Below the pieces are notes generated by a model, which saw only the letters and a program-made list of their open reading frames with translations, searched no databases and had not been told where the DNA came from. 64,000 nucleotides of DNA from assembly GCF_026248685.1 (NCBI RefSeq), contig NZ_CP111036.1, positions 806,001-870,000 of the forward strand. The letters are read 5' to 3'. Positions 1 to 64,000 of the stretch are shown in pieces. The translations under genes and the position numbers were made by a program. Origin of the DNA: Haladaptatus caseinilyticus (GTDB lineage: Archaea > Halobacteriota > Halobacteria > Halobacteriales > Haladaptataceae). Every line of letters starts with the position of its first letter. Position 1 is the first letter of the stretch.

Positions 1-222
1 ATCCGGTCCGCTCCGCTCCTGCCAAAGCAGGACACCGGCGAGAGCGAGGACGAGCCACGAACGCCAGTTGGCGAGGTTGAGCGTGTAGCCGATGCCGAAC
101 GGTTTCTCGACCAGCATCCCTTCACCTGGTTTCCAGTAGGCGGACAGCATCCGCCCGACGCTCGGTCGTTCGAAGTTGTACGGCATGCCGAAGAGGGTTC
201 CGGAGGTATCTTTGTCGGACAT
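1..222 (-). CDS. DUF5808-like membrane protein, truncated by window edge
   Basis: Seventy-four codons are visible from an ATG at 222, and the reading frame runs off the left edge. The motifs GMPYNFERPS (residues 12-21) and GIGYTLNLANW (43-53) match my memory of the haloarchaeal DUF5808 family. A hydrophobic stretch follows at about residues 56-67, so the protein is probably membrane anchored. Its function is unknown. The gene is transcribed away from the Kae1-Bud32 operon end, from a roughly 200-base spacer. The family call is from recall and was not tested by search. Confidence 0.7.
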   Translation of the reverse strand, partial: MSDKDTSGTLFGMPYNFERPSVGRMLSAYWKPGEGMLVEKPFGIGYTLNLANWRSWLVLALAGVLLWQERSGPD

Positions 223-440
223 ATGATAGCGAATGACCGCGTAAGTAATAGCGTTTGGGGCATTACGGTTGCGAGATGCAAATGGATCGGTTAGAGATCG
301 AGGCGATCGGAGACGGTTTTGATGAAATGCTGACGACGGTTGCCGGGCGCATGCCGAGCGGGTGCAGTCAACCCGATACCGTCCACACCCGCTCGATCAG
401 TCACAGTGACTCCATCCTAGTCCGTTCCGGAGATGCGCCG

Positions 441-2063
441 TCACTGATACCGTCCACGGCCTTCGATTTCGCGCAGTTGCGAAAGCACCTTGCTATCACC
501 GGATTCCGAATACGCCGACTCGAACTCGCTCCATAGCGTTTCCGCGTCGTTCGAGGTTCCGGCAAGGCTCTGCGAGAAGACGTGCAGGTCCATCGCGTAA
601 TCTTCCACGTCGTCGGAGTAGTAGCCGAGTCCGAAATCGATGAAATACGTTCGCTCCGACGCACACCTGACGTTTCGTGTCGTCGGGTCGCCGTGGACGA
701 TTCCTGCACGATGCATCGCACCGAGGTGCCGACCCACGTCACGCACTCGCCGTGCAGACAGTTCCTCACGGAGGTCGGATTCACCGACATGTTGGAACTC
801 GATGACTGCCTCCAGGGGGTCGACATCGTAGACGACCGGCGTCGGAACGCCGACTCGGCGGGCATCGCTCGTCAATCGCGCTTCGAGAGTCGTCCGTTCC
901 TTGCGCAAGCGGGCGTCGAGCTGGGGATGGCGATAGGACTTCGACACCCTTCGTTTCGTCACGCGTTCTTCCCCCATCGAGACGGTAGCCTCCGCACCCC
1001 GGATTTCGCGCTCGCCGACGTTGCGAAACACTTCCTCACGGTCGGTTCGCCACGAGACGGCCACTTGGTCGGGACGGAAGTTCGAATCGACTGCCGAGTC
1101 GGTGAGTGGAATCGTGTCACCTGCGTCCAACATCTCTCGACCCAGCACCGCAATCATCCCGGCGTTGTCCCGCAGGAAGCGTGGTTCCGGCGCGTAGAAC
1201 TTCGCGCCACGCTGGTCGCACATCTCCAGTAGCATCTCGCGGAGACGCGCGTTCTGGCCAACGCCACCGCCGAGGACGAGTTCGTCCCGACCCGTGAGCG
1301 AGAGCGCGCGCTCCGCCACCTCGGTAAGCATGGCGAAGATGTTCTCTTGCAGTGAAAAGCAAACGTCCTCGATAGCTTCGCCCGAATCGACCGCCTGTTT
1401 TGCCGCGCTCATGATGCCGGAAAAGGAGAAATCCATTCCCTTCACGACGTAGGGGAGGTCGATGTATTCGCCATCCTTCGCTGCCTCCTCTACCTTCGGT
1501 CCGCCAGGGTGTGACCACCCGACGTGGCGGGTGAACTTGTCGATGGCGTTACCGACGCCCGTGTCCATCGTCTCGCCGAGCACGCGGTATCGACCGTTTC
1601 GGTACCCCAATACGTGAGCGTTCGCGCCGCTGGCGTTCAAACAGATGGGTGAGTCGAACCCGGACTGCTGTCGCCCGATTTCGAGATGGGCGACCATGTG
1701 ATTCACACCGATCAGTGGCACGTCCAACCGTCCCGCAAGCGCGCGTGCCGCAGTCCCGACGATTCTGAGACACGGGCCGAGCCCCGGCCCGCGCGAAAAC
1801 GCGACCGCATCGATCGAACCGTCCGCTTCGGCCATCGCCGTCGCGATGACGCGTGGAATCGCGTCACTCATATGTTCGGCTGCCTCACGCGGATGGATAC
1901 CGCCGCTCTCCGGTTGGTAGGCGTCGGTTTCTATAAAAACGGATTCGGTGTTCGTATCGTAGACAGCGTCAGAATCGGTCTCTGACGGATCGTCGTTCGA
2001 TCCGGTCGAAAAGACCGCCGCGCTGGCCGCCCACGCAGTACCCTCAACGCCGAGGATTCGCAT
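441..2063 (-). CDS. kae1-bud32: Kae1-Bud32 fusion, KEOPS tRNA t6A synthase
   Basis: This is a 540-residue fusion of the tRNA threonylcarbamoyladenosine transferase Kae1 and its kinase/ATPase partner Bud32, both KEOPS subunits. KEOPS makes t6A37 in ANN-decoding tRNAs in the cytoplasm. In Kae1 (about 1-330) the metal ligands H122 and H126 lie in HMVAHLEIG, with GGGVGQN at 265-271 and D299. In Bud32 (about 345-540) the catalytic loop HGDPTTRN is at 457-464 and DFG at 476-478, all intact. Fusion of the two is common in haloarchaea and methanogens. The ATG directly abuts the stop of rps27ae, so it is the last gene of the aIF2 gamma-to-KEOPS string. Confidence 0.96.
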   Translation of the reverse strand: MRILGVEGTAWAASAAVFSTGSNDDPSETDSDAVYDTNTESVFIETDAYQPESGGIHPREAAEHMSDAIPRVIATAMAEADGSIDAVAFSRGPGLGPCLRIVGTAARALAGRLDVPLIGVNHMVAHLEIGRQQSGFDSPICLNASGANAHVLGYRNGRYRVLGETMDTGVGNAIDKFTRHVGWSHPGGPKVEEAAKDGEYIDLPYVVKGMDFSFSGIMSAAKQAVDSGEAIEDVCFSLQENIFAMLTEVAERALSLTGRDELVLGGGVGQNARLREMLLEMCDQRGAKFYAPEPRFLRDNAGMIAVLGREMLDAGDTIPLTDSAVDSNFRPDQVAVSWRTDREEVFRNVGEREIRGAEATVSMGEERVTKRRVSKSYRHPQLDARLRKERTTLEARLTSDARRVGVPTPVVYDVDPLEAVIEFQHVGESDLREELSARRVRDVGRHLGAMHRAGIVHGDPTTRNVRCASERTYFIDFGLGYYSDDVEDYAMDLHVFSQSLAGTSNDAETLWSEFESAYSESGDSKVLSQLREIEGRGRYQ

Positions 2064-2198
2064 TTACTTCCACTCGGTGTAACTGCATTTGCCACAGTGA
2101 AGTCGGTCACCGTGGTCGGCAAGGAACGAGTCGCCACAGCGTGGGCACTGCTCCCGGTTAGTCGTGCCGTCGTCGTCGTAGAGTTCGTTACGCGCCAT
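2064..2198 (-). CDS. rps27ae: 30S ribosomal protein S27ae
   Basis: A 44-residue zinc-ribbon ribosomal protein of the small subunit. The frame starts [10 protein letters not shown], and four cysteines in CPRC (18-21) and CGKC (35-38) form the zinc site. Length and motif are typical of archaeal S27ae, which corresponds to the C-terminal part of eukaryotic ubiquitin-S27a. The start overlaps the stop of rps24e by one base (TAATG). The stop is followed without a gap by the Kae1-Bud32 start. The tight packing shows translational coupling within the operon. Confidence 0.96.
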
Positions 2199-2527
2199 TA
2201 TTCAGCCTCCTCCGCTTCAGGCTCGTTGTCGGCTTCGGCGTCCGAGTCCGCCGTGATCTTGTTTCGTTCGAGCATGTAGTCCTGTTCGACGTCACGCGCG
2301 TGCTCCGAGCTGTCGTAGACTTTCGCGTAGCCGACGGTTTTTCGCATGCCGAATTTCGTGCTCATTTCGTGAACGACGACTTCGTCCGCGTTTTTGTCGA
2401 GTTTCGCCGCGAGGCTGTCTCGAACGGAGAGACGCGAGGGGGTTGCCTCGTCGTGAACGATCTGGAACCGCACTTCAGTCCGGTGGAGCATTGGATTCTG
2501 CTCCTGTGAGAGGATTTCGACTTCCAT
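2198..2527 (-). CDS. rps24e: 30S ribosomal protein S24e
   Basis: A 109-residue small-subunit protein that begins [19 protein letters not shown], the conserved N-terminus of archaeal S24e. An in-frame ATG three codons upstream (2536) exists, but the family normally starts at MEVEI, so 2527 was chosen. The core [12 protein letters not shown] and [13 protein letters not shown] is typical, and an acidic tail (EAEEAE) is halophile-like. It overlaps rps27ae by one base. The 80-base gap to the upstream DUF7504-type gene may hold its own promoter. Confidence 0.96.
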
Positions 2528-2606
2528 GTGTAACACTCAGTTATACTCCTTTTCTCCCTGTAGCGTGTAAAAGGATTTCGAAGTGTGCGATTCATCCGTC
2601 CGATAT

Positions 2607-3260
2607 CTACAGCGGAAGCCACGGAGAACGGATGTCGGAAGCCGGGAAGTGCCACCGTTCCTGCCCGCCCCTATCAACCCGATATTCGACAACCCCGTCG
2701 AACAACGGTGCGAGGTCGGTCACCAGTTCGTGGTCGTAGTCCCGTGGGAAGACGAAATGGCCCATTCCGTTCGCATCGCGAATCTGTTCGGTGACGACGC
2801 CGAGAAACTGGTGAACGAGATCCGGGCAGTACCGTTCGAGTAGCGATTCGAGCGAATCGAGCCCGACTCGGAGTTCACCCGGTTCGAGATCGTCTTCCGT
2901 TTCGATCGAAGTAATAGCGGACGAAACGGCGTTCGAGAGCTTCGGAACCCCCGCTTCGACGTGAACCGACGACGAAAACTCGGCATCCGATAATTCCGTT
3001 GCGTGTGTGATGATCACAGTTTCGTCGGCCGAGGCGACCGTCGGCAGTCGTTTCTCGACCGTGGTTCGAGACGACCCGGAGAGGGCGACGATGCGAAATC
3101 GACGTTCCTCGGGGTCGCCGAAGAACTTGCGACTGGCGCATGACAACACCGAATCCGGAACCGAGCCGACGAGGAGGAGATTGCAACCGTGGTGTTTCAA
3201 CTGGTGGAGGATTTGAGAGAACTCCACAGCCACGTCATCACCGAGGCGGTCGCTACCCAT
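2607..3260 (-). CDS. DUF7504-type protein (HTR-like), P-loop-fold relative
   Basis: A 217-residue acidic protein starting MGSDRLGDDVAVEFSQILHQLKHHGC. The pattern of LKxxGCNLLLVGSVP followed by a predicted strand and RRFRIVALSG resembles a haloarchaeal family annotated as HTR-like or DUF7504, thought to have a RecA/KaiC-like fold. No intact Walker A motif is seen. The C-terminus is conserved-looking (GHFVFPRDYDHE, YRVDRGGQERWHFP). It sits between the dephospho-CoA kinase and rps24e on the same strand. I infer no specific function. Confidence 0.65.
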   Translation of the reverse strand: MGSDRLGDDVAVEFSQILHQLKHHGCNLLLVGSVPDSVLSCASRKFFGDPEERRFRIVALSGSSRTTVEKRLPTVASADETVIITHATELSDAEFSSSVHVEAGVPKLSNAVSSAITSIETEDDLEPGELRVGLDSLESLLERYCPDLVHQFLGVVTEQIRDANGMGHFVFPRDYDHELVTDLAPLFDGVVEYRVDRGGQERWHFPASDIRSPWLPL

Positions 3261-3309
3261 TATGATACAATCTTCGGCAGCGGTAGATAAATTTTATTGC
3301 CTCGTCAGC

Positions 3310-3861
3310 TTATGAACGCCGTCCGTAATCGACGAGTGAGAAGAGCCGGTCGATATCGCCATCCATTCGGGCCAGGAGGTCCGAAACGTGGCTTTTGACG
3401 GATGGAGTCACGTCCACGAGAACCATGCCCTCGTCCGGTTGACCGTAGACGACGGTCCCTCCATCCGGGACTGCGAGTACGGCAGGTAATGCCGCGAGGT
3501 CCTCTTCGCCGTCAACGACGAGAACGGTCGCTTCGGGTGCGGCAATCGCATCGGTTAGCGCGGAGAGAAGAGCGTCGGTGAGCACTCCGGCCGGATTCGT
3601 GACCGTGACGTGGCGGGCGTCGTCGCTCACTGCATTCCGAATTTTCGGTTCGACCGTGTCGCGTTTCGTCAGCCCATCGACCAGCGCTACATTCGGCGTG
3701 ACCCCGGCGGATTCGAGATGATACGTTACGACGTCGCCGACGGCGACGAGTGGACTGCCTGCGGAGTCCAGAAGCGTCTCTGCATCGGTGAAAATCGGAC
3801 CGAGCGGTTCCTTGAGCTCACTTCGCAGTGCGCGAGGGAGCGAGACGACGGTGTCCGCCAC
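3310..3861 (-). CDS. GTP-dependent dephospho-CoA kinase (DUF359)
   Basis: A 183-residue DUF359 protein. The family was shown in Thermococcus to phosphorylate dephospho-CoA using GTP, the last step of archaeal coenzyme A synthesis. Family motifs are visible: VAVGDVVTYHL (about 41-51), VDGLTKRD (62-69), NPAG and VDGEEDL (about 116-122). The start is GTG at 3861, just behind the spt4 stop, which indicates an operon with the RNA polymerase genes. This neighbourhood (spt4-DUF359-S24e) is conserved in archaea and supports the call. Confidence 0.93.
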   Translation of the reverse strand: MADTVVSLPRALRSELKEPLGPIFTDAETLLDSAGSPLVAVGDVVTYHLESAGVTPNVALVDGLTKRDTVEPKIRNAVSDDARHVTVTNPAGVLTDALLSALTDAIAAPEATVLVVDGEEDLAALPAVLAVPDGGTVVYGQPDEGMVLVDVTPSVKSHVSDLLARMDGDIDRLFSLVDYGRRS

Positions 3862-3865
3862 GAGT

Positions 3866-4063
3866 CTATCTGACCTTCAGTGCGTAGCTTCCCGGCTCCG
3901 TGACTTGCATCTCCTGCCCGATCTCGCTCTCCTCGGGATGGGCGATGACGACGTAGCCGCTCCAGTCTTCCGTGAGACTGGTCGAATTGCACACCGAACA
4001 GATTTCCTCGTCCGCGTCCAGAACGGCGTGACAGTCGCGACAGGCGAGTCGGTTACTGGCCAT
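3866..4063 (-). CDS. spt4: Transcription elongation factor Spt4 (RNAP subunit E'')
   Basis: A 65-residue protein with a single zinc finger, C8xxC11 and C22xxC25, and the conserved SLTEDWSGYVVI segment at about 29-40. Spt4 pairs with Spt5 (NusG-like) to give a processivity factor bound to the RNA polymerase clamp. The ATG at 4063 is two bases beyond the rpoE1 stop, so the two are co-transcribed and probably translationally coupled. Confidence 0.96.
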   Translation of the reverse strand: MASNRLACRDCHAVLDADEEICSVCNSTSLTEDWSGYVVIAHPEESEIGQEMQVTEPGSYALKVR

Positions 4064-4065
4064 GG

Positions 4066-4638
4066 TTACTCACTCTCGGTTGCCGGTTGGCGTTTTTCAC
4101 GGTCCTCCTTCAGCCAGCCGTGTTTACCCAGCCCGACCTGCTTCGCCGTGAGGCCGATCTTGCTCTCGCGTGGGTTGCGCTCGTCGATGCTCTTCGTAAC
4201 GATTCGTGCTCGAACCGAGTCACCGACACCGAGCGTACGGTTGGACTCGCGGGAGGCGAGTTGTTGGTTCTCTTCGTCGAATGCGAGATATTCGTCCGAA
4301 ATCTGGGACACGTGGAGCAGTCCGTCTACCGGCCCGATGCCGACGAACGCACCGAAGTTGACGACTTCCACGACCTCTCCATCCACGACCTCCTGCATCT
4401 GGGGGTCGAATGTTACGGCGTCGAACTCCGCATCGTAGTAGACGCCCGGGCGGTTTGGAAGCACCGCACCTTGGCCGATATCGTGAACTTTGGTGACGCT
4501 GACGACACTGCCGACGTCTTCGTCCATCCGTCCTTCGAGCTTGTCCTGTAGTAGCCGCTGCACCAGCCCCGGCGTTACGTCCGCGAGGAACTGGGGAGGT
4601 ACCTCGACCGTATCTTTCAGTCTAACCCGTTTGTACAT
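4066..4638 (-). CDS. rpoE1: DNA-directed RNA polymerase subunit E' (Rpo7)
   Basis: A 190-residue stalk subunit of archaeal RNA polymerase, equivalent to eukaryotic Rpb7. The N-terminal RNP-like domain starts MYKRVRLKDTVEVPPQFL. The C-terminal S1/OB domain has GEVVEVVNFGAFVGIGPVDG followed by LLHVSQIS (about 87-114), which binds emerging RNA. It lies one base beyond the PIN-protein stop and two bases before spt4, in the order aIF2 gamma-PIN-rpoE1-spt4 seen in many archaea. Confidence 0.96.
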   Translation of the reverse strand: MYKRVRLKDTVEVPPQFLADVTPGLVQRLLQDKLEGRMDEDVGSVVSVTKVHDIGQGAVLPNRPGVYYDAEFDAVTFDPQMQEVVDGEVVEVVNFGAFVGIGPVDGLLHVSQISDEYLAFDEENQQLASRESNRTLGVGDSVRARIVTKSIDERNPRESKIGLTAKQVGLGKHGWLKEDREKRQPATESE

Positions 4639-4639
4639 G

Positions 4640-5017
4640 CTATGGTTGAGTGATTGCGAGTTTGTTCCCGCCCCTTATATGAATTACCGGAACGCCAGCG
4701 TCGAGCAGACGGTCCCGGAGGGGCGCGTCGTTCGTGACGACGAAGTCGAACTCGGGCGCGAGTTCGACTAATGCGTCGTCGGCGTACGATTCGTGATGAT
4801 CGATGGGGTCACAGCGAGTCGCCAAGTCCGCGCCAACGGTGGCAGCGGTCGCTTCCGCGCCACCGCCCTGTGAAAGCCCGTCGAGTTCGGAGACGACAGC
4901 GCGAGGGACGACGCACTCGAACTGGCCTAACAGCCGGTCGAGTTCGTCGAACACCCTGATGTTAGATTCGACGGGCATCATGAGCGCGCTCGTATCCATG
5001 GCGACCGTGAGAGCCAT
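4640..5017 (-). CDS. PIN-domain ribonuclease-like protein (Fcf1/Utp24-type)
   Basis: A 125-residue PIN-fold protein. Acidic residues of the PIN site are visible: D8 in AMDTSALM, E in VVSELDG, and D in VTNDAPLRDRL. A longer frame to 5056 exists, but ATG 5017 overlaps the aIF2 gamma stop as ATGA, a normal coupling, so it was chosen. The location between aIF2 gamma and rpoE1 is conserved in archaea, where this protein is named an Fcf1/Utp24-like processome nuclease. A role in rRNA processing is inference from that naming. Confidence 0.88.
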   Translation of the reverse strand: MALTVAMDTSALMMPVESNIRVFDELDRLLGQFECVVPRAVVSELDGLSQGGGAEATAATVGADLATRCDPIDHHESYADDALVELAPEFDFVVTNDAPLRDRLLDAGVPVIHIRGGNKLAITQP

Positions 5018-6252
5018 CAGTTGGTAGTGAGCGTTCCGATTCCGATGAGTCGCCAACGGGCGCCGATACGCCGATTGATGGCGATTTTTGCGCCTTCCGG
5101 TGCGCAGACAGGACGTTTGAGTGCGACTTCACACTCGCCGTCGCGCGCACTGGTGACAGAACCGACGGTCGTCGCCGTGCCGACGGTCAGCATGAGTGGT
5201 TCGCCCGTGCTGATTTCGTCGATTTCCTCGTCATCCAAGCCGACGAGACGGTCGAGCAGGTCGATTTTCATCGTGAACTGCTCCCACGTCGGGGGAAGGC
5301 TACCGGGCGTTCCGGCGACCTGACCGGCCAGCGCATCACCTTTCGTGTAACTCGGGTCGAGTCCGGTTCCGACACCGAGCAGCCCACCGGGGGTGACCTC
5401 GTCCACCATTTCGCCGCCCGCCTGCAGCGAGCGAACGTCGGTCTCGATGGGTTCCCAATGGGTCTGTCCACCTTCGTCGATTTCGCGGCCAGGACGAAGT
5501 TCGAGTTCGTCACCGTCAGTGAGTTTCCCCTGCACGAGGCTGCCGCCGAGGACGCCACCGGTGAGTTTGTCCCACGTCGTTCCGGGCCGATTGATATCGA
5601 AACTGCGGGCGACGTACATCTGTGGGTCGTCTTCCGGGTCGCGCTCCGGTGTCGGGATCTCCTCCTCGATAGCCTGCATCAGCAGGTCGATGTTGACTTC
5701 CTGCTGGGCGCTGATCGGGACGACCGGTGCGTCTTCCGCGACGGTGCCTTCTACGAACTCCTGAATCTGTTCGTAGTTGCGCTCCACGCGGTCGCGGTCG
5801 ACCAAGTCGATTTTGTTCTGTGCGATGACGATGTTCTCGATACCGATGATGTCGAGCGCCATCAGGTGCTCTTCGGTCTGGGCCTGCGGAACGGTTTCCG
5901 TGGCCGAGACGACGAGCACTGCGCCGTCCATCAGCGATGCGCCCGAGAGCATCGTCGCCATGAGCGTTTCGTGGCCGGGTGCGTCCACGAACGAAACTGT
6001 ACGAATCGGTTCGCTGTCCGAACCATCAGGGCACGTCTCATCGACGGTGTAGCATTCCGGCGCGTCCACGCCCGGACACTGCCGGAACGTCGCGTCGGCG
6101 TAGCCGAGTCGAATCGAGATGCCCCGTTTCATCTCTTCGGAGTGCTGGTCGGTCCATTCGCCGGATAGCGCCTGCACGAGAGTCGTTTTCCCGTGATCGA
6201 CGTGGCCGACGAGTCCGATGTTCACCTCCGGTTGGTTGTGTGTTCCTGTCAA
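5017..6252 (-). CDS. eif2g: Translation initiation factor aIF2 gamma subunit
   Basis: A 411-residue GTPase that delivers Met-tRNAi to the small subunit as part of the aIF2 heterotrimer. G1 is [10 protein letters not shown] (about 16-25), G3 is DAPGHE and G4 is NKID. A cysteine-containing knuckle ([10 protein letters not shown], then a further C) is typical of the gamma subunit. The start is an unusual TTG at 6252, supported by a strong Shine-Dalgarno AGGAGGT at 6258-6264 five bases upstream and the lack of any ATG until residue 42. It is the first gene of the operon. Confidence 0.97.
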
Positions 6253-6257
6253 CGTTG

Positions 6258-6264
6258 ACCTCCT
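6258..6264 (-). promoter_or_regulatory. Shine-Dalgarno site deciding the TTG start of aIF2 gamma
   Basis: On the minus strand AGGAGGT lies five bases before TTG 6252. It matches the 3' end of archaeal 16S rRNA and fixes a TTG start in a genome where many genes look leaderless. Confidence 0.85.
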
Positions 6265-6399
6265 GAGAGTAATTTGTCGTAGATTCGGCCCGAACGACTG
6301 ATAAACCTACTGTTCTGGTATGGCGCGCGCTCGTGACAGAATAGTTTCAAAAATGCAGTTCACACAACGTTTTACTCACACCCCATCGTCGGTCCGAAT

Positions 6400-7344
6400 A
6401 TGAGCAGTGATACGCCGTTACAGGAGTGCGACGACTGTCTCGCTCCGGCGGAGGCGTTTTCGGTCATCGCCAACGAAACCCGACTTTCGATTCTGGAGGC
6501 GCTCTGGCAGGCACCTGAGCGCCCGGTTCGGTTCTCGGAACTGCGTAAGGACGTCGGAATGCGTGACAGCGCTCAGTTCAACTACCATCTCCAGCAGTTG
6601 GCCGACCACTTCGTTGTTCAAACCGACGAGGGCTACGACTTCCGACAGGCCGGGAAGAAGGTCGTCAGCGCAATTTTGGCCGGATCCTTCAACGAACATC
6701 CCAGGCGAGATCCGATCGAACTGGACGAGACCTGTACGAATTGTAACATTCACCTGCAGGCAACCTACGAGGACGAAACGCTGGTCATCGCGTGTCCCGA
6801 CTGCACGAAACTCCACGGAAGCTATCCCTTCCCACCGGGAGGATTGAACGACCGGACGGACGACGAAATCATGGACGCGTTCAACCAACGCGTTCGCCAC
6901 CTCCACTGTCTCGCCGCCGACGGCGTCTGCCCGGAGTGTAACGGGAAGATGGGGACGACCGTGACCCATGACACGGAAGACGTTCTCGGGACCGAAGTTC
7001 GAGTGAACCATCGTTGTGAGCAGTGTCGCCACCAACTTCGTTCGACGGTCGGGCTGTCGCTTCTCGACCAATCGCAGGTCGTCACCTTCTACAGCGACCA
7101 CGGAACCGACCTCTGTACGAAACCGTTCTGGGCACTCCCGTGGTGCGTGAGCGACGAACACACCACGATACGCTCGGACGGTCCATGGGAGATCGAAGTC
7201 ACGATTCCCCTTGCGGACGACGAACTACGCGTCGTCGTTGACGGCGACCTGAACGTCGTCGAAATCGGGCGTTGTCGCGGGGGACAGACGGACGAAAATA
7301 CCACCGTGACGGATACAGACACTGCGGCAAACGGAACCGAGTGA
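6400..7344 (+). CDS. ArsR-type winged-helix regulator with two zinc-ribbon-like parts
   Basis: A 314-residue protein. Residues about 14-100 form a winged helix of the ArsR type (VIANETRLSILEAL, LRKDVGMRDSAQFNYHLQQL). The rest matches what haloarchaeal annotations call DUF7347/DUF7351. It has CTNC with CPDC, then CPEC with CEQC, consistent with two zinc ribbons. It is probably a cytoplasmic transcription regulator with an unknown ligand. A TATA-like CGTTTTACTC lies about 27 bases before the ATG, so the mRNA is probably leaderless. It is divergent from aIF2 gamma. Confidence 0.85.
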   Translation: MSSDTPLQECDDCLAPAEAFSVIANETRLSILEALWQAPERPVRFSELRKDVGMRDSAQFNYHLQQLADHFVVQTDEGYDFRQAGKKVVSAILAGSFNEHPRRDPIELDETCTNCNIHLQATYEDETLVIACPDCTKLHGSYPFPPGGLNDRTDDEIMDAFNQRVRHLHCLAADGVCPECNGKMGTTVTHDTEDVLGTEVRVNHRCEQCRHQLRSTVGLSLLDQSQVVTFYSDHGTDLCTKPFWALPWCVSDEHTTIRSDGPWEIEVTIPLADDELRVVVDGDLNVVEIGRCRGGQTDENTTVTDTDTAANGTE

Positions 7345-7547
7345 ACGCGGCAAAAGCAAGTAATTGCGGGGGAAGAAAACGAGTGAGAGAGGATTGGTGC
7401 GGTCAATGAACACGTGGATGGCGACTGAACGAGCACTATTAGACAGCGAAGTTACAGTACCGCGTTTCAGTAGCACGTTCTACATAATTGTATTTCAGCT
7501 AACATTTTTACAGGGTGGCGTTTTCCATTCGATCGAGGAGAACAACC

Positions 7548-7811
7548 ATGAAATACGAAACAAACAGCCTCCCTGAACGGACGCCAACCCTCGATGCAGT
7601 TCGCCGAGCACTCGTCGTACTGCTCGCACTCGCGCTTGGCGGTAGTGCGGTCGTCGTCATTGCCTTCGCCTACATTTATGGTGCAGAACTGCTCGGGGGC
7701 AATCTGGCGGTGATACTCGTCTGTTGGGTCGCGAGCATCGGTATCGCCGTGATGCTCCCGTTTCTCGTCGTTCGGACGGTGAGTAGGATTCTTCAGAAAC
7801 TCGAATCGTAA
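7548..7811 (+). CDS. Small two-helix membrane protein, unknown function
   Basis: An 87-residue protein starting MKYETNSLPERTPTLD, with two hydrophobic segments at about 19-45 and 51-75 and a short basic-acidic tail. The ATG at 7548 is preceded by GAGGAG at 7535-7540, which favours it over the in-frame ATG at 7515. I do not recognise the family. It stands alone between the ArsR-type regulator and a gene-free stretch. Confidence 0.7.
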   Translation: MKYETNSLPERTPTLDAVRRALVVLLALALGGSAVVVIAFAYIYGAELLGGNLAVILVCWVASIGIAVMLPFLVVRTVSRILQKLES

Positions 7812-8226
7812 CGATTTCGCTCGGAGTTTCGAATCCTACACGAACGACTATTGAAATCCGTCACCAATACCCGTTTGGGGGGAACGAGATTGTGTGATTC
7901 ACGGGGGAAGGACGCCTCGATCGAGAAACGAGAACCGACCAGCGGGAAACGTCCGTCGAGGAACGAACCTGAGCAAAAGGAGGCGCATGGACGAGCGAAA
8001 GGCGGGGGTATCATCACCCGGGCGAAAACCCGCCTCGCGTCCCTGCTCGAGACGCCCGGTGAAAACGGCCGCCAAGAGCCCGAACCGACGATGCGGATCG
8101 GAACCTGGGAATCGAGAATCCGAGGGAGAGGGACAAACAAGACGGAACCCGAACAGGAAACGGACGATTCCGTCCGCGCCGACGACTGACGCGGGCTTTT
8201 TGTTTTCCGCGTACTGAACCAGTAGT
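7812..8226. other. Gene-free stretch with hairpins; possible non-coding RNA
   Basis: About 400 bases without a convincing gene. The plus strand is purine-rich and has many GAAA-type tetraloop candidates and complementary arms, for example GGCGGG and CCCGCC near 8003-8036 and CCTCGA with TCGAGG at about 7915-7964. A T-rich tract (8197-8206) closes it. Two overlapping open frames (7851-8189 and 7894-8217) lack the acidic composition of halophilic proteins. I found no signature of RNase P RNA or the SRP RNA domain IV loop. The nature of the stretch is open. Confidence 0.4.
8197..8206 (+). terminator. T-rich tract, possible transcription terminator
   Basis: TTTTTGTTTT on the plus strand follows a GC-rich stretch (ACGCGGGC). 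Archaeal RNA polymerase can terminate at such U tracts. It lies about 20 bases before the DUF5787 start and would end any transcript of the preceding gene-free stretch. Confidence 0.45.
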
Positions 8227-9186
8227 GTGCGAGAGTTCCCGTTCGAGCTGGCGCTGTGTGCTCATCTCGAAGCGACGACCAACGACGTTCTCGCGCGACA
8301 AATCGGCGGGGGTGTCCACTCCCCCTCGAATCGAATCATCGACGTTCTATGTGTCGAGCCCGGACCGGCGTTCGACGCCCGCACGAAGCTGACGAGCGAG
8401 CGGATTCCCGACGCCGCAATCGAATGCAGCGTCGGCGTCGGGCAGGCGCGCTACTGGCGGACCGCCTTCGATACGTCGCCCGAGTACGCCCGCGAGGTCG
8501 TGGACCGAGCGGTCGAAATCGGGTTTTTCGAACGAGAGCGCAGCGGTGGCAGGGAGTACGTCCGGCAGGTCGCGCGCTATCCGGACTGGTTTGGGCGACT
8601 CATCGGTATCGAAAACAAACCCGATCTGGCCGACCCCGGCGACCTCGAAACGCAACTCCGCAAGGACGTGAGCCTCGGCCTCGTGGACGAAGTCGTGTTG
8701 GCGACGGAGAGTTACGTTACTCGCGCGCACTTGAACCGCATCCCAGACGAGGTCGGAGTCTGGCGATTCGAGGGCGAGGAAATCGAAATCGTTCGCGAAC
8801 CGACGCCGCTTCGCACCGACGAGGTCGGAACCGAACTCATCGAACAACACGCGGGGAAAACGGACGTTCGTATCGTGAACGCGGACGAAAAGGCCCGTCA
8901 ACGTCGGCGAATGGCCGAGCGCGCCTACGGCAAAGGGTGGCGAACCTACGAGTTCCCGGGGTGTGAAGAAATCGAACCACGGGACGGTGGACTTCCGTAC
9001 TGCCACTGGAAAGGCCGAGTCGTGAACCCGACGCGTTGCGGAGCGGGTTGTCCCGGATACGACCCTGCCGACCCGCCCGATATCGACCTCGATTCGAAAC
9101 GCGAGTCCCGGACGCCGTGGGTTGCCGACCCGGTGGGACGGAAACGACGGCAGTCCGGACTGGACGCGTTTCGAACGGAAGAGTGA
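8227..9186 (+). CDS. DUF5787-like family protein
   Basis: A 319-residue protein with a GTG start at 8227. The N-terminus EFPFELALCAHLE, an internal GIENKPDLADPGDLETQLRKD and the C-terminal cysteine-rich segment PYCHWKGRVVNPTRCGAGC match what I recall of haloarchaeal DUF5787. The middle ENKPD...QLRKD part resembles nuclease-like (PD-(D/E)XK-like) patterns with E, K and D residues, but this is only suggestive. The four C-terminal cysteines and a histidine may bind a metal. Function unknown. Confidence 0.75.
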   Translation: MREFPFELALCAHLEATTNDVLARQIGGGVHSPSNRIIDVLCVEPGPAFDARTKLTSERIPDAAIECSVGVGQARYWRTAFDTSPEYAREVVDRAVEIGFFERERSGGREYVRQVARYPDWFGRLIGIENKPDLADPGDLETQLRKDVSLGLVDEVVLATESYVTRAHLNRIPDEVGVWRFEGEEIEIVREPTPLRTDEVGTELIEQHAGKTDVRIVNADEKARQRRRMAERAYGKGWRTYEFPGCEEIEPRDGGLPYCHWKGRVVNPTRCGAGCPGYDPADPPDIDLDSKRESRTPWVADPVGRKRRQSGLDAFRTEE

Positions 9187-9218
9187 CCGCAGTCCGGTTC
9201 GATCCCCCGGCGGCCCAA

Positions 9219-9764
9219 ATGCCTATCGACGCCGAGGCTGACCTACTCGACCGAGAAGAAATGGAGTTAACCGAATCGGGACGAACCGAAAAAGCGATCG
9301 CCACGGGCCGGACGTTGGGACGAGGTCTCGTTGGCGGCCTGATCTCGACAGTCGTCATGACTAGCTTCAGAATGCCGATTGCACACTCCCTCCCCCCAAC
9401 GTCGGCGTTTTGGGCGCGGTTCGTCGGTGACGGAGAGGACAGCGATTACCCCCTACAGGGGCTCGTGTTACACTTGTTGTACGGGATGGCCGGTGGCGGA
9501 TTGTTCGCACTGCTGTTCGAACAGCGGGTGACCGAATCCGGACACATGGACGAAGCATATGGGACGCTATTGGGTACGGTGTACGGTCTGTTACTCTCCG
9601 AATTCGGTATTCACGTGGTTTTAAAGCGTGTCCTTCGGATGGAGTTACAGTCGGACGAGCGGTTCGTTTTTCACCTGAGTCACCTCATCTACGGGGTGAC
9701 GCTCGGTGCGTGGTCGGGGTCGAGAGCGAAGCACCGACGGGACGAACACGCCGAAGGCTGGTAA
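9219..9764 (+). CDS. Polytopic membrane protein, unknown function
   Basis: A 181-residue protein starting MPIDAEADLLDREEMELTE. Hydrophobic segments occur at about 32-48, 80-100, 112-130 and 152-165, so about four membrane helices are expected. An alternative start at ATG 9261 would remove 14 residues. A much longer in-frame extension back to 9036 overlaps DUF5787 and is unlikely. No motif identifies a function. It may be co-transcribed with DUF5787, which ends 32 bases upstream. Confidence 0.7.
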   Translation: MPIDAEADLLDREEMELTESGRTEKAIATGRTLGRGLVGGLISTVVMTSFRMPIAHSLPPTSAFWARFVGDGEDSDYPLQGLVLHLLYGMAGGGLFALLFEQRVTESGHMDEAYGTLLGTVYGLLLSEFGIHVVLKRVLRMELQSDERFVFHLSHLIYGVTLGAWSGSRAKHRRDEHAEGW

Positions 9765-9897
9765 AAATCCATTTCCAGTCAGTCCTCCCTGCCGAGGAGC
9801 ACTACCGATTCAGGTGGAGGTCGACGATACAGCATAGCGGCGGGTCTGCGGAAAGATGTGTAAACATACAAGATGCCGGGAGGGGATAGAGAACGAT

Positions 9898-11286
9898 ATG
9901 CAGACGCCTTCTCGACGGCAGATACTCGCCGTCGGTGCGATACTCCTGTGCTGTCTTCCCCTGTTGGCCTCGCCACTTACCGCCCAATCGGGTGGGCACG
10001 GAAGTTCCCAAAATCCCTGTGCCGGGACGATGGTAACCCCGGCGAACGGAACGACCGTTATCGCCGTGCAAGGCTACTCGTGGCTCGAAAACGGCGGCAA
10101 AGAACCCGCGAAACTCGTCGGCGTCGGGCCGAAGGGAGAGGTAAAGTGGGTTCACCACACCGCAGAACACGGCATGATTTGGGGCTACGACGTCGATCCC
10201 ATGGAAAACGGAAACCTCTTCGTTACCGGAACGGCGAGGGGAAAAACCGTCGTTTACGAGTTCAACCCGCGGACGCAAGAACACGTCTGGGAGGAGTCGC
10301 TTCCCATCCACGACACCCACGACATCGACCTCATCAACAACGGCACGCAGCTCCTCGTCGCCAACATGCGTGCCTCAAATCCGGAGACTGGAAAAGCAAA
10401 CGACAGTATCTTCGTCTACGACTTGGAGAAAGACGAAATCGTCTGGCGCTGGTTCTTCAGGAGCGAGTATCCCAAATCCGTCGGCGGCAACTATTCGAAG
10501 GACTGGACGCACGTGAACGACGTGGACAAAATCGGCGACGGACTGTATCTGGCCTCGCCGCGCAACTTCGACCAAGCCATCGTCGTCAATCGCTCCACGA
10601 ACGACGTCGAAATGAAACTCGGTTCGTACGGCGACAAAGATATTCTCGACAAGCAGCACAACCCCGACTATTTGGAAAGTAAAGACGGCAATCCGACGTT
10701 CCTCGTCGCTGACTCCGAGAACGAGCGCATCGTCGAGTACGAAAAGCAGGGCGACGACTGGGAACTGACGTGGGAACTCGGCAAGCAGGGTGACTTCAGG
10801 TGGCCCCGCGACGCCGACCGCCTCTCGAACGGCAACACGCTCATCGGCGACTCGAAAAACCAGCGCGTCCTCGAAGTGACGCCGAAAGGTGAGGTCGTCT
10901 GGGAGTTCTACGCACCGTGGCTCGTCTACGACGTGGCACGCCTTCCCGACGAACGCGCCAAAAGTCCGACCATGGCCGACCGAAACGTGACCGGTAGTTA
11001 CGGAATCAGCGGCGATACGGCGAAGTACGACGCGGAAACGATGAAGCAGTGTCATTCTTACCTCCAGTCCATCGACGGCTGGGCGGACGGCCAGCAACCC
11101 GAAACTGGAACCGGGTCGAACGATTCGGGCGTACAGGACGATGACGAACGGAACGACGGAAGCCTCGGCGGACAGAATGGCGGCGGATCCGTCAGCGACC
11201 CGGGCGCGTCGCTCCCCGGATTCGACTTCGTTGTCGGCGCTGTTGGCTTGCTACTCGCCGTCGCCGTTCTCGTCCGACGAAGTTAG
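9898..11286 (+). CDS. Arylsulfotransferase (ASST)-like beta-propeller with PGF-CTERM tail
   Basis: A 462-residue exported protein. The N-terminus has RR and a hydrophobic core (RRQILAVGAILLCCLPLLAS). Propeller blades repeat the pattern PKGEVKWVHHT, NGNLFVTG, NGTQLLVAN, DGLYLASPRN, SNGNTLIGDSKNQRVLE, typical of ASST-like proteins. A linker rich in D, G and N leads to LPGF and a hydrophobic helix ending RRS, a PGF-CTERM signal processed by archaeosortase A, so the protein should be lipid-anchored on the cell surface. The substrate is unknown. ATG 9898 follows an AGGGG run. Its stop overlaps the opposing MBL gene by four bases (TTAG). Confidence 0.88.
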   Translation: MQTPSRRQILAVGAILLCCLPLLASPLTAQSGGHGSSQNPCAGTMVTPANGTTVIAVQGYSWLENGGKEPAKLVGVGPKGEVKWVHHTAEHGMIWGYDVDPMENGNLFVTGTARGKTVVYEFNPRTQEHVWEESLPIHDTHDIDLINNGTQLLVANMRASNPETGKANDSIFVYDLEKDEIVWRWFFRSEYPKSVGGNYSKDWTHVNDVDKIGDGLYLASPRNFDQAIVVNRSTNDVEMKLGSYGDKDILDKQHNPDYLESKDGNPTFLVADSENERIVEYEKQGDDWELTWELGKQGDFRWPRDADRLSNGNTLIGDSKNQRVLEVTPKGEVVWEFYAPWLVYDVARLPDERAKSPTMADRNVTGSYGISGDTAKYDAETMKQCHSYLQSIDGWADGQQPETGTGSNDSGVQDDDERNDGSLGGQNGGGSVSDPGASLPGFDFVVGAVGLLLAVAVLVRRS

Positions 11287-12101
11287 ATGTAATATCGTTC
11301 ACCGTCTATCGCCAACGGTTCCTCGAACGCTTCTTCTGCGGGGTAAAAATGCGAAACGTGGACGAGTCGTGTCTCCTCAGCGCCGATTTCGTTTGCCATC
11401 GAGAGCGCTCCCTCTCGCGTCATGTGTTTGTATCCGAACGTGCGTGGAACGCCGTCTTCGGTATGATGTCGGCCACCTGCGGGATGGTATTCACAAAGCG
11501 AGGCTGGAACGATCGCATCCGCGAGAAAGAGATCGGGGTCAGTCATCACCTCTCGGGAAGGGTCTGGAATCCCGTAGCTCGTATCCCCCGAAAGGACGAG
11601 TTTCGAACCGTTCCCTTCGACGACCACTCCGTAGCAGAGCAACGGTGGATGTTCGACCGGAAAGAGTGTCACATCGAATCCACAAGCCGAAAACGAGGAG
11701 AGCGGGTCGTGATCGTGAACCGATATCCGATCGAGATAGTCGAACTTGCTCCGAATCGTCTCGGCGACGCTCTCGTCTTTCTCGGGATCGAGTTCGTTCG
11801 CGGCGTGAACCGGCAATGAGTCGAACAGGCGGTAGGCATTCCCGAGCCCGTCCAGATGATCGAAATGGATATGCGTAATGATGAGTTCGTCCGGAAGCGG
11901 CACATCGTGGGTGAGAAACTGCTGTCGGAAGTCGGGACTGGCGTCGATGAGAAGGCATTCCCCCGTCACCTCGTTGCGGACGTGAACCGAAAATCGCGAA
12001 CGCTCGATATCGCGTTCACGTGCCACAGAACAGGTCTCACAATCGCATCCGGGCGTCGGCGTCCCCGTTGTGTCGCCGGTGCCGAGGAGAGTGATTTCCA
12101 T
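11283..12101 (-). CDS. MBL-fold metal hydrolase, PhnP-like
   Basis: A 272-residue metallo-beta-lactamase fold protein. The metal motif HIHFDHLDGL is at about 77-86, with a further H in FPVEHPPLL, D in LSGDTSYG and H in HVSHFYP. Four N-terminal cysteines and histidines (CDCETC) give a PhnP-like zinc knuckle. The substrate is probably a cyclic phosphodiester or similar, by family only. GTG 12104 directly precedes ATG 12101; ATG was chosen. It follows the AAA ATPase stop immediately, so the pair forms an operon. Confidence 0.88.
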   Translation of the reverse strand: MEITLLGTGDTTGTPTPGCDCETCSVARERDIERSRFSVHVRNEVTGECLLIDASPDFRQQFLTHDVPLPDELIITHIHFDHLDGLGNAYRLFDSLPVHAANELDPEKDESVAETIRSKFDYLDRISVHDHDPLSSFSACGFDVTLFPVEHPPLLCYGVVVEGNGSKLVLSGDTSYGIPDPSREVMTDPDLFLADAIVPASLCEYHPAGGRHHTEDGVPRTFGYKHMTREGALSMANEIGAEETRLVHVSHFYPAEEAFEEPLAIDGERYYI

Positions 12102-12104
12102 CAC

Positions 12105-13436
12105 TCAGTGGTCGTGTGAGTGACCACTTATATCCCCGCCCGCAACCAGCGCATCGTGATCGCCATCGATCATGTCCATATCCTTCAGGTTGTCTCGCTC
12201 CTCGAAATCCTCGATGGCGTGGAGCAAGTCGTCTTGCATGAGCTCGGTACGGTTTTCGGTCAGGGCTTCGAGCACCGCTTCGCGGAGGACGAGACGGAGG
12301 TCGCTCCCGGTGAGCCCCTGCGTCTTCGACGCCAGTTCGTCGGGGTCGAAGTCGTTGATTTTCATCCGGCGAGTGATGACCCGAAGGATGTCCGAACGCA
12401 TCTGCACGTCCGGTTTCGGGAAGTTCATGATTTCGTCGAAACGGCGCCACGCCGCCGCGTCGAGTTGGTCCGGATGGTTCGTCGCGCCGATGAGGAGCAC
12501 GTCATCCTGAATCAACGAGATGTTGTCGATGGATTTCAAGAGGGTGTTGACGGCGCGTTTGATGGCGGCGTGTTCGTCGCTTCGACGCGTCTTGGCCACG
12601 AAGTCGAACTCGTCCATGAAGAGGATGCAGGGCGAGAGTCGCTTCGCCACCTCGAACACCTTCTCGACGTTTTTCGCCGTCTCGCCGAGATACTGGCTGG
12701 TTATCATCGAGAGTTTCACCTCGACGAACGGAAGGTCCAAATCGTAGCCGAGCGCTCGCGCCGTGGAGGTCTTTCCGGTTCCCGGTGGGCCGACGAACAG
12801 GAGTTTTCCGATTTCTCGGAGCCCGATTTCGGCGAGATATTCACGGTGCTCGATTGCCTTGACGATTTTGTGAATTTCGGCCTCCTGATCCTCGGTGAGC
12901 ACGAGGTCGTCGAGCGTCAGTTCGACTTCCTCAGGCGCGTGGATGTCCACGAGGTCGAGCATGCTCTCGCCGTCTTCGTCCTCCTCGTCGGGGTCGAAAT
13001 GCTGCTCGAGCAGGCTATCTATCCACGCTCGGTCGGACTGCACCGGGCGATTCTCGTCACGCACGGCCTCGTACTCCACATCGACGCCGTCGTAGTCCGA
13101 AAGCGCGTACGCCAACGTCGGGTTTCGTTCGATTCGTTCCTCGTCACGTTCCACGAACCACTCCTCGGCCATCTCCCGCTGGGTCAGCTCGATGCTCCCC
13201 GAGAACGTATCCCGGTCGGTGAACATCAAATCGGAAATCGCGTCCCACGGTTGGTCGAGACCGGTAGCCTCGCGCGCCGTCTCGACCGATGTTTGTAGCG
13301 GTCGCTCTATCGTGCCATCGTGCCAAAATACCTGCCGAATGGCAGGTGGTAAGTCGTTTTCGTCGAGGTCTTGGTTCTCGCTGTAGATGCGTGCGGTAAG
13401 CAAGAACTCGATTACGTCCAGCGCCCCGCTGTTCAT
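12105..13436 (-). CDS. AAA family ATPase with single AAA module
   Basis: A 443-residue protein. Walker A GPPGTGKT is at 216-223, Walker B has FMDEFD, and the second region of homology has AAWRRFDEI, so one complete AAA module occupies about 180-420. The N-terminal 180 residues are acidic and not recognised. The C-terminus ends GHSHDH, a histidine-rich tail. It resembles the single-module Cdc48/Vps4-like ATPases of haloarchaea, which are thought to remodel or unfold protein complexes. A TATA-like CTTAAGATT lies about 29 bases before the ATG. Confidence 0.9.
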   Translation of the reverse strand: MNSGALDVIEFLLTARIYSENQDLDENDLPPAIRQVFWHDGTIERPLQTSVETAREATGLDQPWDAISDLMFTDRDTFSGSIELTQREMAEEWFVERDEERIERNPTLAYALSDYDGVDVEYEAVRDENRPVQSDRAWIDSLLEQHFDPDEEDEDGESMLDLVDIHAPEEVELTLDDLVLTEDQEAEIHKIVKAIEHREYLAEIGLREIGKLLFVGPPGTGKTSTARALGYDLDLPFVEVKLSMITSQYLGETAKNVEKVFEVAKRLSPCILFMDEFDFVAKTRRSDEHAAIKRAVNTLLKSIDNISLIQDDVLLIGATNHPDQLDAAAWRRFDEIMNFPKPDVQMRSDILRVITRRMKINDFDPDELASKTQGLTGSDLRLVLREAVLEALTENRTELMQDDLLHAIEDFEERDNLKDMDMIDGDHDALVAGGDISGHSHDH

Positions 13437-13739
13437 TCTTCCGTGAATTGACGCGGGACAATCTTAAGGGCGTCGAAGCATCGAAGCGGTCAGGAGTCGA
13501 ACATCGCAGTTCGAGGGAACGGAGGAGGAGGACGGAGACGGTAAAATTAGTCGAATGTCGGCGTTTACGGTGGCGACCGCTCCCCTTCCAAAATAAATTA
13601 AAAGAAACAGTCGTGCAAATCGATGGTGCGTTCCGAAGCCTCATGATGACGAAGTCTCGAAGCGCACAGCGGTCCGTAGTTCGAGCGTCGCACATCACAA
13701 GCATCAAAGTGGTTCTCTAGCTGACCAACGTCGGTTTCG
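13437..13739. other. Intergenic, AAA promoter and an AT-rich run
   Basis: About 300 bases without a gene. A TATA-like CCTTAAGAT (13462-13470 read on the minus strand) suits the AAA ATPase gene. An AT-rich run AAAATAAATTAAAAG lies at 13590-13604 in otherwise GC-rich sequence. It could be a promoter or terminator, but no gene start fits it. The open frame 13448-13720 has no halophile-like composition. Confidence 0.5.
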
Positions 13740-15539
13740 TCACTGTCGATCGTCGATTTCGTCTTTGTCCACATAGATGGTCATGCTACTGACGGTACAT
13801 CCGCTATCGTACGCAAATCGCTGGAACTCATATGCCTCGTAACCCGCCATGTACTGGTCGATGTCCTCGGCAGTACCGTCCTCCGAGTTACAGGTCGAGA
13901 CGTTGTTCAGCGTGACGACGATCGGTGGTTTCGCGCCGCGGAGGTCGGTCGGTTCGTTCGTACTGACGACGTTCGCATCGGCGGCTTCGAAGTACCACGC
14001 CAGTGGGAGTCGGTCGAACCACCCCTGTCCAGCGGGGGGAACCTCGTGGTCGGATTCGTCAGGTGAGTACAGTTCCTCGCCGAAGAACATCACGTCCGGC
14101 CCGTCGTTCCGGCGAGAAATCCGCTGAAGGTCGTGCAGAAGTGGCTTGGCCTCGCCGGACGACGACTGAGCATACTGAACGAACTGGTTGTCGGGACTCT
14201 GTGGATTTTGATAAGACGTATCATACGCCGTCGCACCGACCTGCGCCGAAACGAGCAACAGCAAGACGACGGCTGCGGCGAGGCTGACGTCGTCCCGTCG
14301 TTCGTATCCCTCCCGTCCCCAGCGGAAAACCAACGCGAGACCGACCGCGGCGGGGAATGCCAGTGGAACGATAGCGTGCACCATCGCCCATCCGGCTTTG
14401 ATATCCATTACGATCGGATAGCCGAGAACGCTGGCGACACCCCAGTAGAACCCGAACGCGACCACGTCGTTCGGCCGGTCACCGGAGTACCGGTCGACGA
14501 GGAATCCGACGACAGCGAGGAGACACAACGCAAGCCCGCCGACCTTGAGCGTCTGGAGGGAGTCGCCGAGGTACGGAAGATACGCATGGTCGGTGTGGCC
14601 TGACCAACTGATGAACTTCTCCCACGTGCCGACCGTGGAGGTGTGGATGAGTTCGGGAACCGTCGTCGGGTTCGAAAGGGACTTCCAGAGACCGATACCG
14701 GGGCGAGTCTGTGAGCGTGGCGCGTAGAAAAAGACGATGACGGTGAGGAACTCCAGAACGGCGAGGAGCGCGACACCGACCCCCATGAAGATAGTCGTAG
14801 TGATCGCTCGACTGTCGTTCGTCCGAACCCAGTTACGAAGTCCCGGCGGAATCGCACCCGCGATACCGTCGTTTCCGACCCGTCGGAGAAAGAGACGGTG
14901 GTCGTAGATGAGGGCGCCCGCACCAACCCAGCAGGCCGCGTAGAGGAGGGCGTTCTCCTTCATCGTAAATCCGAGTGCGAAGAAAGCGACTCCCGCGAAC
15001 ACGTATCGCAGCTTTCTGGTGTCGGCAAACCTGACGAAGAAGCCGAACGCGAACACCATCACCATGGCCAACGGAACGTCGTTTCGTAGGAAGCGCGAGT
15101 AGTAGAGGAGGAGTGGGTTCAACGCGAATAGGGCCGCGAGTGCGACCGTCTCGGACGGACGAAGTCGTTTGCGAAACAGCAAGGCTGCAAGCGGGAGACA
15201 CCCGCCCATCAGCGCGACGACGAGACGCATGATAAAATCGTTCGCACCGAAGAGGGAGAACATGGTCGAGTTGACGTGGAAGAAAAACGGACCGTGAACG
15301 ATCTTGCGGTAGAACCAGATGCCGTTTTCGGCGTATCGAGCCATCCAGTACGCGACACGGGCTTCGTCCTGATGGGCGACACGGGCACCGAGGTTTACGA
15401 GTCGAAGGAAGAGTCCGAAAGCGGTAATGAGGACGACGAGCGGAACCGGATTGGCAAATCGGGATACTACGCCCGACTCATCGCTCGACGTGAACGGGAG
15501 GGAACGGCTACGTTTCTGGGCGGTATCAGAACCTTGCAT
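13740..15539 (-). CDS. agl23: Agl23-like membrane glycosyltransferase (TIGR03663 type)
   Basis: A 599-residue polytopic protein with about 12 hydrophobic segments. The motif HQDEARVAYWMARY in the first extracytoplasmic loop (about 56-69) carries the acidic pair of GT-C glycosyltransferases. The sequence fits TIGR03663, whose members are called flippase activity-associated protein Agl23 in the N-glycosylation literature. The C-terminal 170 residues form a soluble extracellular part. A role in lipid-linked glycan handling at the membrane is inferred from the family. It is transcribed toward the AAA gene, with no partner in an operon. Confidence 0.85.
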   Translation of the reverse strand: MQGSDTAQKRSRSLPFTSSDESGVVSRFANPVPLVVLITAFGLFLRLVNLGARVAHQDEARVAYWMARYAENGIWFYRKIVHGPFFFHVNSTMFSLFGANDFIMRLVVALMGGCLPLAALLFRKRLRPSETVALAALFALNPLLLYYSRFLRNDVPLAMVMVFAFGFFVRFADTRKLRYVFAGVAFFALGFTMKENALLYAACWVGAGALIYDHRLFLRRVGNDGIAGAIPPGLRNWVRTNDSRAITTTIFMGVGVALLAVLEFLTVIVFFYAPRSQTRPGIGLWKSLSNPTTVPELIHTSTVGTWEKFISWSGHTDHAYLPYLGDSLQTLKVGGLALCLLAVVGFLVDRYSGDRPNDVVAFGFYWGVASVLGYPIVMDIKAGWAMVHAIVPLAFPAAVGLALVFRWGREGYERRDDVSLAAAVVLLLLVSAQVGATAYDTSYQNPQSPDNQFVQYAQSSSGEAKPLLHDLQRISRRNDGPDVMFFGEELYSPDESDHEVPPAGQGWFDRLPLAWYFEAADANVVSTNEPTDLRGAKPPIVVTLNNVSTCNSEDGTAEDIDQYMAGYEAYEFQRFAYDSGCTVSSMTIYVDKDEIDDRQ

Positions 15540-15775
15540 CGTCGGACGTTACAGGGGATATGGAATGGGTTCGAACAAATAGTTTCTGAAGAATCCTCGA
15601 CTATTACCCAGACGCCGGAGCCTCACCCTCCTTTCGTGACAAAATACACGAAGGGTGAAACGACCCAAAGCGAGGGGTTTCTGAACGTCGTTAGCGGTCA
15701 ATAAACGAACAAACTGTTTCTCATTTACACGGAGTTCTACCGCCACTTAAGGGCATCCAGTGAGAACGGTTTGGC

Positions 15776-16924
15776 ATGAGTAGCGACACCACACCAGTCA
15801 TCGTAAAAGCAGTCAGAACACCGCAAGGAAAGGACGGCGGCGTGTACGAAGACGTTCGGAGCGAAGACCTCTCGATTCCACTTATCGACACGATCCTCTC
15901 GGAGACAGGTCTGACGGGTGACCACATCAACGACCTCATGTGGGGTGTCGCCCAACAGCGCGGTCAGCAGGACAACAACGTCGCGCGAATCATCGCACTC
16001 CTCTCGGATCTCGGCGAAAGCGTTCCGGCAACGACTATCAACCGATGGTGTGCCTCCTCGATGCAGTCGCTCATCAGCGCGAGCGACGCGATTCGAGCGG
16101 GACAACGGGACGCCGTCATCGCAGGCGGAGTCGAGAACATGTCCCGCGTCCCCATGTCCAGTGCCTACGAAGGTCGAAACTTCCATCCCGAGATGTCGGA
16201 GCAGTACAACCTTCCCGAACTCCAGATGGGGATGACGGCCGAAAAGGTCGCCGAGGAGTTCGAAATTTCCCGTGAAGACCAAGACGAATACGCCCTCCGG
16301 AGCCATCAGCGCGCCGCGGCGGCGACCGAGGAAGGTCGGTTCGACGACGAAATCGTTCCCATCGAAACCGAGAACGGACTCGTCGAGTCCGACGAAGGAA
16401 TCCGCCCAGATACCAGCTTGGAAGCACTACAGGGCCTCCCGAGCGTGTTCAAGGCCGACGGTACGGTTACGCCCGGTAACGCCTCCCAGATTTCGGACGG
16501 CGCGGCCGCAACTCTCGTCACCAGCGAAGCCTTCGCCGAAGACCACGGTCTCGAAATTCTCGCCTACGTCGGCGACAACAACGTCGCTGGCGTGGACCCG
16601 ACGATGATGGGAATCGGTCCGGTCCCGGCGACCCAAGGCCTGCTCGAACGCACGGGCGAAGACATCGACGAGTTCGACCTCGTGGAACTCAACGAGGCGT
16701 TCGCCAGCCAGACGCTTTACTGCCAGCGCGAACTCGGGGTCGATGACGAGAAGTTCAACGTCAACGGCGGTGCGATCGCCGTCGGACACCCACTCGGTGC
16801 ATCGGGCGCGCGCCTCCCTGTCACGCTCGTCCACGAGATGCAAAAGCGCGACGCGAAGAAGGGACTCGCGACGCTCTGTGTCGGGTTCGGTCAAGGCGGC
16901 GCGATGACCTTCGAACGACGGTGA
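15776..16924 (+). CDS. Acetyl-CoA C-acyltransferase (thiolase)
   Basis: A 382-residue thiolase. The nucleophilic cysteine is in RWCASSMQS (about residue 88). The NEAF loop is [10 protein letters not shown], the active-site histidine is in [16 protein letters not shown], and the second cysteine is in [10 protein letters not shown]. All catalytic residues are present. It would cleave 3-ketoacyl-CoA in beta-oxidation or condense acetyl-CoA. No other beta-oxidation gene lies beside it, although an acyl-CoA ligase is found at 23 kb. A diverged copy of the dispersed repeat follows the stop. Confidence 0.95.
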
Positions 16925-16926
16925 AC

Positions 16927-16998
16927 GTGCCGCGAGTGAAGGAGCGACGCGACTGAACGAACACGAACGGTGCGGGTTCTTGCTTTTTTGACCGTTCA
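16927..16998 (+). repeat. Partial, diverged copy of dispersed intergenic repeat
   Basis: GCCGCGAGTGAAGGAGCGA and CGACTGAACG, then GCTTTTTTGACC, match in order the left and middle of the copy at 51416-51564 (CTCCGCGAGTGAGGAGCGA, CGACTGAACG, GCTTTTGATCC). The right part, AAAAGGTG, is missing. The tract of T at 16984-16989 may also end the thiolase transcript. Confidence 0.55.
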
Positions 16999-17049
16999 GT
17001 TCACCGGTTATAGGGATAGAATAATTACGAAGAGCGATAAATACAGCAC

Positions 17050-18672
17050 GTGTCCGACAGTCGTCCCTCTACCTCAGTGCTTGCATGGATGATTCCGGCC
17101 CTCCTCGCCAGCCTCGTTGTCTTCGCGGCGTACCTCGTCACTCACCCGTATCCGGCGGCGGGTGGCGGTCTGTACCTCGCGATGGCCGATGCGGTTCGCA
17201 CCCACGGCTATCAACTTCCGGCGCGGATTCCGCGATACACGACGAACGGAATCCCGTTCGCCTACCCGCCGCTCATGTTCTATGTCGCTGCGTTCGCCCG
17301 CGACTTTCTCGACAGCGGCCCGCTGACGCTCACTCGTTTCCTGCCCGGACTGGTTACCATCGCTTCCGTCGTTCCCGTTTACTTTCTCGGCCGAGAACTG
17401 TTCGACGGGCACACCGACCGAAATCGACGGGCGGCACTCGCGGCGTTCGTCGTTGCAGTGAGTCCCGCCGTGTTCAAATGGCACCTCTCGGCGGGTGGTA
17501 TCGTCCGCGCTCCGGCGTTCCTCTTCACCACGACGGGATTGTACGCCGGGATGCGGTTGTTTCGCGAAAAGCGCCTCAGGTGGGCGGTTGCGGGAGCAAC
17601 CCTGTTCGGACTCACGATCCTCACACATCCGTCATATCCCGTCTTCTTCGCCACAAGCTATCTCGTCTTTTTCGTCGTCCTCGACCGGTCGATTGCCGGT
17701 CTCTACCGCGGGATGTTCGTCGCAGCTGGCGGTCTACTTCTGGCGTTTCCGTGGTGGTGGCAGGTCATCGGCGTTCACGGACTCGACGTTTTCACGCGAA
17801 CCGCCGGGTCGCGTCTCGGAATCGGACAAGGGCTGTTCTGGTTCCCATCGAAGTTCCTCTATGCCACTCGTACGCGGTTTCTGGCCATTTGGCACGTTTT
17901 TACGCTCGTCGGAATCGTGACGCTCACCGTGCGAAAGCGATATTTCCTCCCCGCCTGGTTCGCCACAACGGTAGTCGTGTTCCCGAAGCCGCGGTTTCTC
18001 ATGCTGGTGGGCGCATTCGTCGTCTCGTCTGTCATCTTCGACTGGCTTCCAAGGGTTCAGCGTTCGATGGCAAGTTCGAGCCGGTCCGCTACCGTCGGCA
18101 GTCGCCGACTTCCGTTCGTGCTCCTCCTGATACTGCTGAGCTACGGCGTGGTGACGGGAGGGTTGTTCGCCGCGAACTACGAGCCTGTTCCCACGCGACC
18201 CCTCCACCAACTCCAACAGGACCCGTTACCGTCGTACATCGACGATGACGACATGGCAGCGATGCAGTGGGTACGGGAGCGAACACCGCCAGATGCGACG
18301 GTTCTCGTCGCTGGTGATGCCGCGGAGTGGTTTCCGGTGTTCGCCCACCGAACCGTCGTTGCCTCCCCCTGGGGGGCAGAATGGCTGCCACCCGACCGGC
18401 GAGAACGGCAGGTCTCGCTGTATCGGGAAAGTTCGACCTGTGCATCAGCGACGTGCATCGAGAGAGTTCTCACCAAAGACGATGTGTCGCCCGACTACGT
18501 CTACCTCACTCGTGAGGGCTCACGGAGTTGGATCGCTCGCGAAACGGTGACACCGACGCAGTGGGCCGAACTGCTGCGTCGGCTGAACGGGTCGTCCGGG
18601 ACGAGCGTGGTGTTTCGAAATCCGGACGTTGCGATCGTACGCGTCGGTGAGAAAGAAAAAACGGGGAGTTAG
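17050..18672 (+). CDS. Polytopic glycosyltransferase-like membrane protein
   Basis: A 540-residue protein with a GTG start at 17050 and about 10 hydrophobic segments. The first loop has GGGLYLAMADAVRTHG and later RYTTNGIPFAYPPLMFY, a layout like GT-C (PMT/GT39-like) transferases using polyprenyl-linked sugars, although the classical DD or DE pair is not clear. The last 130 residues are soluble (MQWVRERTPPDATVLVAGD), as in GT39 family members. The acceptor is unknown. The stop overlaps the opposing AOR gene by four bases (TTAG). Confidence 0.7.
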   Translation: MSDSRPSTSVLAWMIPALLASLVVFAAYLVTHPYPAAGGGLYLAMADAVRTHGYQLPARIPRYTTNGIPFAYPPLMFYVAAFARDFLDSGPLTLTRFLPGLVTIASVVPVYFLGRELFDGHTDRNRRAALAAFVVAVSPAVFKWHLSAGGIVRAPAFLFTTTGLYAGMRLFREKRLRWAVAGATLFGLTILTHPSYPVFFATSYLVFFVVLDRSIAGLYRGMFVAAGGLLLAFPWWWQVIGVHGLDVFTRTAGSRLGIGQGLFWFPSKFLYATRTRFLAIWHVFTLVGIVTLTVRKRYFLPAWFATTVVVFPKPRFLMLVGAFVVSSVIFDWLPRVQRSMASSSRSATVGSRRLPFVLLLILLSYGVVTGGLFAANYEPVPTRPLHQLQQDPLPSYIDDDDMAAMQWVRERTPPDATVLVAGDAAEWFPVFAHRTVVASPWGAEWLPPDRRERQVSLYRESSTCASATCIERVLTKDDVSPDYVYLTREGSRSWIARETVTPTQWAELLRRLNGSSGTSVVFRNPDVAIVRVGEKEKTGS

Positions 18673-20345
18673 TCGTCCGCGCTCACGACGCCCGAGTTTT
18701 CGGGAACCGTCCCATCGTCGTTCCAGCCACGTTCGACGTAATACTCCGACAGCGCATCCTCGAACTCCGGAAGGTCGTACGGGAGGGTATCATCCTCGCG
18801 GTCGAATCCACGCCGATTGTTGAAGTGACGTTCGAGTTCGACCACGGTAGCACCCATCGCCATCAGATCGTCGTACTCCGAATCGAGGAGCGTTTCGAGG
18901 CGCTCTTCGGTCATGAAGTCACGGGAGAATTTACAGACGACACCGCTGTCGAGAACCGCGTTGTGATTCTCTTTTGCCACGATGAGGGGCGGTTTGCCCT
19001 CCAATCCAGTCGGGTCAACTGCCTCGTCCTTGCCGACGAGCGGGTACTCCTTCGAGTAGAACTCGGCGTACATGTGGTCCGCACCGCGGTTTGAAACCGC
19101 GAAGGCGAGCCCCTGTCCGTTCAGGGTTCGACCGTCGTGGGCCGAAAATTCGAGCCCTTTGACCGTCCAGTCCTCCACCTCGAGTTCGTCGGCGGCACGG
19201 TGGACGCCCTCCGCAAGCAGGTCACCCTCGTCCTCGCGGTAGGCGATCTTCTCGACGAGTTCGTGGATAAGTTCGCTGTTGCCGAACTCGTCGTTCGCGG
19301 CGAGATAGGCGGAAATCACGTCACCACAGGAGATGGTGTCCATTCCCAACTCGTCGCAGAGGTCGTTCGATTTCATCACGGAGACGACGTCGTCGATTCC
19401 GGCGTTGCTGCCGAACGCCATCACCGTCTCGTACTCCGGGCCCTCGGTTTCCACGCCGGTCTCCTCGTCCTTGGTCGGGAGTTTGCAGGCGAACGCACAC
19501 TGCGAACAGGTCCCCTTCTTGTATTTTTTGTCCGATACCGCGCCGCCGCCGATGTCGCTCGCGCCGTCGAATTCCAGTTCCGAAAAGTAGCGAGTCGGGA
19601 GCGCGCCGACGTGGTTCGCGTACTCCGTCACGCTGGTCGTTCCGGCCTCCTTCATCGGATGATCGTCGGCAGTTGCAGCCTCGCGGTGTACGTCCATCTG
19701 AACCGGGTCGATGTCGAGCTCCGGTGCGGAGTCGCCATCGAAGGAGATGCATTTGACGCCCTTCGAACCCATCACGGCACCGAGACCGCCGCGACCGAAC
19801 GCGCGATGTTCGGTCGTCATGATGGACGCGAACCGAACGCGGTTTTCCCCCGCCGGGCCGGCAACGAGGAGTTGCTCGTCGCCGAGTCCGTGTTCACTGG
19901 TCATGTACTCACCGACTTCGGAGGTCGTCGCCTCGGCGAGTTCCGGGACCTCCTCGAATTCGATTCCCTCGTCCGTGACGTGAATCGCCAGTAGGTCGTC
20001 GCTCCGGCCGGTCAGTTCCACGGTGCTATAGCCGGTCGCGCCGAAGTGTCGGGAGAGAAACCCACCGGCGTTCGAGGAGAGCAATCCGCCCGTGAGCGGA
20101 GAAACACCGGTGCAGCTCATCCGCCCGGTAAAGCTCATGTTCGAAACTTGCAGTGGTCCGGTCGTGAAAAACAGACTGTTTTCCGGGGCGAACGGGGCAA
20201 CATCGAACGGAATCCTGTCGTGAGCGAGCTTCGTCCCCACGCCCCGACCTCCGACGAACGACGACAACACGTCGTCTACCTTCTCGGTGGTCGTTTTTCG
20301 GTCCCCGACATCGATGGTCAGCAGTGGACCCTCGGTATGAAGCAT
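18669..20345 (-). CDS. Aldehyde:ferredoxin oxidoreductase family protein
   Basis: A 558-residue tungsten/molybdopterin enzyme of the AOR family. Cysteines C280, C283 and C287 (CSQCAFAC) and the late cysteine in SGVVCKFSRD ligate a [4Fe-4S] cluster. GRGGLGAVMGSKGVK is a conserved pterin-binding region. The enzyme would oxidise an aldehyde to an acid and reduce ferredoxin in the cytoplasm; the true substrate is unknown. The start at 20345 was chosen over 20372 because a TATA-like TTTTTAT (20372-20378) lies about 29 bases before it. It is divergent from a DUF7344 gene. Confidence 0.92.
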   Translation of the reverse strand: MLHTEGPLLTIDVGDRKTTTEKVDDVLSSFVGGRGVGTKLAHDRIPFDVAPFAPENSLFFTTGPLQVSNMSFTGRMSCTGVSPLTGGLLSSNAGGFLSRHFGATGYSTVELTGRSDDLLAIHVTDEGIEFEEVPELAEATTSEVGEYMTSEHGLGDEQLLVAGPAGENRVRFASIMTTEHRAFGRGGLGAVMGSKGVKCISFDGDSAPELDIDPVQMDVHREAATADDHPMKEAGTTSVTEYANHVGALPTRYFSELEFDGASDIGGGAVSDKKYKKGTCSQCAFACKLPTKDEETGVETEGPEYETVMAFGSNAGIDDVVSVMKSNDLCDELGMDTISCGDVISAYLAANDEFGNSELIHELVEKIAYREDEGDLLAEGVHRAADELEVEDWTVKGLEFSAHDGRTLNGQGLAFAVSNRGADHMYAEFYSKEYPLVGKDEAVDPTGLEGKPPLIVAKENHNAVLDSGVVCKFSRDFMTEERLETLLDSEYDDLMAMGATVVELERHFNNRRGFDREDDTLPYDLPEFEDALSEYYVERGWNDDGTVPENSGVVSADD

Positions 20346-20524
20346 GACGGGAGGTTTGGAACGAGAGAGCATAAAAACACAGTTCGTGGCTCGGGAGACG
20401 GTTCTACGTCATCGTCCCTTGTTTCTGCCACAAAGGGACCTAAACAGACGAATATCTTTTTGCGGCTCTGCTGCGAAGTCAGGGTAGTGTACCGCCAGGT
20501 AGGACGGTTACAGAACTGCCGATT

Positions 20525-21061
20525 ATGACCACCGAGCCATCATCCGGAACACGGATGCTTTCACGCGACATGGCGTTCGAAATCCTCACGAACGCACGGC
20601 GTCGGTACACGCTTTCGTACCTTCGATCGCGGACAGGAGCGGTTTCTATCGGCGAACTCGCCGAAGTAGTCGCGGCGTGGGAAAACGACACCTCCATCGA
20701 ACTGGTCTCGTCCAAGGAACGAAAATCCGTCTACACTTCGTTGTATCAGACACATCTCCCGAAGATGGCGGATGCGGGGGTCATCGAATACGACAGACAG
20801 CGAGGGAACGTCCAACTCAGCGACCGGGCAAACGAACTCGACGAGTATCTTTATCCGACAGTCCAGGCTTCGAACTGGAGTACGTACTACCTCGGGTTGG
20901 CACTCGTCGGCGGTGCGGCCATCGTCTGTCGGTTAGTCGGAATGTACCCGTTCACTGAAGTCCCCATGCTCGTATACGCCGGACTGCTTCTCGGGTCGTT
21001 CGTCTTACTTTCGGCAGTCAACCTCGAACTCCTTCGACGAAACAGAAGTCGGAAGCGGTAG
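20525..21061 (+). CDS. DUF7344 winged-helix membrane protein
   Basis: A 178-residue protein. Residues about 15-115 form a winged helix of the haloarchaeal DUF7344 type (AFEILTNARRRYTLSYLR, VYTSLYQTHLPKMADAGVIEYD). Two hydrophobic helices (about 122-140 and 148-167) follow, so it looks like a membrane-tethered DNA-binding protein. It is divergent from the aldehyde oxidoreductase gene, with 179 bases between the two starts, and may regulate it. That role is inference from position only. Confidence 0.82.
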   Translation: MTTEPSSGTRMLSRDMAFEILTNARRRYTLSYLRSRTGAVSIGELAEVVAAWENDTSIELVSSKERKSVYTSLYQTHLPKMADAGVIEYDRQRGNVQLSDRANELDEYLYPTVQASNWSTYYLGLALVGGAAIVCRLVGMYPFTEVPMLVYAGLLLGSFVLLSAVNLELLRRNRSRKR

Positions 21062-21080
21062 ACGGTCCGTTTGGTTCGGG

Positions 21081-22967
21081 TTATCGTGGGTGACAGCGGT
21101 CGATAGCGTCTCGAACCGCCTCCTTACGGCCGAGGAACGTAATATGGTCACCTTGCTGAAACGTGAAGTCCTCGCTCGGCACGCGCGTCTCACCATTCCG
21201 TCCGACGAGTGCGATGAGGACCCCGTTCGGAAGGTCAGTGTCCAGTTCGGTGATGGTCTTGCCGACGAGGTCTTTCGCGGTAACCTCGATTTCCTGTACG
21301 TCTCCGCTCCGTCCGAGTTCCGTCATCCAGTTCGAGAGCGCTGGACGTTCGATGACGTTGTCGATGGCCCACGCTGTCGCGAGCGACGAGGAAATCGTTC
21401 GAACGCCCAGGTCCTCGAAGGCGTCCACGTTGTCCGGATTGTTCGCTCGGGCGATGATCGTTTCTGCATCGAATTTCGAATCGGCGAGTTGCGCAACCAG
21501 CAGGTTCACGTCGTCGTCGCCGGTCGCCGCAACGACGATTTTCGCGTTGTCGGCGCCTGCCGACCGAAGGACTTCCGTATCAGTACCGTCGCCGCGATGG
21601 ACGGTAAATCCCTTATCGCGGGCGGTTGCGATTATCGATTCGTCCTGCTCGATGAGCACGACGTTCTCTCCACGGTCTTCGAGGCGTTCGGCGAGCGCAC
21701 GGCCCACCTTGCCACCTCCGATGATGAGTACACGCATTGGGATCACGTTCAGTCGTTCCGCGATGTGTCGAGCGAAGCCAGCCTCGAACACGACGGTAAC
21801 GAGGATGACGAGAAAGACGGTTCCGATGAGGGTCGTCGCCGCAGCCCCCGAGTTTGGAATTTCCGGGGTATTCTGGAGTCGAAAGGCGAACAGCGTCGCG
21901 ACGGACGCCGGGATGATACCACGCGGACCGACGAAGCTCACGAACAGTTTTTCGCCGCGCGTGAACCGGGTTCCGGTGGTCGAAACGAACACGAGGAGGG
22001 GACGGATGAGGAACATCACTGCGAGAACGACGACCAAACCGCCGATTCCCAGCGAAAACAGATCGCTCGGCTCTAACAGTGCCGCGAGCGTAATGAACAC
22101 GAACGAGAGGACGACGAGCGTAATGTCGCCTTTGAACTCCTCGATTTTCTCCTCGTAGGGAAGGTCGGCGTTGCCCAAAATGATACCCGCCGTCGCAACG
22201 GCGGCGATACCCGCTTCCTTTGCGAAGAAGTCCGCGACGGCGTATGCGACGAGTGCCCCGGCTAGCACTAACAGACGGGAGTTCTGTGGTGCGTTTTCTC
22301 GCGAGAGGTCGACGTGACGAAGCACGTACCAGATGACGAGGGAGATCAGTAAGCCGACGATGAGTCCGGTGCCGAGTTTCGCCATGAACTCGCTCAGAAA
22401 CTCGGCGAGCGCGAACGACTCCTCACCCGTCAGGACGACGACCTCGAACATCACCACCGCGAGGATTGCCGCCGTCACGTCGTTGACGATGCCTTCCGTC
22501 TCCAGCGCCGCACCGACCCGGTCGCGAACCGCGACGACGGATAGAATCGGCGTGATGACGGTCGGTCCGGTCGCCACGAGGAGCGCGCCGATGAGGAACG
22601 ACAAGTCCCAGGCCGCACCGAGCGCGAAATGGACGACCGTGGCGGTTCCGACGAGGGAAATGGCCGCACCGACGGTGACGAGGCGAATCTGTGCGGAGGG
22701 TGCCTCGCGAAGTTTGTTCAGTTTGAGATGGAACGCGCCCTCGAAGACGATGATAGCGACGCTCAGCCCAACGATCGCCGACAGCGCGCCACCGAACGAC
22801 GTGGGGTCGAGTAATCCGACCCCGACGGGGCCGACGATGATTCCTGCGGAGAGCAGAAAAAGCACACTCGGAACGCGGAATCTGTCTGCCAGTACCTGTG
22901 CTACGACACCGACACCGATGATGGCGGCGACGATGTAAATCAACTCGGCACCTGCCCCGGAGCTCAC
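21081..22967 (-). CDS. Cation:proton antiporter with TrkA-N and TrkA-C domains
   Basis: A 628-residue CPA1/NhaP-like antiporter. About 12 helices fill residues 1-385. A Rossmann TrkA-N domain starts VLIIGGGKVGRALAERLED, and a TrkA-C (RCK_C) domain ends the protein (EVTAKDLVGKTITELD, FTFQQGDHITFLGRK). The Rossmann part probably senses NAD(H) or a nucleotide and gates Na+ or K+/H+ exchange. The start is GTG 22967, because GGAGG at 22975-22979 lies seven bases before it; the open frame extends to 23210 but lacks membrane character there. Confidence 0.9.
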   Translation of the reverse strand: MSSGAGAELIYIVAAIIGVGVVAQVLADRFRVPSVLFLLSAGIIVGPVGVGLLDPTSFGGALSAIVGLSVAIIVFEGAFHLKLNKLREAPSAQIRLVTVGAAISLVGTATVVHFALGAAWDLSFLIGALLVATGPTVITPILSVVAVRDRVGAALETEGIVNDVTAAILAVVMFEVVVLTGEESFALAEFLSEFMAKLGTGLIVGLLISLVIWYVLRHVDLSRENAPQNSRLLVLAGALVAYAVADFFAKEAGIAAVATAGIILGNADLPYEEKIEEFKGDITLVVLSFVFITLAALLEPSDLFSLGIGGLVVVLAVMFLIRPLLVFVSTTGTRFTRGEKLFVSFVGPRGIIPASVATLFAFRLQNTPEIPNSGAAATTLIGTVFLVILVTVVFEAGFARHIAERLNVIPMRVLIIGGGKVGRALAERLEDRGENVVLIEQDESIIATARDKGFTVHRGDGTDTEVLRSAGADNAKIVVAATGDDDVNLLVAQLADSKFDAETIIARANNPDNVDAFEDLGVRTISSSLATAWAIDNVIERPALSNWMTELGRSGDVQEIEVTAKDLVGKTITELDTDLPNGVLIALVGRNGETRVPSEDFTFQQGDHITFLGRKEAVRDAIDRCHPR

Positions 22968-23023
22968 GGGCGACCCTCCATGTACTGGAAATGAGTAACC
23001 CGATAGTATAAAAACGCCCGCAC

Positions 23024-24958
23024 TTAGTCGGCGTATATTGCCTCGATGTCGTCGGCAAATCGATCGAGGATGTTCCGACGCTTCTTCTTCATCGTTGGCG
23101 TGAGGAGGTCGTTTTCCTCGGTGAACTCGACCGGAACGACCCTGAACTGTTTGATTCGTTCGTACGACTCGAATCGTTGGTTCGCCGTCTCGACTTCGGC
23201 TTCGATCCACTCGCGCACCGTCTCGTTCCGACAGAGTTCATGCGTGTCGTCGGGAAGCGAGACATCCTCACGCTTCGCTCGTGAACGAACTTCGGGCTCG
23301 TTCGGCACGATGAGCGCGCTGACGAACTTCCGCCCGTCGCCCATCACCATACACTGCTCGACGATGTCGCTCGCGGCGAACGCATCTTCGATGGGACCGG
23401 GAGCGACGTTTTTGCCCGTCGAGAGCACGAGCAGCTCCTTCGCTCGCTCACGGAAGGCGATATACCCGTCGGGACGGATTTCCACGATATCGCCGGTTCG
23501 GAACCACCCATCCTCGGTAAAGGCTTCCTCGGTTGCCTCGGGCATGTTCCAGTAGCCGTCAGTGACGTTCGGACCTTTGACGAGAAGTTCACCGACGTCA
23601 CCTGCGACATCGTCGAATTCCATTCCGACCATCGATGTATCGACCGTTACATCCTGATTCAACAGCGGCGGACCGATCGTGCCGATTTTCGGTTCTTCGG
23701 GGGGATTGACGCTGATGACGGGTGACGTTTCGGTCAAGCCGTATCCTTCCAAAATTGGCAGACCCATGCCGTGATAGAGCGCACAGAGTTCGGCGGACAA
23801 GCTTCCACCGCCGCTGATGAGGAACTCCACGTTGCCGCCGAGGCCTTGCTTTACCTTGTCGAAGACGAGTTTGTCCGCGAGGATCTTTTTCGCCCGGAGA
23901 CCGACCCCCGGCGAGTCGGTCTCGTGATATTCGACACCGACGCTGGTTGCCCACTCGAATATCTTGCGTTTCGTGTCGTTCTCCTCGGCTTGCGATCGAA
24001 TCGCGTCGTAGATTCGTTCGTACACGCGTGGGACGCTGGTTCCGGTCGTCGGACGAACCGACTGGAAGTCCTCACGGAGCGTGTCGGGGCTCTCGGCATA
24101 CGCCACGGTCGCCCCGGCGGCAAACATCAGGAAGTGGCCAGCCATTCGTTCGAACACGTGTGCGAGCGGGAGGAACGAGACGGTGCTCGCGTTTTCGTCG
24201 ATGGCTGGGACGTCCTTGTCCGGGCGAGGACCGAACCGGCGGTACGACTGATTGACGTTCGAGCGGAAGTTCCAGTGCGTGAGACGGACGCCCTTCGGTC
24301 GGCCCGTCGTCCCGCTGGTGTAGATGAGCGTAGCGAGGTCGTCGGGGTCACGTGCATCGAGCCACGATTCGTACTCATCGGGGTCGAACATCGACGAACC
24401 GCGGTCGTAAACATCGGCGAGGGTGTGGAGATCGTCGCGCTCGTACTCCCGCGAGAGGGAATCCATCACGACGATGAATTCGAGGTCGAGGTCGTCTTCC
24501 GCCTCGAAGACGCGCTCCAATAGGTCCTCGTTTTCGACGACGACGCCGGTCGCTTCCGGGTCGCCGAGGAGGTACTGGACCTGCGAGACTGAGGAACTTC
24601 GATAGACGGTCGTTACAACCGCGCCAGCGGCGAGCAGGGCGAAATCGGATTGTGCCCACTCCATCCGCGTGTCGGCGAAAATGCCGATCCGGTCGTCCGC
24701 GGTAACACCGAGGTCGCGGAATCCGGCCGCGAGGTTGTGGACGATGTCTCGCATTGTAGCATACGAAAGCGTGCGAAATTCGCCGTCCGGGGCCGCCGGA
24801 AGCACGGTTTCGGTGAGCGAGCGACGGTACACCCCGCCCTTGTACTGCTGTGCTGGGCGGTTTGCGTATCGCTCGGCGCTGTCCTCGAACATCCTGGACA
24901 GCGTCGTCCGCTCGATGACCGGGTCTGTGTACTCCTGTTCTGCGTCACGCCACTCCAT
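23024..24958 (-). CDS. Long-chain acyl-CoA ligase (AMP-forming)
   Basis: A 644-residue adenylate-forming enzyme. The phosphate-binding loop is YTSGTTGRPKGV, the A5 motif is GYGLTETSPV and the A7/A8 motifs are WFRTGDIVEIRPDGYIAFRERAKE, with KNVAPGPIEDAF and a C-terminal catalytic lysine region (TPTMKKKR). It activates fatty acids to acyl-CoA. The start MEWRDAEQEYTDPV at 24958 was preferred over ATG 24985, since a TATATA at 25002-25007 would put the RNA start near 24979, after the upstream ATG. The exact substrate is not predictable. Confidence 0.93.
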   Translation of the reverse strand: MEWRDAEQEYTDPVIERTTLSRMFEDSAERYANRPAQQYKGGVYRRSLTETVLPAAPDGEFRTLSYATMRDIVHNLAAGFRDLGVTADDRIGIFADTRMEWAQSDFALLAAGAVVTTVYRSSSVSQVQYLLGDPEATGVVVENEDLLERVFEAEDDLDLEFIVVMDSLSREYERDDLHTLADVYDRGSSMFDPDEYESWLDARDPDDLATLIYTSGTTGRPKGVRLTHWNFRSNVNQSYRRFGPRPDKDVPAIDENASTVSFLPLAHVFERMAGHFLMFAAGATVAYAESPDTLREDFQSVRPTTGTSVPRVYERIYDAIRSQAEENDTKRKIFEWATSVGVEYHETDSPGVGLRAKKILADKLVFDKVKQGLGGNVEFLISGGGSLSAELCALYHGMGLPILEGYGLTETSPVISVNPPEEPKIGTIGPPLLNQDVTVDTSMVGMEFDDVAGDVGELLVKGPNVTDGYWNMPEATEEAFTEDGWFRTGDIVEIRPDGYIAFRERAKELLVLSTGKNVAPGPIEDAFAASDIVEQCMVMGDGRKFVSALIVPNEPEVRSRAKREDVSLPDDTHELCRNETVREWIEAEVETANQRFESYERIKQFRVVPVEFTEENDLLTPTMKKKRRNILDRFADDIEAIYAD

Positions 24959-25041
24959 ACCATTCCCTTCAGACCCTGGCGACATTAAGGTAGTGTAAAA
25001 CTATATAAGAGTTTATTGGTGTTTTCGCGGTTTCGGGTTCG

Positions 25042-25956
25042 TCACTCGTCTTTCCTCTGTTCGAGATAATGGAGAACTCCGCGAGTGTTCAATTCGGCTT
25101 CGGCGCGGGCCTTTCGCTCGCCCCACACGTCGTCCATTTCCTGTTCCGACACGAAGTGCTCGATAACCGCCTCGTCGTCGTCCTCGGCGGCGCGTTGCGA
25201 TTCGACCGCCGAGACCCACTGCGAGAGCACTTCGCCGTATTCGTCCATCGCCTCGTCGGAGTACGGACGCGGCCCGAAATGCGGATACAAAAGCGTCGTC
25301 GGTTCGATTTCCCGGATGGTTTCCACGTCGTCCAGACACCGGTCGAGGTCGAAATCCGACGGTGGCGAGGTTTCACGGACGCGCTCGATGCTCGGCACCC
25401 AGATACCCGCGGCGTCGGCCGTGAACACAGCGTCGTTCTCGTCGTCGTAGAAGACGACTTGGTGCGGGGCGTGTCCCGGTGCGTGGATAACGTCCAACTC
25501 GTGGCCGCAGTCGATGGCATCACCGTCGGTCAGTTCGACGACGCGCTCTTCGGGAACCGGTTTCGGTTCGACGTAGAACTCCCATTGGTCGCCGACCGCG
25601 CTCTTCGTCCCCTTGACGAGATATTTCGGGTTCACGAGGTGGCGGGCACCGATTTCGTGGATGTACACGTCCGCATTCGGACACTCCTCGGCGAGAAAGC
25701 CCGCGCCACCCGCGTGGTCGAGATGGACGTGCGTCAGCACGATCGATTCCAACTCCTCCCGCGCGATATCGAGTTCATCCAGCGCGTCGAGGATTCGCTC
25801 GTAGTTCATCCCGATGCCGGAGTCGATGAGTGCCGGCTTTTCCGTATCGAGGATGTATACCGCACCGTAAGCCTCGGTGTCGTACATTCCGGTGTCGAGG
25901 TAGTATAGGTCCGAACAGTCGCCCGTCGTGACTTCCCGAAGGTCGCCGATTGCCAT
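25042..25956 (-). CDS. MBL-fold metallo-hydrolase
   Basis: A 304-residue metallo-beta-lactamase fold protein. The metal motif is THVHLDHAGGAGF, with H in APGHAPHQ, D in FTADAAGIWVP and H in LYPHFGP. It is like the glyoxalase II group of haloarchaea with a C-terminal helical extension of about 80 acidic residues. The substrate is unknown. The open frame extends upstream to 26073, but MAIGDLREVTTGD at 25956 is the natural start. It stands alone, divergent from serS. Confidence 0.88.
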   Translation of the reverse strand: MAIGDLREVTTGDCSDLYYLDTGMYDTEAYGAVYILDTEKPALIDSGIGMNYERILDALDELDIAREELESIVLTHVHLDHAGGAGFLAEECPNADVYIHEIGARHLVNPKYLVKGTKSAVGDQWEFYVEPKPVPEERVVELTDGDAIDCGHELDVIHAPGHAPHQVVFYDDENDAVFTADAAGIWVPSIERVRETSPPSDFDLDRCLDDVETIREIEPTTLLYPHFGPRPYSDEAMDEYGEVLSQWVSAVESQRAAEDDDEAVIEHFVSEQEMDDVWGERKARAEAELNTRGVLHYLEQRKDE

Positions 25957-26218
25957 AGAAGAGTCAATGTGAGTTGCTGGCAAAAAACGATTCGCTAGCG
26001 CGGAGCACTGGAGTCGGAAGGGTCGGTTGTGGAACTTTGGTACGGAGGGTAACGGCGCAGCAACTCTCGACACGTCTGAACGACTCGGCGATGACCTTCC
26101 GATTCAACGACGGTTCAACTGACTTCGACGACCGTTCGAACGATTCTCCAAAACTCCACACCCCATAGTCGAAAGAGCGATACGGTTTTTTGCAGGCGGA
26201 CTGAAACCCGACACAGGA

Positions 26219-27574
26219 ATGCTCGACAGGAAGTATATTAGGGACCATCCCGACGAAGTCCGAGCGGCCCTCGAAAATCGAGGCGCCGACGTGGACGTAG
26301 ACGAGTTCCTCGACCTGGACGAAGAGTGGCGAGAACTGAAGGCGCGGGGCGACGACCTGCGCCACGAACGAAACGAGGTCAGCCGAAGTATCGGCGACCT
26401 GAAACAGGAAGGCAAGGAGGAGGAAGCACAGGAAGCCATCGAACGTTCGAGCGACCTCAAAGCCGAGTTAGAGGAGGTCGAAGCGCGCGCCGACGAACTC
26501 GATACGAAACTCGAAGAGCGAATCCTCGAAATCCCGAACGTTCCACACGAGAGCGTCCCGGTCGGCGAGGACGAAGCGGACAACGAGGAGGTTCGCAGGG
26601 AAGGCTTCGACGACCTGCGTGACCTACCTGAAGAGATTATCCCGCACTACGATCTCGGCGAGGAGTTAGAAATCATCGACGAGGCACGCGGAGCAAAAGT
26701 CTCGGGCAGTGGCTTTTACTTCCTCAAGGGAGACGGTGCGCGACTCGAACACGCGCTCATCCAGTTCATGCTGGAGGTTCACCGCGAACAGGAGTACGTG
26801 GACGTATTCCCACCGGTACCGGTCGATAGCGAGGCGATGACCGGGACGGGACAGCTGCCGAAGTTCGCCGACGATGCGTATAAAATCGAGGGCGACGACC
26901 TCTGGCTCTGCCCGACGGCCGAAGTACCGGTGACGAACATGTACGCCGGGGACATCCTCCTGCGTGAAGACCTCCCACTAAAGCATCAGGCCTACACGCC
27001 GAACTTCCGCCGAGAGGCAGGCGAACACGGTGTGGCGACGCGGGGAATCGTTCGTGTCCATCAGTTCAACAAGGTCGAGCTGGTCAACTTCGTCGAACCG
27101 GAGGAAAGCTACGACCGGTTGGAGGGACTGCTCGCGGAGGCCGAGGAGGTCCTTCAGAAACTCGGCTTGCCGTACCGTATTCTCAACCTCTGTACGGGCG
27201 ACCTCACTTTCTCGTCGGCAAAGACCTACGACATCGAGGTCTGGGCACCCGGCGACGACATGGAAGACGGTCCCGAAGCAGGTGGCAGATGGCTCGAAGT
27301 CTCGTCGGCCTCGAACTTCGAGGACTTCCAAGCCCGTCGGGCAGGACTGCGCTACCGCCCCGAACGTCACGAGTCGACGGAGTATCTCCACACCTTGAAC
27401 GCCTCGGGAACTGCCGTCGGTCGCGTGATGGTCGCGCTTCTCGAATACTACCAGAACGACGACGGTACCGTGACGGTCCCCGAAGTCCTGCGTCCCTACA
27501 TGGGTGGACAGGAAGTCATCGAGGGCCACGAACCGGTCGGCGAGAGCGCCCTCGGGTCGGGCGACAAAGAGTAA
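26219..27574 (+). CDS. serS: Seryl-tRNA synthetase
   Basis: A 451-residue class II synthetase of the usual (bacterial-like) type. The N-terminus MLDRKYIRDHPDEV leads into the long coiled-coil arm (about 30-105), which clasps the tRNA-Ser long variable arm. Motif 2 holds NFRREAGEHG and RVHQFNKVE, and motif 3 is near LNASGTAVGRVMVALLEYYQ. Length is standard. It charges tRNA-Ser with serine. No operon partner is evident. Confidence 0.97.
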   Translation: MLDRKYIRDHPDEVRAALENRGADVDVDEFLDLDEEWRELKARGDDLRHERNEVSRSIGDLKQEGKEEEAQEAIERSSDLKAELEEVEARADELDTKLEERILEIPNVPHESVPVGEDEADNEEVRREGFDDLRDLPEEIIPHYDLGEELEIIDEARGAKVSGSGFYFLKGDGARLEHALIQFMLEVHREQEYVDVFPPVPVDSEAMTGTGQLPKFADDAYKIEGDDLWLCPTAEVPVTNMYAGDILLREDLPLKHQAYTPNFRREAGEHGVATRGIVRVHQFNKVELVNFVEPEESYDRLEGLLAEAEEVLQKLGLPYRILNLCTGDLTFSSAKTYDIEVWAPGDDMEDGPEAGGRWLEVSSASNFEDFQARRAGLRYRPERHESTEYLHTLNASGTAVGRVMVALLEYYQNDDGTVTVPEVLRPYMGGQEVIEGHEPVGESALGSGDKE

Positions 27575-27629
27575 AACGATCGTTTCACTTTTCAGAAAGT
27601 ATTCAGCAGTGGTTAGGGTAACAACAGGT

Positions 27630-28046
27630 ATGCGACGCCGAACGGTTCTCGCTCTCAGCGCGACCCTTTCAATCAGTGGCTGTGTCGGAGGCCACTCCGC
27701 GATTCCGGAGACGGAATCGAACACGACAGATGAAATATCGAGTACTACCACACCAGCGAACCGAACCTACCGGGAGTGCTCGCTTCGGATGATTCAGTAC
27801 AGTAGGTTTCCCGAGCCGGTACGGGAGGAAATCGATACCACACTCGCGGATGGAACATACACTGCCGAAAAAATCCTCCTTCGGGAAACGATGGATATCG
27901 AGGATGGGTACGTGCTCAAAGAGCAGGTATACTACGCTCCGAGCATCGACATGGACGTGCTGATTTCAGACGACGAAATCGAGAGGGTGCAGGCCGTCGC
28001 GGATAGACCGCTGTGTCGATTCGGACTGACGACAACCACGGCATAA
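27630..28046 (+). CDS. Putative Tat lipoprotein, unknown function
   Basis: A 138-residue protein. The N-terminus MRRRTVLALSATLSISGC has a twin arginine, a short hydrophobic core and a lipobox ending in C18, as in haloarchaeal Tat lipoproteins. A Thr/Ser-rich linker follows, then a compact domain (about 50-138) with two cysteines. The domain is not recognised. It starts 55 bases after serS, but a functional link is not evident. Confidence 0.75.
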   Translation: MRRRTVLALSATLSISGCVGGHSAIPETESNTTDEISSTTTPANRTYRECSLRMIQYSRFPEPVREEIDTTLADGTYTAEKILLRETMDIEDGYVLKEQVYYAPSIDMDVLISDDEIERVQAVADRPLCRFGLTTTTA

Positions 28047-28066
28047 GTCGACAATCGATTTCACCC

Positions 28067-28939
28067 CTACTCGTATGTCAAGGTCATCCCGCCGTCGAAC
28101 AGTAAATCGCCGCCGTTCAGGTGTTTCGCGTGTTTCGAGAAGCCGAAGACGAACAGGTTGGCGACGTCGACGGGTTCCATCATCTCCGTACTTCGGGCTT
28201 GGCCGAGCATGACGTCCTCGACGACTTCATCGACGGAGATTCCGCGTTGGTCTGCCGTATCCGGAATCTGGTCCGTGACGAGCGGCGTCTTCACGTAGCC
28301 CGTGCTAACCGAGAACGAACGAATCGAGCCGCCGCCCTCTGCCGCAATGGATTGAGTGAGTCCGCGAAGGCCGAACTTCGAGACGTTGTAGGCAACCTTG
28401 TCCGCGGTGACGTAGTGGCCGTGAACCGAACACATGTTGCCGATACAGCCCACGCCATCGTCGGTCGCACGAATGTGGGGAAGACAGCGTTTGGTGAGGT
28501 ACAGCGGCGCTCTGAGCATGATGTCGTGAATGGTGTCGTATGTCTCCATCGGGAACTCCTCGATGGAGTCGATGTGTTGCATCCCGGCGATGTTGGCGAG
28601 GTAACGAATCGTGCCGTAGTCGGCGGCCGTATCGACGATTCGGTCGAGGTCGTCATCTTCAGTCAGGTCGGCGGTGACACCCTCGAACTCGCCGGCGAGT
28701 TCGAGTTCAGCGATTCGTTCCGCGGTTCCGTCGAGGCCGGACTCGTCGATGTCGGTTCCGACGACAGTCAATCCGTTCGCGGCCGTCGCAATGGCAGTCG
28801 AACGCCCGATCCCGGAGCCGGCGCCGGTCACGATACAAACGCTGTCCGTCGTAAAGTGGTCGTCATCGACAGTGAGAAGATCGTCGGTCGTCGTCTCCGG
28901 CGGGGAGATTCGGTCGTCCGCCTCCTGTGGGCCAGTCAT
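28067..28939 (-). CDS. Short-chain dehydrogenase/reductase (SDR)
   Basis: A 290-residue SDR. The cofactor motif TGAGSGIG is at about 39-46, NIAG follows, and the catalytic Ser and YNVSK (Y and K) are in place. The ending NGGDLLFDGGMTLTYE is typical of classical SDRs. It probably oxidises a hydroxy acid or alcohol with NAD(P); a 3-hydroxybutyrate-type substrate is a guess. The start is ATG 28939; the open frame to 29020 spans the promoter. The promoter element at 28967-28993 is shared with the symporter operon, which suggests common control. Confidence 0.88.
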   Translation of the reverse strand: MTGPQEADDRISPPETTTDDLLTVDDDHFTTDSVCIVTGAGSGIGRSTAIATAANGLTVVGTDIDESGLDGTAERIAELELAGEFEGVTADLTEDDDLDRIVDTAADYGTIRYLANIAGMQHIDSIEEFPMETYDTIHDIMLRAPLYLTKRCLPHIRATDDGVGCIGNMCSVHGHYVTADKVAYNVSKFGLRGLTQSIAAEGGGSIRSFSVSTGYVKTPLVTDQIPDTADQRGISVDEVVEDVMLGQARSTEMMEPVDVANLFVFGFSKHAKHLNGGDLLFDGGMTLTYE

Positions 28940-28966
28940 TCGTGAGATAGTGAAGGGAGTCAGTAG

Positions 28967-28993
28967 GCGAAAAATAGCGGGTTGATATGTAAA
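28967..28993 (-). promoter_or_regulatory. Shared promoter element, copy 1 (SDR gene)
   Basis: Read on the plus strand, GCGAAAAATA, two variable bases and GGGTTGATATGTAAA recur at 32498-32524 with 25 of 27 bases identical. On the minus strand it reads as an upstream box TTTACATATCAACCC followed by TATTTTTCGC, the probable TATA box, which ends 27 bases before the SDR ATG. The same spacing (25 bases) is seen at the second copy. Confidence 0.75.
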
Positions 28994-29002
28994 ATCAACC
29001 CG
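28978..29002. promoter_or_regulatory. Perfect 9-base inverted repeat, candidate operator
   Basis: CGGGTTGAT (28978-28986), a 7-base spacer ATGTAAA and ATCAACCCG (28994-29002) form a perfect inverted repeat. It lies just upstream of the SDR TATA box and between the SDR and HTH_10 regulator promoters. The symporter promoter at 32498-32524 keeps only the left half (GGGTTGAT). It is a candidate binding site for the neighbouring regulator. Confidence 0.65.
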
Positions 29003-29050
29003 GATGGTACGTGTCGCCATCTATTTCCGTCATGAACGATGAGATAGGAT

Positions 29051-29776
29051 ATGATTTCGGTAACAATGGACATGGTACAGTATGACTGTCCATATATCGA
29101 CGTCACCGACGACGTCGACGTGTCCTTCCACACCATGCACTGGGATTTCAACACCGCCCAGCAGAAGTTAGAAACGAGAATTCTCGTGACCGGGGACGAC
29201 CGTGGTGCGCTAACGAACGGCCTCAACGCGCTTCAGAACCACGACAGAACGCTGGGATTCGAGCTGCTCTCCCGCCGCGAGAATACGGCAGTAATCAAAT
29301 CGTTTATCGGGCAGACGAACGCGATGCGGACCATTCGGGAACACGACGGCTACATCACCGGCCCGTTTCAAATCAGCGGGGGGAGTGAACTCTGGAGCGT
29401 CGGCTTCGACACCGCGGACAACACCGACAACGCCCTCGCCGAATTGGAGGTCGGAAACGACTTTCACGTCGAGAGCCGAAACGCCACGTCGTTCGAGGAC
29501 TATCTCGACGTTATCCAGCATCTCGGGACGGCGAAAGACGTCCTCGATGGCTGTCGAGAACTGTCCGAACGGGAACGCCAGACGCTCAAACGAGCCGTCG
29601 ATGGGGGGTACTTCCGGACGCCACGGAACGCGACGCTCGGAACGCTGGCTGAAGAGTTCGATATCTCGAAAACCGCGGCCTCGAAGAACCTTCGACGAGC
29701 CGAAGCGAAGATCCTCGAACGTATCGTATCCGCATTCCCGGACGTCGAGGACGATGCCGTGTTGGGCCGCGAATAG
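29051..29776 (+). CDS. Bat-type HTH_10 transcription regulator
   Basis: A 241-residue protein with the C-terminal HTH_10 (bacterio-opsin activator) domain at about 178-232 (ELSERERQTLKRAVDGGYF, TLGTLAEEFDISKTAASKNLRRAE). The N-terminal 170 residues are a sensor-like part without a known ligand. A TATA-like CTATTTCC at 29021-29028 lies about 27 bases before ATG 29051, so the RNA would be leaderless; ATGs at 29066 and 29072 are alternatives. It is divergent from the SDR gene and convergent with the symporter operon, and is the best candidate to control both. Confidence 0.88.
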   Translation: MISVTMDMVQYDCPYIDVTDDVDVSFHTMHWDFNTAQQKLETRILVTGDDRGALTNGLNALQNHDRTLGFELLSRRENTAVIKSFIGQTNAMRTIREHDGYITGPFQISGGSELWSVGFDTADNTDNALAELEVGNDFHVESRNATSFEDYLDVIQHLGTAKDVLDGCRELSERERQTLKRAVDGGYFRTPRNATLGTLAEEFDISKTAASKNLRRAEAKILERIVSAFPDVEDDAVLGRE

Positions 29777-29817
29777 CGACGAATAGCCGCGAACGGGCGG
29801 CCGTTCGAAAGCCGAAA

Positions 29818-30309
29818 TCAGAGGAGTCCGGATACGGTTTCGATTTCGATATCGACGTGTGAGAGTCGAGCGTCGTTTTGGAGCGTTTCGACGTCACCTA
29901 CCTGCGGGTCCGCTGATTTCGTCGCGCGAAGTTCGAACGATTCGGACGAATCACCTTCGCGCCACGTCACGGTAACCGTCGCACGTCGAAACAGGGAGCC
30001 CTCCCGAAGCCGAATCGACTGCAGCGAATCGAGCGGAACGGCGAAGTTCCGCTCGCTGAGCGTCCGGGCCCGTTCGGGAGACAGTTCCGTGATTTCTCTG
30101 CGACCGCGTTCGCCAGTGTCTGCTCGCAAGAGCAATGATTTGAACGATTCGCCGACGAAACACCAGACGAGTCGCTCGTCGGTCACGAGCAGTTCCCAGT
30201 ATTCCATCGACGTGGGGCGCTGGCGGAACCACTGCGTAAGGTGTGCGAGCAACTCTTCCGAGGAGTCGTCCCGTGGCTCGTTCATACCGTTGTTTCGTAT
30301 CATAGCCAT
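29818..30309 (-). CDS. PH-like domain protein of unknown function
   Basis: A 163-residue soluble acidic protein. The pattern YWELLVTDERLVWCFVG, then VPLDSLQSIRLREGSLFRR and TVTVTWREG, resembles bacterial PH-like (bPH) domains, which is inference from strand pattern only. The frame starts at ATG 30309, one base after the symporter stop, so it is probably the third gene of that operon; ATGs at 30303 and 30285 are other possible starts. A role with the symporter is possible but not shown. Confidence 0.65.
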   Translation of the reverse strand: MAMIRNNGMNEPRDDSSEELLAHLTQWFRQRPTSMEYWELLVTDERLVWCFVGESFKSLLLRADTGERGRREITELSPERARTLSERNFAVPLDSLQSIRLREGSLFRRATVTVTWREGDSSESFELRATKSADPQVGDVETLQNDARLSHVDIEIETVSGLL

Positions 30310-30310
30310 A

Positions 30311-31882
30311 TTATCGTTCCAAGAGGATGCCGATATCTTCCGGAACCGTCGCCCGTTCCTGCGTCACGATCGAGACGCCGACGAAGAGCGCAATCGTAAC
30401 CAAGAGCGCGACCGTTCCGACCGGAAACGAACCGGGGAACGGGTAGAGGTTCGTGACGGTCGTGCTGAGTTCCGAGAGTCCAACAGTGTCCGCGATTCGC
30501 GGAACCGCGCTGTAGAACACGTTGACCGTCAACCCACCGACGAGGGCGGCAATTGCGCCCTCCTTCGTCGCCCCTTTCCAGTTCAGTCCGAGAGCCGCGA
30601 TGGCAAAGAACGCCGCCGCAAAGAATCCCCACCCGATGGTTCCGAGGATGCCGACCAACGTCTCCGAAAAATACACGATGAGCGTCGATGCGACGGTGAG
30701 TCCCGCGAGTGCGATCTGTGTCACGCGAAGTTCCGTCGTATCGTCGTCGATGGGGCGACCGAGTGCACGCGGAATGTCACGGGAGACTGCCGCCGCGCCG
30801 ATGTTCAGGAACGAGTCGCTGGTACTCATGATGGCCGCCAACAGTGCTGCCAAGATGAGTCCGGCCACGACGCCGGGTGTGTGTTCGAGGACGAACACCG
30901 GGCCGACGATGGACGGGCTTTTCGGTGCGGCAGTCCGTCCAGCTTCGACCATCGCACGCATCGACAGACCGGTCGAGAACGCGAGAAGGCTCGAAATCGC
31001 ATACGTCACGGCGGCGATGGGCGCACCCCAACGGAGGATTTTGAGGTTGCGGCTCATGTAAAACTTGGTGATGAGGTGTGGCTGTCCGGCCGCACCGACC
31101 GAGAAGAGGATCCACCAGCCAAGCGCAGTGAAGATAGTCGCAGTGGGTGCGCCGAGTGCACCGAAGGGCGAGACGAACGCAGGGTCCGCGCTCGCGAGGT
31201 TTCGTGAAATCGACCCCATACCGCCCCCGAACGAGAGCGCGAAGGCGAAGACGAACACCGAACCGACGATCATCGTGATGGCTTGCACGAAGTCAGTCCA
31301 GACCCCCGCGATCATGCCGCCGAGCATGCTGTAGAGTAGAAGGATGGTCGCGCCGATGAGGAGGCCCCACATAACCGGCAGGCCGAATATCGCCCGCATG
31401 ACGTACTGGAGTGCGGCGAGATTGGTCGCCAGGTACGCCATCACGCCGACGATGACCGCGACCGCGGTCAGTCCACGAACCCACGCGCTTTCGTACCGGA
31501 CGTACATTCCGTCCGCGAGCGTCATCACATCGCGAATGTCAGCCAGCAGGCGCATTCGCTTCGCCAGCAAAACCCACGTGACGATGAAACCCAACGGGGC
31601 CGTGAAGAAAATCCACAGCGCCGTCGTCCCGAACTCGTAGACCAGTTCGGGTCCGCCGACGAAGCCAAACCCGGACTGGATGACCGAAAACGCAGTCAGC
31701 GCGAGCACCCACGTTCCGATACTTTTTCCGGTAATGAGGAAGTCTTCGGTACTCTCGGTCTGCAGATAGCCCCACACACCGATAGCCAACACCATCAGCA
31801 GATAGGCACCGCCGAAAAGAATGACGTACGGGCTGTCGGTGACTGGGATTTCCTGAAGGGGAACCATCGGGAGGGAGGTCAT
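30311..31882 (-). CDS. Sodium:solute symporter (SSS family)
   Basis: A 523-residue membrane protein with about 13 helices. The SSS signature is seen in TEDFLITGKSIGTWVLALTAFS and in GGPELVYEFG near the N-terminus, and LAAIMSTSDSFLNIGAAAVSRDI in the middle carries the conserved serine/threonine sodium-site region. Monocarboxylates, amino acids and sugars are known substrates of the family. The gene overlaps the upstream small membrane gene by four bases (ATGA), a typical arrangement for SSS carriers with a small partner. The promoter is at 32498-32524. Confidence 0.92.
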   Translation of the reverse strand: MTSLPMVPLQEIPVTDSPYVILFGGAYLLMVLAIGVWGYLQTESTEDFLITGKSIGTWVLALTAFSVIQSGFGFVGGPELVYEFGTTALWIFFTAPLGFIVTWVLLAKRMRLLADIRDVMTLADGMYVRYESAWVRGLTAVAVIVGVMAYLATNLAALQYVMRAIFGLPVMWGLLIGATILLLYSMLGGMIAGVWTDFVQAITMIVGSVFVFAFALSFGGGMGSISRNLASADPAFVSPFGALGAPTATIFTALGWWILFSVGAAGQPHLITKFYMSRNLKILRWGAPIAAVTYAISSLLAFSTGLSMRAMVEAGRTAAPKSPSIVGPVFVLEHTPGVVAGLILAALLAAIMSTSDSFLNIGAAAVSRDIPRALGRPIDDDTTELRVTQIALAGLTVASTLIVYFSETLVGILGTIGWGFFAAAFFAIAALGLNWKGATKEGAIAALVGGLTVNVFYSAVPRIADTVGLSELSTTVTNLYPFPGSFPVGTVALLVTIALFVGVSIVTQERATVPEDIGILLER

Positions 31883-32472
31883 CGATGCTCACCTCCTTTC
31901 GCCCCTGACGATTCACCGTTCGTACTGTGGTTTCCTTCCCCGTGGTTGCCGTCCGGCGAGGGCCGTCGTGCATCGCTCGCGCCACCATCCGGTTCGGTTC
32001 GAGCCACGGAAAGCGGGAACTGCTTGCGCCGTTGTACTTGCCGAACGTCGCCCATGATATCGTCCACGACATCGTCGCTCCCGATGCTGGGGAAAACGAG
32101 GGCGTAGTAGAACGCGCCGAGAAGCGGCAACAGCCACAGGAAGACGAAGTAGGCCAGCGTCGGGACGGGGAGACCGAGCATGTAGGTGTACTCGGTCACA
32201 CCGGGATTCCACTGAAGCCAAATAATCGTGAATCCGGCCACGAAAATCGCGGCCAGACCGACCAGCAACCACGTGTACGGGGCGAGGTCGAGTTCGTCGC
32301 CGTGTCGCTCGATGGACGAGGCACCGAAGTTTGCGACGATGAACAGTGCCGCGAGGTACGAAAATACCAGATAGTTCTCGATCGCCGCGGAAACTAACAG
32401 TGCGACCGCTAGTACGGCTATCGTGCCCATTACCCTGTTTCGTGCGCCGAGCGTTGTTCGTGAGGACGCCAT
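31879..32472 (-). CDS. Small membrane partner of SSS symporter
   Basis: A 197-residue protein with about four to five helices (14-30, 35-50, 65-85, 100-125) and a hydrophilic tail rich in G, S, D and N (140-197). Small membrane proteins encoded just before SSS carriers (DUF485, DUF3311 or DUF4212 types) are known, and this one fits that position, although I cannot assign a family. The start ATG 32472 is 25 bases after the shared promoter element. Confidence 0.75.
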   Translation of the reverse strand: MASSRTTLGARNRVMGTIAVLAVALLVSAAIENYLVFSYLAALFIVANFGASSIERHGDELDLAPYTWLLVGLAAIFVAGFTIIWLQWNPGVTEYTYMLGLPVPTLAYFVFLWLLPLLGAFYYALVFPSIGSDDVVDDIMGDVRQVQRRKQFPLSVARTEPDGGASDARRPSPDGNHGEGNHSTNGESSGAKGGEHR

Positions 32473-32497
32473 CTTGTATGGACCAGGGTACCAAATA

Positions 32498-32524
32498 GCG
32501 AAAAATAATGGGTTGATATGTAAA
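32498..32524 (-). promoter_or_regulatory. Shared promoter element, copy 2 (symporter operon)
   Basis: GCGAAAAATA, AT and GGGTTGATATGTAAA on the plus strand match 28967-28993 at 25 of 27 positions. Read toward the gene it is TTTACATATCAACCC followed by the TATA-like TATTTTTCGC, 25 bases before ATG 32472. Flanking bases differ from copy 1, so the match is confined to the promoter. Confidence 0.75.
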
Positions 32525-32546
32525 CGGACGCTGACACGGCCTCCGG

Positions 32547-32873
32547 TTATTCCGCCCGTGTCCGGATGTTCGTAATCCGGCCGTCGACGAGGGTGAACTC
32601 GTCCTCGAACGTAAACAGTTCCTCACCGTCGGAATCGAGGAGACGACCCTCCACGACGGTCGTCGTCCCGTTCCCCGAGACGCTCGAAATCTCGTGTGTC
32701 GTGCGCTTGTTCGGTCGGTCGTCGCGCATGAAGGTCACGAGCGTTTCCCGCCCATCGATGGTTCGGTCGGGGCGGTCGTGAACGACATCCGGTGCGAGCA
32801 ATCCCTCGAACGTTTCGTAGTCGTGCGCATCGATAGCGTCGTAATAGCCGCGAACGACCACCTCGGAGTCCAT
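32547..32873 (-). CDS. SnoaL-like (NTF2 fold) protein
   Basis: A 108-residue protein with the SnoaL/NTF2-like pattern: a first helix VVVRGYYDAIDAHDYETFEGLLAPDVVHDRP and paired strands THEISSVSGNGTTTVVEGRL and FTFEDEFTLVDGRITNIRTRAE near the end. Members are small cyclases, isomerases or ligand-binding proteins. No catalytic assignment is possible. It lies beyond the symporter promoter on the same strand and is a separate unit. Confidence 0.82.
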   Translation of the reverse strand: MDSEVVVRGYYDAIDAHDYETFEGLLAPDVVHDRPDRTIDGRETLVTFMRDDRPNKRTTHEISSVSGNGTTTVVEGRLLDSDGEELFTFEDEFTLVDGRITNIRTRAE

Positions 32874-33223
32874 ACGCGGGGGAACGGGAACGACCCTCTT
32901 TAGCGTCCCGGCACGGAAACGGGAGCAGCCACGGCGATTTGGGAGCGCTATTGATCGGTATGGAGGGATGGATGATTCACAATAGCAGTCATAGAAACGG
33001 CTTTACACCGTCTTTCGAAACTGACGTGCGCCGGGGAGACCCGGTCGATCAGTACTCCAAGAGGATTTCGTTTCCATATTGCCCCGTGCATCACGGGGCG
33101 CTCATCTTCCGCACTCCTTTCCCCAGAGCGACTTCCAACGCAATTTCGTGAGGGACGATTCTGTCTCCATGACACGGTTCCCTACCACGCTGTTTTTGGG
33201 CGACCCCTTCCAACTGCGCACCA
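32874..33223. other. Intergenic stretch with a strong hairpin
   Basis: About 350 bases without a convincing gene. GCCCCGTG (33081-33088), CAT and CACGGGGC (33092-33099) form a perfect 8-base stem with a 3-base loop. No transposase fragment is evident. The minus-strand frames here (for example 32948-33175) are not halophile-like. The tsr3 promoter probably lies near 33185-33195 (CTGTTTTTGG). Confidence 0.5.
33081..33099. repeat. Perfect 8-base inverted repeat (hairpin)
   Basis: GCCCCGTG CAT CACGGGGC. It lies 120 bases before tsr3 and away from any stop codon. It could be an RNA hairpin or the end of a decayed mobile element; nothing else supports either. Confidence 0.6.
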
Positions 33224-33733
33224 GTGAGACTCCACGTCCGGTACGAGGGTGACGACGACCCGAAGAAATGTACGGCCCGGAAACTCGCGCGGTTCGACCT
33301 TACCGAACTGCACCGTTCGAGTCGGGCGACACCATACGGAATCGTGCTCAATCCGCACGCCGAGCAGGCACTCTCGCCCGCAGACAAGGAGGAGAGCCAG
33401 AATCTCGTCGCGCTCGACTGTTCGTGGAAGAGCGCCGAAACGGCTCTCTTCGAGATGCCGGGAATCCATCGGGCACTGCCGTTTCTCGTCGCGGCGAATC
33501 CGGTCAACTACGGGAAGCCCTTTCAGTTGAACACCGTGGAGGCGTTCGCCGCCGGGTTGTGCATCCTCGGCGAACGAGACCATGCCGAGGAAATCCTCTC
33601 GAAGTTCAGATGGGGCGAGACGTTTCTCGAATTGAACGACGAACCGCTTCGCCGATACGCCGACTGTACGGATTCGAGCGAGGTGGTCGCAGTACAGCAG
33701 GAGTATCTGGACGCAGGCGATTCGGACGAGTAA
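33224..33733 (+). CDS. tsr3: Tsr3, 16S/18S rRNA aminocarboxypropyltransferase (DUF367)
   Basis: A 169-residue DUF367 protein with a GTG start at 33224. Conserved segments are [41 protein letters not shown] and [19 protein letters not shown]. The family transfers the aminocarboxypropyl group of S-adenosylmethionine to small-subunit rRNA (the acp3 modification). Length is normal for archaea. The gene is followed 75 bases later by rpl40e, also a ribosome gene. Confidence 0.94.
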
Positions 33734-33808
33734 CCGGACGAAGCGACGAACGACTTCCGACGCGGCAACTCAAAAACGTTTAAACGCGCGGGGAAGAAAA
33801 CGCTCCGT

Positions 33809-33958
33809 ATGGCCAGTTTCGACGCAGCGGAAAAACGGACGCTCGAAAAGATGATCTGCATGCGCTGTAACGCTCGCAACCCACAGCGAGCCCAGCAGTG
33901 CCGAAAATGCGGCTACAACAAACTCCGCCCGAAGAGCAAGGAATCGCGAAGCGCATAA
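33809..33958 (+). CDS. rpl40e: 50S ribosomal protein L40e
   Basis: A 49-residue protein starting [20 protein letters not shown]. Four cysteines in CMRC (17-20) and CRKC (31-34) form a zinc ribbon, and the tail is basic (KLRPKSKES). Length and motifs are those of archaeal L40e. It is too short for most gene finders. A TTTAAACGCG run lies about 27-31 bases before the ATG and fits a TATA box, so the RNA is near-leaderless. Confidence 0.96.
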
Positions 33959-33993
33959 TCCGAGCAGATTTTTATCACACATCGACCGAAGAG

Positions 33994-34533
33994 CTACGCG
34001 TCTCGGTCGAACCACTCGTCTTCGAGAATCGCATACAGTTCGACATCGACGTACTCGCCGTCCAAAAATTCGGCTTCGACGTGCGTACTTTCGTGGCGGA
34101 ACCCGAGCTTTTCCCAGATTCGCGCTGACCCGACGTTGGCGGAAAAGACGTGCGCAACCACGCGGTGGTGGCGACGTTCGCGGAAGGCGTAGTCGGTAAT
34201 GAGCCGACTGGCCTCGGTACCGTAGCCCTCGCCCCAAAATTCCTCGGCGAGGAAGATGGCGACTTCCGCGTTGACACCCTTCGAATCCTCCGGATAGAGT
34301 CCGACGATGCCCATCGGTTCCCCGTCGCGACAGATGAGGAGATGTGTGGTTTCGTCGTCGGATGCTTTTTCTTCGTACCACTCCCGCTCTCGGTGGCCGT
34401 TGACTGGCGACCGGTTGCCGAGATACTGGCGGACTGCGCGGTCGTTGACCGTCGTTTGGAGGAAGTCCAAATCTTCCTCTTCGACCGTTCTGAGGTCGAT
34501 TCTATCGCCGGATAGAAAGACAGGTCCGGGCAT
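33994..34533 (-). CDS. GNAT family N-acetyltransferase (RimJ/RimL type)
   Basis: A 179-residue acetyltransferase. GDRIDLRTVEEEDLDFL opens the domain. The acetyl-CoA loop is EEFWGEGYGTEASRLITDYAF (the RxxGxG-type position), and NVGSARIWEKLGFRHES is the usual RimJ/RimL C-terminal motif. It would acetylate a protein N-terminus or small amine; the target is unknown. It is convergent with rpl40e and stands alone. Confidence 0.9.
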   Translation of the reverse strand: MPGPVFLSGDRIDLRTVEEEDLDFLQTTVNDRAVRQYLGNRSPVNGHREREWYEEKASDDETTHLLICRDGEPMGIVGLYPEDSKGVNAEVAIFLAEEFWGEGYGTEASRLITDYAFRERRHHRVVAHVFSANVGSARIWEKLGFRHESTHVEAEFLDGEYVDVELYAILEDEWFDRDA

Positions 34534-34643
34534 ATACTGAGGTGACGAAGATCGACGCGAAAAGCGTTCGTGAGAGATAGTAGCAAACTCGACGAGTGAG
34601 TTGTGGAGTTCCCCGATTTTCCCGCCACGGATTCATGCCGACG

Positions 34644-35252
34644 TTATTCGGGATATTTCGGCTCGCGCTTTTCGGCCCGCTCCAGTGCGGTTTCGATAAC
34701 GTCGCGTACGTCGCCGTGGAATTCCCCGCCGTGTCCGGCGTACATGTGTTCGACCGAGTCGGGCATCCTGTCGAGGATTTCACGAATGCTGTCGATGAGG
34801 TCCTCGCGGGATTGACCGGGCATGTCAGTACGCCCGAAACTGCCGTAGTCGAAGGCCCCGTCGTCGTGAACCACCACGTCCCCACTGAAGACGGTCGAGT
34901 CGCTGACGAAAACGAGGTGGTCGTCCGCGTGGCCGGGCGTGTAGATGGCTTCGAACTCCTCGTCGCCGATCGTGAGTGTGTCGCCGTCGTCGATAGCCAC
35001 GTCCCGGCGAGGATGTGCGTCGTAGGCAACGAGTTCCGCGTCGAATTCGTCCAACACGGCATCGAGTTGCTCGACGTGGTCGCCGTGCTGATGGGTGAGA
35101 ACGACGGCATCGAGGGAAGCCGTGTGGTCTCGAATCACGTCCACAACGCCATTCATCGCACCAGCATCGACGAGGACGGGGCGGCCACCGAGTGCGAGAT
35201 ACGCGTTGCAGGTGAACGCCTCAGCGTCGGCAGTGACGTTGGTAACTTGCAT
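34644..35252 (-). CDS. MBL-fold hydrolase, glyoxalase II-like
   Basis: A 202-residue metallo-beta-lactamase fold protein. The metal motif is THQHGDHVEQLD, with H in TPGHADDH, D in FSGDVVVHDDG and H in YAGHGGEFH. This layout is that of the glyoxalase II-like group. The start MQVTNVTADAEAF at 35252 was preferred to 35279. The substrate is unknown. It is divergent from the DUF5786 gene. Confidence 0.88.
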   Translation of the reverse strand: MQVTNVTADAEAFTCNAYLALGGRPVLVDAGAMNGVVDVIRDHTASLDAVVLTHQHGDHVEQLDAVLDEFDAELVAYDAHPRRDVAIDDGDTLTIGDEEFEAIYTPGHADDHLVFVSDSTVFSGDVVVHDDGAFDYGSFGRTDMPGQSREDLIDSIREILDRMPDSVEHMYAGHGGEFHGDVRDVIETALERAEKREPKYPE

Positions 35253-35333
35253 GTCGGGGTGTTTTCCGTCATCTACCAAAATTCTGACGGGCGGCGAGGC
35301 ACTTTAGTGATAGAAGAACGTAACGATGAACGT

Positions 35334-35516
35334 ATGGGCTTTGGGAGCTACGACGAATCCGAACAAGAAAACCGAGAGTACAGTGCCGATTTGGACGACG
35401 ACAGCGGCGTCAACACGTCCGAACACGACCACGAGGGGAGCGTCAGTTTCGAGTTCGGAGAATCGAACGACGAGCTGCTAAACCGGCTCTCGGACATCAA
35501 AGACGGCGACAAATAG
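35334..35516 (+). CDS. DUF5786-like small acidic protein
   Basis: A 60-residue very acidic protein starting MGFGSYDESEQENREYSA and ending LLNRLSDIKDGDK. This matches what I recall of the haloarchaeal DUF5786 family, of unknown function. It ends one base before the GTG of the DUF99 gene, so the two are probably co-transcribed. Confidence 0.8.
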   Translation: MGFGSYDESEQENREYSADLDDDSGVNTSEHDHEGSVSFEFGESNDELLNRLSDIKDGDK

Positions 35517-35517
35517 C

Positions 35518-36096
35518 GTGAAACCCGGCGTCAGAGCGCTTGGCGTCGCGGAGTCGTACCACGACGGCGAGACTGGTAACACCGGCACCAGCACGCTCGC
35601 TGGCGTGGTAACGCGCGCAAGCAGGGTCATCGACGGCTTCGTTTTTGGAACGTGTACGATCGGCGGAACGGACGTGAGCGATGCGATTTGCTCCCTCGGT
35701 ACGCGCCTCGACCGTGAGGACGTACGCTACGTTCTCATCTCCGGAATCGCACTTTCGTGGTACAATATCGTAGATATGCACAGAATTTCCGACGTACTCG
35801 ACCGACCCGTCATCTCCGTCACGTTCGAGGAAAGCGACGGACTGGACGCATCACTCGCCACCGAATTTTCCGGTGAGAATCTCGAACGACGCCGAGAGAT
35901 CTACCGACGACAGCCACCGCGGCAGGAACTCTCGGTCAACGAGCAGACGATCTTCGTCCGAAACGTCGGCGTTACGGACGACGAAGCACACGACGTGATC
36001 CGAACGTTTACCCCGGAAGGCGGCCGACCGGAACCGCTCCGAGTCGCGAGGATAGCGGCCCGCGCCGGAGACGAGTGGCGGACGACGGCACGCTAG
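35518..36096 (+). CDS. DUF99 protein, endonuclease dU family
   Basis: A 192-residue DUF99 (UPF0215) protein with a GTG start at 35518. Family segments are KPGVRALGVAESY, VIDGFVFGTCTIGGTDVSDAI, YVLISGIALSWYNIVDMHRI and PVISVTFEESDGL. Annotations call it endonuclease dU, acting on deoxyuridine-containing DNA. Its position directly upstream of a uracil-DNA glycosylase supports a repair role. The DUF5786 gene ends one base before. Confidence 0.9.
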   Translation: MKPGVRALGVAESYHDGETGNTGTSTLAGVVTRASRVIDGFVFGTCTIGGTDVSDAICSLGTRLDREDVRYVLISGIALSWYNIVDMHRISDVLDRPVISVTFEESDGLDASLATEFSGENLERRREIYRRQPPRQELSVNEQTIFVRNVGVTDDEAHDVIRTFTPEGGRPEPLRVARIAARAGDEWRTTAR

Positions 36097-36153
36097 ACCG
36101 GTAGCGAACACAGGCCGCGGGAAATTAATACGTCCCGCTCGTTTTCACCGTAC

Positions 36154-36741
36154 ATGGGTACGATGGAGGGACTGGAAGTCACCGAATGTGAGCGCTGTCC
36201 GGCGCTCGTGGACTGTCGGAGCCAAATCGTCAACGGGACCGGACCGGAAGACGCGGACCTCCTGTTCGTCGGGGAAGGACCGGGTGCGAACGAAGACGAG
36301 CAGGGCGAACCGTTCGTCGGACGGAGTGGATCCGTGTTGGACGAGAAACTACGCGATGCGGGGCTTTCGCGTGCCGACGTTCGAATCACCAACTGTGTAC
36401 GCTGTCGGCCGCCAGAAAACCGTGACCCGACGAAGGAGGAACTGAACAACTGCCGGGAGTATTTAGAACGTGAAATCGAACTGGCGAATCCGGACGTTAT
36501 CGTCACGCTCGGAAAGGTCCCGAGCGAACATCTCCTCGAGCGCGACGTGGCGGTGACGAACGAGGCTGGAACGATAGCCAACGCCGAACTCGGAGGCGAG
36601 ATACGCGACGTGCTCATCTGTGTTCACCCCGCGGCTACCCTCTACGACAGGAGTCAGGACTCCACGTTCGAAAGCACGATCGGGAAGGCCGCCAGCATGG
36701 CGGGTTCGAACAGCGGACAGTCGAGTCTCGGTGAGTTCTAA
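36154..36741 (+). CDS. Uracil-DNA glycosylase, family 4 (iron-sulfur)
   Basis: A 195-residue family 4 glycosylase. Motif 1 is GEGPGANEDEQGEPFVGRSG and motif 2 is CVHPAATL. Cysteines in CERC (12-15) and CVRC, four in all, fit the [4Fe-4S] site. It removes uracil from DNA. The usual A of GEAPG is G here, a mild variant. The gene lies 57 bases after DUF99. Confidence 0.93.
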   Translation: MGTMEGLEVTECERCPALVDCRSQIVNGTGPEDADLLFVGEGPGANEDEQGEPFVGRSGSVLDEKLRDAGLSRADVRITNCVRCRPPENRDPTKEELNNCREYLEREIELANPDVIVTLGKVPSEHLLERDVAVTNEAGTIANAELGGEIRDVLICVHPAATLYDRSQDSTFESTIGKAASMAGSNSGQSSLGEF

Positions 36742-36780
36742 AACTGGAAGCGTCGGTCAGGAAAGCGCGGAATCAGCCGG

Positions 36781-37842
36781 TTACGACCCCGCGCCGAGTT
36801 CGGCAAGCAAGTGTGAGATGTGGAGTCTGTCGTTCGTCCCCTCGGTCAGATCCATATCGACTTCTGCTGCCAACAGTACTGCCTCGGCGAGCGACTCACC
36901 GGTGTATCTGTTCGATCGGCCGAAGGCGTCCATGATTTCTTCGAGCACTTCGTCCCCGCTGTACCCCTCGTCGATGAGGAGTTCATCAAGCGAACTTCGA
37001 GCATCAGTGAACTGTCCATTTTCGGCCTGTTCCATCATCTTCTCGACGCGTCCTCGAATGCCGAATTCACGAAGCACCTGGTAGGCGTCCGTGGTGACGG
37101 CACCCTCCTGTTCGTGGAGGAGTTGGGCACCCAAAATCGCCTTTCTGAGGTCGCCTTTCGCGTAGCCAGCGACGAATCGCAGGCCCATCTCGTCGTACTC
37201 GGCGTTTTCGGCTTCCAGAATCGGTTCGAGCACGTCGATGATCTCGTCTTCGGTAGGGCTCCGCATCGAGACGGGGAAGCATCGCGATTTGATCGGCGGA
37301 ATGAGCTTCGTCGGTTGGCGAGTAGTGATGACGAACTGCGTCGTTTCGTGGTACTGTTCCATTACCCGACGAAGCGCCTGCTGGAAGTCCTCGCGGATAG
37401 CCTCGGCGTTGTCGAGAACGATGGTTTTATACTCGCCGGAAGAGGGCGCATAGCCCGCGTATTCCTTGAGAACGTGATTTATCATCTCGCGCTTCGACCA
37501 CTGGCGTTTGTACTTTTTGCGTTTGCTCGACCCGTGACGATACTGTTTCGAAAATTCGGTTTCACCCTGCAGAAAGTTCGAAAATCGCGGGTCGTTCCGG
37601 ATCTCTTTTTTCGTACGGTCGAAGAAGTCCGCGACGTTGATTTCCACGAGGTCGTTGTCCGGGTCATCGTGTGCCTCGCGCGCCAGTGCTCGTACAGCGG
37701 CAGTTTTCCCGCACCCTTCCGGTCCGTAGAGAACGATGTTGATCGGCTCGTTCACCGCCCGCTCCAGATAGTCACGCACTGCTGGTTGTGGCAGGTCGGA
37801 CAGGTTGGGGGCGTACGTTTCGGTCCACAGCGGCGACTCCAT
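36781..37842 (-). CDS. rfcC: Replication factor C small subunit (second paralogue type)
   Basis: A 353-residue clamp-loader ATPase. Walker A is GPEGCGKT (about 40-47), Walker B is TIVLDNAE (a DNAE variant of DEAD), and the SRC motif is KSRCFPVSM. A basic insert, RHGSSKRKKYKRQWSKRE at about 104-121, is not found in the main RFC small subunit. Haloarchaea have two small subunits (RfcA and RfcC), and this fits RfcC. It helps load the PCNA sliding clamp. It is convergent with the UDG gene. Confidence 0.9.
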   Translation of the reverse strand: MESPLWTETYAPNLSDLPQPAVRDYLERAVNEPINIVLYGPEGCGKTAAVRALAREAHDDPDNDLVEINVADFFDRTKKEIRNDPRFSNFLQGETEFSKQYRHGSSKRKKYKRQWSKREMINHVLKEYAGYAPSSGEYKTIVLDNAEAIREDFQQALRRVMEQYHETTQFVITTRQPTKLIPPIKSRCFPVSMRSPTEDEIIDVLEPILEAENAEYDEMGLRFVAGYAKGDLRKAILGAQLLHEQEGAVTTDAYQVLREFGIRGRVEKMMEQAENGQFTDARSSLDELLIDEGYSGDEVLEEIMDAFGRSNRYTGESLAEAVLLAAEVDMDLTEGTNDRLHISHLLAELGAGS

Positions 37843-37964
37843 CGAGATGTCATAGCAGGTCGCCGGACAAGAATCGGTCGGTTGTGCTGTCCGAACTTGG
37901 TCGTATGAAATGGAGGTCTATGAAAAATACGACTTGTCGAGTGAGTCGAAACCACGAGACTCGC

Positions 37965-40007
37965 TTATGCGCTCGTCTCGTTCGCAGCGGTCGTCGCAGT
38001 GCCAGCTTCAGTCGTCCTGTTCGAAACCACTGTCGTCCCTCCGACAGCAGTGGTTTCGTTCGCAACAGTGGTCGTCTCTTCGGCAACGGTCGTCTCTTCG
38101 GCAACGGTCGTCTCTTCGGCAACAGTGGTTTCGTTCGCAACAGTGGTCGTCTCTTCAGCAGCAGCAGTCGTCGCCTCTTCAACAGCGGTCGTCTTCTCTT
38201 CAGCAACGGTGGTCGTCTCTGCGACAGTCGTCGTCTCGTTCGCGGCCGTCGTGGTTCCCTCGGCGGCCTCGATCGTGATCGAGGCGAGTTCGCCGAAGTT
38301 TTCGGTGTAGACGCCGTGGGTGTACGTACCGGGTTCGACGTCGCTGGTGTCGATACAGTACGTCACGTCCACGCTTTCACCGGGTCCGAGCGATACTTCT
38401 TTGCGCTCGACCACGGTGCCCTCCAACCGGAAATCAACGTTTTGCGTGAGTTCCTGATCGGTAGGGTTGGTGATCGTCGCGCTTACCTTGATAGTTTCGC
38501 CAACAGTCGCGTTGAGCGGCGCTTCGAGGTTCTCCACGTCGAGCGACGGTCCGAGGTTGGAGACATTGCTGACCTGACCATCCGCTTCGGCAGTGGTGGT
38601 CGCTTCCGCAGTCGTCGTCTCCTCGGTGGCCGTCGTCTCGTTCGCGGCAGTGGTCGTCTCCTCAGCAGTGGTCGTTTCCGCTGCCGGAGGTTGTTCGGCC
38701 GTCGTCGTCTCCGCGACCGTCGTCGTTTCCGCACCACCTTCGACGGTCACGTTCGCCTGGTCAACCACGATTTCGCCGTCCACGACGTACGGGAGGTCTT
38801 CGGCTCCCTCGGACGTGACGAAGTCGTAGACCTCGTTATCGTTGGTGTCGAGGTGCGGCATGGCGATGAGCGGCTGACTTTCGTTCAGCGGTTCGTCGAG
38901 GGTCACGGTGACGTTTTCGTGCGTCCCGGGTTCGAGATACTCCGACGAACCGACGACGCTTCCGATGACGTTTCCATCGAGCAGAGTCTCGTCGTGAATC
39001 GCGACGAAGCCACCCTCAGACATGGTAACCGAGTCGATGGTGACGGTCTCTCCGCTCGTAGTTTGGTCTTCGAAGGTCACGTTCGCATCGAGCTCCTGCG
39101 GTTGTTCGGGGACACCGGGTTGTCCCGGTATCGCCGGAACGCTCAGATTCGATGGAAGCTCAACGACGATGGTCGAGTTCTCGATGGAGATGTCGCGGAG
39201 TTCGACCCGGACGGTTTCGAGGTCGCTCGGAACCGTCACGTCGGACTCTTCCACGGCTGTCTGGACGTCCTCTTGCGAGACGTTCTGGCCACGTTCGATG
39301 ACGTCCTGCGTCGATTCGTTTTCGAGCAGGGCAGTCACGTTGACGCGAACCGTCTCGTCCTGCAAGTCAACGCCGCTGATCGTCTCGGTGCGGTCCGGTT
39401 CGGTGCTGTCGCCGACCACGAACGACCACTCGTCGATGTTCAGCGAATCGACTTGGAAGACGAGTTCGTTCGTCTGATTCGTCTCGTTGTCGGCTGGTGG
39501 TTCTTCGGCTTCACCGACGGTGATTTCCGCGTCGTCGGTGATGACCTCACCGTTTGCCGTGTATGGCCCATCGACGGTTCCGTTACTGATGACGAAACCG
39601 TACACCTCGTTCGCGTTGGTGTCCTGGTGCGGCATGGCGATGAGCGTCTGGCTCTCGGTAATCGGGCGCGCAAGCGTCACGGTGACGTTTTCGTGCGTCC
39701 CGGGTTCGAGATACACCGAGTTACCGAGCACGCTGCCCACGACGTTCCCTTCGAGGAGCGTTTCGTCGTGAATCGCGACGAAGCCGCCCTCCGGAACGGT
39801 AACCGATTCGATGACGATGGTTTCGCCGTCGCTCTGTTGTTCGTTGATAGTTACGTTCGATTGTGATTCCCCCTGCAGGTCTGTAACCCGCATTTCTGAT
39901 GCTGTATCCGCCTGTCCTGTGGCTCCCAGCGATATCGCTACACCGCCGGCAAGTACCACGAGAACAGCCACGAATGTGGCACTAACAGTTCTCGGGATTC
40001 GTGTCAT
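37965..40007 (-). CDS. Secreted Thr-rich protein with two DUF7282-like domains
   Basis: A 680-residue exported protein. The signal peptide is TVSATFVAVLVVLAGGVAISLG (about 7-28). Two related domains (about 60-165 and 320-425) share EGGFVAIHDETLL, YLEPGTHENVTVTL and LIAMPHxDTN and match DUF7282. A CARDB-like domain lies at about 495-575. The rest is low complexity: Thr/Ala/Glu linkers at 435-490 and 585-680 with many NETT sequons (potential N-glycosylation sites). No PGF-CTERM or other anchor follows; it stops at NETSA. It is probably a glycosylated surface or released protein. Confidence 0.82.
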   Translation of the reverse strand: MTRIPRTVSATFVAVLVVLAGGVAISLGATGQADTASEMRVTDLQGESQSNVTINEQQSDGETIVIESVTVPEGGFVAIHDETLLEGNVVGSVLGNSVYLEPGTHENVTVTLARPITESQTLIAMPHQDTNANEVYGFVISNGTVDGPYTANGEVITDDAEITVGEAEEPPADNETNQTNELVFQVDSLNIDEWSFVVGDSTEPDRTETISGVDLQDETVRVNVTALLENESTQDVIERGQNVSQEDVQTAVEESDVTVPSDLETVRVELRDISIENSTIVVELPSNLSVPAIPGQPGVPEQPQELDANVTFEDQTTSGETVTIDSVTMSEGGFVAIHDETLLDGNVIGSVVGSSEYLEPGTHENVTVTLDEPLNESQPLIAMPHLDTNDNEVYDFVTSEGAEDLPYVVDGEIVVDQANVTVEGGAETTTVAETTTAEQPPAAETTTAEETTTAANETTATEETTTAEATTTAEADGQVSNVSNLGPSLDVENLEAPLNATVGETIKVSATITNPTDQELTQNVDFRLEGTVVERKEVSLGPGESVDVTYCIDTSDVEPGTYTHGVYTENFGELASITIEAAEGTTTAANETTTVAETTTVAEEKTTAVEEATTAAAEETTTVANETTVAEETTVAEETTVAEETTTVANETTAVGGTTVVSNRTTEAGTATTAANETSA
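37975..38240. repeat. Minisatellite in the Thr-rich tail
   Basis: On the minus strand the tail encodes repeated TTVAEE and TTVANE units from near-identical 18-base repeats (on the plus strand TCTTCGGCAACGGTCG and TTCGTTCGCAACAGTGG are seen several times, at about 38053-38150). Such tandem repeats are prone to slip, so tail length may vary between strains. Confidence 0.75.
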
Positions 40008-40216
40008 ATCTCCCTCCTCATCCGCGAACGAGGTGACGACGAGACGCCGGATAAACAGCTTCCACCGTTCACGGGATAAGATGCCAATTCGGGGAGTTAG
40101 GTCGCTCCTGCTTTCATTCCCCCTTCGTACAGCGGATGGGCTAGGCCGGTATTTCCTCTCGAGTCGAACGACGCTTTCGAAGGCGGTTTAGTTATCCATC
40201 CACGAATTGCCAGTAG

Positions 40217-41143
40217 ATGTCGATGCGAGTCACCTTCCTCGGAACCAGTGGGGCAGTGCCGACGACGGAGCGTAACCCGAGTGCCATCCTCGTCAACCGG
40301 GAAGGCGACCGTCTGCTGTTCGACGCCGCCGAGGGCACCCAACGTCAGATGATGCGCTTCGGGACGGGCTTTACCATCTCTGACCTGTTCATCTCGCACC
40401 TTCATGGCGACCACGTCCTCGGGATTCCGGGTCTCGTCCAGACGTGGAATTTCAACGACCGAGACGACCCGCTGATGATTTACACGCCGCGTGGAACCGG
40501 CGACGATATCGACACGCTCGTTCATGCGGTGGGCAGTCAGCCGTCGTTCCCGATTCACATCACGGAAGTCGCGCCGGGCGAAGTAGCAGTCCGCCGCGAC
40601 GAATACGAAGTTCGCGCGTTTCGCACCGATCACGAAACGAACTCCCTCGGCTACGCGCTGGTCGAAGACGACCGAAAGGGTCGCTTCGACCGCGAACACG
40701 CCGAAGAACTCGGCGTCCCCGTCGGCCCGAAGTTCCAGCAACTCCACGCCGGAAATCCGGTCGAACTCGACGACGGAACCGTCGTCAATCCCGAACAAGT
40801 CGTCGGCGACCCACGTCCCGGGCGCAAATTCGTCTACACCGCGGACACGCGCCCGTCGGAGCAAGTCGTTTCCATAGCCGAAGATGCGGACCTGCTCGTC
40901 CACGATGCGACCTTCGCCGATGACCGAGCGGATCGTGCGAGGAAAACGGCCCACTCGACCGCGGCACAGGCCGGAAACATCGCTCAACGAGCAGGGACGG
41001 TTCGACTCGCACTCATGCACGTTTCCTCACGCTACGCGGGCGACGTTTCGGCCCACCTCCGGGAAGCCCGCGAGGAGTTCGACGGCGAGGTGTTCGCCCC
41101 CGACGACGGCGATATCGTCGAAGTACCGTATCCGGACGAGTAG
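40217..41143 (+). CDS. rnz: Ribonuclease Z (tRNA 3' endonuclease)
   Basis: A 308-residue RNase Z. The metal motif is SHLHGDHVLGIPGL (about 59-72), with H in FRTDHETNSLGY, D in VYTADTRPSE and H in KTAHSTAAQAG. The flexible-arm and PxKxV-like regions fit the short (RNase Z-S) form. It cleaves the 3' trailer from pre-tRNA in the cytoplasm. ATG 40217 (SMRVTFLGTSGAVPT) is standard. Confidence 0.96.
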   Translation: MSMRVTFLGTSGAVPTTERNPSAILVNREGDRLLFDAAEGTQRQMMRFGTGFTISDLFISHLHGDHVLGIPGLVQTWNFNDRDDPLMIYTPRGTGDDIDTLVHAVGSQPSFPIHITEVAPGEVAVRRDEYEVRAFRTDHETNSLGYALVEDDRKGRFDREHAEELGVPVGPKFQQLHAGNPVELDDGTVVNPEQVVGDPRPGRKFVYTADTRPSEQVVSIAEDADLLVHDATFADDRADRARKTAHSTAAQAGNIAQRAGTVRLALMHVSSRYAGDVSAHLREAREEFDGEVFAPDDGDIVEVPYPDE

Positions 41144-41254
41144 CGCGAACGATCGGAACAGCCACCGCTAACGTGAATCGCCGGGTCCGGGCGAGTCGAT
41201 TTATCGAGCGACCTCGTGAGTTCCTTCCTTTACAGAACTATGTCAGTAGAATAT

Positions 41255-41277
41255 TATTTTGACGAAAATATTATATA
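41255..41277 (+). promoter_or_regulatory. AT-rich promoter of the amidase with inverted repeat
   Basis: TATTTT (41255-41260), GACG and AAAATA (41265-41270) form an inverted repeat that abuts TTATATA (41271-41277), the likely TATA box. The box centre is about 28 bases before ATG 41302, so the RNA is nearly leaderless. The region 41245-41300 is much richer in AT than the rest of the window. Confidence 0.65.
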
Positions 41278-41301
41278 GTTTTAGATTATTAATTAGTCTT
41301 G

Positions 41302-42162
41302 ATGGAGCAGAAAAGAAGAACGGTACTGAAGCAACTCGGAGCGGTCGGTACGGTCGGACTCGGTAGTGTCGGCTTATCCGGAACGGTGAGCGCGCACGTG
41401 CAAGACCCATACGCTGACAGATGGGTTGCGGCCGACTCCAGCAACTACACCAACGACAACAAGAGCGCGAGCGAAATCAACTGGGTTATCATCCACGTCA
41501 CCCAGGGAAGCTACGGTGGAACCGTCAGCTGGTTCCAAAACCCCGACTCAGATGTGAGCACCCAATACGTGATTCGCAACTCCGACGGCCACGCGACCCA
41601 GATGGTTCACAATGAGGATAGCGCCTGGCACGGCGGGGGGCAAAACTACAGCTTCCATTCCATCGGCATCGAACACGAGGGCTGGGTCGGCGAGACGAAC
41701 TTCACCGACGCGCTGTACCAGAAATCCGCCAACATCGTCAGCTGGCTCTGTGACACCTACGGTATCTCGAAAGTTCACCCGACCGGCGTCGCGCCGTGTG
41801 ACGCCCGGGACGGAAGCGGTATCATCGGCCACCACCAGGTACCCGAGTCCGACTGCGGCTACAACGACCACACCGACCCCGGTTCGACGTGGGACTGGAA
41901 CTACTTCATGAGCCTCGTCAACGGCAGTAGCGGCGGTGGAAACCGGTTCGTCGACGGCGACCGAGTCACGCCGACGACCAACCTAAACACGCGCGAACAG
42001 CCGGGAACCGACCAGCCGATCGTTGCCACGATTTCGCCCGGTGAAGTCGGCGAAATCATGAACGGCCCGATCGATAAAGACGGCTATCGCTGGTGGGGCG
42101 TCCACTGGCTCGACCGGAACGTGTGGGGTTGGTCCGTCGAGCGCTACCTCACCGACGCATAG
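41302..42162 (+). CDS. Tat-exported N-acetylmuramoyl-L-alanine amidase (Amidase_2) with SH3-like tail
   Basis: A 286-residue secreted protein. The signal has KRRTVLKQLGAVGTVGLG (a Tat RR motif) and a cleavage site near VSAHVQ. The Amidase_2 domain (about 40-195) has the zinc ligands H in VIIHVTQG, H in IGHHQVP and C/D in SDCGYNDHTDPG. The C-terminal 75 residues (TTNLNTREQPGTDQPI...GWSVERYL) resemble an SH3b cell-wall-binding domain. It would cleave the amide bond of peptidoglycan, which this cell lacks. ATG 41302 was chosen; a TTG three bases upstream would precede the RNA start. Confidence 0.9.
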   Translation: MEQKRRTVLKQLGAVGTVGLGSVGLSGTVSAHVQDPYADRWVAADSSNYTNDNKSASEINWVIIHVTQGSYGGTVSWFQNPDSDVSTQYVIRNSDGHATQMVHNEDSAWHGGGQNYSFHSIGIEHEGWVGETNFTDALYQKSANIVSWLCDTYGISKVHPTGVAPCDARDGSGIIGHHQVPESDCGYNDHTDPGSTWDWNYFMSLVNGSSGGGNRFVDGDRVTPTTNLNTREQPGTDQPIVATISPGEVGEIMNGPIDKDGYRWWGVHWLDRNVWGWSVERYLTDA

Positions 42163-42250
42163 ACCCGACGACAGCGTCCATTTTTGAGAACCGTCTACTC
42201 GTCAGCCTCGGTCACTTCCCGGCCCTCGTATCGGGTGTTTTCCGCGCCGG

Positions 42251-42260
42251 ATTTATATTT
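42251..42260 (+). promoter_or_regulatory. TATA box of the DUF460 gene
   Basis: ATTTATATTT has its centre about 27 bases before GTG 42282. The RNA start would fall at or next to the GTG, so it is a leaderless mRNA with a GTG start. Confidence 0.7.
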
Positions 42261-42281
42261 CGACGGTGCTTATCACGAACC

Positions 42282-44300
42282 GTGAGCGAGCGAACGAGTG
42301 CTCTCGACGTTCTCGTCTTCGGGGTTGACATCCAAAGCGGGGACGTCCGAGGTGATTCTCCCTCTTACGCGCTCGTCGTCTACGATGGCGAGCAGGTAGA
42401 CCGTGACGTCGTTTCTTACCGCAAACTTCGGCGACTCATCGAGCGCGACGAACCCGCGCTCGTGGCGACGGACAACATGTACGAACTCGCCAAGAACAAG
42501 GACGCGCTCGTCCATTTTCTCCGTGGACTTCCGGACGGGACGCGACTCGTCCAAGTGACTGGTGCGGAACGGCCGGAACCGCTCTCCCGGGTCGCATCCA
42601 GGCACGGGGTACCCTACGGAAAGAAGCCGATGCGCGAGGCGGAAGCGGCGGCCCGTCTCGCCGCGATGAATATCGGTTACGAGGTGACCGCCTTCACCGA
42701 CACCACCCGAGTCAAAGTCTCCCGCGGGCGTTCGACTGGAAAAGGTGGGTGGAGCGAAGACCGCTTCACCCGTCGAATTCACGGCTCCGTCAAGGAAACG
42801 TCTCGAAAAGTCGAATCCGAAATCCGGAGTGCCGGACTGGAGTACGAACGTGAGGTCACGGAGAAGTACGGCGGCTACTCCAACGCGATCTTCGAAGTGA
42901 CTGCTCGACCGGGCGACATCCCCGTTTCGTCTAGACGGTCCGGCGACGTACGTGTCGAAATAGACCGACTGAGGCGGGATGGAATCGAGTTCGAACCCCT
43001 CGTCAAACGCAGGGATCACGTCATCGTCGGCATCGACCCCGGAACGACGACAGCAGTGGCACTGACCGGTTTGGACGGCTCGCTCCTCGACGTATGGAGC
43101 ACTCGAACCGCCGACACCGCCGACGTTATCGAGTGGATAATCGAGCGTGGACGACCGATTATCGTCGCGGCGGACGTGACCCCGATGCCGGAAACCGTCG
43201 AGAAGATTCGACGAAGCTTCGACGCGGCACCGTGGACACCGCAACGTGACCTTCCGATAGACGAAAAACAACACCGGACCCGTGAGGAAAACTACGACAA
43301 CGACCACCAGCGTGACGCGATGGCCGCGGCATTCTTCGCGTTCGACGGCCACGAGGACCAGTTCGAACGTATCGCGCGGAAAGTCCCGGCAGGGATGAGT
43401 CCGAGCGAGGTGACCGCCCGTGTGGTTGCAGGCGAGGAGAGCGTCGAAAGCGTCGTCAAAGACCTCTCCGACGACCCGGAGCCGGAGGAAGAGCAGTCGG
43501 AACACACGGTTCGGGAACTCTCCGCCGAGGAAAAACGCATCAAGCAGCTCGAATCGCAGGTCGAGCGACTGCAATCGCATACGGACGACCTTCGGGAAAC
43601 GGTCGAGGAGAAAGACGACCGAATCGAAGAACTCGAACGCGAACTCTCGGACGCGAAACGGGAGGAACGAGAGAACGTCCGCGCCAGACGCGAAATATCA
43701 CGACTCCAGCGCGAGAACAACCGACTCGACGACGAACTGGACGAGCGCGACGAGACGATCAAGGAGCTGGAGGGTAAACTCGCCCGCCTCAAGGAACTGT
43801 GGAAGCTCGACCACTCGAACTTCAGCGACGTGGCGGAACGAAAAGCCGGACTGGTCGCCGTCAAACCCATCGACAAGTTCACCAACGACGCCATCGATTC
43901 CGCACACGAAAGTTACGGACTCGCCGAAGATGACGTGATTTATCTCCGCGACGCGAGCGGAGCGGGACGTTCGACCGCCCAGCGACTCGCGGACATCGGT
44001 CCGCGAGTCGTGCTCAAAGCAGGGGGTATCTCGGACGTGGCGGACGAGGTGCTGTTCGACCACGAGATTCCGGTCGGTCCGGCGAGCGACGTGACGATTC
44101 AGGAAATCGACGAACTCGCCGTCGCGCGTGAATCCGAAGTCGAAACCGTCATTGACGACTGGCGCAACCAGGCGGAAGATCGCCGCAAAGAGGAAAAGAC
44201 GGACCAACTCGATCAACTCATCAGCGAACACCGCGCCGAGCGCCGGGCCGACGAACGACGGTCGTCCTCGTCATCATCTTCGTCCTCGTTCGGTAACTAA
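42282..44300 (+). CDS. DUF460 (COG2433) RNase H-fold protein with coiled coil
   Basis: A 672-residue protein. An N-terminal segment (about 12-240) is followed by an RNase H/RuvC-like domain with VIVGIDPGTTTAVALTG (about 245-261), then VAADVTPMP and RDAMAAAFFAF, which give conserved acidic residues. A long coiled coil occupies about 400-520, followed by a C-terminal domain (LKELWKLDHSNF, DDVIYLRDASGAGRST). COG2433 is archaea-specific and of unknown function, probably a nucleic-acid enzyme. The start is GTG 42282, behind a TATA box. A Ser-rich tail ends the protein. Confidence 0.9.
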   Translation: MSERTSALDVLVFGVDIQSGDVRGDSPSYALVVYDGEQVDRDVVSYRKLRRLIERDEPALVATDNMYELAKNKDALVHFLRGLPDGTRLVQVTGAERPEPLSRVASRHGVPYGKKPMREAEAAARLAAMNIGYEVTAFTDTTRVKVSRGRSTGKGGWSEDRFTRRIHGSVKETSRKVESEIRSAGLEYEREVTEKYGGYSNAIFEVTARPGDIPVSSRRSGDVRVEIDRLRRDGIEFEPLVKRRDHVIVGIDPGTTTAVALTGLDGSLLDVWSTRTADTADVIEWIIERGRPIIVAADVTPMPETVEKIRRSFDAAPWTPQRDLPIDEKQHRTREENYDNDHQRDAMAAAFFAFDGHEDQFERIARKVPAGMSPSEVTARVVAGEESVESVVKDLSDDPEPEEEQSEHTVRELSAEEKRIKQLESQVERLQSHTDDLRETVEEKDDRIEELERELSDAKREERENVRARREISRLQRENNRLDDELDERDETIKELEGKLARLKELWKLDHSNFSDVAERKAGLVAVKPIDKFTNDAIDSAHESYGLAEDDVIYLRDASGAGRSTAQRLADIGPRVVLKAGGISDVADEVLFDHEIPVGPASDVTIQEIDELAVARESEVETVIDDWRNQAEDRRKEEKTDQLDQLISEHRAERRADERRSSSSSSSSSFGN

Positions 44301-44313
44301 TCGGGTTCCACGT

Positions 44314-44511
44314 TTACGTCATCCACTCCGTTGAAAGCGTTCGAACGACGCTCAGACCCCAGAGTGCGATACCGAAGCCGACGGCCAGCACCGCCCCGTA
44401 CAACAGGATGATTTCGTTCGTCGCGCCGAGTTCCCGTCCGAACTGAATCGCCGGATACAGTGCGAGCGTGCCGACGACGACCAACCAGAGTCCGATTCGC
44501 GTTCCGTTCAT
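44314..44511 (-). CDS. Small two-helix membrane protein
   Basis: A 65-residue protein starting MNGTRIGLWLVVVGTLALYP, with hydrophobic segments at about 7-22 and 34-54. I do not recognise the family. It is convergent with DUF460 and divergent from tyrS. The reading is supported by length, hydrophobicity and a clean position between genes. Confidence 0.65.
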   Translation of the reverse strand: MNGTRIGLWLVVVGTLALYPAIQFGRELGATNEIILLYGAVLAVGFGIALWGLSVVRTLSTEWMT

Positions 44512-44590
44512 ACCCTCCGTTTCGTCTCATCTGACTTGTTCCTTATCCAATGACGTAACCCTAAAGCCAGTGAGCCATCTTTTTCCGTGC

Positions 44591-45568
44591 ATGGACACTT
44601 ACGAGTTAATCTCCCGGAACGCCGACGAATTGGTGACCGAGGAGGAGGTGCGCGAACTCGCGAACGACCCCGAAGGAAAGCGCGCCTACGTCGGCTACGA
44701 GCCCTCCGGCGTGCTCCACATCGGGCACATGCTTACCGCGAACAAACTCATCGACTTACAGGAGGCCGGCTTCGAAGTCGTCATCCTCCTCGCCGACGTT
44801 CACGCCTACCTGAACGATAAGGGGACGTTCGAGGAAATTCAGGAGACGGCAGCGCGTATGAAAGAACAGTTCATCGCCTACGGGCTGGACGAGGAGAACA
44901 CCGAGTTCCGGTTCGGATCCGAGTTCCAGATGGACGACGACTACGTCCTCGACTTGCACAGCCTCGAACTGGAGACGACGCTCAACCGGGCAAGCCGAGC
45001 GATGGCCGAGATTCAGAGCGGCGAATCCACGAAAGTCTCACAGGCGGTGTACCCCCTGATGCAGGCGCTCGACATCGAATATCTCGATTTGGACCTCGCA
45101 ATCGGCGGCATGGAACAGCGGAAAGTCCACATGCTCGCCCGCGACACGCTCCCGAGCATCGGCTACGATTCCCCGACCTGTATCCATACGCCGCTCATCG
45201 CCGATCTCGGCTCCGGCGAGGGCAAGATGTCCTCCAGCAAAGGCGTCACTATCTCGATGGAGGATTCGACCGAGGACATCGAGGAAAAGGTCAACTCGGC
45301 GTTCTGTCCGCCGACGCGCGACCCAGAGGGTGACCTCGAAAATCCCGTCCTCCAGATCTTCGAATACCACGTCTTCCCGCGCTTCCAGGAGGTCGTGGTC
45401 GAACGCCCCGACAAGTACGGTGGCAACCTCGAATACGACGACTACCAGTCGCTCGAAGATGACTTGGAAAGCGGCGAACTGCATCCGGCCGACGCGAAAA
45501 GCGCGCTCGCGAGCTACTTGGACGACCTCATCGCGCCCGGGCGGGAAAAGATCCGGCAGGCCGAATAG
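44591..45568 (+). CDS. tyrS: Tyrosyl-tRNA synthetase
   Basis: A 325-residue class I synthetase of the archaeal/eukaryotic short type. The HIGH-like site is in VLHIGHMLTANKL (about 42-54) and the KMSKS-like site is GKMSSSKGVTISM (about 212-224). Residues for tyrosine selection lie near VSQAVYPLMQALD. It charges tRNA-Tyr. ATG 44591 begins MDTYELISRNADELV, the family's normal start. Confidence 0.97.
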   Translation: MDTYELISRNADELVTEEEVRELANDPEGKRAYVGYEPSGVLHIGHMLTANKLIDLQEAGFEVVILLADVHAYLNDKGTFEEIQETAARMKEQFIAYGLDEENTEFRFGSEFQMDDDYVLDLHSLELETTLNRASRAMAEIQSGESTKVSQAVYPLMQALDIEYLDLDLAIGGMEQRKVHMLARDTLPSIGYDSPTCIHTPLIADLGSGEGKMSSSKGVTISMEDSTEDIEEKVNSAFCPPTRDPEGDLENPVLQIFEYHVFPRFQEVVVERPDKYGGNLEYDDYQSLEDDLESGELHPADAKSALASYLDDLIAPGREKIRQAE

Positions 45569-45714
45569 GCGGATCGTCGAGGGTCCTCGTCCCTGTTTTC
45601 CGTGGTTGTCGTAACGGCAGTCGAGACACCCGAGCCGTGTCGAAATGGTGTCCCATACCGGTCCCGGGCGCCATCATGAACTCCAAATACGGTACCCATG
45701 ACGAGCGGGTAGCG

Positions 45715-48246
45715 TTACTCGTCCTTCGACAACCGATATATCTCCACGACGTCGGCGACGGTGACGTCACCGTCGCCGTTCATGTCGAACCGGCCGGGAA
45801 CATGACGCGCACTTCCCACGCTTCCGGTCTTCCGAACGGTGAGCGTGACCGACCCGTCGCTATCCGGATCGACGGCTAGCTTGTACTCGCCCTCCTCGAC
45901 TACTTTCGGAGCCAGTGCCGGGACGTCACCCGGGACGACTTCCAGGACTTTCAGATCGATGTCGACCGAAACGGTCTTTTTCTCGCCGGAATCTAAGCGG
46001 ACGCGTTCGTAACCGACCACCCGGTTATCACGGGCGATGACCGAACCGTAGAACTCGGTGTTGAACACCTCCACGATGTGGTCGCCCGCTACGTCACCCG
46101 TGTTTTCGACGTCGACGTGGACGGTTATCGTCCGGCAGCCGTCCGGTTTGCCGACGTTCGACGGTGTGACTGTGAGATTGGAGTACTCGAAGCTGGTATA
46201 GCTCAGCCCGTACCCGTAAGGGTACAGCGGTTCGTGTCGGCTCGACGGCCACGCATTGTGGTAGTTCGGTACGTGACCGGCCTTTCGGGGCCAGGTGAAG
46301 CCGAGCTTTCCGGAAGGGTTGTTCTCGCCGAAAAGCGTCTCGACGATGGCCTTGCCGCCACCGCTGCCGGGTTCACCGGCGAACAACAGTGCATCGAGAT
46401 GGCGGAAAGTTTCGTCGTTGCCCCGCGGACTGCCCGCGTACTCCACGCCGATGATAGTCGTGTCATCGCTCGTGTTCTTGACGACGGTCTGGAGAATCTC
46501 CCGCTGAGTCGCTGGAAGTTGAAGGGTGTCTCGGTCACCGAACCCTTCATTGTGTGGTCCTTCACCGAGGACGACCACGACGACGTCCGCGTCGGGAGCC
46601 GAACTCTCGACGGCGCTGCGCTGCCGGTCCGTGAACCCGTACTTCCCGTTCTCGTGGGTCGTATCCTCGGGAATCGACCACCACTTCGAGCGGTCGAAGT
46701 CCGTCGGGACGTGCGTGAGTTGTCCCTTTCCGAGCGCGGCTTCGAGTTCCGCTACCATCGTCGTCCCGGCTGGCCGGGGGCCACCTTCCGTGAGCGACCC
46801 ACCCTCGATGCCCTGCCAACCGAGCGTCCAACCGCCGTACTGCATCAGAATTCGGTTCTCGATACCGGTTTCGGGGTCGATTCCCGGCCCAGTTACCAGC
46901 ACGTTTTCGTTGCCCGAAAGCGGTAGCGCCGAATCGTCTCCCTCCGTCACTGGGTCGTTTTTCAGCAAGACCATCGACTCGCGGGCGAGGTCGGTCGCCA
47001 CCTCCATTGACTCGTCGTTGCCGACGAGGGAGGTAAGATCGGACGAATCGGCGTAGGGGTTCTCGAACAGCCCGAGGTCCCGTTTTAGTTCGAGGATACG
47101 CCCGACGGATCGGTCGATGCGCTTCTCCGAGAGTTCGCCGGTAGAGACGAGGGTTCGAACGTGGGAGACGAACTCCGGAGGGGTGAGACCGCCGCCACCG
47201 AGCATTACCATATCCAATCCCGCTTCGATAGCTACCTTTACCGCGCTTCGTCGGCCCTCCTCGGTGTTCGGCAAGTACTGGTGACGGTCTATCATGCGGA
47301 AGAGGTCGTTCCAGTCGGAGATTACCACACCCTCGAAGCCGTATTCATCCCGCAGAACATCGGTCAACAGCCACCGTGAAGCGTGCGCCGGAACACCGTT
47401 GACTGAGCCGCTGTTAACCATAATCATGCCGGGCCCTTCCTCGATGGCAACCTCGAACGGCGGAAGTAGCGTCTCCCGCAGGTCGCGCATCGAGACGTTT
47501 GCGGCCGCACGGTCGTTGCCATTTTCGGGGACTTCATATCCAGCGAAGTGTTTGACCGTGGACGTGACGCGGTCGTTGCTTTCGAGCGCCCGGATTCGGG
47601 CGGCCGAGATGTCGGAAAGCACCTTCGGGTCTTCACTGATTCCCTCGAAAAATCGTCCCCAGCGTGGGTCGCGTTGGAGTTCGAGGGTCGGAGCGAACGT
47701 TTCGTGACAACTGGTCGCTTCGAGTACCGCGGCAGTGTGTTGCTCGGCACGTTCGATGGTGTCGGGGTCGCGTGTCGCCCCCATGTTGAGCCGATGTGGA
47801 AACACGGTTGCTCCGTCGAGATAGCAAGCTCCGTGCACGGCATCGACACCGTAGAAGAACGGAATCCCGTGCGGGGAGTTGTCGATCGTATACTCCTGAA
47901 GGGCATTGACCTTCTGGACTAACTCCTGTGGGTCCGTCGTCGGAGGGAGCGACCCGCCGGAGAGCAACGACCCGGCAGCCACGTCGGTGATGAGATCACC
48001 GATCAGGGAAACGTCGTCGAAGGTCGAATCCGCCTCGGGGTCGAGACTGTTGACCACGGGCTGGATCATTTGTCCCGCTTTCTCCTCGATGGACATATCT
48101 TTCAGCAACGCGTTCATCGAGTGTTCCTCTGCTTCTACTTCCCGTGCGCTCAGACCGACCGTCGTCGCAGCAGTTGCGGCTCCGGTCGCTTTCATGAACG
48201 TCCGTCGAGAGTGACCTTCGCCGCTCTGTGTGTCGTTTTCTTCCAT
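45715..48246 (-). CDS. Tat-exported GH3 family glycosidase with dockerin-like tail
   Basis: An 843-residue glycoside hydrolase of family 3. The Tat signal is SRRTFMKATGAATAATTVG. The N-terminal barrel has KHFAGYEVP and the catalytic nucleophile Asp in VVISDWNDL. The second domain and a fibronectin III-like domain (VDVENTGDVAGDHIVEVF) follow. The last residues, FDMNGDGDVTVADVVEIYRL, form an EF-hand of the dockerin type I half-repeat. The enzyme is probably an extracellular beta-glucosidase or xylosidase. It stands alone, with an AT-rich promoter region. Confidence 0.92.
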   Translation of the reverse strand: MEENDTQSGEGHSRRTFMKATGAATAATTVGLSAREVEAEEHSMNALLKDMSIEEKAGQMIQPVVNSLDPEADSTFDDVSLIGDLITDVAAGSLLSGGSLPPTTDPQELVQKVNALQEYTIDNSPHGIPFFYGVDAVHGACYLDGATVFPHRLNMGATRDPDTIERAEQHTAAVLEATSCHETFAPTLELQRDPRWGRFFEGISEDPKVLSDISAARIRALESNDRVTSTVKHFAGYEVPENGNDRAAANVSMRDLRETLLPPFEVAIEEGPGMIMVNSGSVNGVPAHASRWLLTDVLRDEYGFEGVVISDWNDLFRMIDRHQYLPNTEEGRRSAVKVAIEAGLDMVMLGGGGLTPPEFVSHVRTLVSTGELSEKRIDRSVGRILELKRDLGLFENPYADSSDLTSLVGNDESMEVATDLARESMVLLKNDPVTEGDDSALPLSGNENVLVTGPGIDPETGIENRILMQYGGWTLGWQGIEGGSLTEGGPRPAGTTMVAELEAALGKGQLTHVPTDFDRSKWWSIPEDTTHENGKYGFTDRQRSAVESSAPDADVVVVVLGEGPHNEGFGDRDTLQLPATQREILQTVVKNTSDDTTIIGVEYAGSPRGNDETFRHLDALLFAGEPGSGGGKAIVETLFGENNPSGKLGFTWPRKAGHVPNYHNAWPSSRHEPLYPYGYGLSYTSFEYSNLTVTPSNVGKPDGCRTITVHVDVENTGDVAGDHIVEVFNTEFYGSVIARDNRVVGYERVRLDSGEKKTVSVDIDLKVLEVVPGDVPALAPKVVEEGEYKLAVDPDSDGSVTLTVRKTGSVGSARHVPGRFDMNGDGDVTVADVVEIYRLSKDE

Positions 48247-48259
48247 CGTTTCATCTAGA

Positions 48260-48310
48260 TATAATTTGAGTAGTAATTAATATTACTCGTATTAGAATAA
48301 TAATTATATG
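48260..48310 (-). promoter_or_regulatory. AT-rich promoter region of GH3 gene with palindrome
   Basis: AGTAAT (48272-48277), TAAT and ATTACT (48282-48287) form an inverted repeat in a strongly AT-rich tract. Its right edge continues AATAATAATTATAT. The gene start is at 48246, so the TATA box is inside the palindrome or next to it (AATTATAT). Confidence 0.55.
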
Positions 48311-48369
48311 TCGAAGGAATTACACACAGGGTTCTGAAAATTCACAAAGGATCAGGAAAAGCCTATCGA

Positions 48370-48576
48370 CTATTCGAAATTGCCACCGCCCATCATCGCA
48401 CCCATTCCGAAGCTCTCCAGCACGCCCGAAACGAGACCCCATGCAGTAAGGACGAAGCCGACGACGACTAGACCCATCCCTGCCGCGATGATGAGACTTT
48501 TGAGGGCGATGACACCGATTCCAGCGACGAGTACGAGCAGACCGACGATACCCTTCGCACCGAGTTTTCCGAGCAT
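48370..48576 (-). CDS. DUF7470-like small membrane protein
   Basis: A 68-residue protein starting MLGKLGAKGIVGLLVLVAGIG with two hydrophobic segments (9-25 and 30-52) and a Gly/Met-rich tail (GMGAMMGGGNFE). It matches what I recall of the haloarchaeal DUF7470 family. Function unknown. It is divergent from aIF1A. Confidence 0.75.
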   Translation of the reverse strand: MLGKLGAKGIVGLLVLVAGIGVIALKSLIIAAGMGLVVVGFVLTAWGLVSGVLESFGMGAMMGGGNFE

Positions 48577-48794
48577 AGCCCGGAATGTGTACGGGAGTGT
48601 CTTAAAAGTGGCAGTTGCTCGCCACCGTTCGGCGATTTGCGTCCTCGTGACTTCGGTTTCGTCGGTGTCGGAACAGCGACTATCCTCGATCTTCGGCGCG
48701 ATGTAGCCTCCGGTTTCCGCGATCGGCGCTGAGAGACATGTGAATGGGTTCCTCTCCGATTGCGCAGGGGAGTATCTGCGTGCAGGACGGCGGA

Positions 48795-48800
48795 TTTAAA
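48795..48800 (+). promoter_or_regulatory. TATA box of aIF1A
   Basis: TTTAAA has its centre 27-28 bases before ATG 48825. The mRNA is probably leaderless, and this rules out the longer frame that starts at 48744. Confidence 0.7.
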
Positions 48801-48824
48801 GGCAATGACCACCAACTGTGGGAT

Positions 48825-49109
48825 ATGAGTGACAACAGCGGACGCAAAAACCTCCGCATGCCAGACGACGATGAGGTATTCGCTACCGTCACCAACATGC
48901 TCGGTGCGAATCGCGTCAAAGTTCGGTGTGCAGACGGCAAGGAACGAACGGCCCGAATCCCCGGAAAGATGCAAAAGCGCGTCTGGATTCGAGAGGACGA
49001 TATCGTGCTCGTAGAGCCATGGGACTGGCAGGACGAAAAGGCTGACATCAAATGGCGCTACGACAAACAGCAGGCCGACCAATTGCGTCAAGAAGGGCAT
49101 ATCCAATAG
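48825..49109 (+). CDS. eif1a: Translation initiation factor aIF1A
   Basis: A 94-residue OB-fold factor starting [22 protein letters not shown]. Conserved segments are [30 protein letters not shown] and [21 protein letters not shown]. It assists small-subunit scanning and start-codon selection. The start at 48825 is the family's standard, with a TATA box 27 bases upstream. The stop is followed at once by the repeat copy. Confidence 0.96.
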
Positions 49110-49244
49110 CACCTTTTTCTGCGTTCGCGCGGCTTGCCGCGCTCACTGGAAAAACCTGCACCAAAAGCCCGCGCTCCTCCCTTCGGCCGTCGCTTGGCCC
49201 GCTCACTCGTCATTTCATTCCTCGCTCGCGGAGAGTGTGCTGGC
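49110..49244 (-). repeat. Dispersed intergenic repeat, copy A (inverted relative to copy B)
   Basis: Read on the minus strand, this copy matches 51416-51564 through a series of blocks: GCCAGCA, CTCTCCGCGAG, GAGCGGGCC, GCTTTTG, CAG, TTTT, CCAG, GAGCGCG, CGCGAACGC and AAAAGGTG. The element is about 135 bases long and starts directly after the aIF1A stop. The two copies are in inverted orientation about 2.2 kb apart. A T run (49114-49118) may end aIF1A transcription. Confidence 0.75.
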
Positions 49245-49453
49245 CGCTTGTGGTCGTATAGAGTGCTGGTTATTTGTGGGTGTGCAAATTGCCTAATTCT
49301 CAGCAGTTATCCCCCTGCTGACCACCCACTGGGAGGACTCGCTTCGCTCGTTCCCCTGTTCGTTATTCTCATTGCCGCGATAGCACACCGCAATCGGAAA
49401 TCTCGGCCGTTTCCATATCGGGATTAAATCCCGAGTTCGTAATTCGCAGCACG
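49245..49453. other. Intergenic rest after repeat copy A
   Basis: About 210 bases, not recognised, with short low-complexity GCTTCGCTCG-type runs typical of haloarchaeal spacers. The nitroreductase promoter should lie near 49420-49433 (GGGATTAAATCC), about 25-30 bases before its ATG. Confidence 0.5.
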
Positions 49454-50119
49454 ATGTCGCAAAACCTGTCCACCGAAGAGTTCGACGTTGACCACGACGC
49501 AGAGTTCCCGGCCGTTATCGAGGCACTTCACACACGCCGGTCAGGGCACAATTACGACCCCGACATGGACATCGACGAAGAAACGTTGGAAGAACTGATT
49601 CGGGATGCAGCCATCGCCCCGTCGTCCTACAACCTCCAACCGTGGGAGTTCGTCGCCGTGCAGGACGAGGAGCGACTGGACGAAATCGTCGACATCGCGT
49701 ATGGCCAAGAGCATATCCGCGATGCCGGAACCGCGATTCTCGTCGTCGGTCATACCGACGCGAAGACGGCGGACAGCGTCTTCGACGAGTGGGTCGAAGC
49801 GGGTCGAATGGACGAGGAAACGGCCGCGGAGACGAAGGCCCAGACCGTTGGAATGTACGATGACGACCAACTGGGTCGCGACTACGCGATTCGAAACGCG
49901 AGCCTTGCCGCCGAAAATCTCATGCTTTCCGCGCACGCGCGCGGGCTGACGGCGACCCCGATGATCGGTTTCGACCAGGAGCGAATCGCCGAGTTCCTCG
50001 ACCTGCCGGACGACGAGATTCCGGTGATGCTTCTCGCGGTCGGACCGAGCGGCGGGGAAGAACCCGAGCGTCTCCCGCGGCGAAGCGTCGAGGAAATTCT
50101 CCACAAGGAATCGTACTAA
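49454..50119 (+). CDS. Nitroreductase family protein
   Basis: A 221-residue FMN-dependent oxidoreductase. HTRRSGHNYDPDMDIDEETLEELIRDAAIAPSSYNLQPWEF is split into the FMN-binding RRS and PSSYNLQPW segments, and AENLMLSAHARGLTATPMIGF and LPDDEIPVMLLAVG are also family signs. The substrate is unknown. It lies between aIF1A and rio1, which in many archaea are close neighbours. Confidence 0.93.
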   Translation: MSQNLSTEEFDVDHDAEFPAVIEALHTRRSGHNYDPDMDIDEETLEELIRDAAIAPSSYNLQPWEFVAVQDEERLDEIVDIAYGQEHIRDAGTAILVVGHTDAKTADSVFDEWVEAGRMDEETAAETKAQTVGMYDDDQLGRDYAIRNASLAAENLMLSAHARGLTATPMIGFDQERIAEFLDLPDDEIPVMLLAVGPSGGEEPERLPRRSVEEILHKESY

Positions 50120-50166
50120 CAGGAACGGGCCACCCTTTTACCGCTCCTCCACTTAGACGGAGACAG

Positions 50167-51030
50167 ATGAACAAGGAGTACGGACTGCTTGATCCGGAAA
50201 ACACCGAGGCCCCCGGCGACGAGTGGGAGGAAATCGACGTTTCCGACACCGAAGCCGACCGCATCGCGCGCAAGCGTGATCGAGAGTTCAGTCAATTTCG
50301 GGAACGGGTCAAGGACGCCGACCAGTTCAAGGTCGAGCAGTCCGTCTTCGACGACGCTACGCTCGCCGCACTGTACAAACTCGTACAGGATGGCTACGTC
50401 CGCGCATTCGGCGGACCGATCTCTTCGGGGAAGGAAGCGACCGTCTACAGCGCGCTAGGTGACGAAGAACACGAAGAGGTGGCGGTCAAAATCTACCGAA
50501 TCAACGCGAGCGACTTCCGGGACATGCGGGAGTATCTCGTCGGAGACCCGCGGTTCGAGGAACTCGGTGGAGATAAAAAGCGGGTCGTCCTCGCGTGGGT
50601 TCGCAAGGAGTTTGCCAATCTCAAGCGCGCCCGGAAGGCAGGTGTACGAGTGCCTGAACCCTTTGCGGTCCAGCGAAACGTCCTGGTGATGGAGTTCATG
50701 GGCAACGACGGTAGGCGGGCACCAACCCTCGCGGATGCGAAACTCGAGAATCCCGAAACTGCCTACGAAGTCGTCAAGGAGTATATGCGTCGTCTATACG
50801 ATTCGGGACTTGTCCACGGCGATCTCTCCGAATACAATATCCTCGTCAGCAACGGCGAACTCTGCATCATCGACGTCGGACAGGCAGTAACCATCCACCA
50901 TCCTAACAGCGGGGAGTTTCTCACCCGGGACTGTGCGAACGTCGCGTCGTTCTTCCAACGGGAGGGGTTGGACGTTCACGGCGACGAACTGGAAGCGTGG
51001 GTTCGGGAGAACGCAGACCCAGAAAAATAA
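50167..51030 (+). CDS. rio1: Rio1 serine/threonine protein kinase
   Basis: A 287-residue atypical kinase. The flexible loop STGKEA type is seen as ISSGKEATVYSAL, the catalytic loop is LVHGDLSEYNIL and the metal-binding D is in CIIDVGQAV, all intact. It acts in late small-subunit maturation. The nearby KH protein and aIF1A make a conserved archaeal neighbourhood. Confidence 0.95.
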   Translation: MNKEYGLLDPENTEAPGDEWEEIDVSDTEADRIARKRDREFSQFRERVKDADQFKVEQSVFDDATLAALYKLVQDGYVRAFGGPISSGKEATVYSALGDEEHEEVAVKIYRINASDFRDMREYLVGDPRFEELGGDKKRVVLAWVRKEFANLKRARKAGVRVPEPFAVQRNVLVMEFMGNDGRRAPTLADAKLENPETAYEVVKEYMRRLYDSGLVHGDLSEYNILVSNGELCIIDVGQAVTIHHPNSGEFLTRDCANVASFFQREGLDVHGDELEAWVRENADPEK

Positions 51031-51041
51031 AACGACCGCGT

Positions 51042-51314
51042 TTACGAAACTCGCTGGACGACAAGCCGCCCCATTTGCTCCGAATCGCGGAGTTTCGTCT
51101 GCAAGATTGCAGTGTACAGTCCCGTCGTCCCTGCGAGGGCAAAGATGAACAGCGAACACGGAAGCCACACCGCGAGCGGCGAGAGAAGCGGCGGAACGAC
51201 TGCGACGATAGCCGCCTCTGTCGGCCGAACGAAGTAGCCTGCAAACAGACCGACCGCCAACATCCCCACAAATTTGTCATATTTCGACCACGAACCGCCG
51301 TTTTTCGATTCCAT
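51042..51314 (-). CDS. Small membrane protein, short DUF106-like fragment
   Basis: A 90-residue protein with about three hydrophobic segments (16-30, 34-50, 52-72). The end, GLYTAILQTKLRDSEQMGRL, resembles the segment that starts the cytoplasmic helix of DUF106 (EMC3/TMCO1/Oxa1-like) proteins, but the frame stops ten residues later, before the helical domain. It may be a truncated relative or an independent small protein. It is convergent with rio1, which leaves 11 bases between the stops. Confidence 0.55.
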   Translation of the reverse strand: MESKNGGSWSKYDKFVGMLAVGLFAGYFVRPTEAAIVAVVPPLLSPLAVWLPCSLFIFALAGTTGLYTAILQTKLRDSEQMGRLVVQRVS

Positions 51315-51415
51315 AAGGGGATGTTATTTTCAATCACCTATCGACATTTTCCACGGGACGTTTTCAGAAGACGACACAACTGCCGGAAATCAGCAGACGG
51401 CACGACCGGGAAGTT

Positions 51416-51564
51416 GCCAGCATGCTCTCCGCGAGTGAGGAGCGATAACGACGAGCGAGCGGGCCGACGACTGAACGGAGCGGAGCGAAGTGAAGGAAGA
51501 ATGCTTTTGATCCAGATTTTGCCAGAGAGCGCGACGGAGTCACGCGAACGCTGCAAAAGGTGGG
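51416..51564 (+). repeat. Dispersed intergenic repeat, copy B
   Basis: About 149 bases. Matching blocks with copy A (49110-49244 read on the minus strand) cover most of its length, with a 10-15 base insertion (GCGGAGCGAAGTGAAG) in this copy. The right end, AAAAGGTG, lies about 40 bases before the KH gene. A partial third copy is at 16927-16998. No coding content is seen. Confidence 0.75.
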
Positions 51565-51604
51565 TAGGGAAGGGCTTAAACCGCGTCAGGTGGTAAGAGC
51601 GTTC

Positions 51605-52153
51605 ATGAAGCACGTGACGATACCGCAGGACCGAATCGGCGTTCTCATCGGCGAAGGCGGTGAGACGATGCGAGAGATTGAAAGTCGTGCCGACGTGCGC
51701 CTCGATATCGATTCCGACGACGGTTCGGTACGAGTCGAGAAGACTGGTGACCCCGTCCGCGGACTGAAAGCGCCGGAAATCGTCAGAGCGATCGGGCGCG
51801 GATTTGCCCCGGACGAGGCGCTCACACTGCTCGAAGACGACCTGATGCTGTTCGACCTCGTGGATATCGATGCCGCCGCCCGCAACAAGAACGACCTTCA
51901 GCGGCAAAAAGGCCGACTCATCGGTGAGAACGGTCGAACTCGCCAGTTGATGGAGGAGCTGACGGGTGCAAACGTCGTTATTTACGGCACGACGCTCGGG
52001 ATCATCGGGCAACCACAGCAGGTAGAGACAGTTCGGAGTGCCGCCGAGATGATTCTGGATGGCGCACCGCACGGTGCGGTGTACTCGTTCCTCGAACGCA
52101 AACGCAACGAGATGAAACAACAAGGAATGGAGTATCACCAGTTCAGCGGTTAG
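51605..52153 (+). CDS. KH-domain protein, Dim2/Pno1/Krr1-like
   Basis: A 182-residue protein with two KH domains. The first has IPQDRIGVLIGEGGETMREIE (GEGG instead of GxxG), the second has KGRLIGENGRTRQLMEELTG (GENG). The linker with FDLVDIDAAARNKNDLQRQKGR is typical of archaeal Dim2-like proteins, which bind the 3' end of 16S rRNA and interact with aIF2 and Rio-type factors. ATG 51605 was chosen. Repeat copy B ends about 40 bases upstream. Confidence 0.92.
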   Translation: MKHVTIPQDRIGVLIGEGGETMREIESRADVRLDIDSDDGSVRVEKTGDPVRGLKAPEIVRAIGRGFAPDEALTLLEDDLMLFDLVDIDAAARNKNDLQRQKGRLIGENGRTRQLMEELTGANVVIYGTTLGIIGQPQQVETVRSAAEMILDGAPHGAVYSFLERKRNEMKQQGMEYHQFSG

Positions 52154-52243
52154 CTCCATTTTCCTATATAAACGCTACCCTGTTATTGCATAGCATTCCA
52201 CTTCGCGAGTCCTTTGTGGCACGTTCGCACGTGTCCAAGAAAA

Positions 52244-52254
52244 GATTTATATAG
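52244..52254 (+). promoter_or_regulatory. TATA box of the thermosome gene
   Basis: GATTTATATAG has its centre 26 bases before 52275. RNA would start at or near the tandem ATGs (52275 and 52281). The strong box fits an abundant chaperonin. Confidence 0.75.
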
Positions 52255-52280
52255 AATCGCAATCAACCCATGTGATGACT

Positions 52281-53963
<1,683 letters not shown>

Positions 53964-54051
53964 CTTCCGACAGGAACTTCATCACACGGCCGACCCCGTA
54001 TCCGCTTCCACAACTGCATCGCTATCGACCGTTCGAACGCTTTTTTGAAGA

Positions 54052-54378
54052 TCAGTCTCGTAGCGAGTCGAATCGTTCCGCAAGAACCAGATAGGGTTCG
54101 ATAGTGTCTCTATGGCTGGCCAGCGTTACGTGTCCATCTTTCACGACGGCGAACCCAGCGTCTTCGAGTTTCGGAAGATGACTGTGATGTAATTGAGCGT
54201 GAATACGTCGTGGGTCGCTGTCGGATTCCTCGGAAGCAATGGTCTCTGCGAGATCGGAGACGGATATCGACTGATTCTGACCGAGGAGTTCGGTAAGCAC
54301 GAGTCGACGGCGGGCACTCGCAAGCGTGGAATAAACGACTGACGGCGCTGGCGTATTGATTTCGTCTTGAGTGGGCAT
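54052..54378 (-). CDS. DUF7344 winged-helix protein
   Basis: A 108-residue protein starting MPTQDEINTPAPSVVY. Residues about 12-90 form the DUF7344 winged helix (VVYSTLASARRRLVLTELL, IHAQLHHSHLPKLEDAGFAVV). It is soluble, without the membrane helices of the paralogue at 20525. It is followed on the same strand by no gene, and lies downstream of an HTH_10 regulator. Targets are unknown. Confidence 0.82.
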   Translation of the reverse strand: MPTQDEINTPAPSVVYSTLASARRRLVLTELLGQNQSISVSDLAETIASEESDSDPRRIHAQLHHSHLPKLEDAGFAVVKDGHVTLASHRDTIEPYLVLAERFDSLRD

Positions 54379-54500
54379 CGTTGGTTGAGAGGGTCGGACT
54401 GGAACTGAAATTTGTACTCGTTTCTCCGATCGAGACGTTCTACTTCGTTCATGTACGTCGAACACTCTCAACGTTGGCCTTACAAATCAGGCAATATATT

Positions 54501-55145
54501 TCACTCACCCAGGATAGCGTTCGAGACGAGATGCGATTGCGCACGTCGAAGACGTTCTGAAACTGATTGTTTACTAATATCGAGCTGCGAGCTCAGATCT
54601 TCGAGCGTCGCGTCGCGCGGTACGTTGAAATACCCGACTTCGTACGCGGCGACGAGCGCTTCGAGTTGTGGCTCAGTCAGTTGAAATGCCATTTGTTCGT
54701 CGCCTGGCGTGTACAGTCGTCGCAGTGAGAAATCGATTCCCTCGTTGGCACAGAACTGTTGAAACTCGGCGAGCGCATCACGGTCGGGAAATCGAATCCG
54801 TCGTCGCCAATCGCCCGCTCTGCCCTGCCCAGCCATCGGAATCGCACCCAGTTTCCGATATGCGGGATACACGGGAAGAATGTCGTCGTAGGCTATTTCT
54901 AGTCGGTACAGTTTTCGACTGTCGAGGTCTTCGATGATCGCATGTGACGCGATCGTTTCGTCCCGTTCGATGGCGGTATCGAACGACGTAAAATCGTCGC
55001 CACTCACCCAGACGATGAGCAGTGGCGTGTAGCCTGCCGCAACGATCTGTTGGTCGAGTTCGACGGTCATCCCCGGAGCGGCTTCGAGCGTCGGTGTCAA
55101 CACGAGGGTCGGAGCATGAATAGTGAACTCCGCGATAACGCTCAT
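54501..55145 (-). CDS. Bat-type HTH_10 transcription regulator
   Basis: A 214-residue protein with a sensor-like N-terminal part (1-150; SVIAEFTIHAPTLVLTPTLEAAPG) and an HTH_10 domain at about 155-208 (LTEPQLEALVAAYEVGYF, TLEDLSSQLDISKQSVSERLRRAQ). It is probably a transcription activator. It lies between DUF7344 and lrp genes on the same strand. Confidence 0.88.
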   Translation of the reverse strand: MSVIAEFTIHAPTLVLTPTLEAAPGMTVELDQQIVAAGYTPLLIVWVSGDDFTSFDTAIERDETIASHAIIEDLDSRKLYRLEIAYDDILPVYPAYRKLGAIPMAGQGRAGDWRRRIRFPDRDALAEFQQFCANEGIDFSLRRLYTPGDEQMAFQLTEPQLEALVAAYEVGYFNVPRDATLEDLSSQLDISKQSVSERLRRAQSHLVSNAILGE

Positions 55146-55190
55146 GACCGTAACGACTCGCTCCGGGGTCTAAGAGTTACTGATACCCGA

Positions 55191-55649
55191 CTAATTGCCG
55201 ACGTCGAGCGTGAACTGTTCGTGTTCGCTCGCGGCGTTCAACACGACACTCGTGTTGCTCTCTTTGATATCCGGGTCGATGAGTAGTTTCTTGATTTGCT
55301 CGTTCATTCCATCCGTATCGGTGAACTTTCCGATAGCGATGATGTCGTAGTCACCCGTGACTTCGTAGACGCTGATCATTTGGTCGTGGTCCTGCAGTCG
55401 TTCGGTTACCTCGGGCAAGGCATTCCCCTCGACTTTTAGCTGAACGATAGCCGTCACGTCGTAGCCGAGCGCGTCGTAATCGACTCGGGGAGTGTACCCC
55501 TGAATAACCCCCCGTTCCTCCAAGTCTGCAAGGTGGTTCGAGATCGTCGTCACCGACACGTCCAGTTTTTCAGCGAGGCTTCGAAGACTTGCCCGACCGT
55601 CACCAAGTAGTTCGTTTACTAGCTTCGCATCAAGATTTTCGTACGTCAT
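55191..55649 (-). CDS. lrp: Lrp/AsnC family regulator
   Basis: A 152-residue Lrp/AsnC protein. The helix-turn-helix is at about 6-60 ([30 protein letters not shown]), followed by a RAM/AsnC ligand domain ([32 protein letters not shown]). [15 protein letters not shown] at 55649 is the start. Its position, divergent from glnA, matches the arrangement in other haloarchaea, where Lrp controls glutamine synthetase. That control is inference here. Confidence 0.93.
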
Positions 55650-55689
55650 TACACCAACCATCCCACTCCATGCATTAGAATTTAACGAA

Positions 55690-55740
55690 TATCCAATTCT
55701 GGGCAAAAATTGCACAATTGACCAACCGTTACAGTTTTAA
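55690..55740. promoter_or_regulatory. lrp-glnA intergenic promoter with CAATT/AATTG repeats
   Basis: CAATT (55694-55698), AATTG (55708-55712) and the palindrome CAATTG (55715-55720) are spaced in a short AT-rich tract between the two divergent starts. GTTTTAATG (55734-55742) is a plausible TATA box for glnA, about 37 bases before ATG 55774. The repeats are candidate Lrp sites. Confidence 0.55.
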
Positions 55741-55773
55741 TGGTGGATGTATTTGCGTAGACTGTCGATAAAG

Positions 55774-57144
55774 ATGACAGACGGAAATATTGCCGCGACA
55801 GAAGAGGAAGGGTTGAACAAAGAGGAGCAGGACGTTCTGGAAGCGATCGAGCGCGAAAACGTCGACTTCGTCCGTCTCCAGTTTACCGATATCACGGGAA
55901 CCGTGAAAAACGTCAGCATCCCGGCTCATCAAGTCGAAAAAGCGTTCGAAGAGGGGATTTGGTTCGACGGCTCTTCCATCGAAGGCTTCGCGCGAATTCA
56001 GGAAAGCGACATGCGCCTCGAACCCGACCCATCTACGTTCGCCGTCCTCCCATGGCGCTCGAACGGTGAAACCGCGAGTGCCCGTCTCATCTGTGACGTG
56101 GTGAACACGGACGGAACGCCGTTCTCAGGAGGACCACGACAAGTCCTCAAACGCGTTCTCGATAAAGCCGATCAGATGGGCTACTCCGTCAGTATCGGTC
56201 CGGAACCCGAATTCTTCCTGTTCGAAAAGGACGACGAGGGCAAGGCAACCACCATTCCGCACGACTCTGGCGGCTATTTCGACCTCGCACCGAAAGACAT
56301 GGCCAGCGACGTGCGCCGGGAAGTCATCTTTACACTAGAGCAGATGGGCTTCGAAATCGAAGCCAGCCATCACGAAGTCGCGGACGGCCAGCACGAGATC
56401 AACTTCAAATACGACGATGCGCTTTCGGCGGCCGACAACATCGCAACCTTCCGCGCAGTCGTCCGTGCGGTCGCGGAACAGAACGACATCCACGCCACCT
56501 TCATGCCCAAGCCGATCTCGGCAATCAACGGCTCGGGCATGCACTGTCACATGAGCCTCTTCGACGAGGATGGCAACGCGTTCGCCGACGAGGACGATGA
56601 GTTCAACCTCTCCGAGACGGCATACAACTTCATGGGCGGCATCCTCGACCACGCCGAGGCGTTCACGGCAATCACTAACCCGACGATCAACTCCTACAAG
56701 CGTCTCGTGCCGGGTTACGAGGCACCCGTCTACGTCGCGTGGAGTGGTGTAAACCGCTCGGCACTCATCCGTGTACCCGACGCAGCAGGCGCGAGCTCGC
56801 GCTTCGAAATCCGCAGTCCAGACCCGTCGTGCAACCCCTACCTCGCGCTCGCCGCTGTCATCAGCGCGGGACTGGACGGCATCGAAAACGGGGCCGACCC
56901 CGGCGAACCCGTGCGTGAAGACATCTACGAGTTCGACGACGAAAAGCGCGAAGAGCACGGAATCACCATGCTTCCCGGAACCCTCATGGAAGCCGTCGAT
57001 GCGCTCCAAACGGACGAAGTCGTCACGGAGGCGCTCGGCGACCACGTCGTTGAAAAGTTCGTCACGGTCAAAACCGCCGAGTACGACGATTACAAAACCT
57101 ACGTCAGTGGCTGGGAGAAGGACCGCTACTTGGAGAAGTTCTAA
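55774..57144 (+). CDS. glnA: Glutamine synthetase
   Basis: A 456-residue type I glutamine synthetase. Landmarks are [57 protein letters not shown], and [19 protein letters not shown] near the active site. It makes glutamine from glutamate and ammonia with ATP. The start [13 protein letters not shown] at 55774 fits. It is divergent from lrp and monocistronic. Confidence 0.97.
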
Positions 57145-57219
57145 ACTTCGGCGGCGCGGCAACGGTTCTCTTATCGATTCTGCGACAGTAAGAACGGTGA
57201 CGATATTCCTTCGCTTCGG

Positions 57220-58035
57220 CTACTGGCCGGCGATTCGCGGATACGCGATTACGCCGCCCTGAACGACAGCGTTGATCACGAACACGGCAGCGAGTGGAAG
57301 TGAAAATTTGAGACCGACGTAAGAGAGTGCGCCAAATAGCGCTATTCCGACGACACATGCAGCGTAGCTCACTGATTCGTCGGATCTGCCGAGCACCAAC
57401 CACAGCAGCAAGGCACCTACCGCACCCCCGACCGCGGCGGTTGGGTCGAGGAGACCATTTTGGGCCGGCGACGTACGCACTGTCAGGAGTACAGCGGCCA
57501 GCGCGAAAACGACCGCGAGTCCGAACGTCGGAGTCGGTTTCCACCGGAGTCCCTTGATGATGAACGCCAGATACGCGAGTCCAATAGCGACACCGGCCAC
57601 GACGTCGACCGCGAAGTGGACGCCGAGGATGAGTCGTGAGAGGACAACCAGCGTAACGATGACCACCGCGCCGACGATACGAACGTTGCGACTCCATCGG
57701 TCTACAGCCAAGGCGAGTAGGCCCCAAAATACGGTCGAACCGAGGGCATGGCCGCTCGGGAAACCGTAGCCAGTCGCCTCGGTGAACTGGAGCGCTGCGT
57801 TCGGTCGGGGAAGTGCGAAGAACTCCTTCAAGGCGAGCGTCAACGAGAGTGCACCCAGCGTGCCAGCGAGAACGAAGGCAAACCGCTCCCGGTCGTCACC
57901 GAGCCAATAGCAGAGCGTCCCGACGAGAAGGAGAAACCATGCATCACCCAGTTGCGTAACGTAAACGAATATCTCCGGTACCCACCCCGGCAACGTCTCC
58001 CGAAGCAGTTCGACGACACCCCATCCCCGAGACAT
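57220..58035 (-). CDS. PAP2 family membrane phosphatase
   Basis: A 271-residue membrane protein. PAP2 motifs are KEFFALPRP (C1, KxxxxxxRP), PSGHALGS (C2) and SRLILGVHFAVDV (C3), with about six to seven helices. It may dephosphorylate a lipid or polyprenyl phosphate at the outer face of the membrane. The start is ATG 58035, only two bases after the YihY stop, so the two form an operon. The upstream open frame to 58248 is a shadow. Confidence 0.9.
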   Translation of the reverse strand: MSRGWGVVELLRETLPGWVPEIFVYVTQLGDAWFLLLVGTLCYWLGDDRERFAFVLAGTLGALSLTLALKEFFALPRPNAALQFTEATGYGFPSGHALGSTVFWGLLALAVDRWSRNVRIVGAVVIVTLVVLSRLILGVHFAVDVVAGVAIGLAYLAFIIKGLRWKPTPTFGLAVVFALAAVLLTVRTSPAQNGLLDPTAAVGGAVGALLLWLVLGRSDESVSYAACVVGIALFGALSYVGLKFSLPLAAVFVINAVVQGGVIAYPRIAGQ

Positions 58036-58037
58036 AA

Positions 58038-59264
58038 TCAGGAGCGCCAGTTTCTGATTCGGCCACTGACACGACCCGGAACACCGACCGCACTGACGCC
58101 GAATCCGATGAGCACCATCAGTGTGTACAATCCGAGCGTCGAGAGCCAGATGACGAGCATGGCGGCGATCGCCCATCCGCTTTCGAGCCATCGGAACGCT
58201 CCGAGAGTCATGGCTGTCCCGTACAGAAGAACGAGATACGGACCCCACCCGCGGGCGTGTCCGCGGCGCATCCGTCTGCGAACGTATCGCTTTAGCTCCG
58301 ACTCCAGTTCGGGTTTCTGAACCGTGCGCTCGCTAACATCGTGCTCGAACTCCTCGAACTCCGATTGGAGGCGCTCGACGTCGCCGTGCAGTTCGAGGAT
58401 ATCCGGGGCAGACTGCTCTGTATCGTCGGTCATATACTCTCCTGAATCTACCTGCTGTTTGCTGTTGGTTTCCCCCGCGTCTTTAGTTTTCCTGAAAGGC
58501 CCTCCAGCGAGGACGGCGTTCACCACCGCACCGAGAAGGAGCACGATGGCACCCAGATAGAGCCACGAAACCAGCAAGAGCGCACCTCCGAGGACGCCGT
58601 ACGCGGTGAACTGTGCCGCCGATTCGACGTACGTCTGGAACACCACCTGCAAACCGACCCAACTCACGGTTGCGAGCACCGTTCCCGGAAGTGCCTCCAG
58701 AACAGTCACGTCCGCATCCGGAAAGAAGTAGTAGAGCGGAAGGAACACTGGCACGAGCGCAAAAAGGATGACCACCGCGGAGAGGGCCTTTGCGAATGGA
58801 ACCCATCCGAACGCGGAAAACACGATGTTGCCGACCGCGAGTCCGACGAGTGCCAATCCGACGACGACGACGACGATGAGCGCATCGACCAGCGTTTCGA
58901 AAAACGATTCCACCCCGTTCGAATCGTACACTCGCGAAAACGCCTTGTCCAGACCGCGAAACACCCTGAGCGTACTCCATATCAGAACGAGCACACCAAC
59001 GATAGTTGCACCCCCACGGCCCGACCGGTTGGTAAACGCCTCATAGATAACCGCCTCCGCGGCGGGTGAGAGGAATCGTTGAGCGGTTTCGACGATTTCG
59101 GTGGCGATGCCTTCACCGCCGACAATGGAGACGAGTGCCAATCCCAGTAGGAGTGCAGGGAGTATCGAGACGAATGCGTAGAACGCGATTCCGGCGGCGA
59201 GGAACGTGATTTCCTGTTCGCGTACCTCGTCCGTGATTTCGCCGATAGTCGCTCGAAAATTCAC
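58038..59264 (-). CDS. YihY/BrkB family membrane protein
   Basis: A 408-residue protein. The YihY family core (about 1-260) has GIAFYAFVSILPALLLGLAL, SRVYDSNGVESFFETLVDAL and the six-helix pattern. It is extended by an acidic soluble linker (270-330), then two more helices (about 352-395) that are not part of the usual core. Function is unknown in archaea. It is the first gene of the PAP2 pair. Confidence 0.88.
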   Translation of the reverse strand: MNFRATIGEITDEVREQEITFLAAGIAFYAFVSILPALLLGLALVSIVGGEGIATEIVETAQRFLSPAAEAVIYEAFTNRSGRGGATIVGVLVLIWSTLRVFRGLDKAFSRVYDSNGVESFFETLVDALIVVVVVGLALVGLAVGNIVFSAFGWVPFAKALSAVVILFALVPVFLPLYYFFPDADVTVLEALPGTVLATVSWVGLQVVFQTYVESAAQFTAYGVLGGALLLVSWLYLGAIVLLLGAVVNAVLAGGPFRKTKDAGETNSKQQVDSGEYMTDDTEQSAPDILELHGDVERLQSEFEEFEHDVSERTVQKPELESELKRYVRRRMRRGHARGWGPYLVLLYGTAMTLGAFRWLESGWAIAAMLVIWLSTLGLYTLMVLIGFGVSAVGVPGRVSGRIRNWRS

Positions 59265-59300
59265 ACCTACTAATTAGGCGAAAACGCACTAATAATTTCG

Positions 59301-60404
59301 CTACTGGGTTGCGATCCGGATTTCTTCGACGCTCGCCGGCGTCTTGAACGTCGTTCCGCCGTAGTGGGCACGCGAAGCTTCGTAGCCAGCATCCCGGAGC
59401 CAGTCCAAAAAGTCGTCCATTCCGGAGGCCGACCGCGTCCACTCCTTACAGAGCCTGTGTTGATCGTAGTGGGTAGGTTCGTGGAGTTCGCCTTCGAGTG
59501 CGTCCAGGAGTTTGTTCGCGCGTTTTACGCTTCCCATATCATCGGTGACGTTCTCGCGCACTTCGGCGACGAATTCCGCGTCGTGAGTCGCCCCGAGCCA
59601 GACCGGACCAGCGGTGAGAACACGGTTGCTATCGCAGGCAGGGCAGGTTTCGGGCGGGTTGGCGATGAGGCCGTATTCGTAGTCGCGGTGGAGACAGTCC
59701 TCGCAGTGGTAGACGTGGCCGAGTTCGTCCATCGCGGCGTTCGCGTCGGTCGCGCTGTGGTCGAGTTCGAGGTAGGTCCGGACGTAGTGGTTCGTCGCAT
59801 GGGTCAGAATCGGCGTGATACCCGTGTCGTATCGGGCGGCAGTTCGGGCGAGCGCGGAGAGGAGGATTCGAACGCCGACTTCGGCGTGGTAGTCGGTGTT
59901 CCGCGGAATGGCGCTGTACTTTCTGACCCCGCTGTGGAAGTGTGCGCCACAGAGCGGAGCGGTGTCGGTTGCGGTGACACAGACGAGGTCACGGGTGTTG
60001 GCGAAGGCGGCGTCGGCGAACGGTATCGGCGTTCCGAAGGGGTCGATGTCCACGATGTCGAAGACGGACTCGTGCATGAGCGCGTTGGCGTTCCGATGAA
60101 CGACTTCGCCCGGCAAGTCGTTGCGCTCGAAGTTCTCCCGACAGAGGTCGATCGCATCGGGGTCGATGTCCGCACAGGTGACGTCCCAGCCGTTTTGCGC
60201 GGCGCGAATGCCACGAATTCCCGAGGCAGCCATCGCGTCGAGATAGCTCTCTGCTCGTGGTTCTCGGTCGCGATACGTTCGCAAGACGGCGACCGTGAGG
60301 TCGCGATTCAACTCCTGTACCGGATTGAAGAACACGTCGTCGGTGATGCTGTCGCCGTCCTGTTCGGGGACGACCACCTCGACTCCTCCTTCGCGGACGT
60401 TCAT
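59301..60404 (-). CDS. trm1: Trm1, tRNA (guanine26-N2)-dimethyltransferase
   Basis: A 367-residue methyltransferase. [16 protein letters not shown] opens the family pattern. The SAM domain has [32 protein letters not shown] and a CGAHFHSG loop. The C-terminal part has two CxxC sets (CEDC and CPAC) that bind zinc. It dimethylates G26 of tRNA. Length is normal. It is monocistronic, starting at ATG 60404. Confidence 0.95.
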
Positions 60405-60731
60405 GGTTCCGATTCCGCGTTCCGGGGCGAAAAGCCCAGCGAGTTCGACTGCGAGGAGGATGTGTCTCTGGCGTATCCGTTTTTATCGAGTGGATAGAGA
60501 CTTTGCCCCGGGTTTTGGTAGCGTCGTGTCGGGTTCAGCGACTAAAGGTATCGTTACGTCAACCTCTTCAGTAACGCTTCGTCTGGCGCGTAGCACCCAC
60601 GAACACCACAACCTTACCGAACCGTATTCCTATACGCTATCGGAATGGGTTTATTTCGGCCGTCCGAATCGCCCATCCGTGCGTCCGGTGTATCCATCCC
60701 GTCGTCAACACCCGCCCACGGAGGGAAATCC
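60405..60731. other. Intergenic region between trm1 and the SWIM gene
   Basis: About 330 bases without a gene. A TTTATTTC at 60650-60657 can serve as TATA box for the SWIM gene, with an RNA leader of about 55 bases. Nothing else was recognised, and the frame 60295-60735 has no halophile-like composition. Confidence 0.55.
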
Positions 60732-61076
60732 GTGAATCCCGTCGAGCAGTGGCAAGCAGACCTCGACGACGTGGAATCGTTGACGCCGGACGTCGTCGAC
60801 CGAATCCTCACCGTTCACGACGACCGGGGGATGCAGGCAATCGAGGCGGTGTCCGAACAACGAGTCAAGCAGTATCAGGATTTTGTGGTCGTTGTTGGAT
60901 TCGAGGACGAGTATATCGTCGAGGGAGGATGCACCTGCCGGGACAGCGAGTACAATCTCGACCCCGAGGACCCGACGGAGCTGTGTTGGCACGCCCTCGC
61001 CGTGGAAATCGCACGACGAATCGATGCCATGGACCACCACGACATGTGGTATTCGGACGTTCGCGAGTTCCTTTGA
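60732..61076 (+). CDS. SWIM zinc finger protein
   Basis: A 114-residue protein. CTC (about residue 67-69) and CWH (about 86-88) in GGCTCRDSEYNL and TELCWHALAVEIARR give the CxCx(n)CxH pattern of SWIM domains, which bind DNA or proteins. The start is GTG 60732, with GGAGGGA at 60720-60726 as ribosome-binding site; an ATG at 60645 lies at the TATA box and is less likely. The partner is unknown. Confidence 0.8.
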   Translation: MNPVEQWQADLDDVESLTPDVVDRILTVHDDRGMQAIEAVSEQRVKQYQDFVVVVGFEDEYIVEGGCTCRDSEYNLDPEDPTELCWHALAVEIARRIDAMDHHDMWYSDVREFL

Positions 61077-61103
61077 AGAGTCGGACCGAAGCGGATCCCC
61101 CCC

Positions 61104-61742
61104 TCAGCCGTCCGCACAGATTTCGACGAAATTCTGCAGGATTCGAAGCCCCGTCTCGCCGCTCTTTTCGGGGTGGAACTGCGTCCCGAACACGGTTCCA
61201 GACTCGTTGGCCAAGATGCTTGGGAACCGAGTTTCGTAGTCCGTCGTAGCAACTATCGCGTCGTCGTTTTCCGGCACGGCATAGTAGGAGTGGACGAAGT
61301 AGGCGTACTCCCCATTGACACCGTCCACGAGCGGGTGGTCGCGTTCGACGGATAGTTCGTTCCACCCCATGTGTGGGACCTTCTGCCCGTCGCCGAATCG
61401 AACGTTCGTCCCCGGAATGCAGTCGAGTCCGGTTACTTCCCCTTCCCCGGCACGTTCCGCTTCCTCGCTCGTCGTCAACAGCATCTGCATTCCGAGACAG
61501 ATGCCGAACACCGGCGTCCCGCTTTCCGCGGCTTCGACGAGCGCTTCGCGATACGGCCCGGCGTTTTCGACTCCTTCACGGAACGCCCCGACCCCCGGAA
61601 GAACGATTCCGTCCGCGGTTTCGAACGTGGCGGGGTCGTCGGAGATTTCGACAGCAGCCCCGGCGCGCTCGAGACCGCTGACGGCGCTTCGAAGGTTGCC
61701 GAGTCCGTAATCGACCACGACGACCGAGGCAGTTCGTTCCAT
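61104..61742 (-). CDS. hisH: Imidazole glycerol phosphate synthase subunit HisH
   Basis: A 212-residue class I glutamine amidotransferase. The nucleophile is in GICLGMQML, and the H and E of the triad are in TQFHPEKSG. It supplies ammonia to HisF in histidine synthesis. hisF is not in the window, so the genes are scattered, as often in haloarchaea. MERTASVVVVDYGLGN at 61742 was chosen; ATG 61763 is possible. It is convergent with the SWIM gene. Confidence 0.94.
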   Translation of the reverse strand: MERTASVVVVDYGLGNLRSAVSGLERAGAAVEISDDPATFETADGIVLPGVGAFREGVENAGPYREALVEAAESGTPVFGICLGMQMLLTTSEEAERAGEGEVTGLDCIPGTNVRFGDGQKVPHMGWNELSVERDHPLVDGVNGEYAYFVHSYYAVPENDDAIVATTDYETRFPSILANESGTVFGTQFHPEKSGETGLRILQNFVEICADG

Positions 61743-61966
61743 CGTACCTGGTCCCTGTTCCATACCAGTCGATAGCGACTCGGCGTACAAACGGCTTTGT
61801 GTTTTCTCCGATTTCACCGCTATGTGGAACCGGTGACCTCGGACGAAACGTCCCACAACTGATGAGCGAATCCGCGTCGGGATACGGACGGCGTTCGTTC
61901 CCACCTTCGGCCGACCGTTCCGTTTCGATATTCATCTATAAATAATTCGACTCGATAGATGGGAGT

Positions 61967-64000
61967 ATGAACTCTTCGCCCTCCTCGCTTTCCAGACGCG
62001 GATTCCTGACCGCTTCCGGAACGGCCGGAATAGCCGGTGCAGTCGGAAGTGCACAGACGACTACGACAACCGGAACGGCAGGTAATGCGCCCGAGCCGAA
62101 TTGGACGATTTCGCGGTCGGGCGTCGAAGCGTACTATCCGGTGACGGCGGCGGACGGAGTGGTGTACGTCATCGGTTCCTCCAAGTCGAACGGCGGCGAC
62201 CCGCGTACCACCAGCGTCCTCGCAATCGAGGAAGCGACCGGAAACGAGTTGTGGAAGAAGACGTTTCTGTCGCTTCAAAATCTGGTCGCCGAAGCCGGCA
62301 CGGTTTTCGTGGTCGGTGCACCCAGCAGCAGCGAAACGAGGGAAGACCGAGCGCTCATCGCGCTCAGCCCCAAAGACGGTGCCGAGCGATGGCGACGACC
62401 CATTGAAAGGTATATGAGCCGACTGGCGTTCGACAGCGAAACGGTCTACGCCACCGAGCGATTCAACGTCGTCGCATACGACATCGACTCCGGAACGGTT
62501 CGCTGGAAGAACGATATCGAAAGCGAACGGGGTTACTCGCTCGACCATCGTGACGACTCCGTATACGTTGGTACGGAGAACGGCGTGTATGCGTTCTCGG
62601 CCGGTTCGGGAAGGGAACGATGGAAGCGAAGTGGGGCAGAGATCACGGAGTCCTCCCAGGAAGGAGACGCCACACTCAGGTTACATTCGGTAACCGAGAA
62701 GGCGATTATCTGCCAAATCCGTGGAACGATAGTCTCGCTGAATCCCGACGGTTCGACACACTGGACGAAATCGTTGGACGATGGGGGCTATTCGGCGCCG
62801 GAGGTACACGACGGTACGTTGTATCTCTGGAACGAGAACCTGGTCGCGCTCGACGTAGCCGACGGAAACGTACGCTGGGAGTACGAGAGTACAGTTAGAC
62901 ACGGTCAACGACCGATCGTGGCCGACGGGGCGGTGTTTTTGAACACCGGAAAACGGATCATCGCGGTGAATACCGACGGTTCCGAACGATGGACGTACGA
63001 GCTTCCAGCCACGGATAATTTACACTTTTACTGGGGAGACATCGTGGAGGGAGTCCTTTATACGATACATTACTACCGACTGTACGCTTTCACAACCGAG
63101 GATGGAACCGTCAAATGGTCGTTCGAGGTGGACGAGGAGCCAACGATGCTCTCCGTCTCGGAAGAACACGTAATCCTCGGAACCAGAGGATCCGTGTATG
63201 GGTTTATCCGCCAGCGACCGTTTCCAGCGATGCTCGTGGACGAGACGACGGATTTTCTCACAAGCAGCGCAGGGTTCGCCCTCTCGGGTGTTCTCCTCGG
63301 GACCGGTGTCTTCGCAGCGTACCGTCGAATGAACGCGGAAACGGAATCCACCGAGGTGGAATCAGGGACGGAACCCGAGCTAGAATACGGCCACCTCGAA
63401 CGCCTCGGGAGCGACGAGTTCACCGAGACGTATCGTGTCAGAAAGCGCGGTGAGGACGGTCCACACGTCGTCACCAGACGGTATCTAACCGACCCGAATC
63501 GCACCGAGGAGTTCAGCGCAGCAGTCGAACGCTGGGCCGACCTGAGCGACCGGCGGGGAGTCGTCCCGATTCTCGACTTCGACGACGGTTGGGTCGAACT
63601 ACCCCACTACGGTGGCGGGTCGCTCGCGGACTGCGAGCGACCCCTCGAAGAACAAATAGAGGATCTCTCCGCCGCAAACGCGACGGTTCACCGAGCACAT
63701 CTAGACGGGATGGTTCACGGCGGCCTCACGCCCGAGTCGGTTCTCTTCGACGGGGACGGAAAGACCGACGTGAGCGACTGGGAACTTGCCATCGCTCTCG
63801 CGGAGTATCGCGATACCTCGGCGTACGACGCACCGGAACAGGTTGCGGGGAGCACAGTGGACGAACGGACAGACGTGTATCGCCTCGGTGCGATTGCACG
63901 GTTCCTCGTGACTGGCAACACGCCCCATGTCAGTGCCGAGGAGGTTCCGTCCGCTGATTTCGACTCGTCGGTCTCCCGTGAGGTGGATGCGGTGCTTTCG
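61967..64000 (+). CDS. Tat-exported propeller with membrane helix and degenerate kinase domain, truncated at window end
   Basis: At least 678 residues without a stop, running off the right edge. The signal is SRRGFLTASGTAGIAGAVG (Tat). PQQ-like blades fill about 45-425 (VLAIEEATGNELWKKT, LIALSPKDGAERWRR, VALDVADGNVRWEYE). A membrane helix lies at about 434-452 (AGFALSGVLLGTGVFAAY). The cytoplasmic part resembles a protein kinase: LERLGSDEFTETYRV for the glycine loop, HGGLTPESVLF for the catalytic loop and VSDWE for DFG. The catalytic Asp is replaced by G, so it is probably a pseudokinase. The topology suggests outside sensing and inside signalling. Confidence 0.8.
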   Translation, partial: MNSSPSSLSRRGFLTASGTAGIAGAVGSAQTTTTTGTAGNAPEPNWTISRSGVEAYYPVTAADGVVYVIGSSKSNGGDPRTTSVLAIEEATGNELWKKTFLSLQNLVAEAGTVFVVGAPSSSETREDRALIALSPKDGAERWRRPIERYMSRLAFDSETVYATERFNVVAYDIDSGTVRWKNDIESERGYSLDHRDDSVYVGTENGVYAFSAGSGRERWKRSGAEITESSQEGDATLRLHSVTEKAIICQIRGTIVSLNPDGSTHWTKSLDDGGYSAPEVHDGTLYLWNENLVALDVADGNVRWEYESTVRHGQRPIVADGAVFLNTGKRIIAVNTDGSERWTYELPATDNLHFYWGDIVEGVLYTIHYYRLYAFTTEDGTVKWSFEVDEEPTMLSVSEEHVILGTRGSVYGFIRQRPFPAMLVDETTDFLTSSAGFALSGVLLGTGVFAAYRRMNAETESTEVESGTEPELEYGHLERLGSDEFTETYRVRKRGEDGPHVVTRRYLTDPNRTEEFSAAVERWADLSDRRGVVPILDFDDGWVELPHYGGGSLADCERPLEEQIEDLSAANATVHRAHLDGMVHGGLTPESVLFDGDGKTDVSDWELAIALAEYRDTSAYDAPEQVAGSTVDERTDVYRLGAIARFLVTGNTPHVSAEEVPSADFDSSVSREVDAVLS

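Follow-up and report, generated by a model that had tools for sequence, protein, structure and literature searches.

Why two promoters 3.5 kb apart, one of an SDR gene and the other of the operon of a sodium:solute symporter, should be nearly identical, and whether the HTH_10 regulator encoded between them reads the sequence that they share, are the questions raised by this locus of Haladaptatus caseinilyticus, which lies in a stretch of 64,000 nucleotides analysed as a whole (the window). Direct comparison of positions 28967–28993 and 32498–32524 showed 25 identical bases out of 27 and diverging flanks, exactly as the initial annotation had reported, and its claim that the element ends 25 to 27 bases before the ATG was also borne out, with 27 bases to that of the SDR gene (28939) and 25 to that of the small symporter subunit (32472). 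Allowing up to three mismatches, the chance expectation of such a match in the window was 0.00, and exactly two places in the whole 4.82-Mb genome matched the 27-mer at this threshold, both of them in the window.

On the minus strand, which is the coding strand of both units, the two 27-mers read TTTACATATCAACCC-[GC/AT]-TATTTTTCGC, so that in the coding direction TTTACATATCAACCC precedes the TATTTTTCGC box in both promoters. A TATA-like box and a second half common to both had already been described and are indeed present, although the upstream half had been written on the non-coding strand. The 27-mer is made up of two parts, a 14-bp inverted repeat with the pattern GTTnAYATRTnAAC (the operator) and, about 8 bp downstream, a TATA-like box, which is the core promoter and not a site of the regulator. 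Operator 1 (TTTTACATATCAAC, 28981–28994, minus strand), upstream of the SDR gene, has one mismatch to the pattern and lies 56 bp from the ATG of the divergent regulator gene; it is followed after about 8 bp by the TATA-like box TATTTTTC (28969–28976, minus strand), which stands 30–37 bp before the SDR ATG. Operator 2 (GTTTACATATCAAC, 32512–32525, minus strand), upstream of the symporter operon, matches the pattern perfectly, and the TATA-like box of its promoter is again TATTTTTC (32500–32507, minus strand). A longer perfect inverted repeat, CGGGTTGAT-ATGTAAA-ATCAACCCG, with arms at 28978–28986 and 28994–29002, was also seen in the intergenic region between the SDR and regulator genes, where it overlaps operator 1; close relatives retain only part of it.

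When the promoters of orthologous SDR genes were compared, GTTnAYATRTnAAC emerged as their conserved part in many families of the class Halobacteria, with 37–47 bp from the operator end to the ATG in most of them. At the SDR promoter, GTTGATATGTAAA was invariant in three relatives of the genus, and GGGTTGATATGTRAAC was invariant in eight aligned symporter promoters with diverging flanks, corresponding to the window and seven relatives (G123, Haladaptatus, Halogranum, and YIM A00010). In many genomes, SDR and symporter promoters have a T-rich TATA-like box at +8 to +11 from the operator, as do depolymerase promoters with less uniformity, and the operator-to-TATA spacing was constant across promoters of these three gene classes. 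A shared site immediately upstream of TATA at a fixed spacing, as in promoters of the Bat/UAS kind, was hence found here.

The regulator gene (29051–29776, plus strand) lies between the two units and encodes a protein of 241 aa with HVO_2525_N and a C-terminal HTH_10. Its scores with PF04967 and PF24279 (62.7 and 46.7 bits, against gathering scores of 23.1 and 27) place it in both families, and it is the only homologue of its kind in the genome at E ≤ 1e-30. Among regulators of this kind, the recognition region SKxAxSKNLRR is nearly invariant, and in about 30 genomes from several families the regulator and the SDR are divergent neighbours. Bat proper, the bacterio-opsin activator, has N-terminal sensor domains of the PAS/GAF type. 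Pfam detected only HVO_2525_N and HTH_10 in the present protein and no such sensor domain; thus, it is not Bat proper. A structure search with its AlphaFold model (pLDDT 90) matched HTH domains of the sigma-4/LuxR-like kind and returned no convincing or informative structural relative of the sensor fold. A dimer of the regulator most likely contacts the operator through the HTH, and GTTGATATGTAAAC is the putative binding sequence. As for the inducer, 3-hydroxybutyrate or a derivative of it is our guess from the pathway described below.

The presence of the operator was then compared with that of the regulator in 292 genomes from the class Halobacteria, 150 of which carry the regulator. When the best SDR of each genome was considered and up to two mismatches were admitted, the operator was detected in 70 of the 82 regulator-bearing genomes and in none of the 36 regulator-less ones (Fisher 2.6e-20, a value that ignores phylogeny). 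Shuffled palindromes gave a mean of 4.6 out of 82 in this test, with a single pattern reaching 53 that was taken to be one resembling the operator. Before the symporter operon, where one mismatch was admitted, the corresponding figures were 21/23 and 0/11 (Fisher 2.7e-7, which likewise ignores phylogeny). Contrasts within genera, few in number, are the only comparisons that address phylogeny. In genus g33, the operator was present in all three genomes with the regulator and in none of three without it, the latter having kept the symporter, with a decayed site or none in the corresponding place, and genus g26 showed 2/2 versus 0/3. In g6, the SDRs of the regulator-less genomes G025, G028, G091, and G118 are devoid of the operator, and those of G143, G144, G164, and G193 carry it. 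Exceptions were also found, as 12 regulator-bearing genomes have no operator at the best SDR, and G143 and G144 have none at the symporter. In addition, the symporter is kept in 11 genomes without the regulator and is therefore not exclusive to the regulon. Operator presence that tracks regulator presence is what would be expected if the regulator reads the site, and in these comparisons, the SDR and symporter units share a predicted regulatory site that follows the HTH_10 regulator across genomes. The small catabolic regulon envisaged in the initial annotation, with import by the symporter, oxidation by the SDR, and the HTH_10 regulator between the two units, gains support from these counts and is extended by a third target outside the window, an exported PHB depolymerase, and by 3-hydroxybutyrate as its likely substrate.

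This third target came from a search of the whole genome. With one mismatch allowed, the 14-bp operator alone was found at 11 places and the reversed pattern at 9, which is near background, and the requirement of a T at +8 left 6 places and 2 for the reversed control. Exactly three of these six have an ATG-started gene 39–46 bp downstream, namely the depolymerase, the SDR, and the symporter operon, all of them belonging to the proposed pathway. The occurrence of the element before many unrelated genes, which the initial annotation had named as an argument against a regulon, was not observed in the genome-wide search that it had suggested. The other single-mismatch places in the genome, none of which stands before a matching gene, were taken as chance, among them one about 4 kb from the PHA synthase gene on contig C5. 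An acyl-CoA ligase gene (23024–24985) was a candidate for membership too but was not included, as no operator lies near it in the window and, among ligases near regulators in other genomes, the operator was found at only 3 of 47.

The third operator (contig C1, 352450–352463, with one mismatch allowed) lies 46 bp before the gene of a 330-aa protein, the first of a pair of PHB depolymerases (352.6–354.5 kb of the same contig), the second of which overlaps or directly follows it. Both scored well above the cutoff of 150 bits of the model for extracellular short-chain PHA depolymerases of type 1 (NF050058; 292.8 and 311.6 bits), and the 330-aa protein shows a GLSAG motif (GxSxG) and the twin-arginine start MKLDRRTFLRS, features that predict an extracellular type 1 enzyme; the nearest PDB entry is 8daj. 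Depolymerases of this kind were found in 15 of the 292 genomes, and all but one of these 15 carry the regulator (Fisher p 0.0008, again without regard to phylogeny). In 13 of the 14 with the regulator, the operator precedes the depolymerase by about 39–46 bp from the likely start, and in the one depolymerase genome without the regulator, it is absent. Just upstream of the pair lies a gene resembling family 18 glycoside hydrolases (L126, 255–1451), whose end is separated from the third operator by about 50 bp. A PHA synthase is also encoded in this genome, which makes polymer of its own a further possible source.

The SDR (28067–28939, minus strand, 290 aa) had TIGR01963 as its best curated model, with 204 bits, which is under the cutoff of 307 and does not place it in that family. 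Its nearest PDB chains are 3-hydroxybutyrate dehydrogenases, and residues Q121, S171, H173, K181, Y184, K188, and Q224 were invariant in 62 of 62 homologues. We take these seven to be the catalytic S-Y-K and the substrate-binding Q, H, K, and Q of 3-hydroxybutyrate dehydrogenase structures, and by these residues the SDR is a predicted 3-hydroxybutyrate dehydrogenase. The symporter operon begins with a small membrane protein (31879–32472, minus strand, 197 aa) that has no Pfam match and adjoins the symporter in relatives too. The symporter itself (30311–31882, minus strand, 523 aa) belongs to the SSS family (PF00474, E 8e-48), and no substrate-specific NCBIfam model passed its cutoff, the ActP, PutP, and PanF equivalogs scoring far below theirs; we propose it as a candidate importer of 3-hydroxybutyrate. 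The third gene (29818–30309, minus strand, 163 aa, no Pfam match) starts 1 bp after the end of the symporter frame, and its product is kept beside the symporter in Haladaptatus, Halogranum, Halocatena, and a distant family. The most likely substrate of the regulon is 3-hydroxybutyrate.

Near regulators of many families, the operator was detected before most SDRs (59 of 72), nearly all symporter operons (8 of 9), and both depolymerases (2 of 2), as well as before 71 of 86 LIV-type periplasmic binding proteins and 25 of 37 alpha/beta hydrolases; control palindromes in the loci around regulators gave 0.05 or less (means of 0.05 for the LIV-type proteins and 0 for the hydrolases). The counts at LIV-type proteins and symporter operons indicate a transporter slot filled by SSS or ABC systems depending on the lineage; an SSS symporter occupies it in Haladaptatus, Halogranum, Halocatena, and some further families, and ABC transporters do so elsewhere. 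Several of the hydrolases near regulators that carry the operator (L104, 10071–10904; L049, 3151–3957; L113, 2918–3805) are enol-lactonase-like, and such proteins may be hydrolases of 3-hydroxybutyrate oligomers. Some local variants were also noticed. Haladaptatus salinisoli and H. halobius (L252, L253, L268) lack the SDR beside the regulator and keep the operator of the symporter operon, and elsewhere in H. salinisoli, an SDR preceded by two operators adjoins a second regulator (55% identical). In a sister genus (Halorussus-like), SDR promoters can carry two operators (L042, L108–L110), and in L042, the SDR and a LIV-type ABC binding protein are divergent.

Taking all this together, we consider it likely that the HTH_10 regulator, through the operator, controls the PHB depolymerase pair, the SSS symporter operon, and the SDR for the use of external PHB, probably as an activator. 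A dimer of the regulator would bind the 14-bp operator just upstream of the TATA-like box and, by analogy with Bat at the bop UAS, would recruit TBP/TFB. The three targets in this genome would then act in sequence: the Tat-exported depolymerase pair would digest external poly-3-hydroxybutyrate, the SSS symporter (a LIV-type ABC transporter in many relatives) would bring in 3-hydroxybutyrate with sodium, and the SDR would oxidise it to acetoacetate.

The direction of control could also be the opposite, with the same regulon being repressed by the regulator next to TATA and released by an inducer. This is possible but unlikely: in every promoter, the operator is close to the TATA-like box, and SDR and symporter genes persist in genomes from which the regulator is missing, which implies that these genes can be expressed without it; however, the operator is positioned before TATA and clear of the presumed start site, where archaeal activators are usually found, for instance Bat at the bop UAS (PMC1447603), and the HTH resembles those of sigma region 4 and LuxR-type proteins, which are often activators. 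Another short hydroxy- or keto-acid as the substrate of the same regulon seems rather improbable to us, given the exported PHB depolymerase that carries the operator in 13 genomes and the substrate-binding residues of the SDR kept in all 62 homologues, even if the SSS family is broad, with no specific model passing its cutoff, and neither the LIV-type binding proteins nor the enol-lactonase-like hydrolases of relatives are substrate-specific by sequence.

The many HTH_10 paralogues of haloarchaea, together with the fact that we infer the binding of the regulator to the operator, leave some room for a different transcription factor as the owner of the site, merely co-occurring with the HTH_10 gene. 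We regard this as very improbable, as in many families the gene of the regulator is flanked by or adjacent to the target genes, this genome has no second gene of its kind, and where the regulator is absent, the operator is absent too, though the SDR and symporter remain. Finally, the 25/27 agreement might have no regulatory meaning and come from a recent copy of the promoter, the two being so near each other in one genome, or from a general resemblance of core promoters, the TATA-like part being a common kind of sequence. Comparative data already contradict this, and we give it practically no credence: when the same loci were compared in relatives, as the initial annotation had proposed, the operator was kept while the TATA part and the flanks drifted, and the operator recurs before SDR genes class-wide.

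Activation by the HTH_10 regulator is therefore the reading that we retain, and beyond this genome, there is a good chance that it represents a class-wide archaeal regulon for external PHB and 3-hydroxybutyrate, in which the HTH_10 subfamily with HVO_2525_N, through a palindromic operator, controls depolymerase, SSS or ABC transporter, hydrolase, and dehydrogenase genes. To our knowledge, operator and regulon have been established for few haloarchaeal regulators; here, one HTH_10 subfamily would be tied, across Halobacteria, to its specific DNA site, to a pathway, and to an inducer that can be tested. Likely genes can be named for the haloarchaeal breakdown of external PHB, which is a natural as well as a commercial bioplastic, the operator stays in place where the transporter type is exchanged (sodium symporter versus ABC), and the promoters are candidate inducible ones for haloarchaeal genetics. 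Searches of the open-access literature, only a part of what has been published, brought up no description of this regulon, a text search returned no paper on HVO_2525, and on the regulation of an external PHB depolymerase in haloarchaea, only intracellular or synthesis work was found.

Among known systems, the Bat/bop UAS regulon of Halobacterium (PMC1447603, PMC3184054) shares with the present one the HTH_10 DNA-binding domain and a short site just upstream of TATA common to a few functionally linked promoters, and Bat is thought to act at the bop UAS by recruiting TBP/TFB (PMC1447603). In contrast, the regulator described here has only HVO_2525_N and HTH_10, with no PAS or GAF sensor found, its putative operator is GTTnAYATRTnAAC, and its targets belong to the catabolism of PHB and 3-hydroxybutyrate; by analogy, the regulon would work like the Bat/UAS kind, but it is not Bat. 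Haloarchaeal PHB metabolism, with polymer or monomer involved, is also the subject of the work on Haloferax mediterranei, where PhaR and PspR (PMC10948481) and PhaJ1 and PhaZh1 (PMC4823750) concern synthesis and the mobilisation of intracellular granules, whereas here the polymer would be external, with import and oxidation, under a regulator of an unrelated family. Lastly, the bacterial-type system of extracellular PHB depolymerase and 3-hydroxybutyrate dehydrogenase resembles the present one in its exported type 1 depolymerase (NF050058) and in an SDR with dehydrogenase residues, but here these genes stand under an archaeal promoter logic, operator plus TATA, with an operator that extends class-wide.
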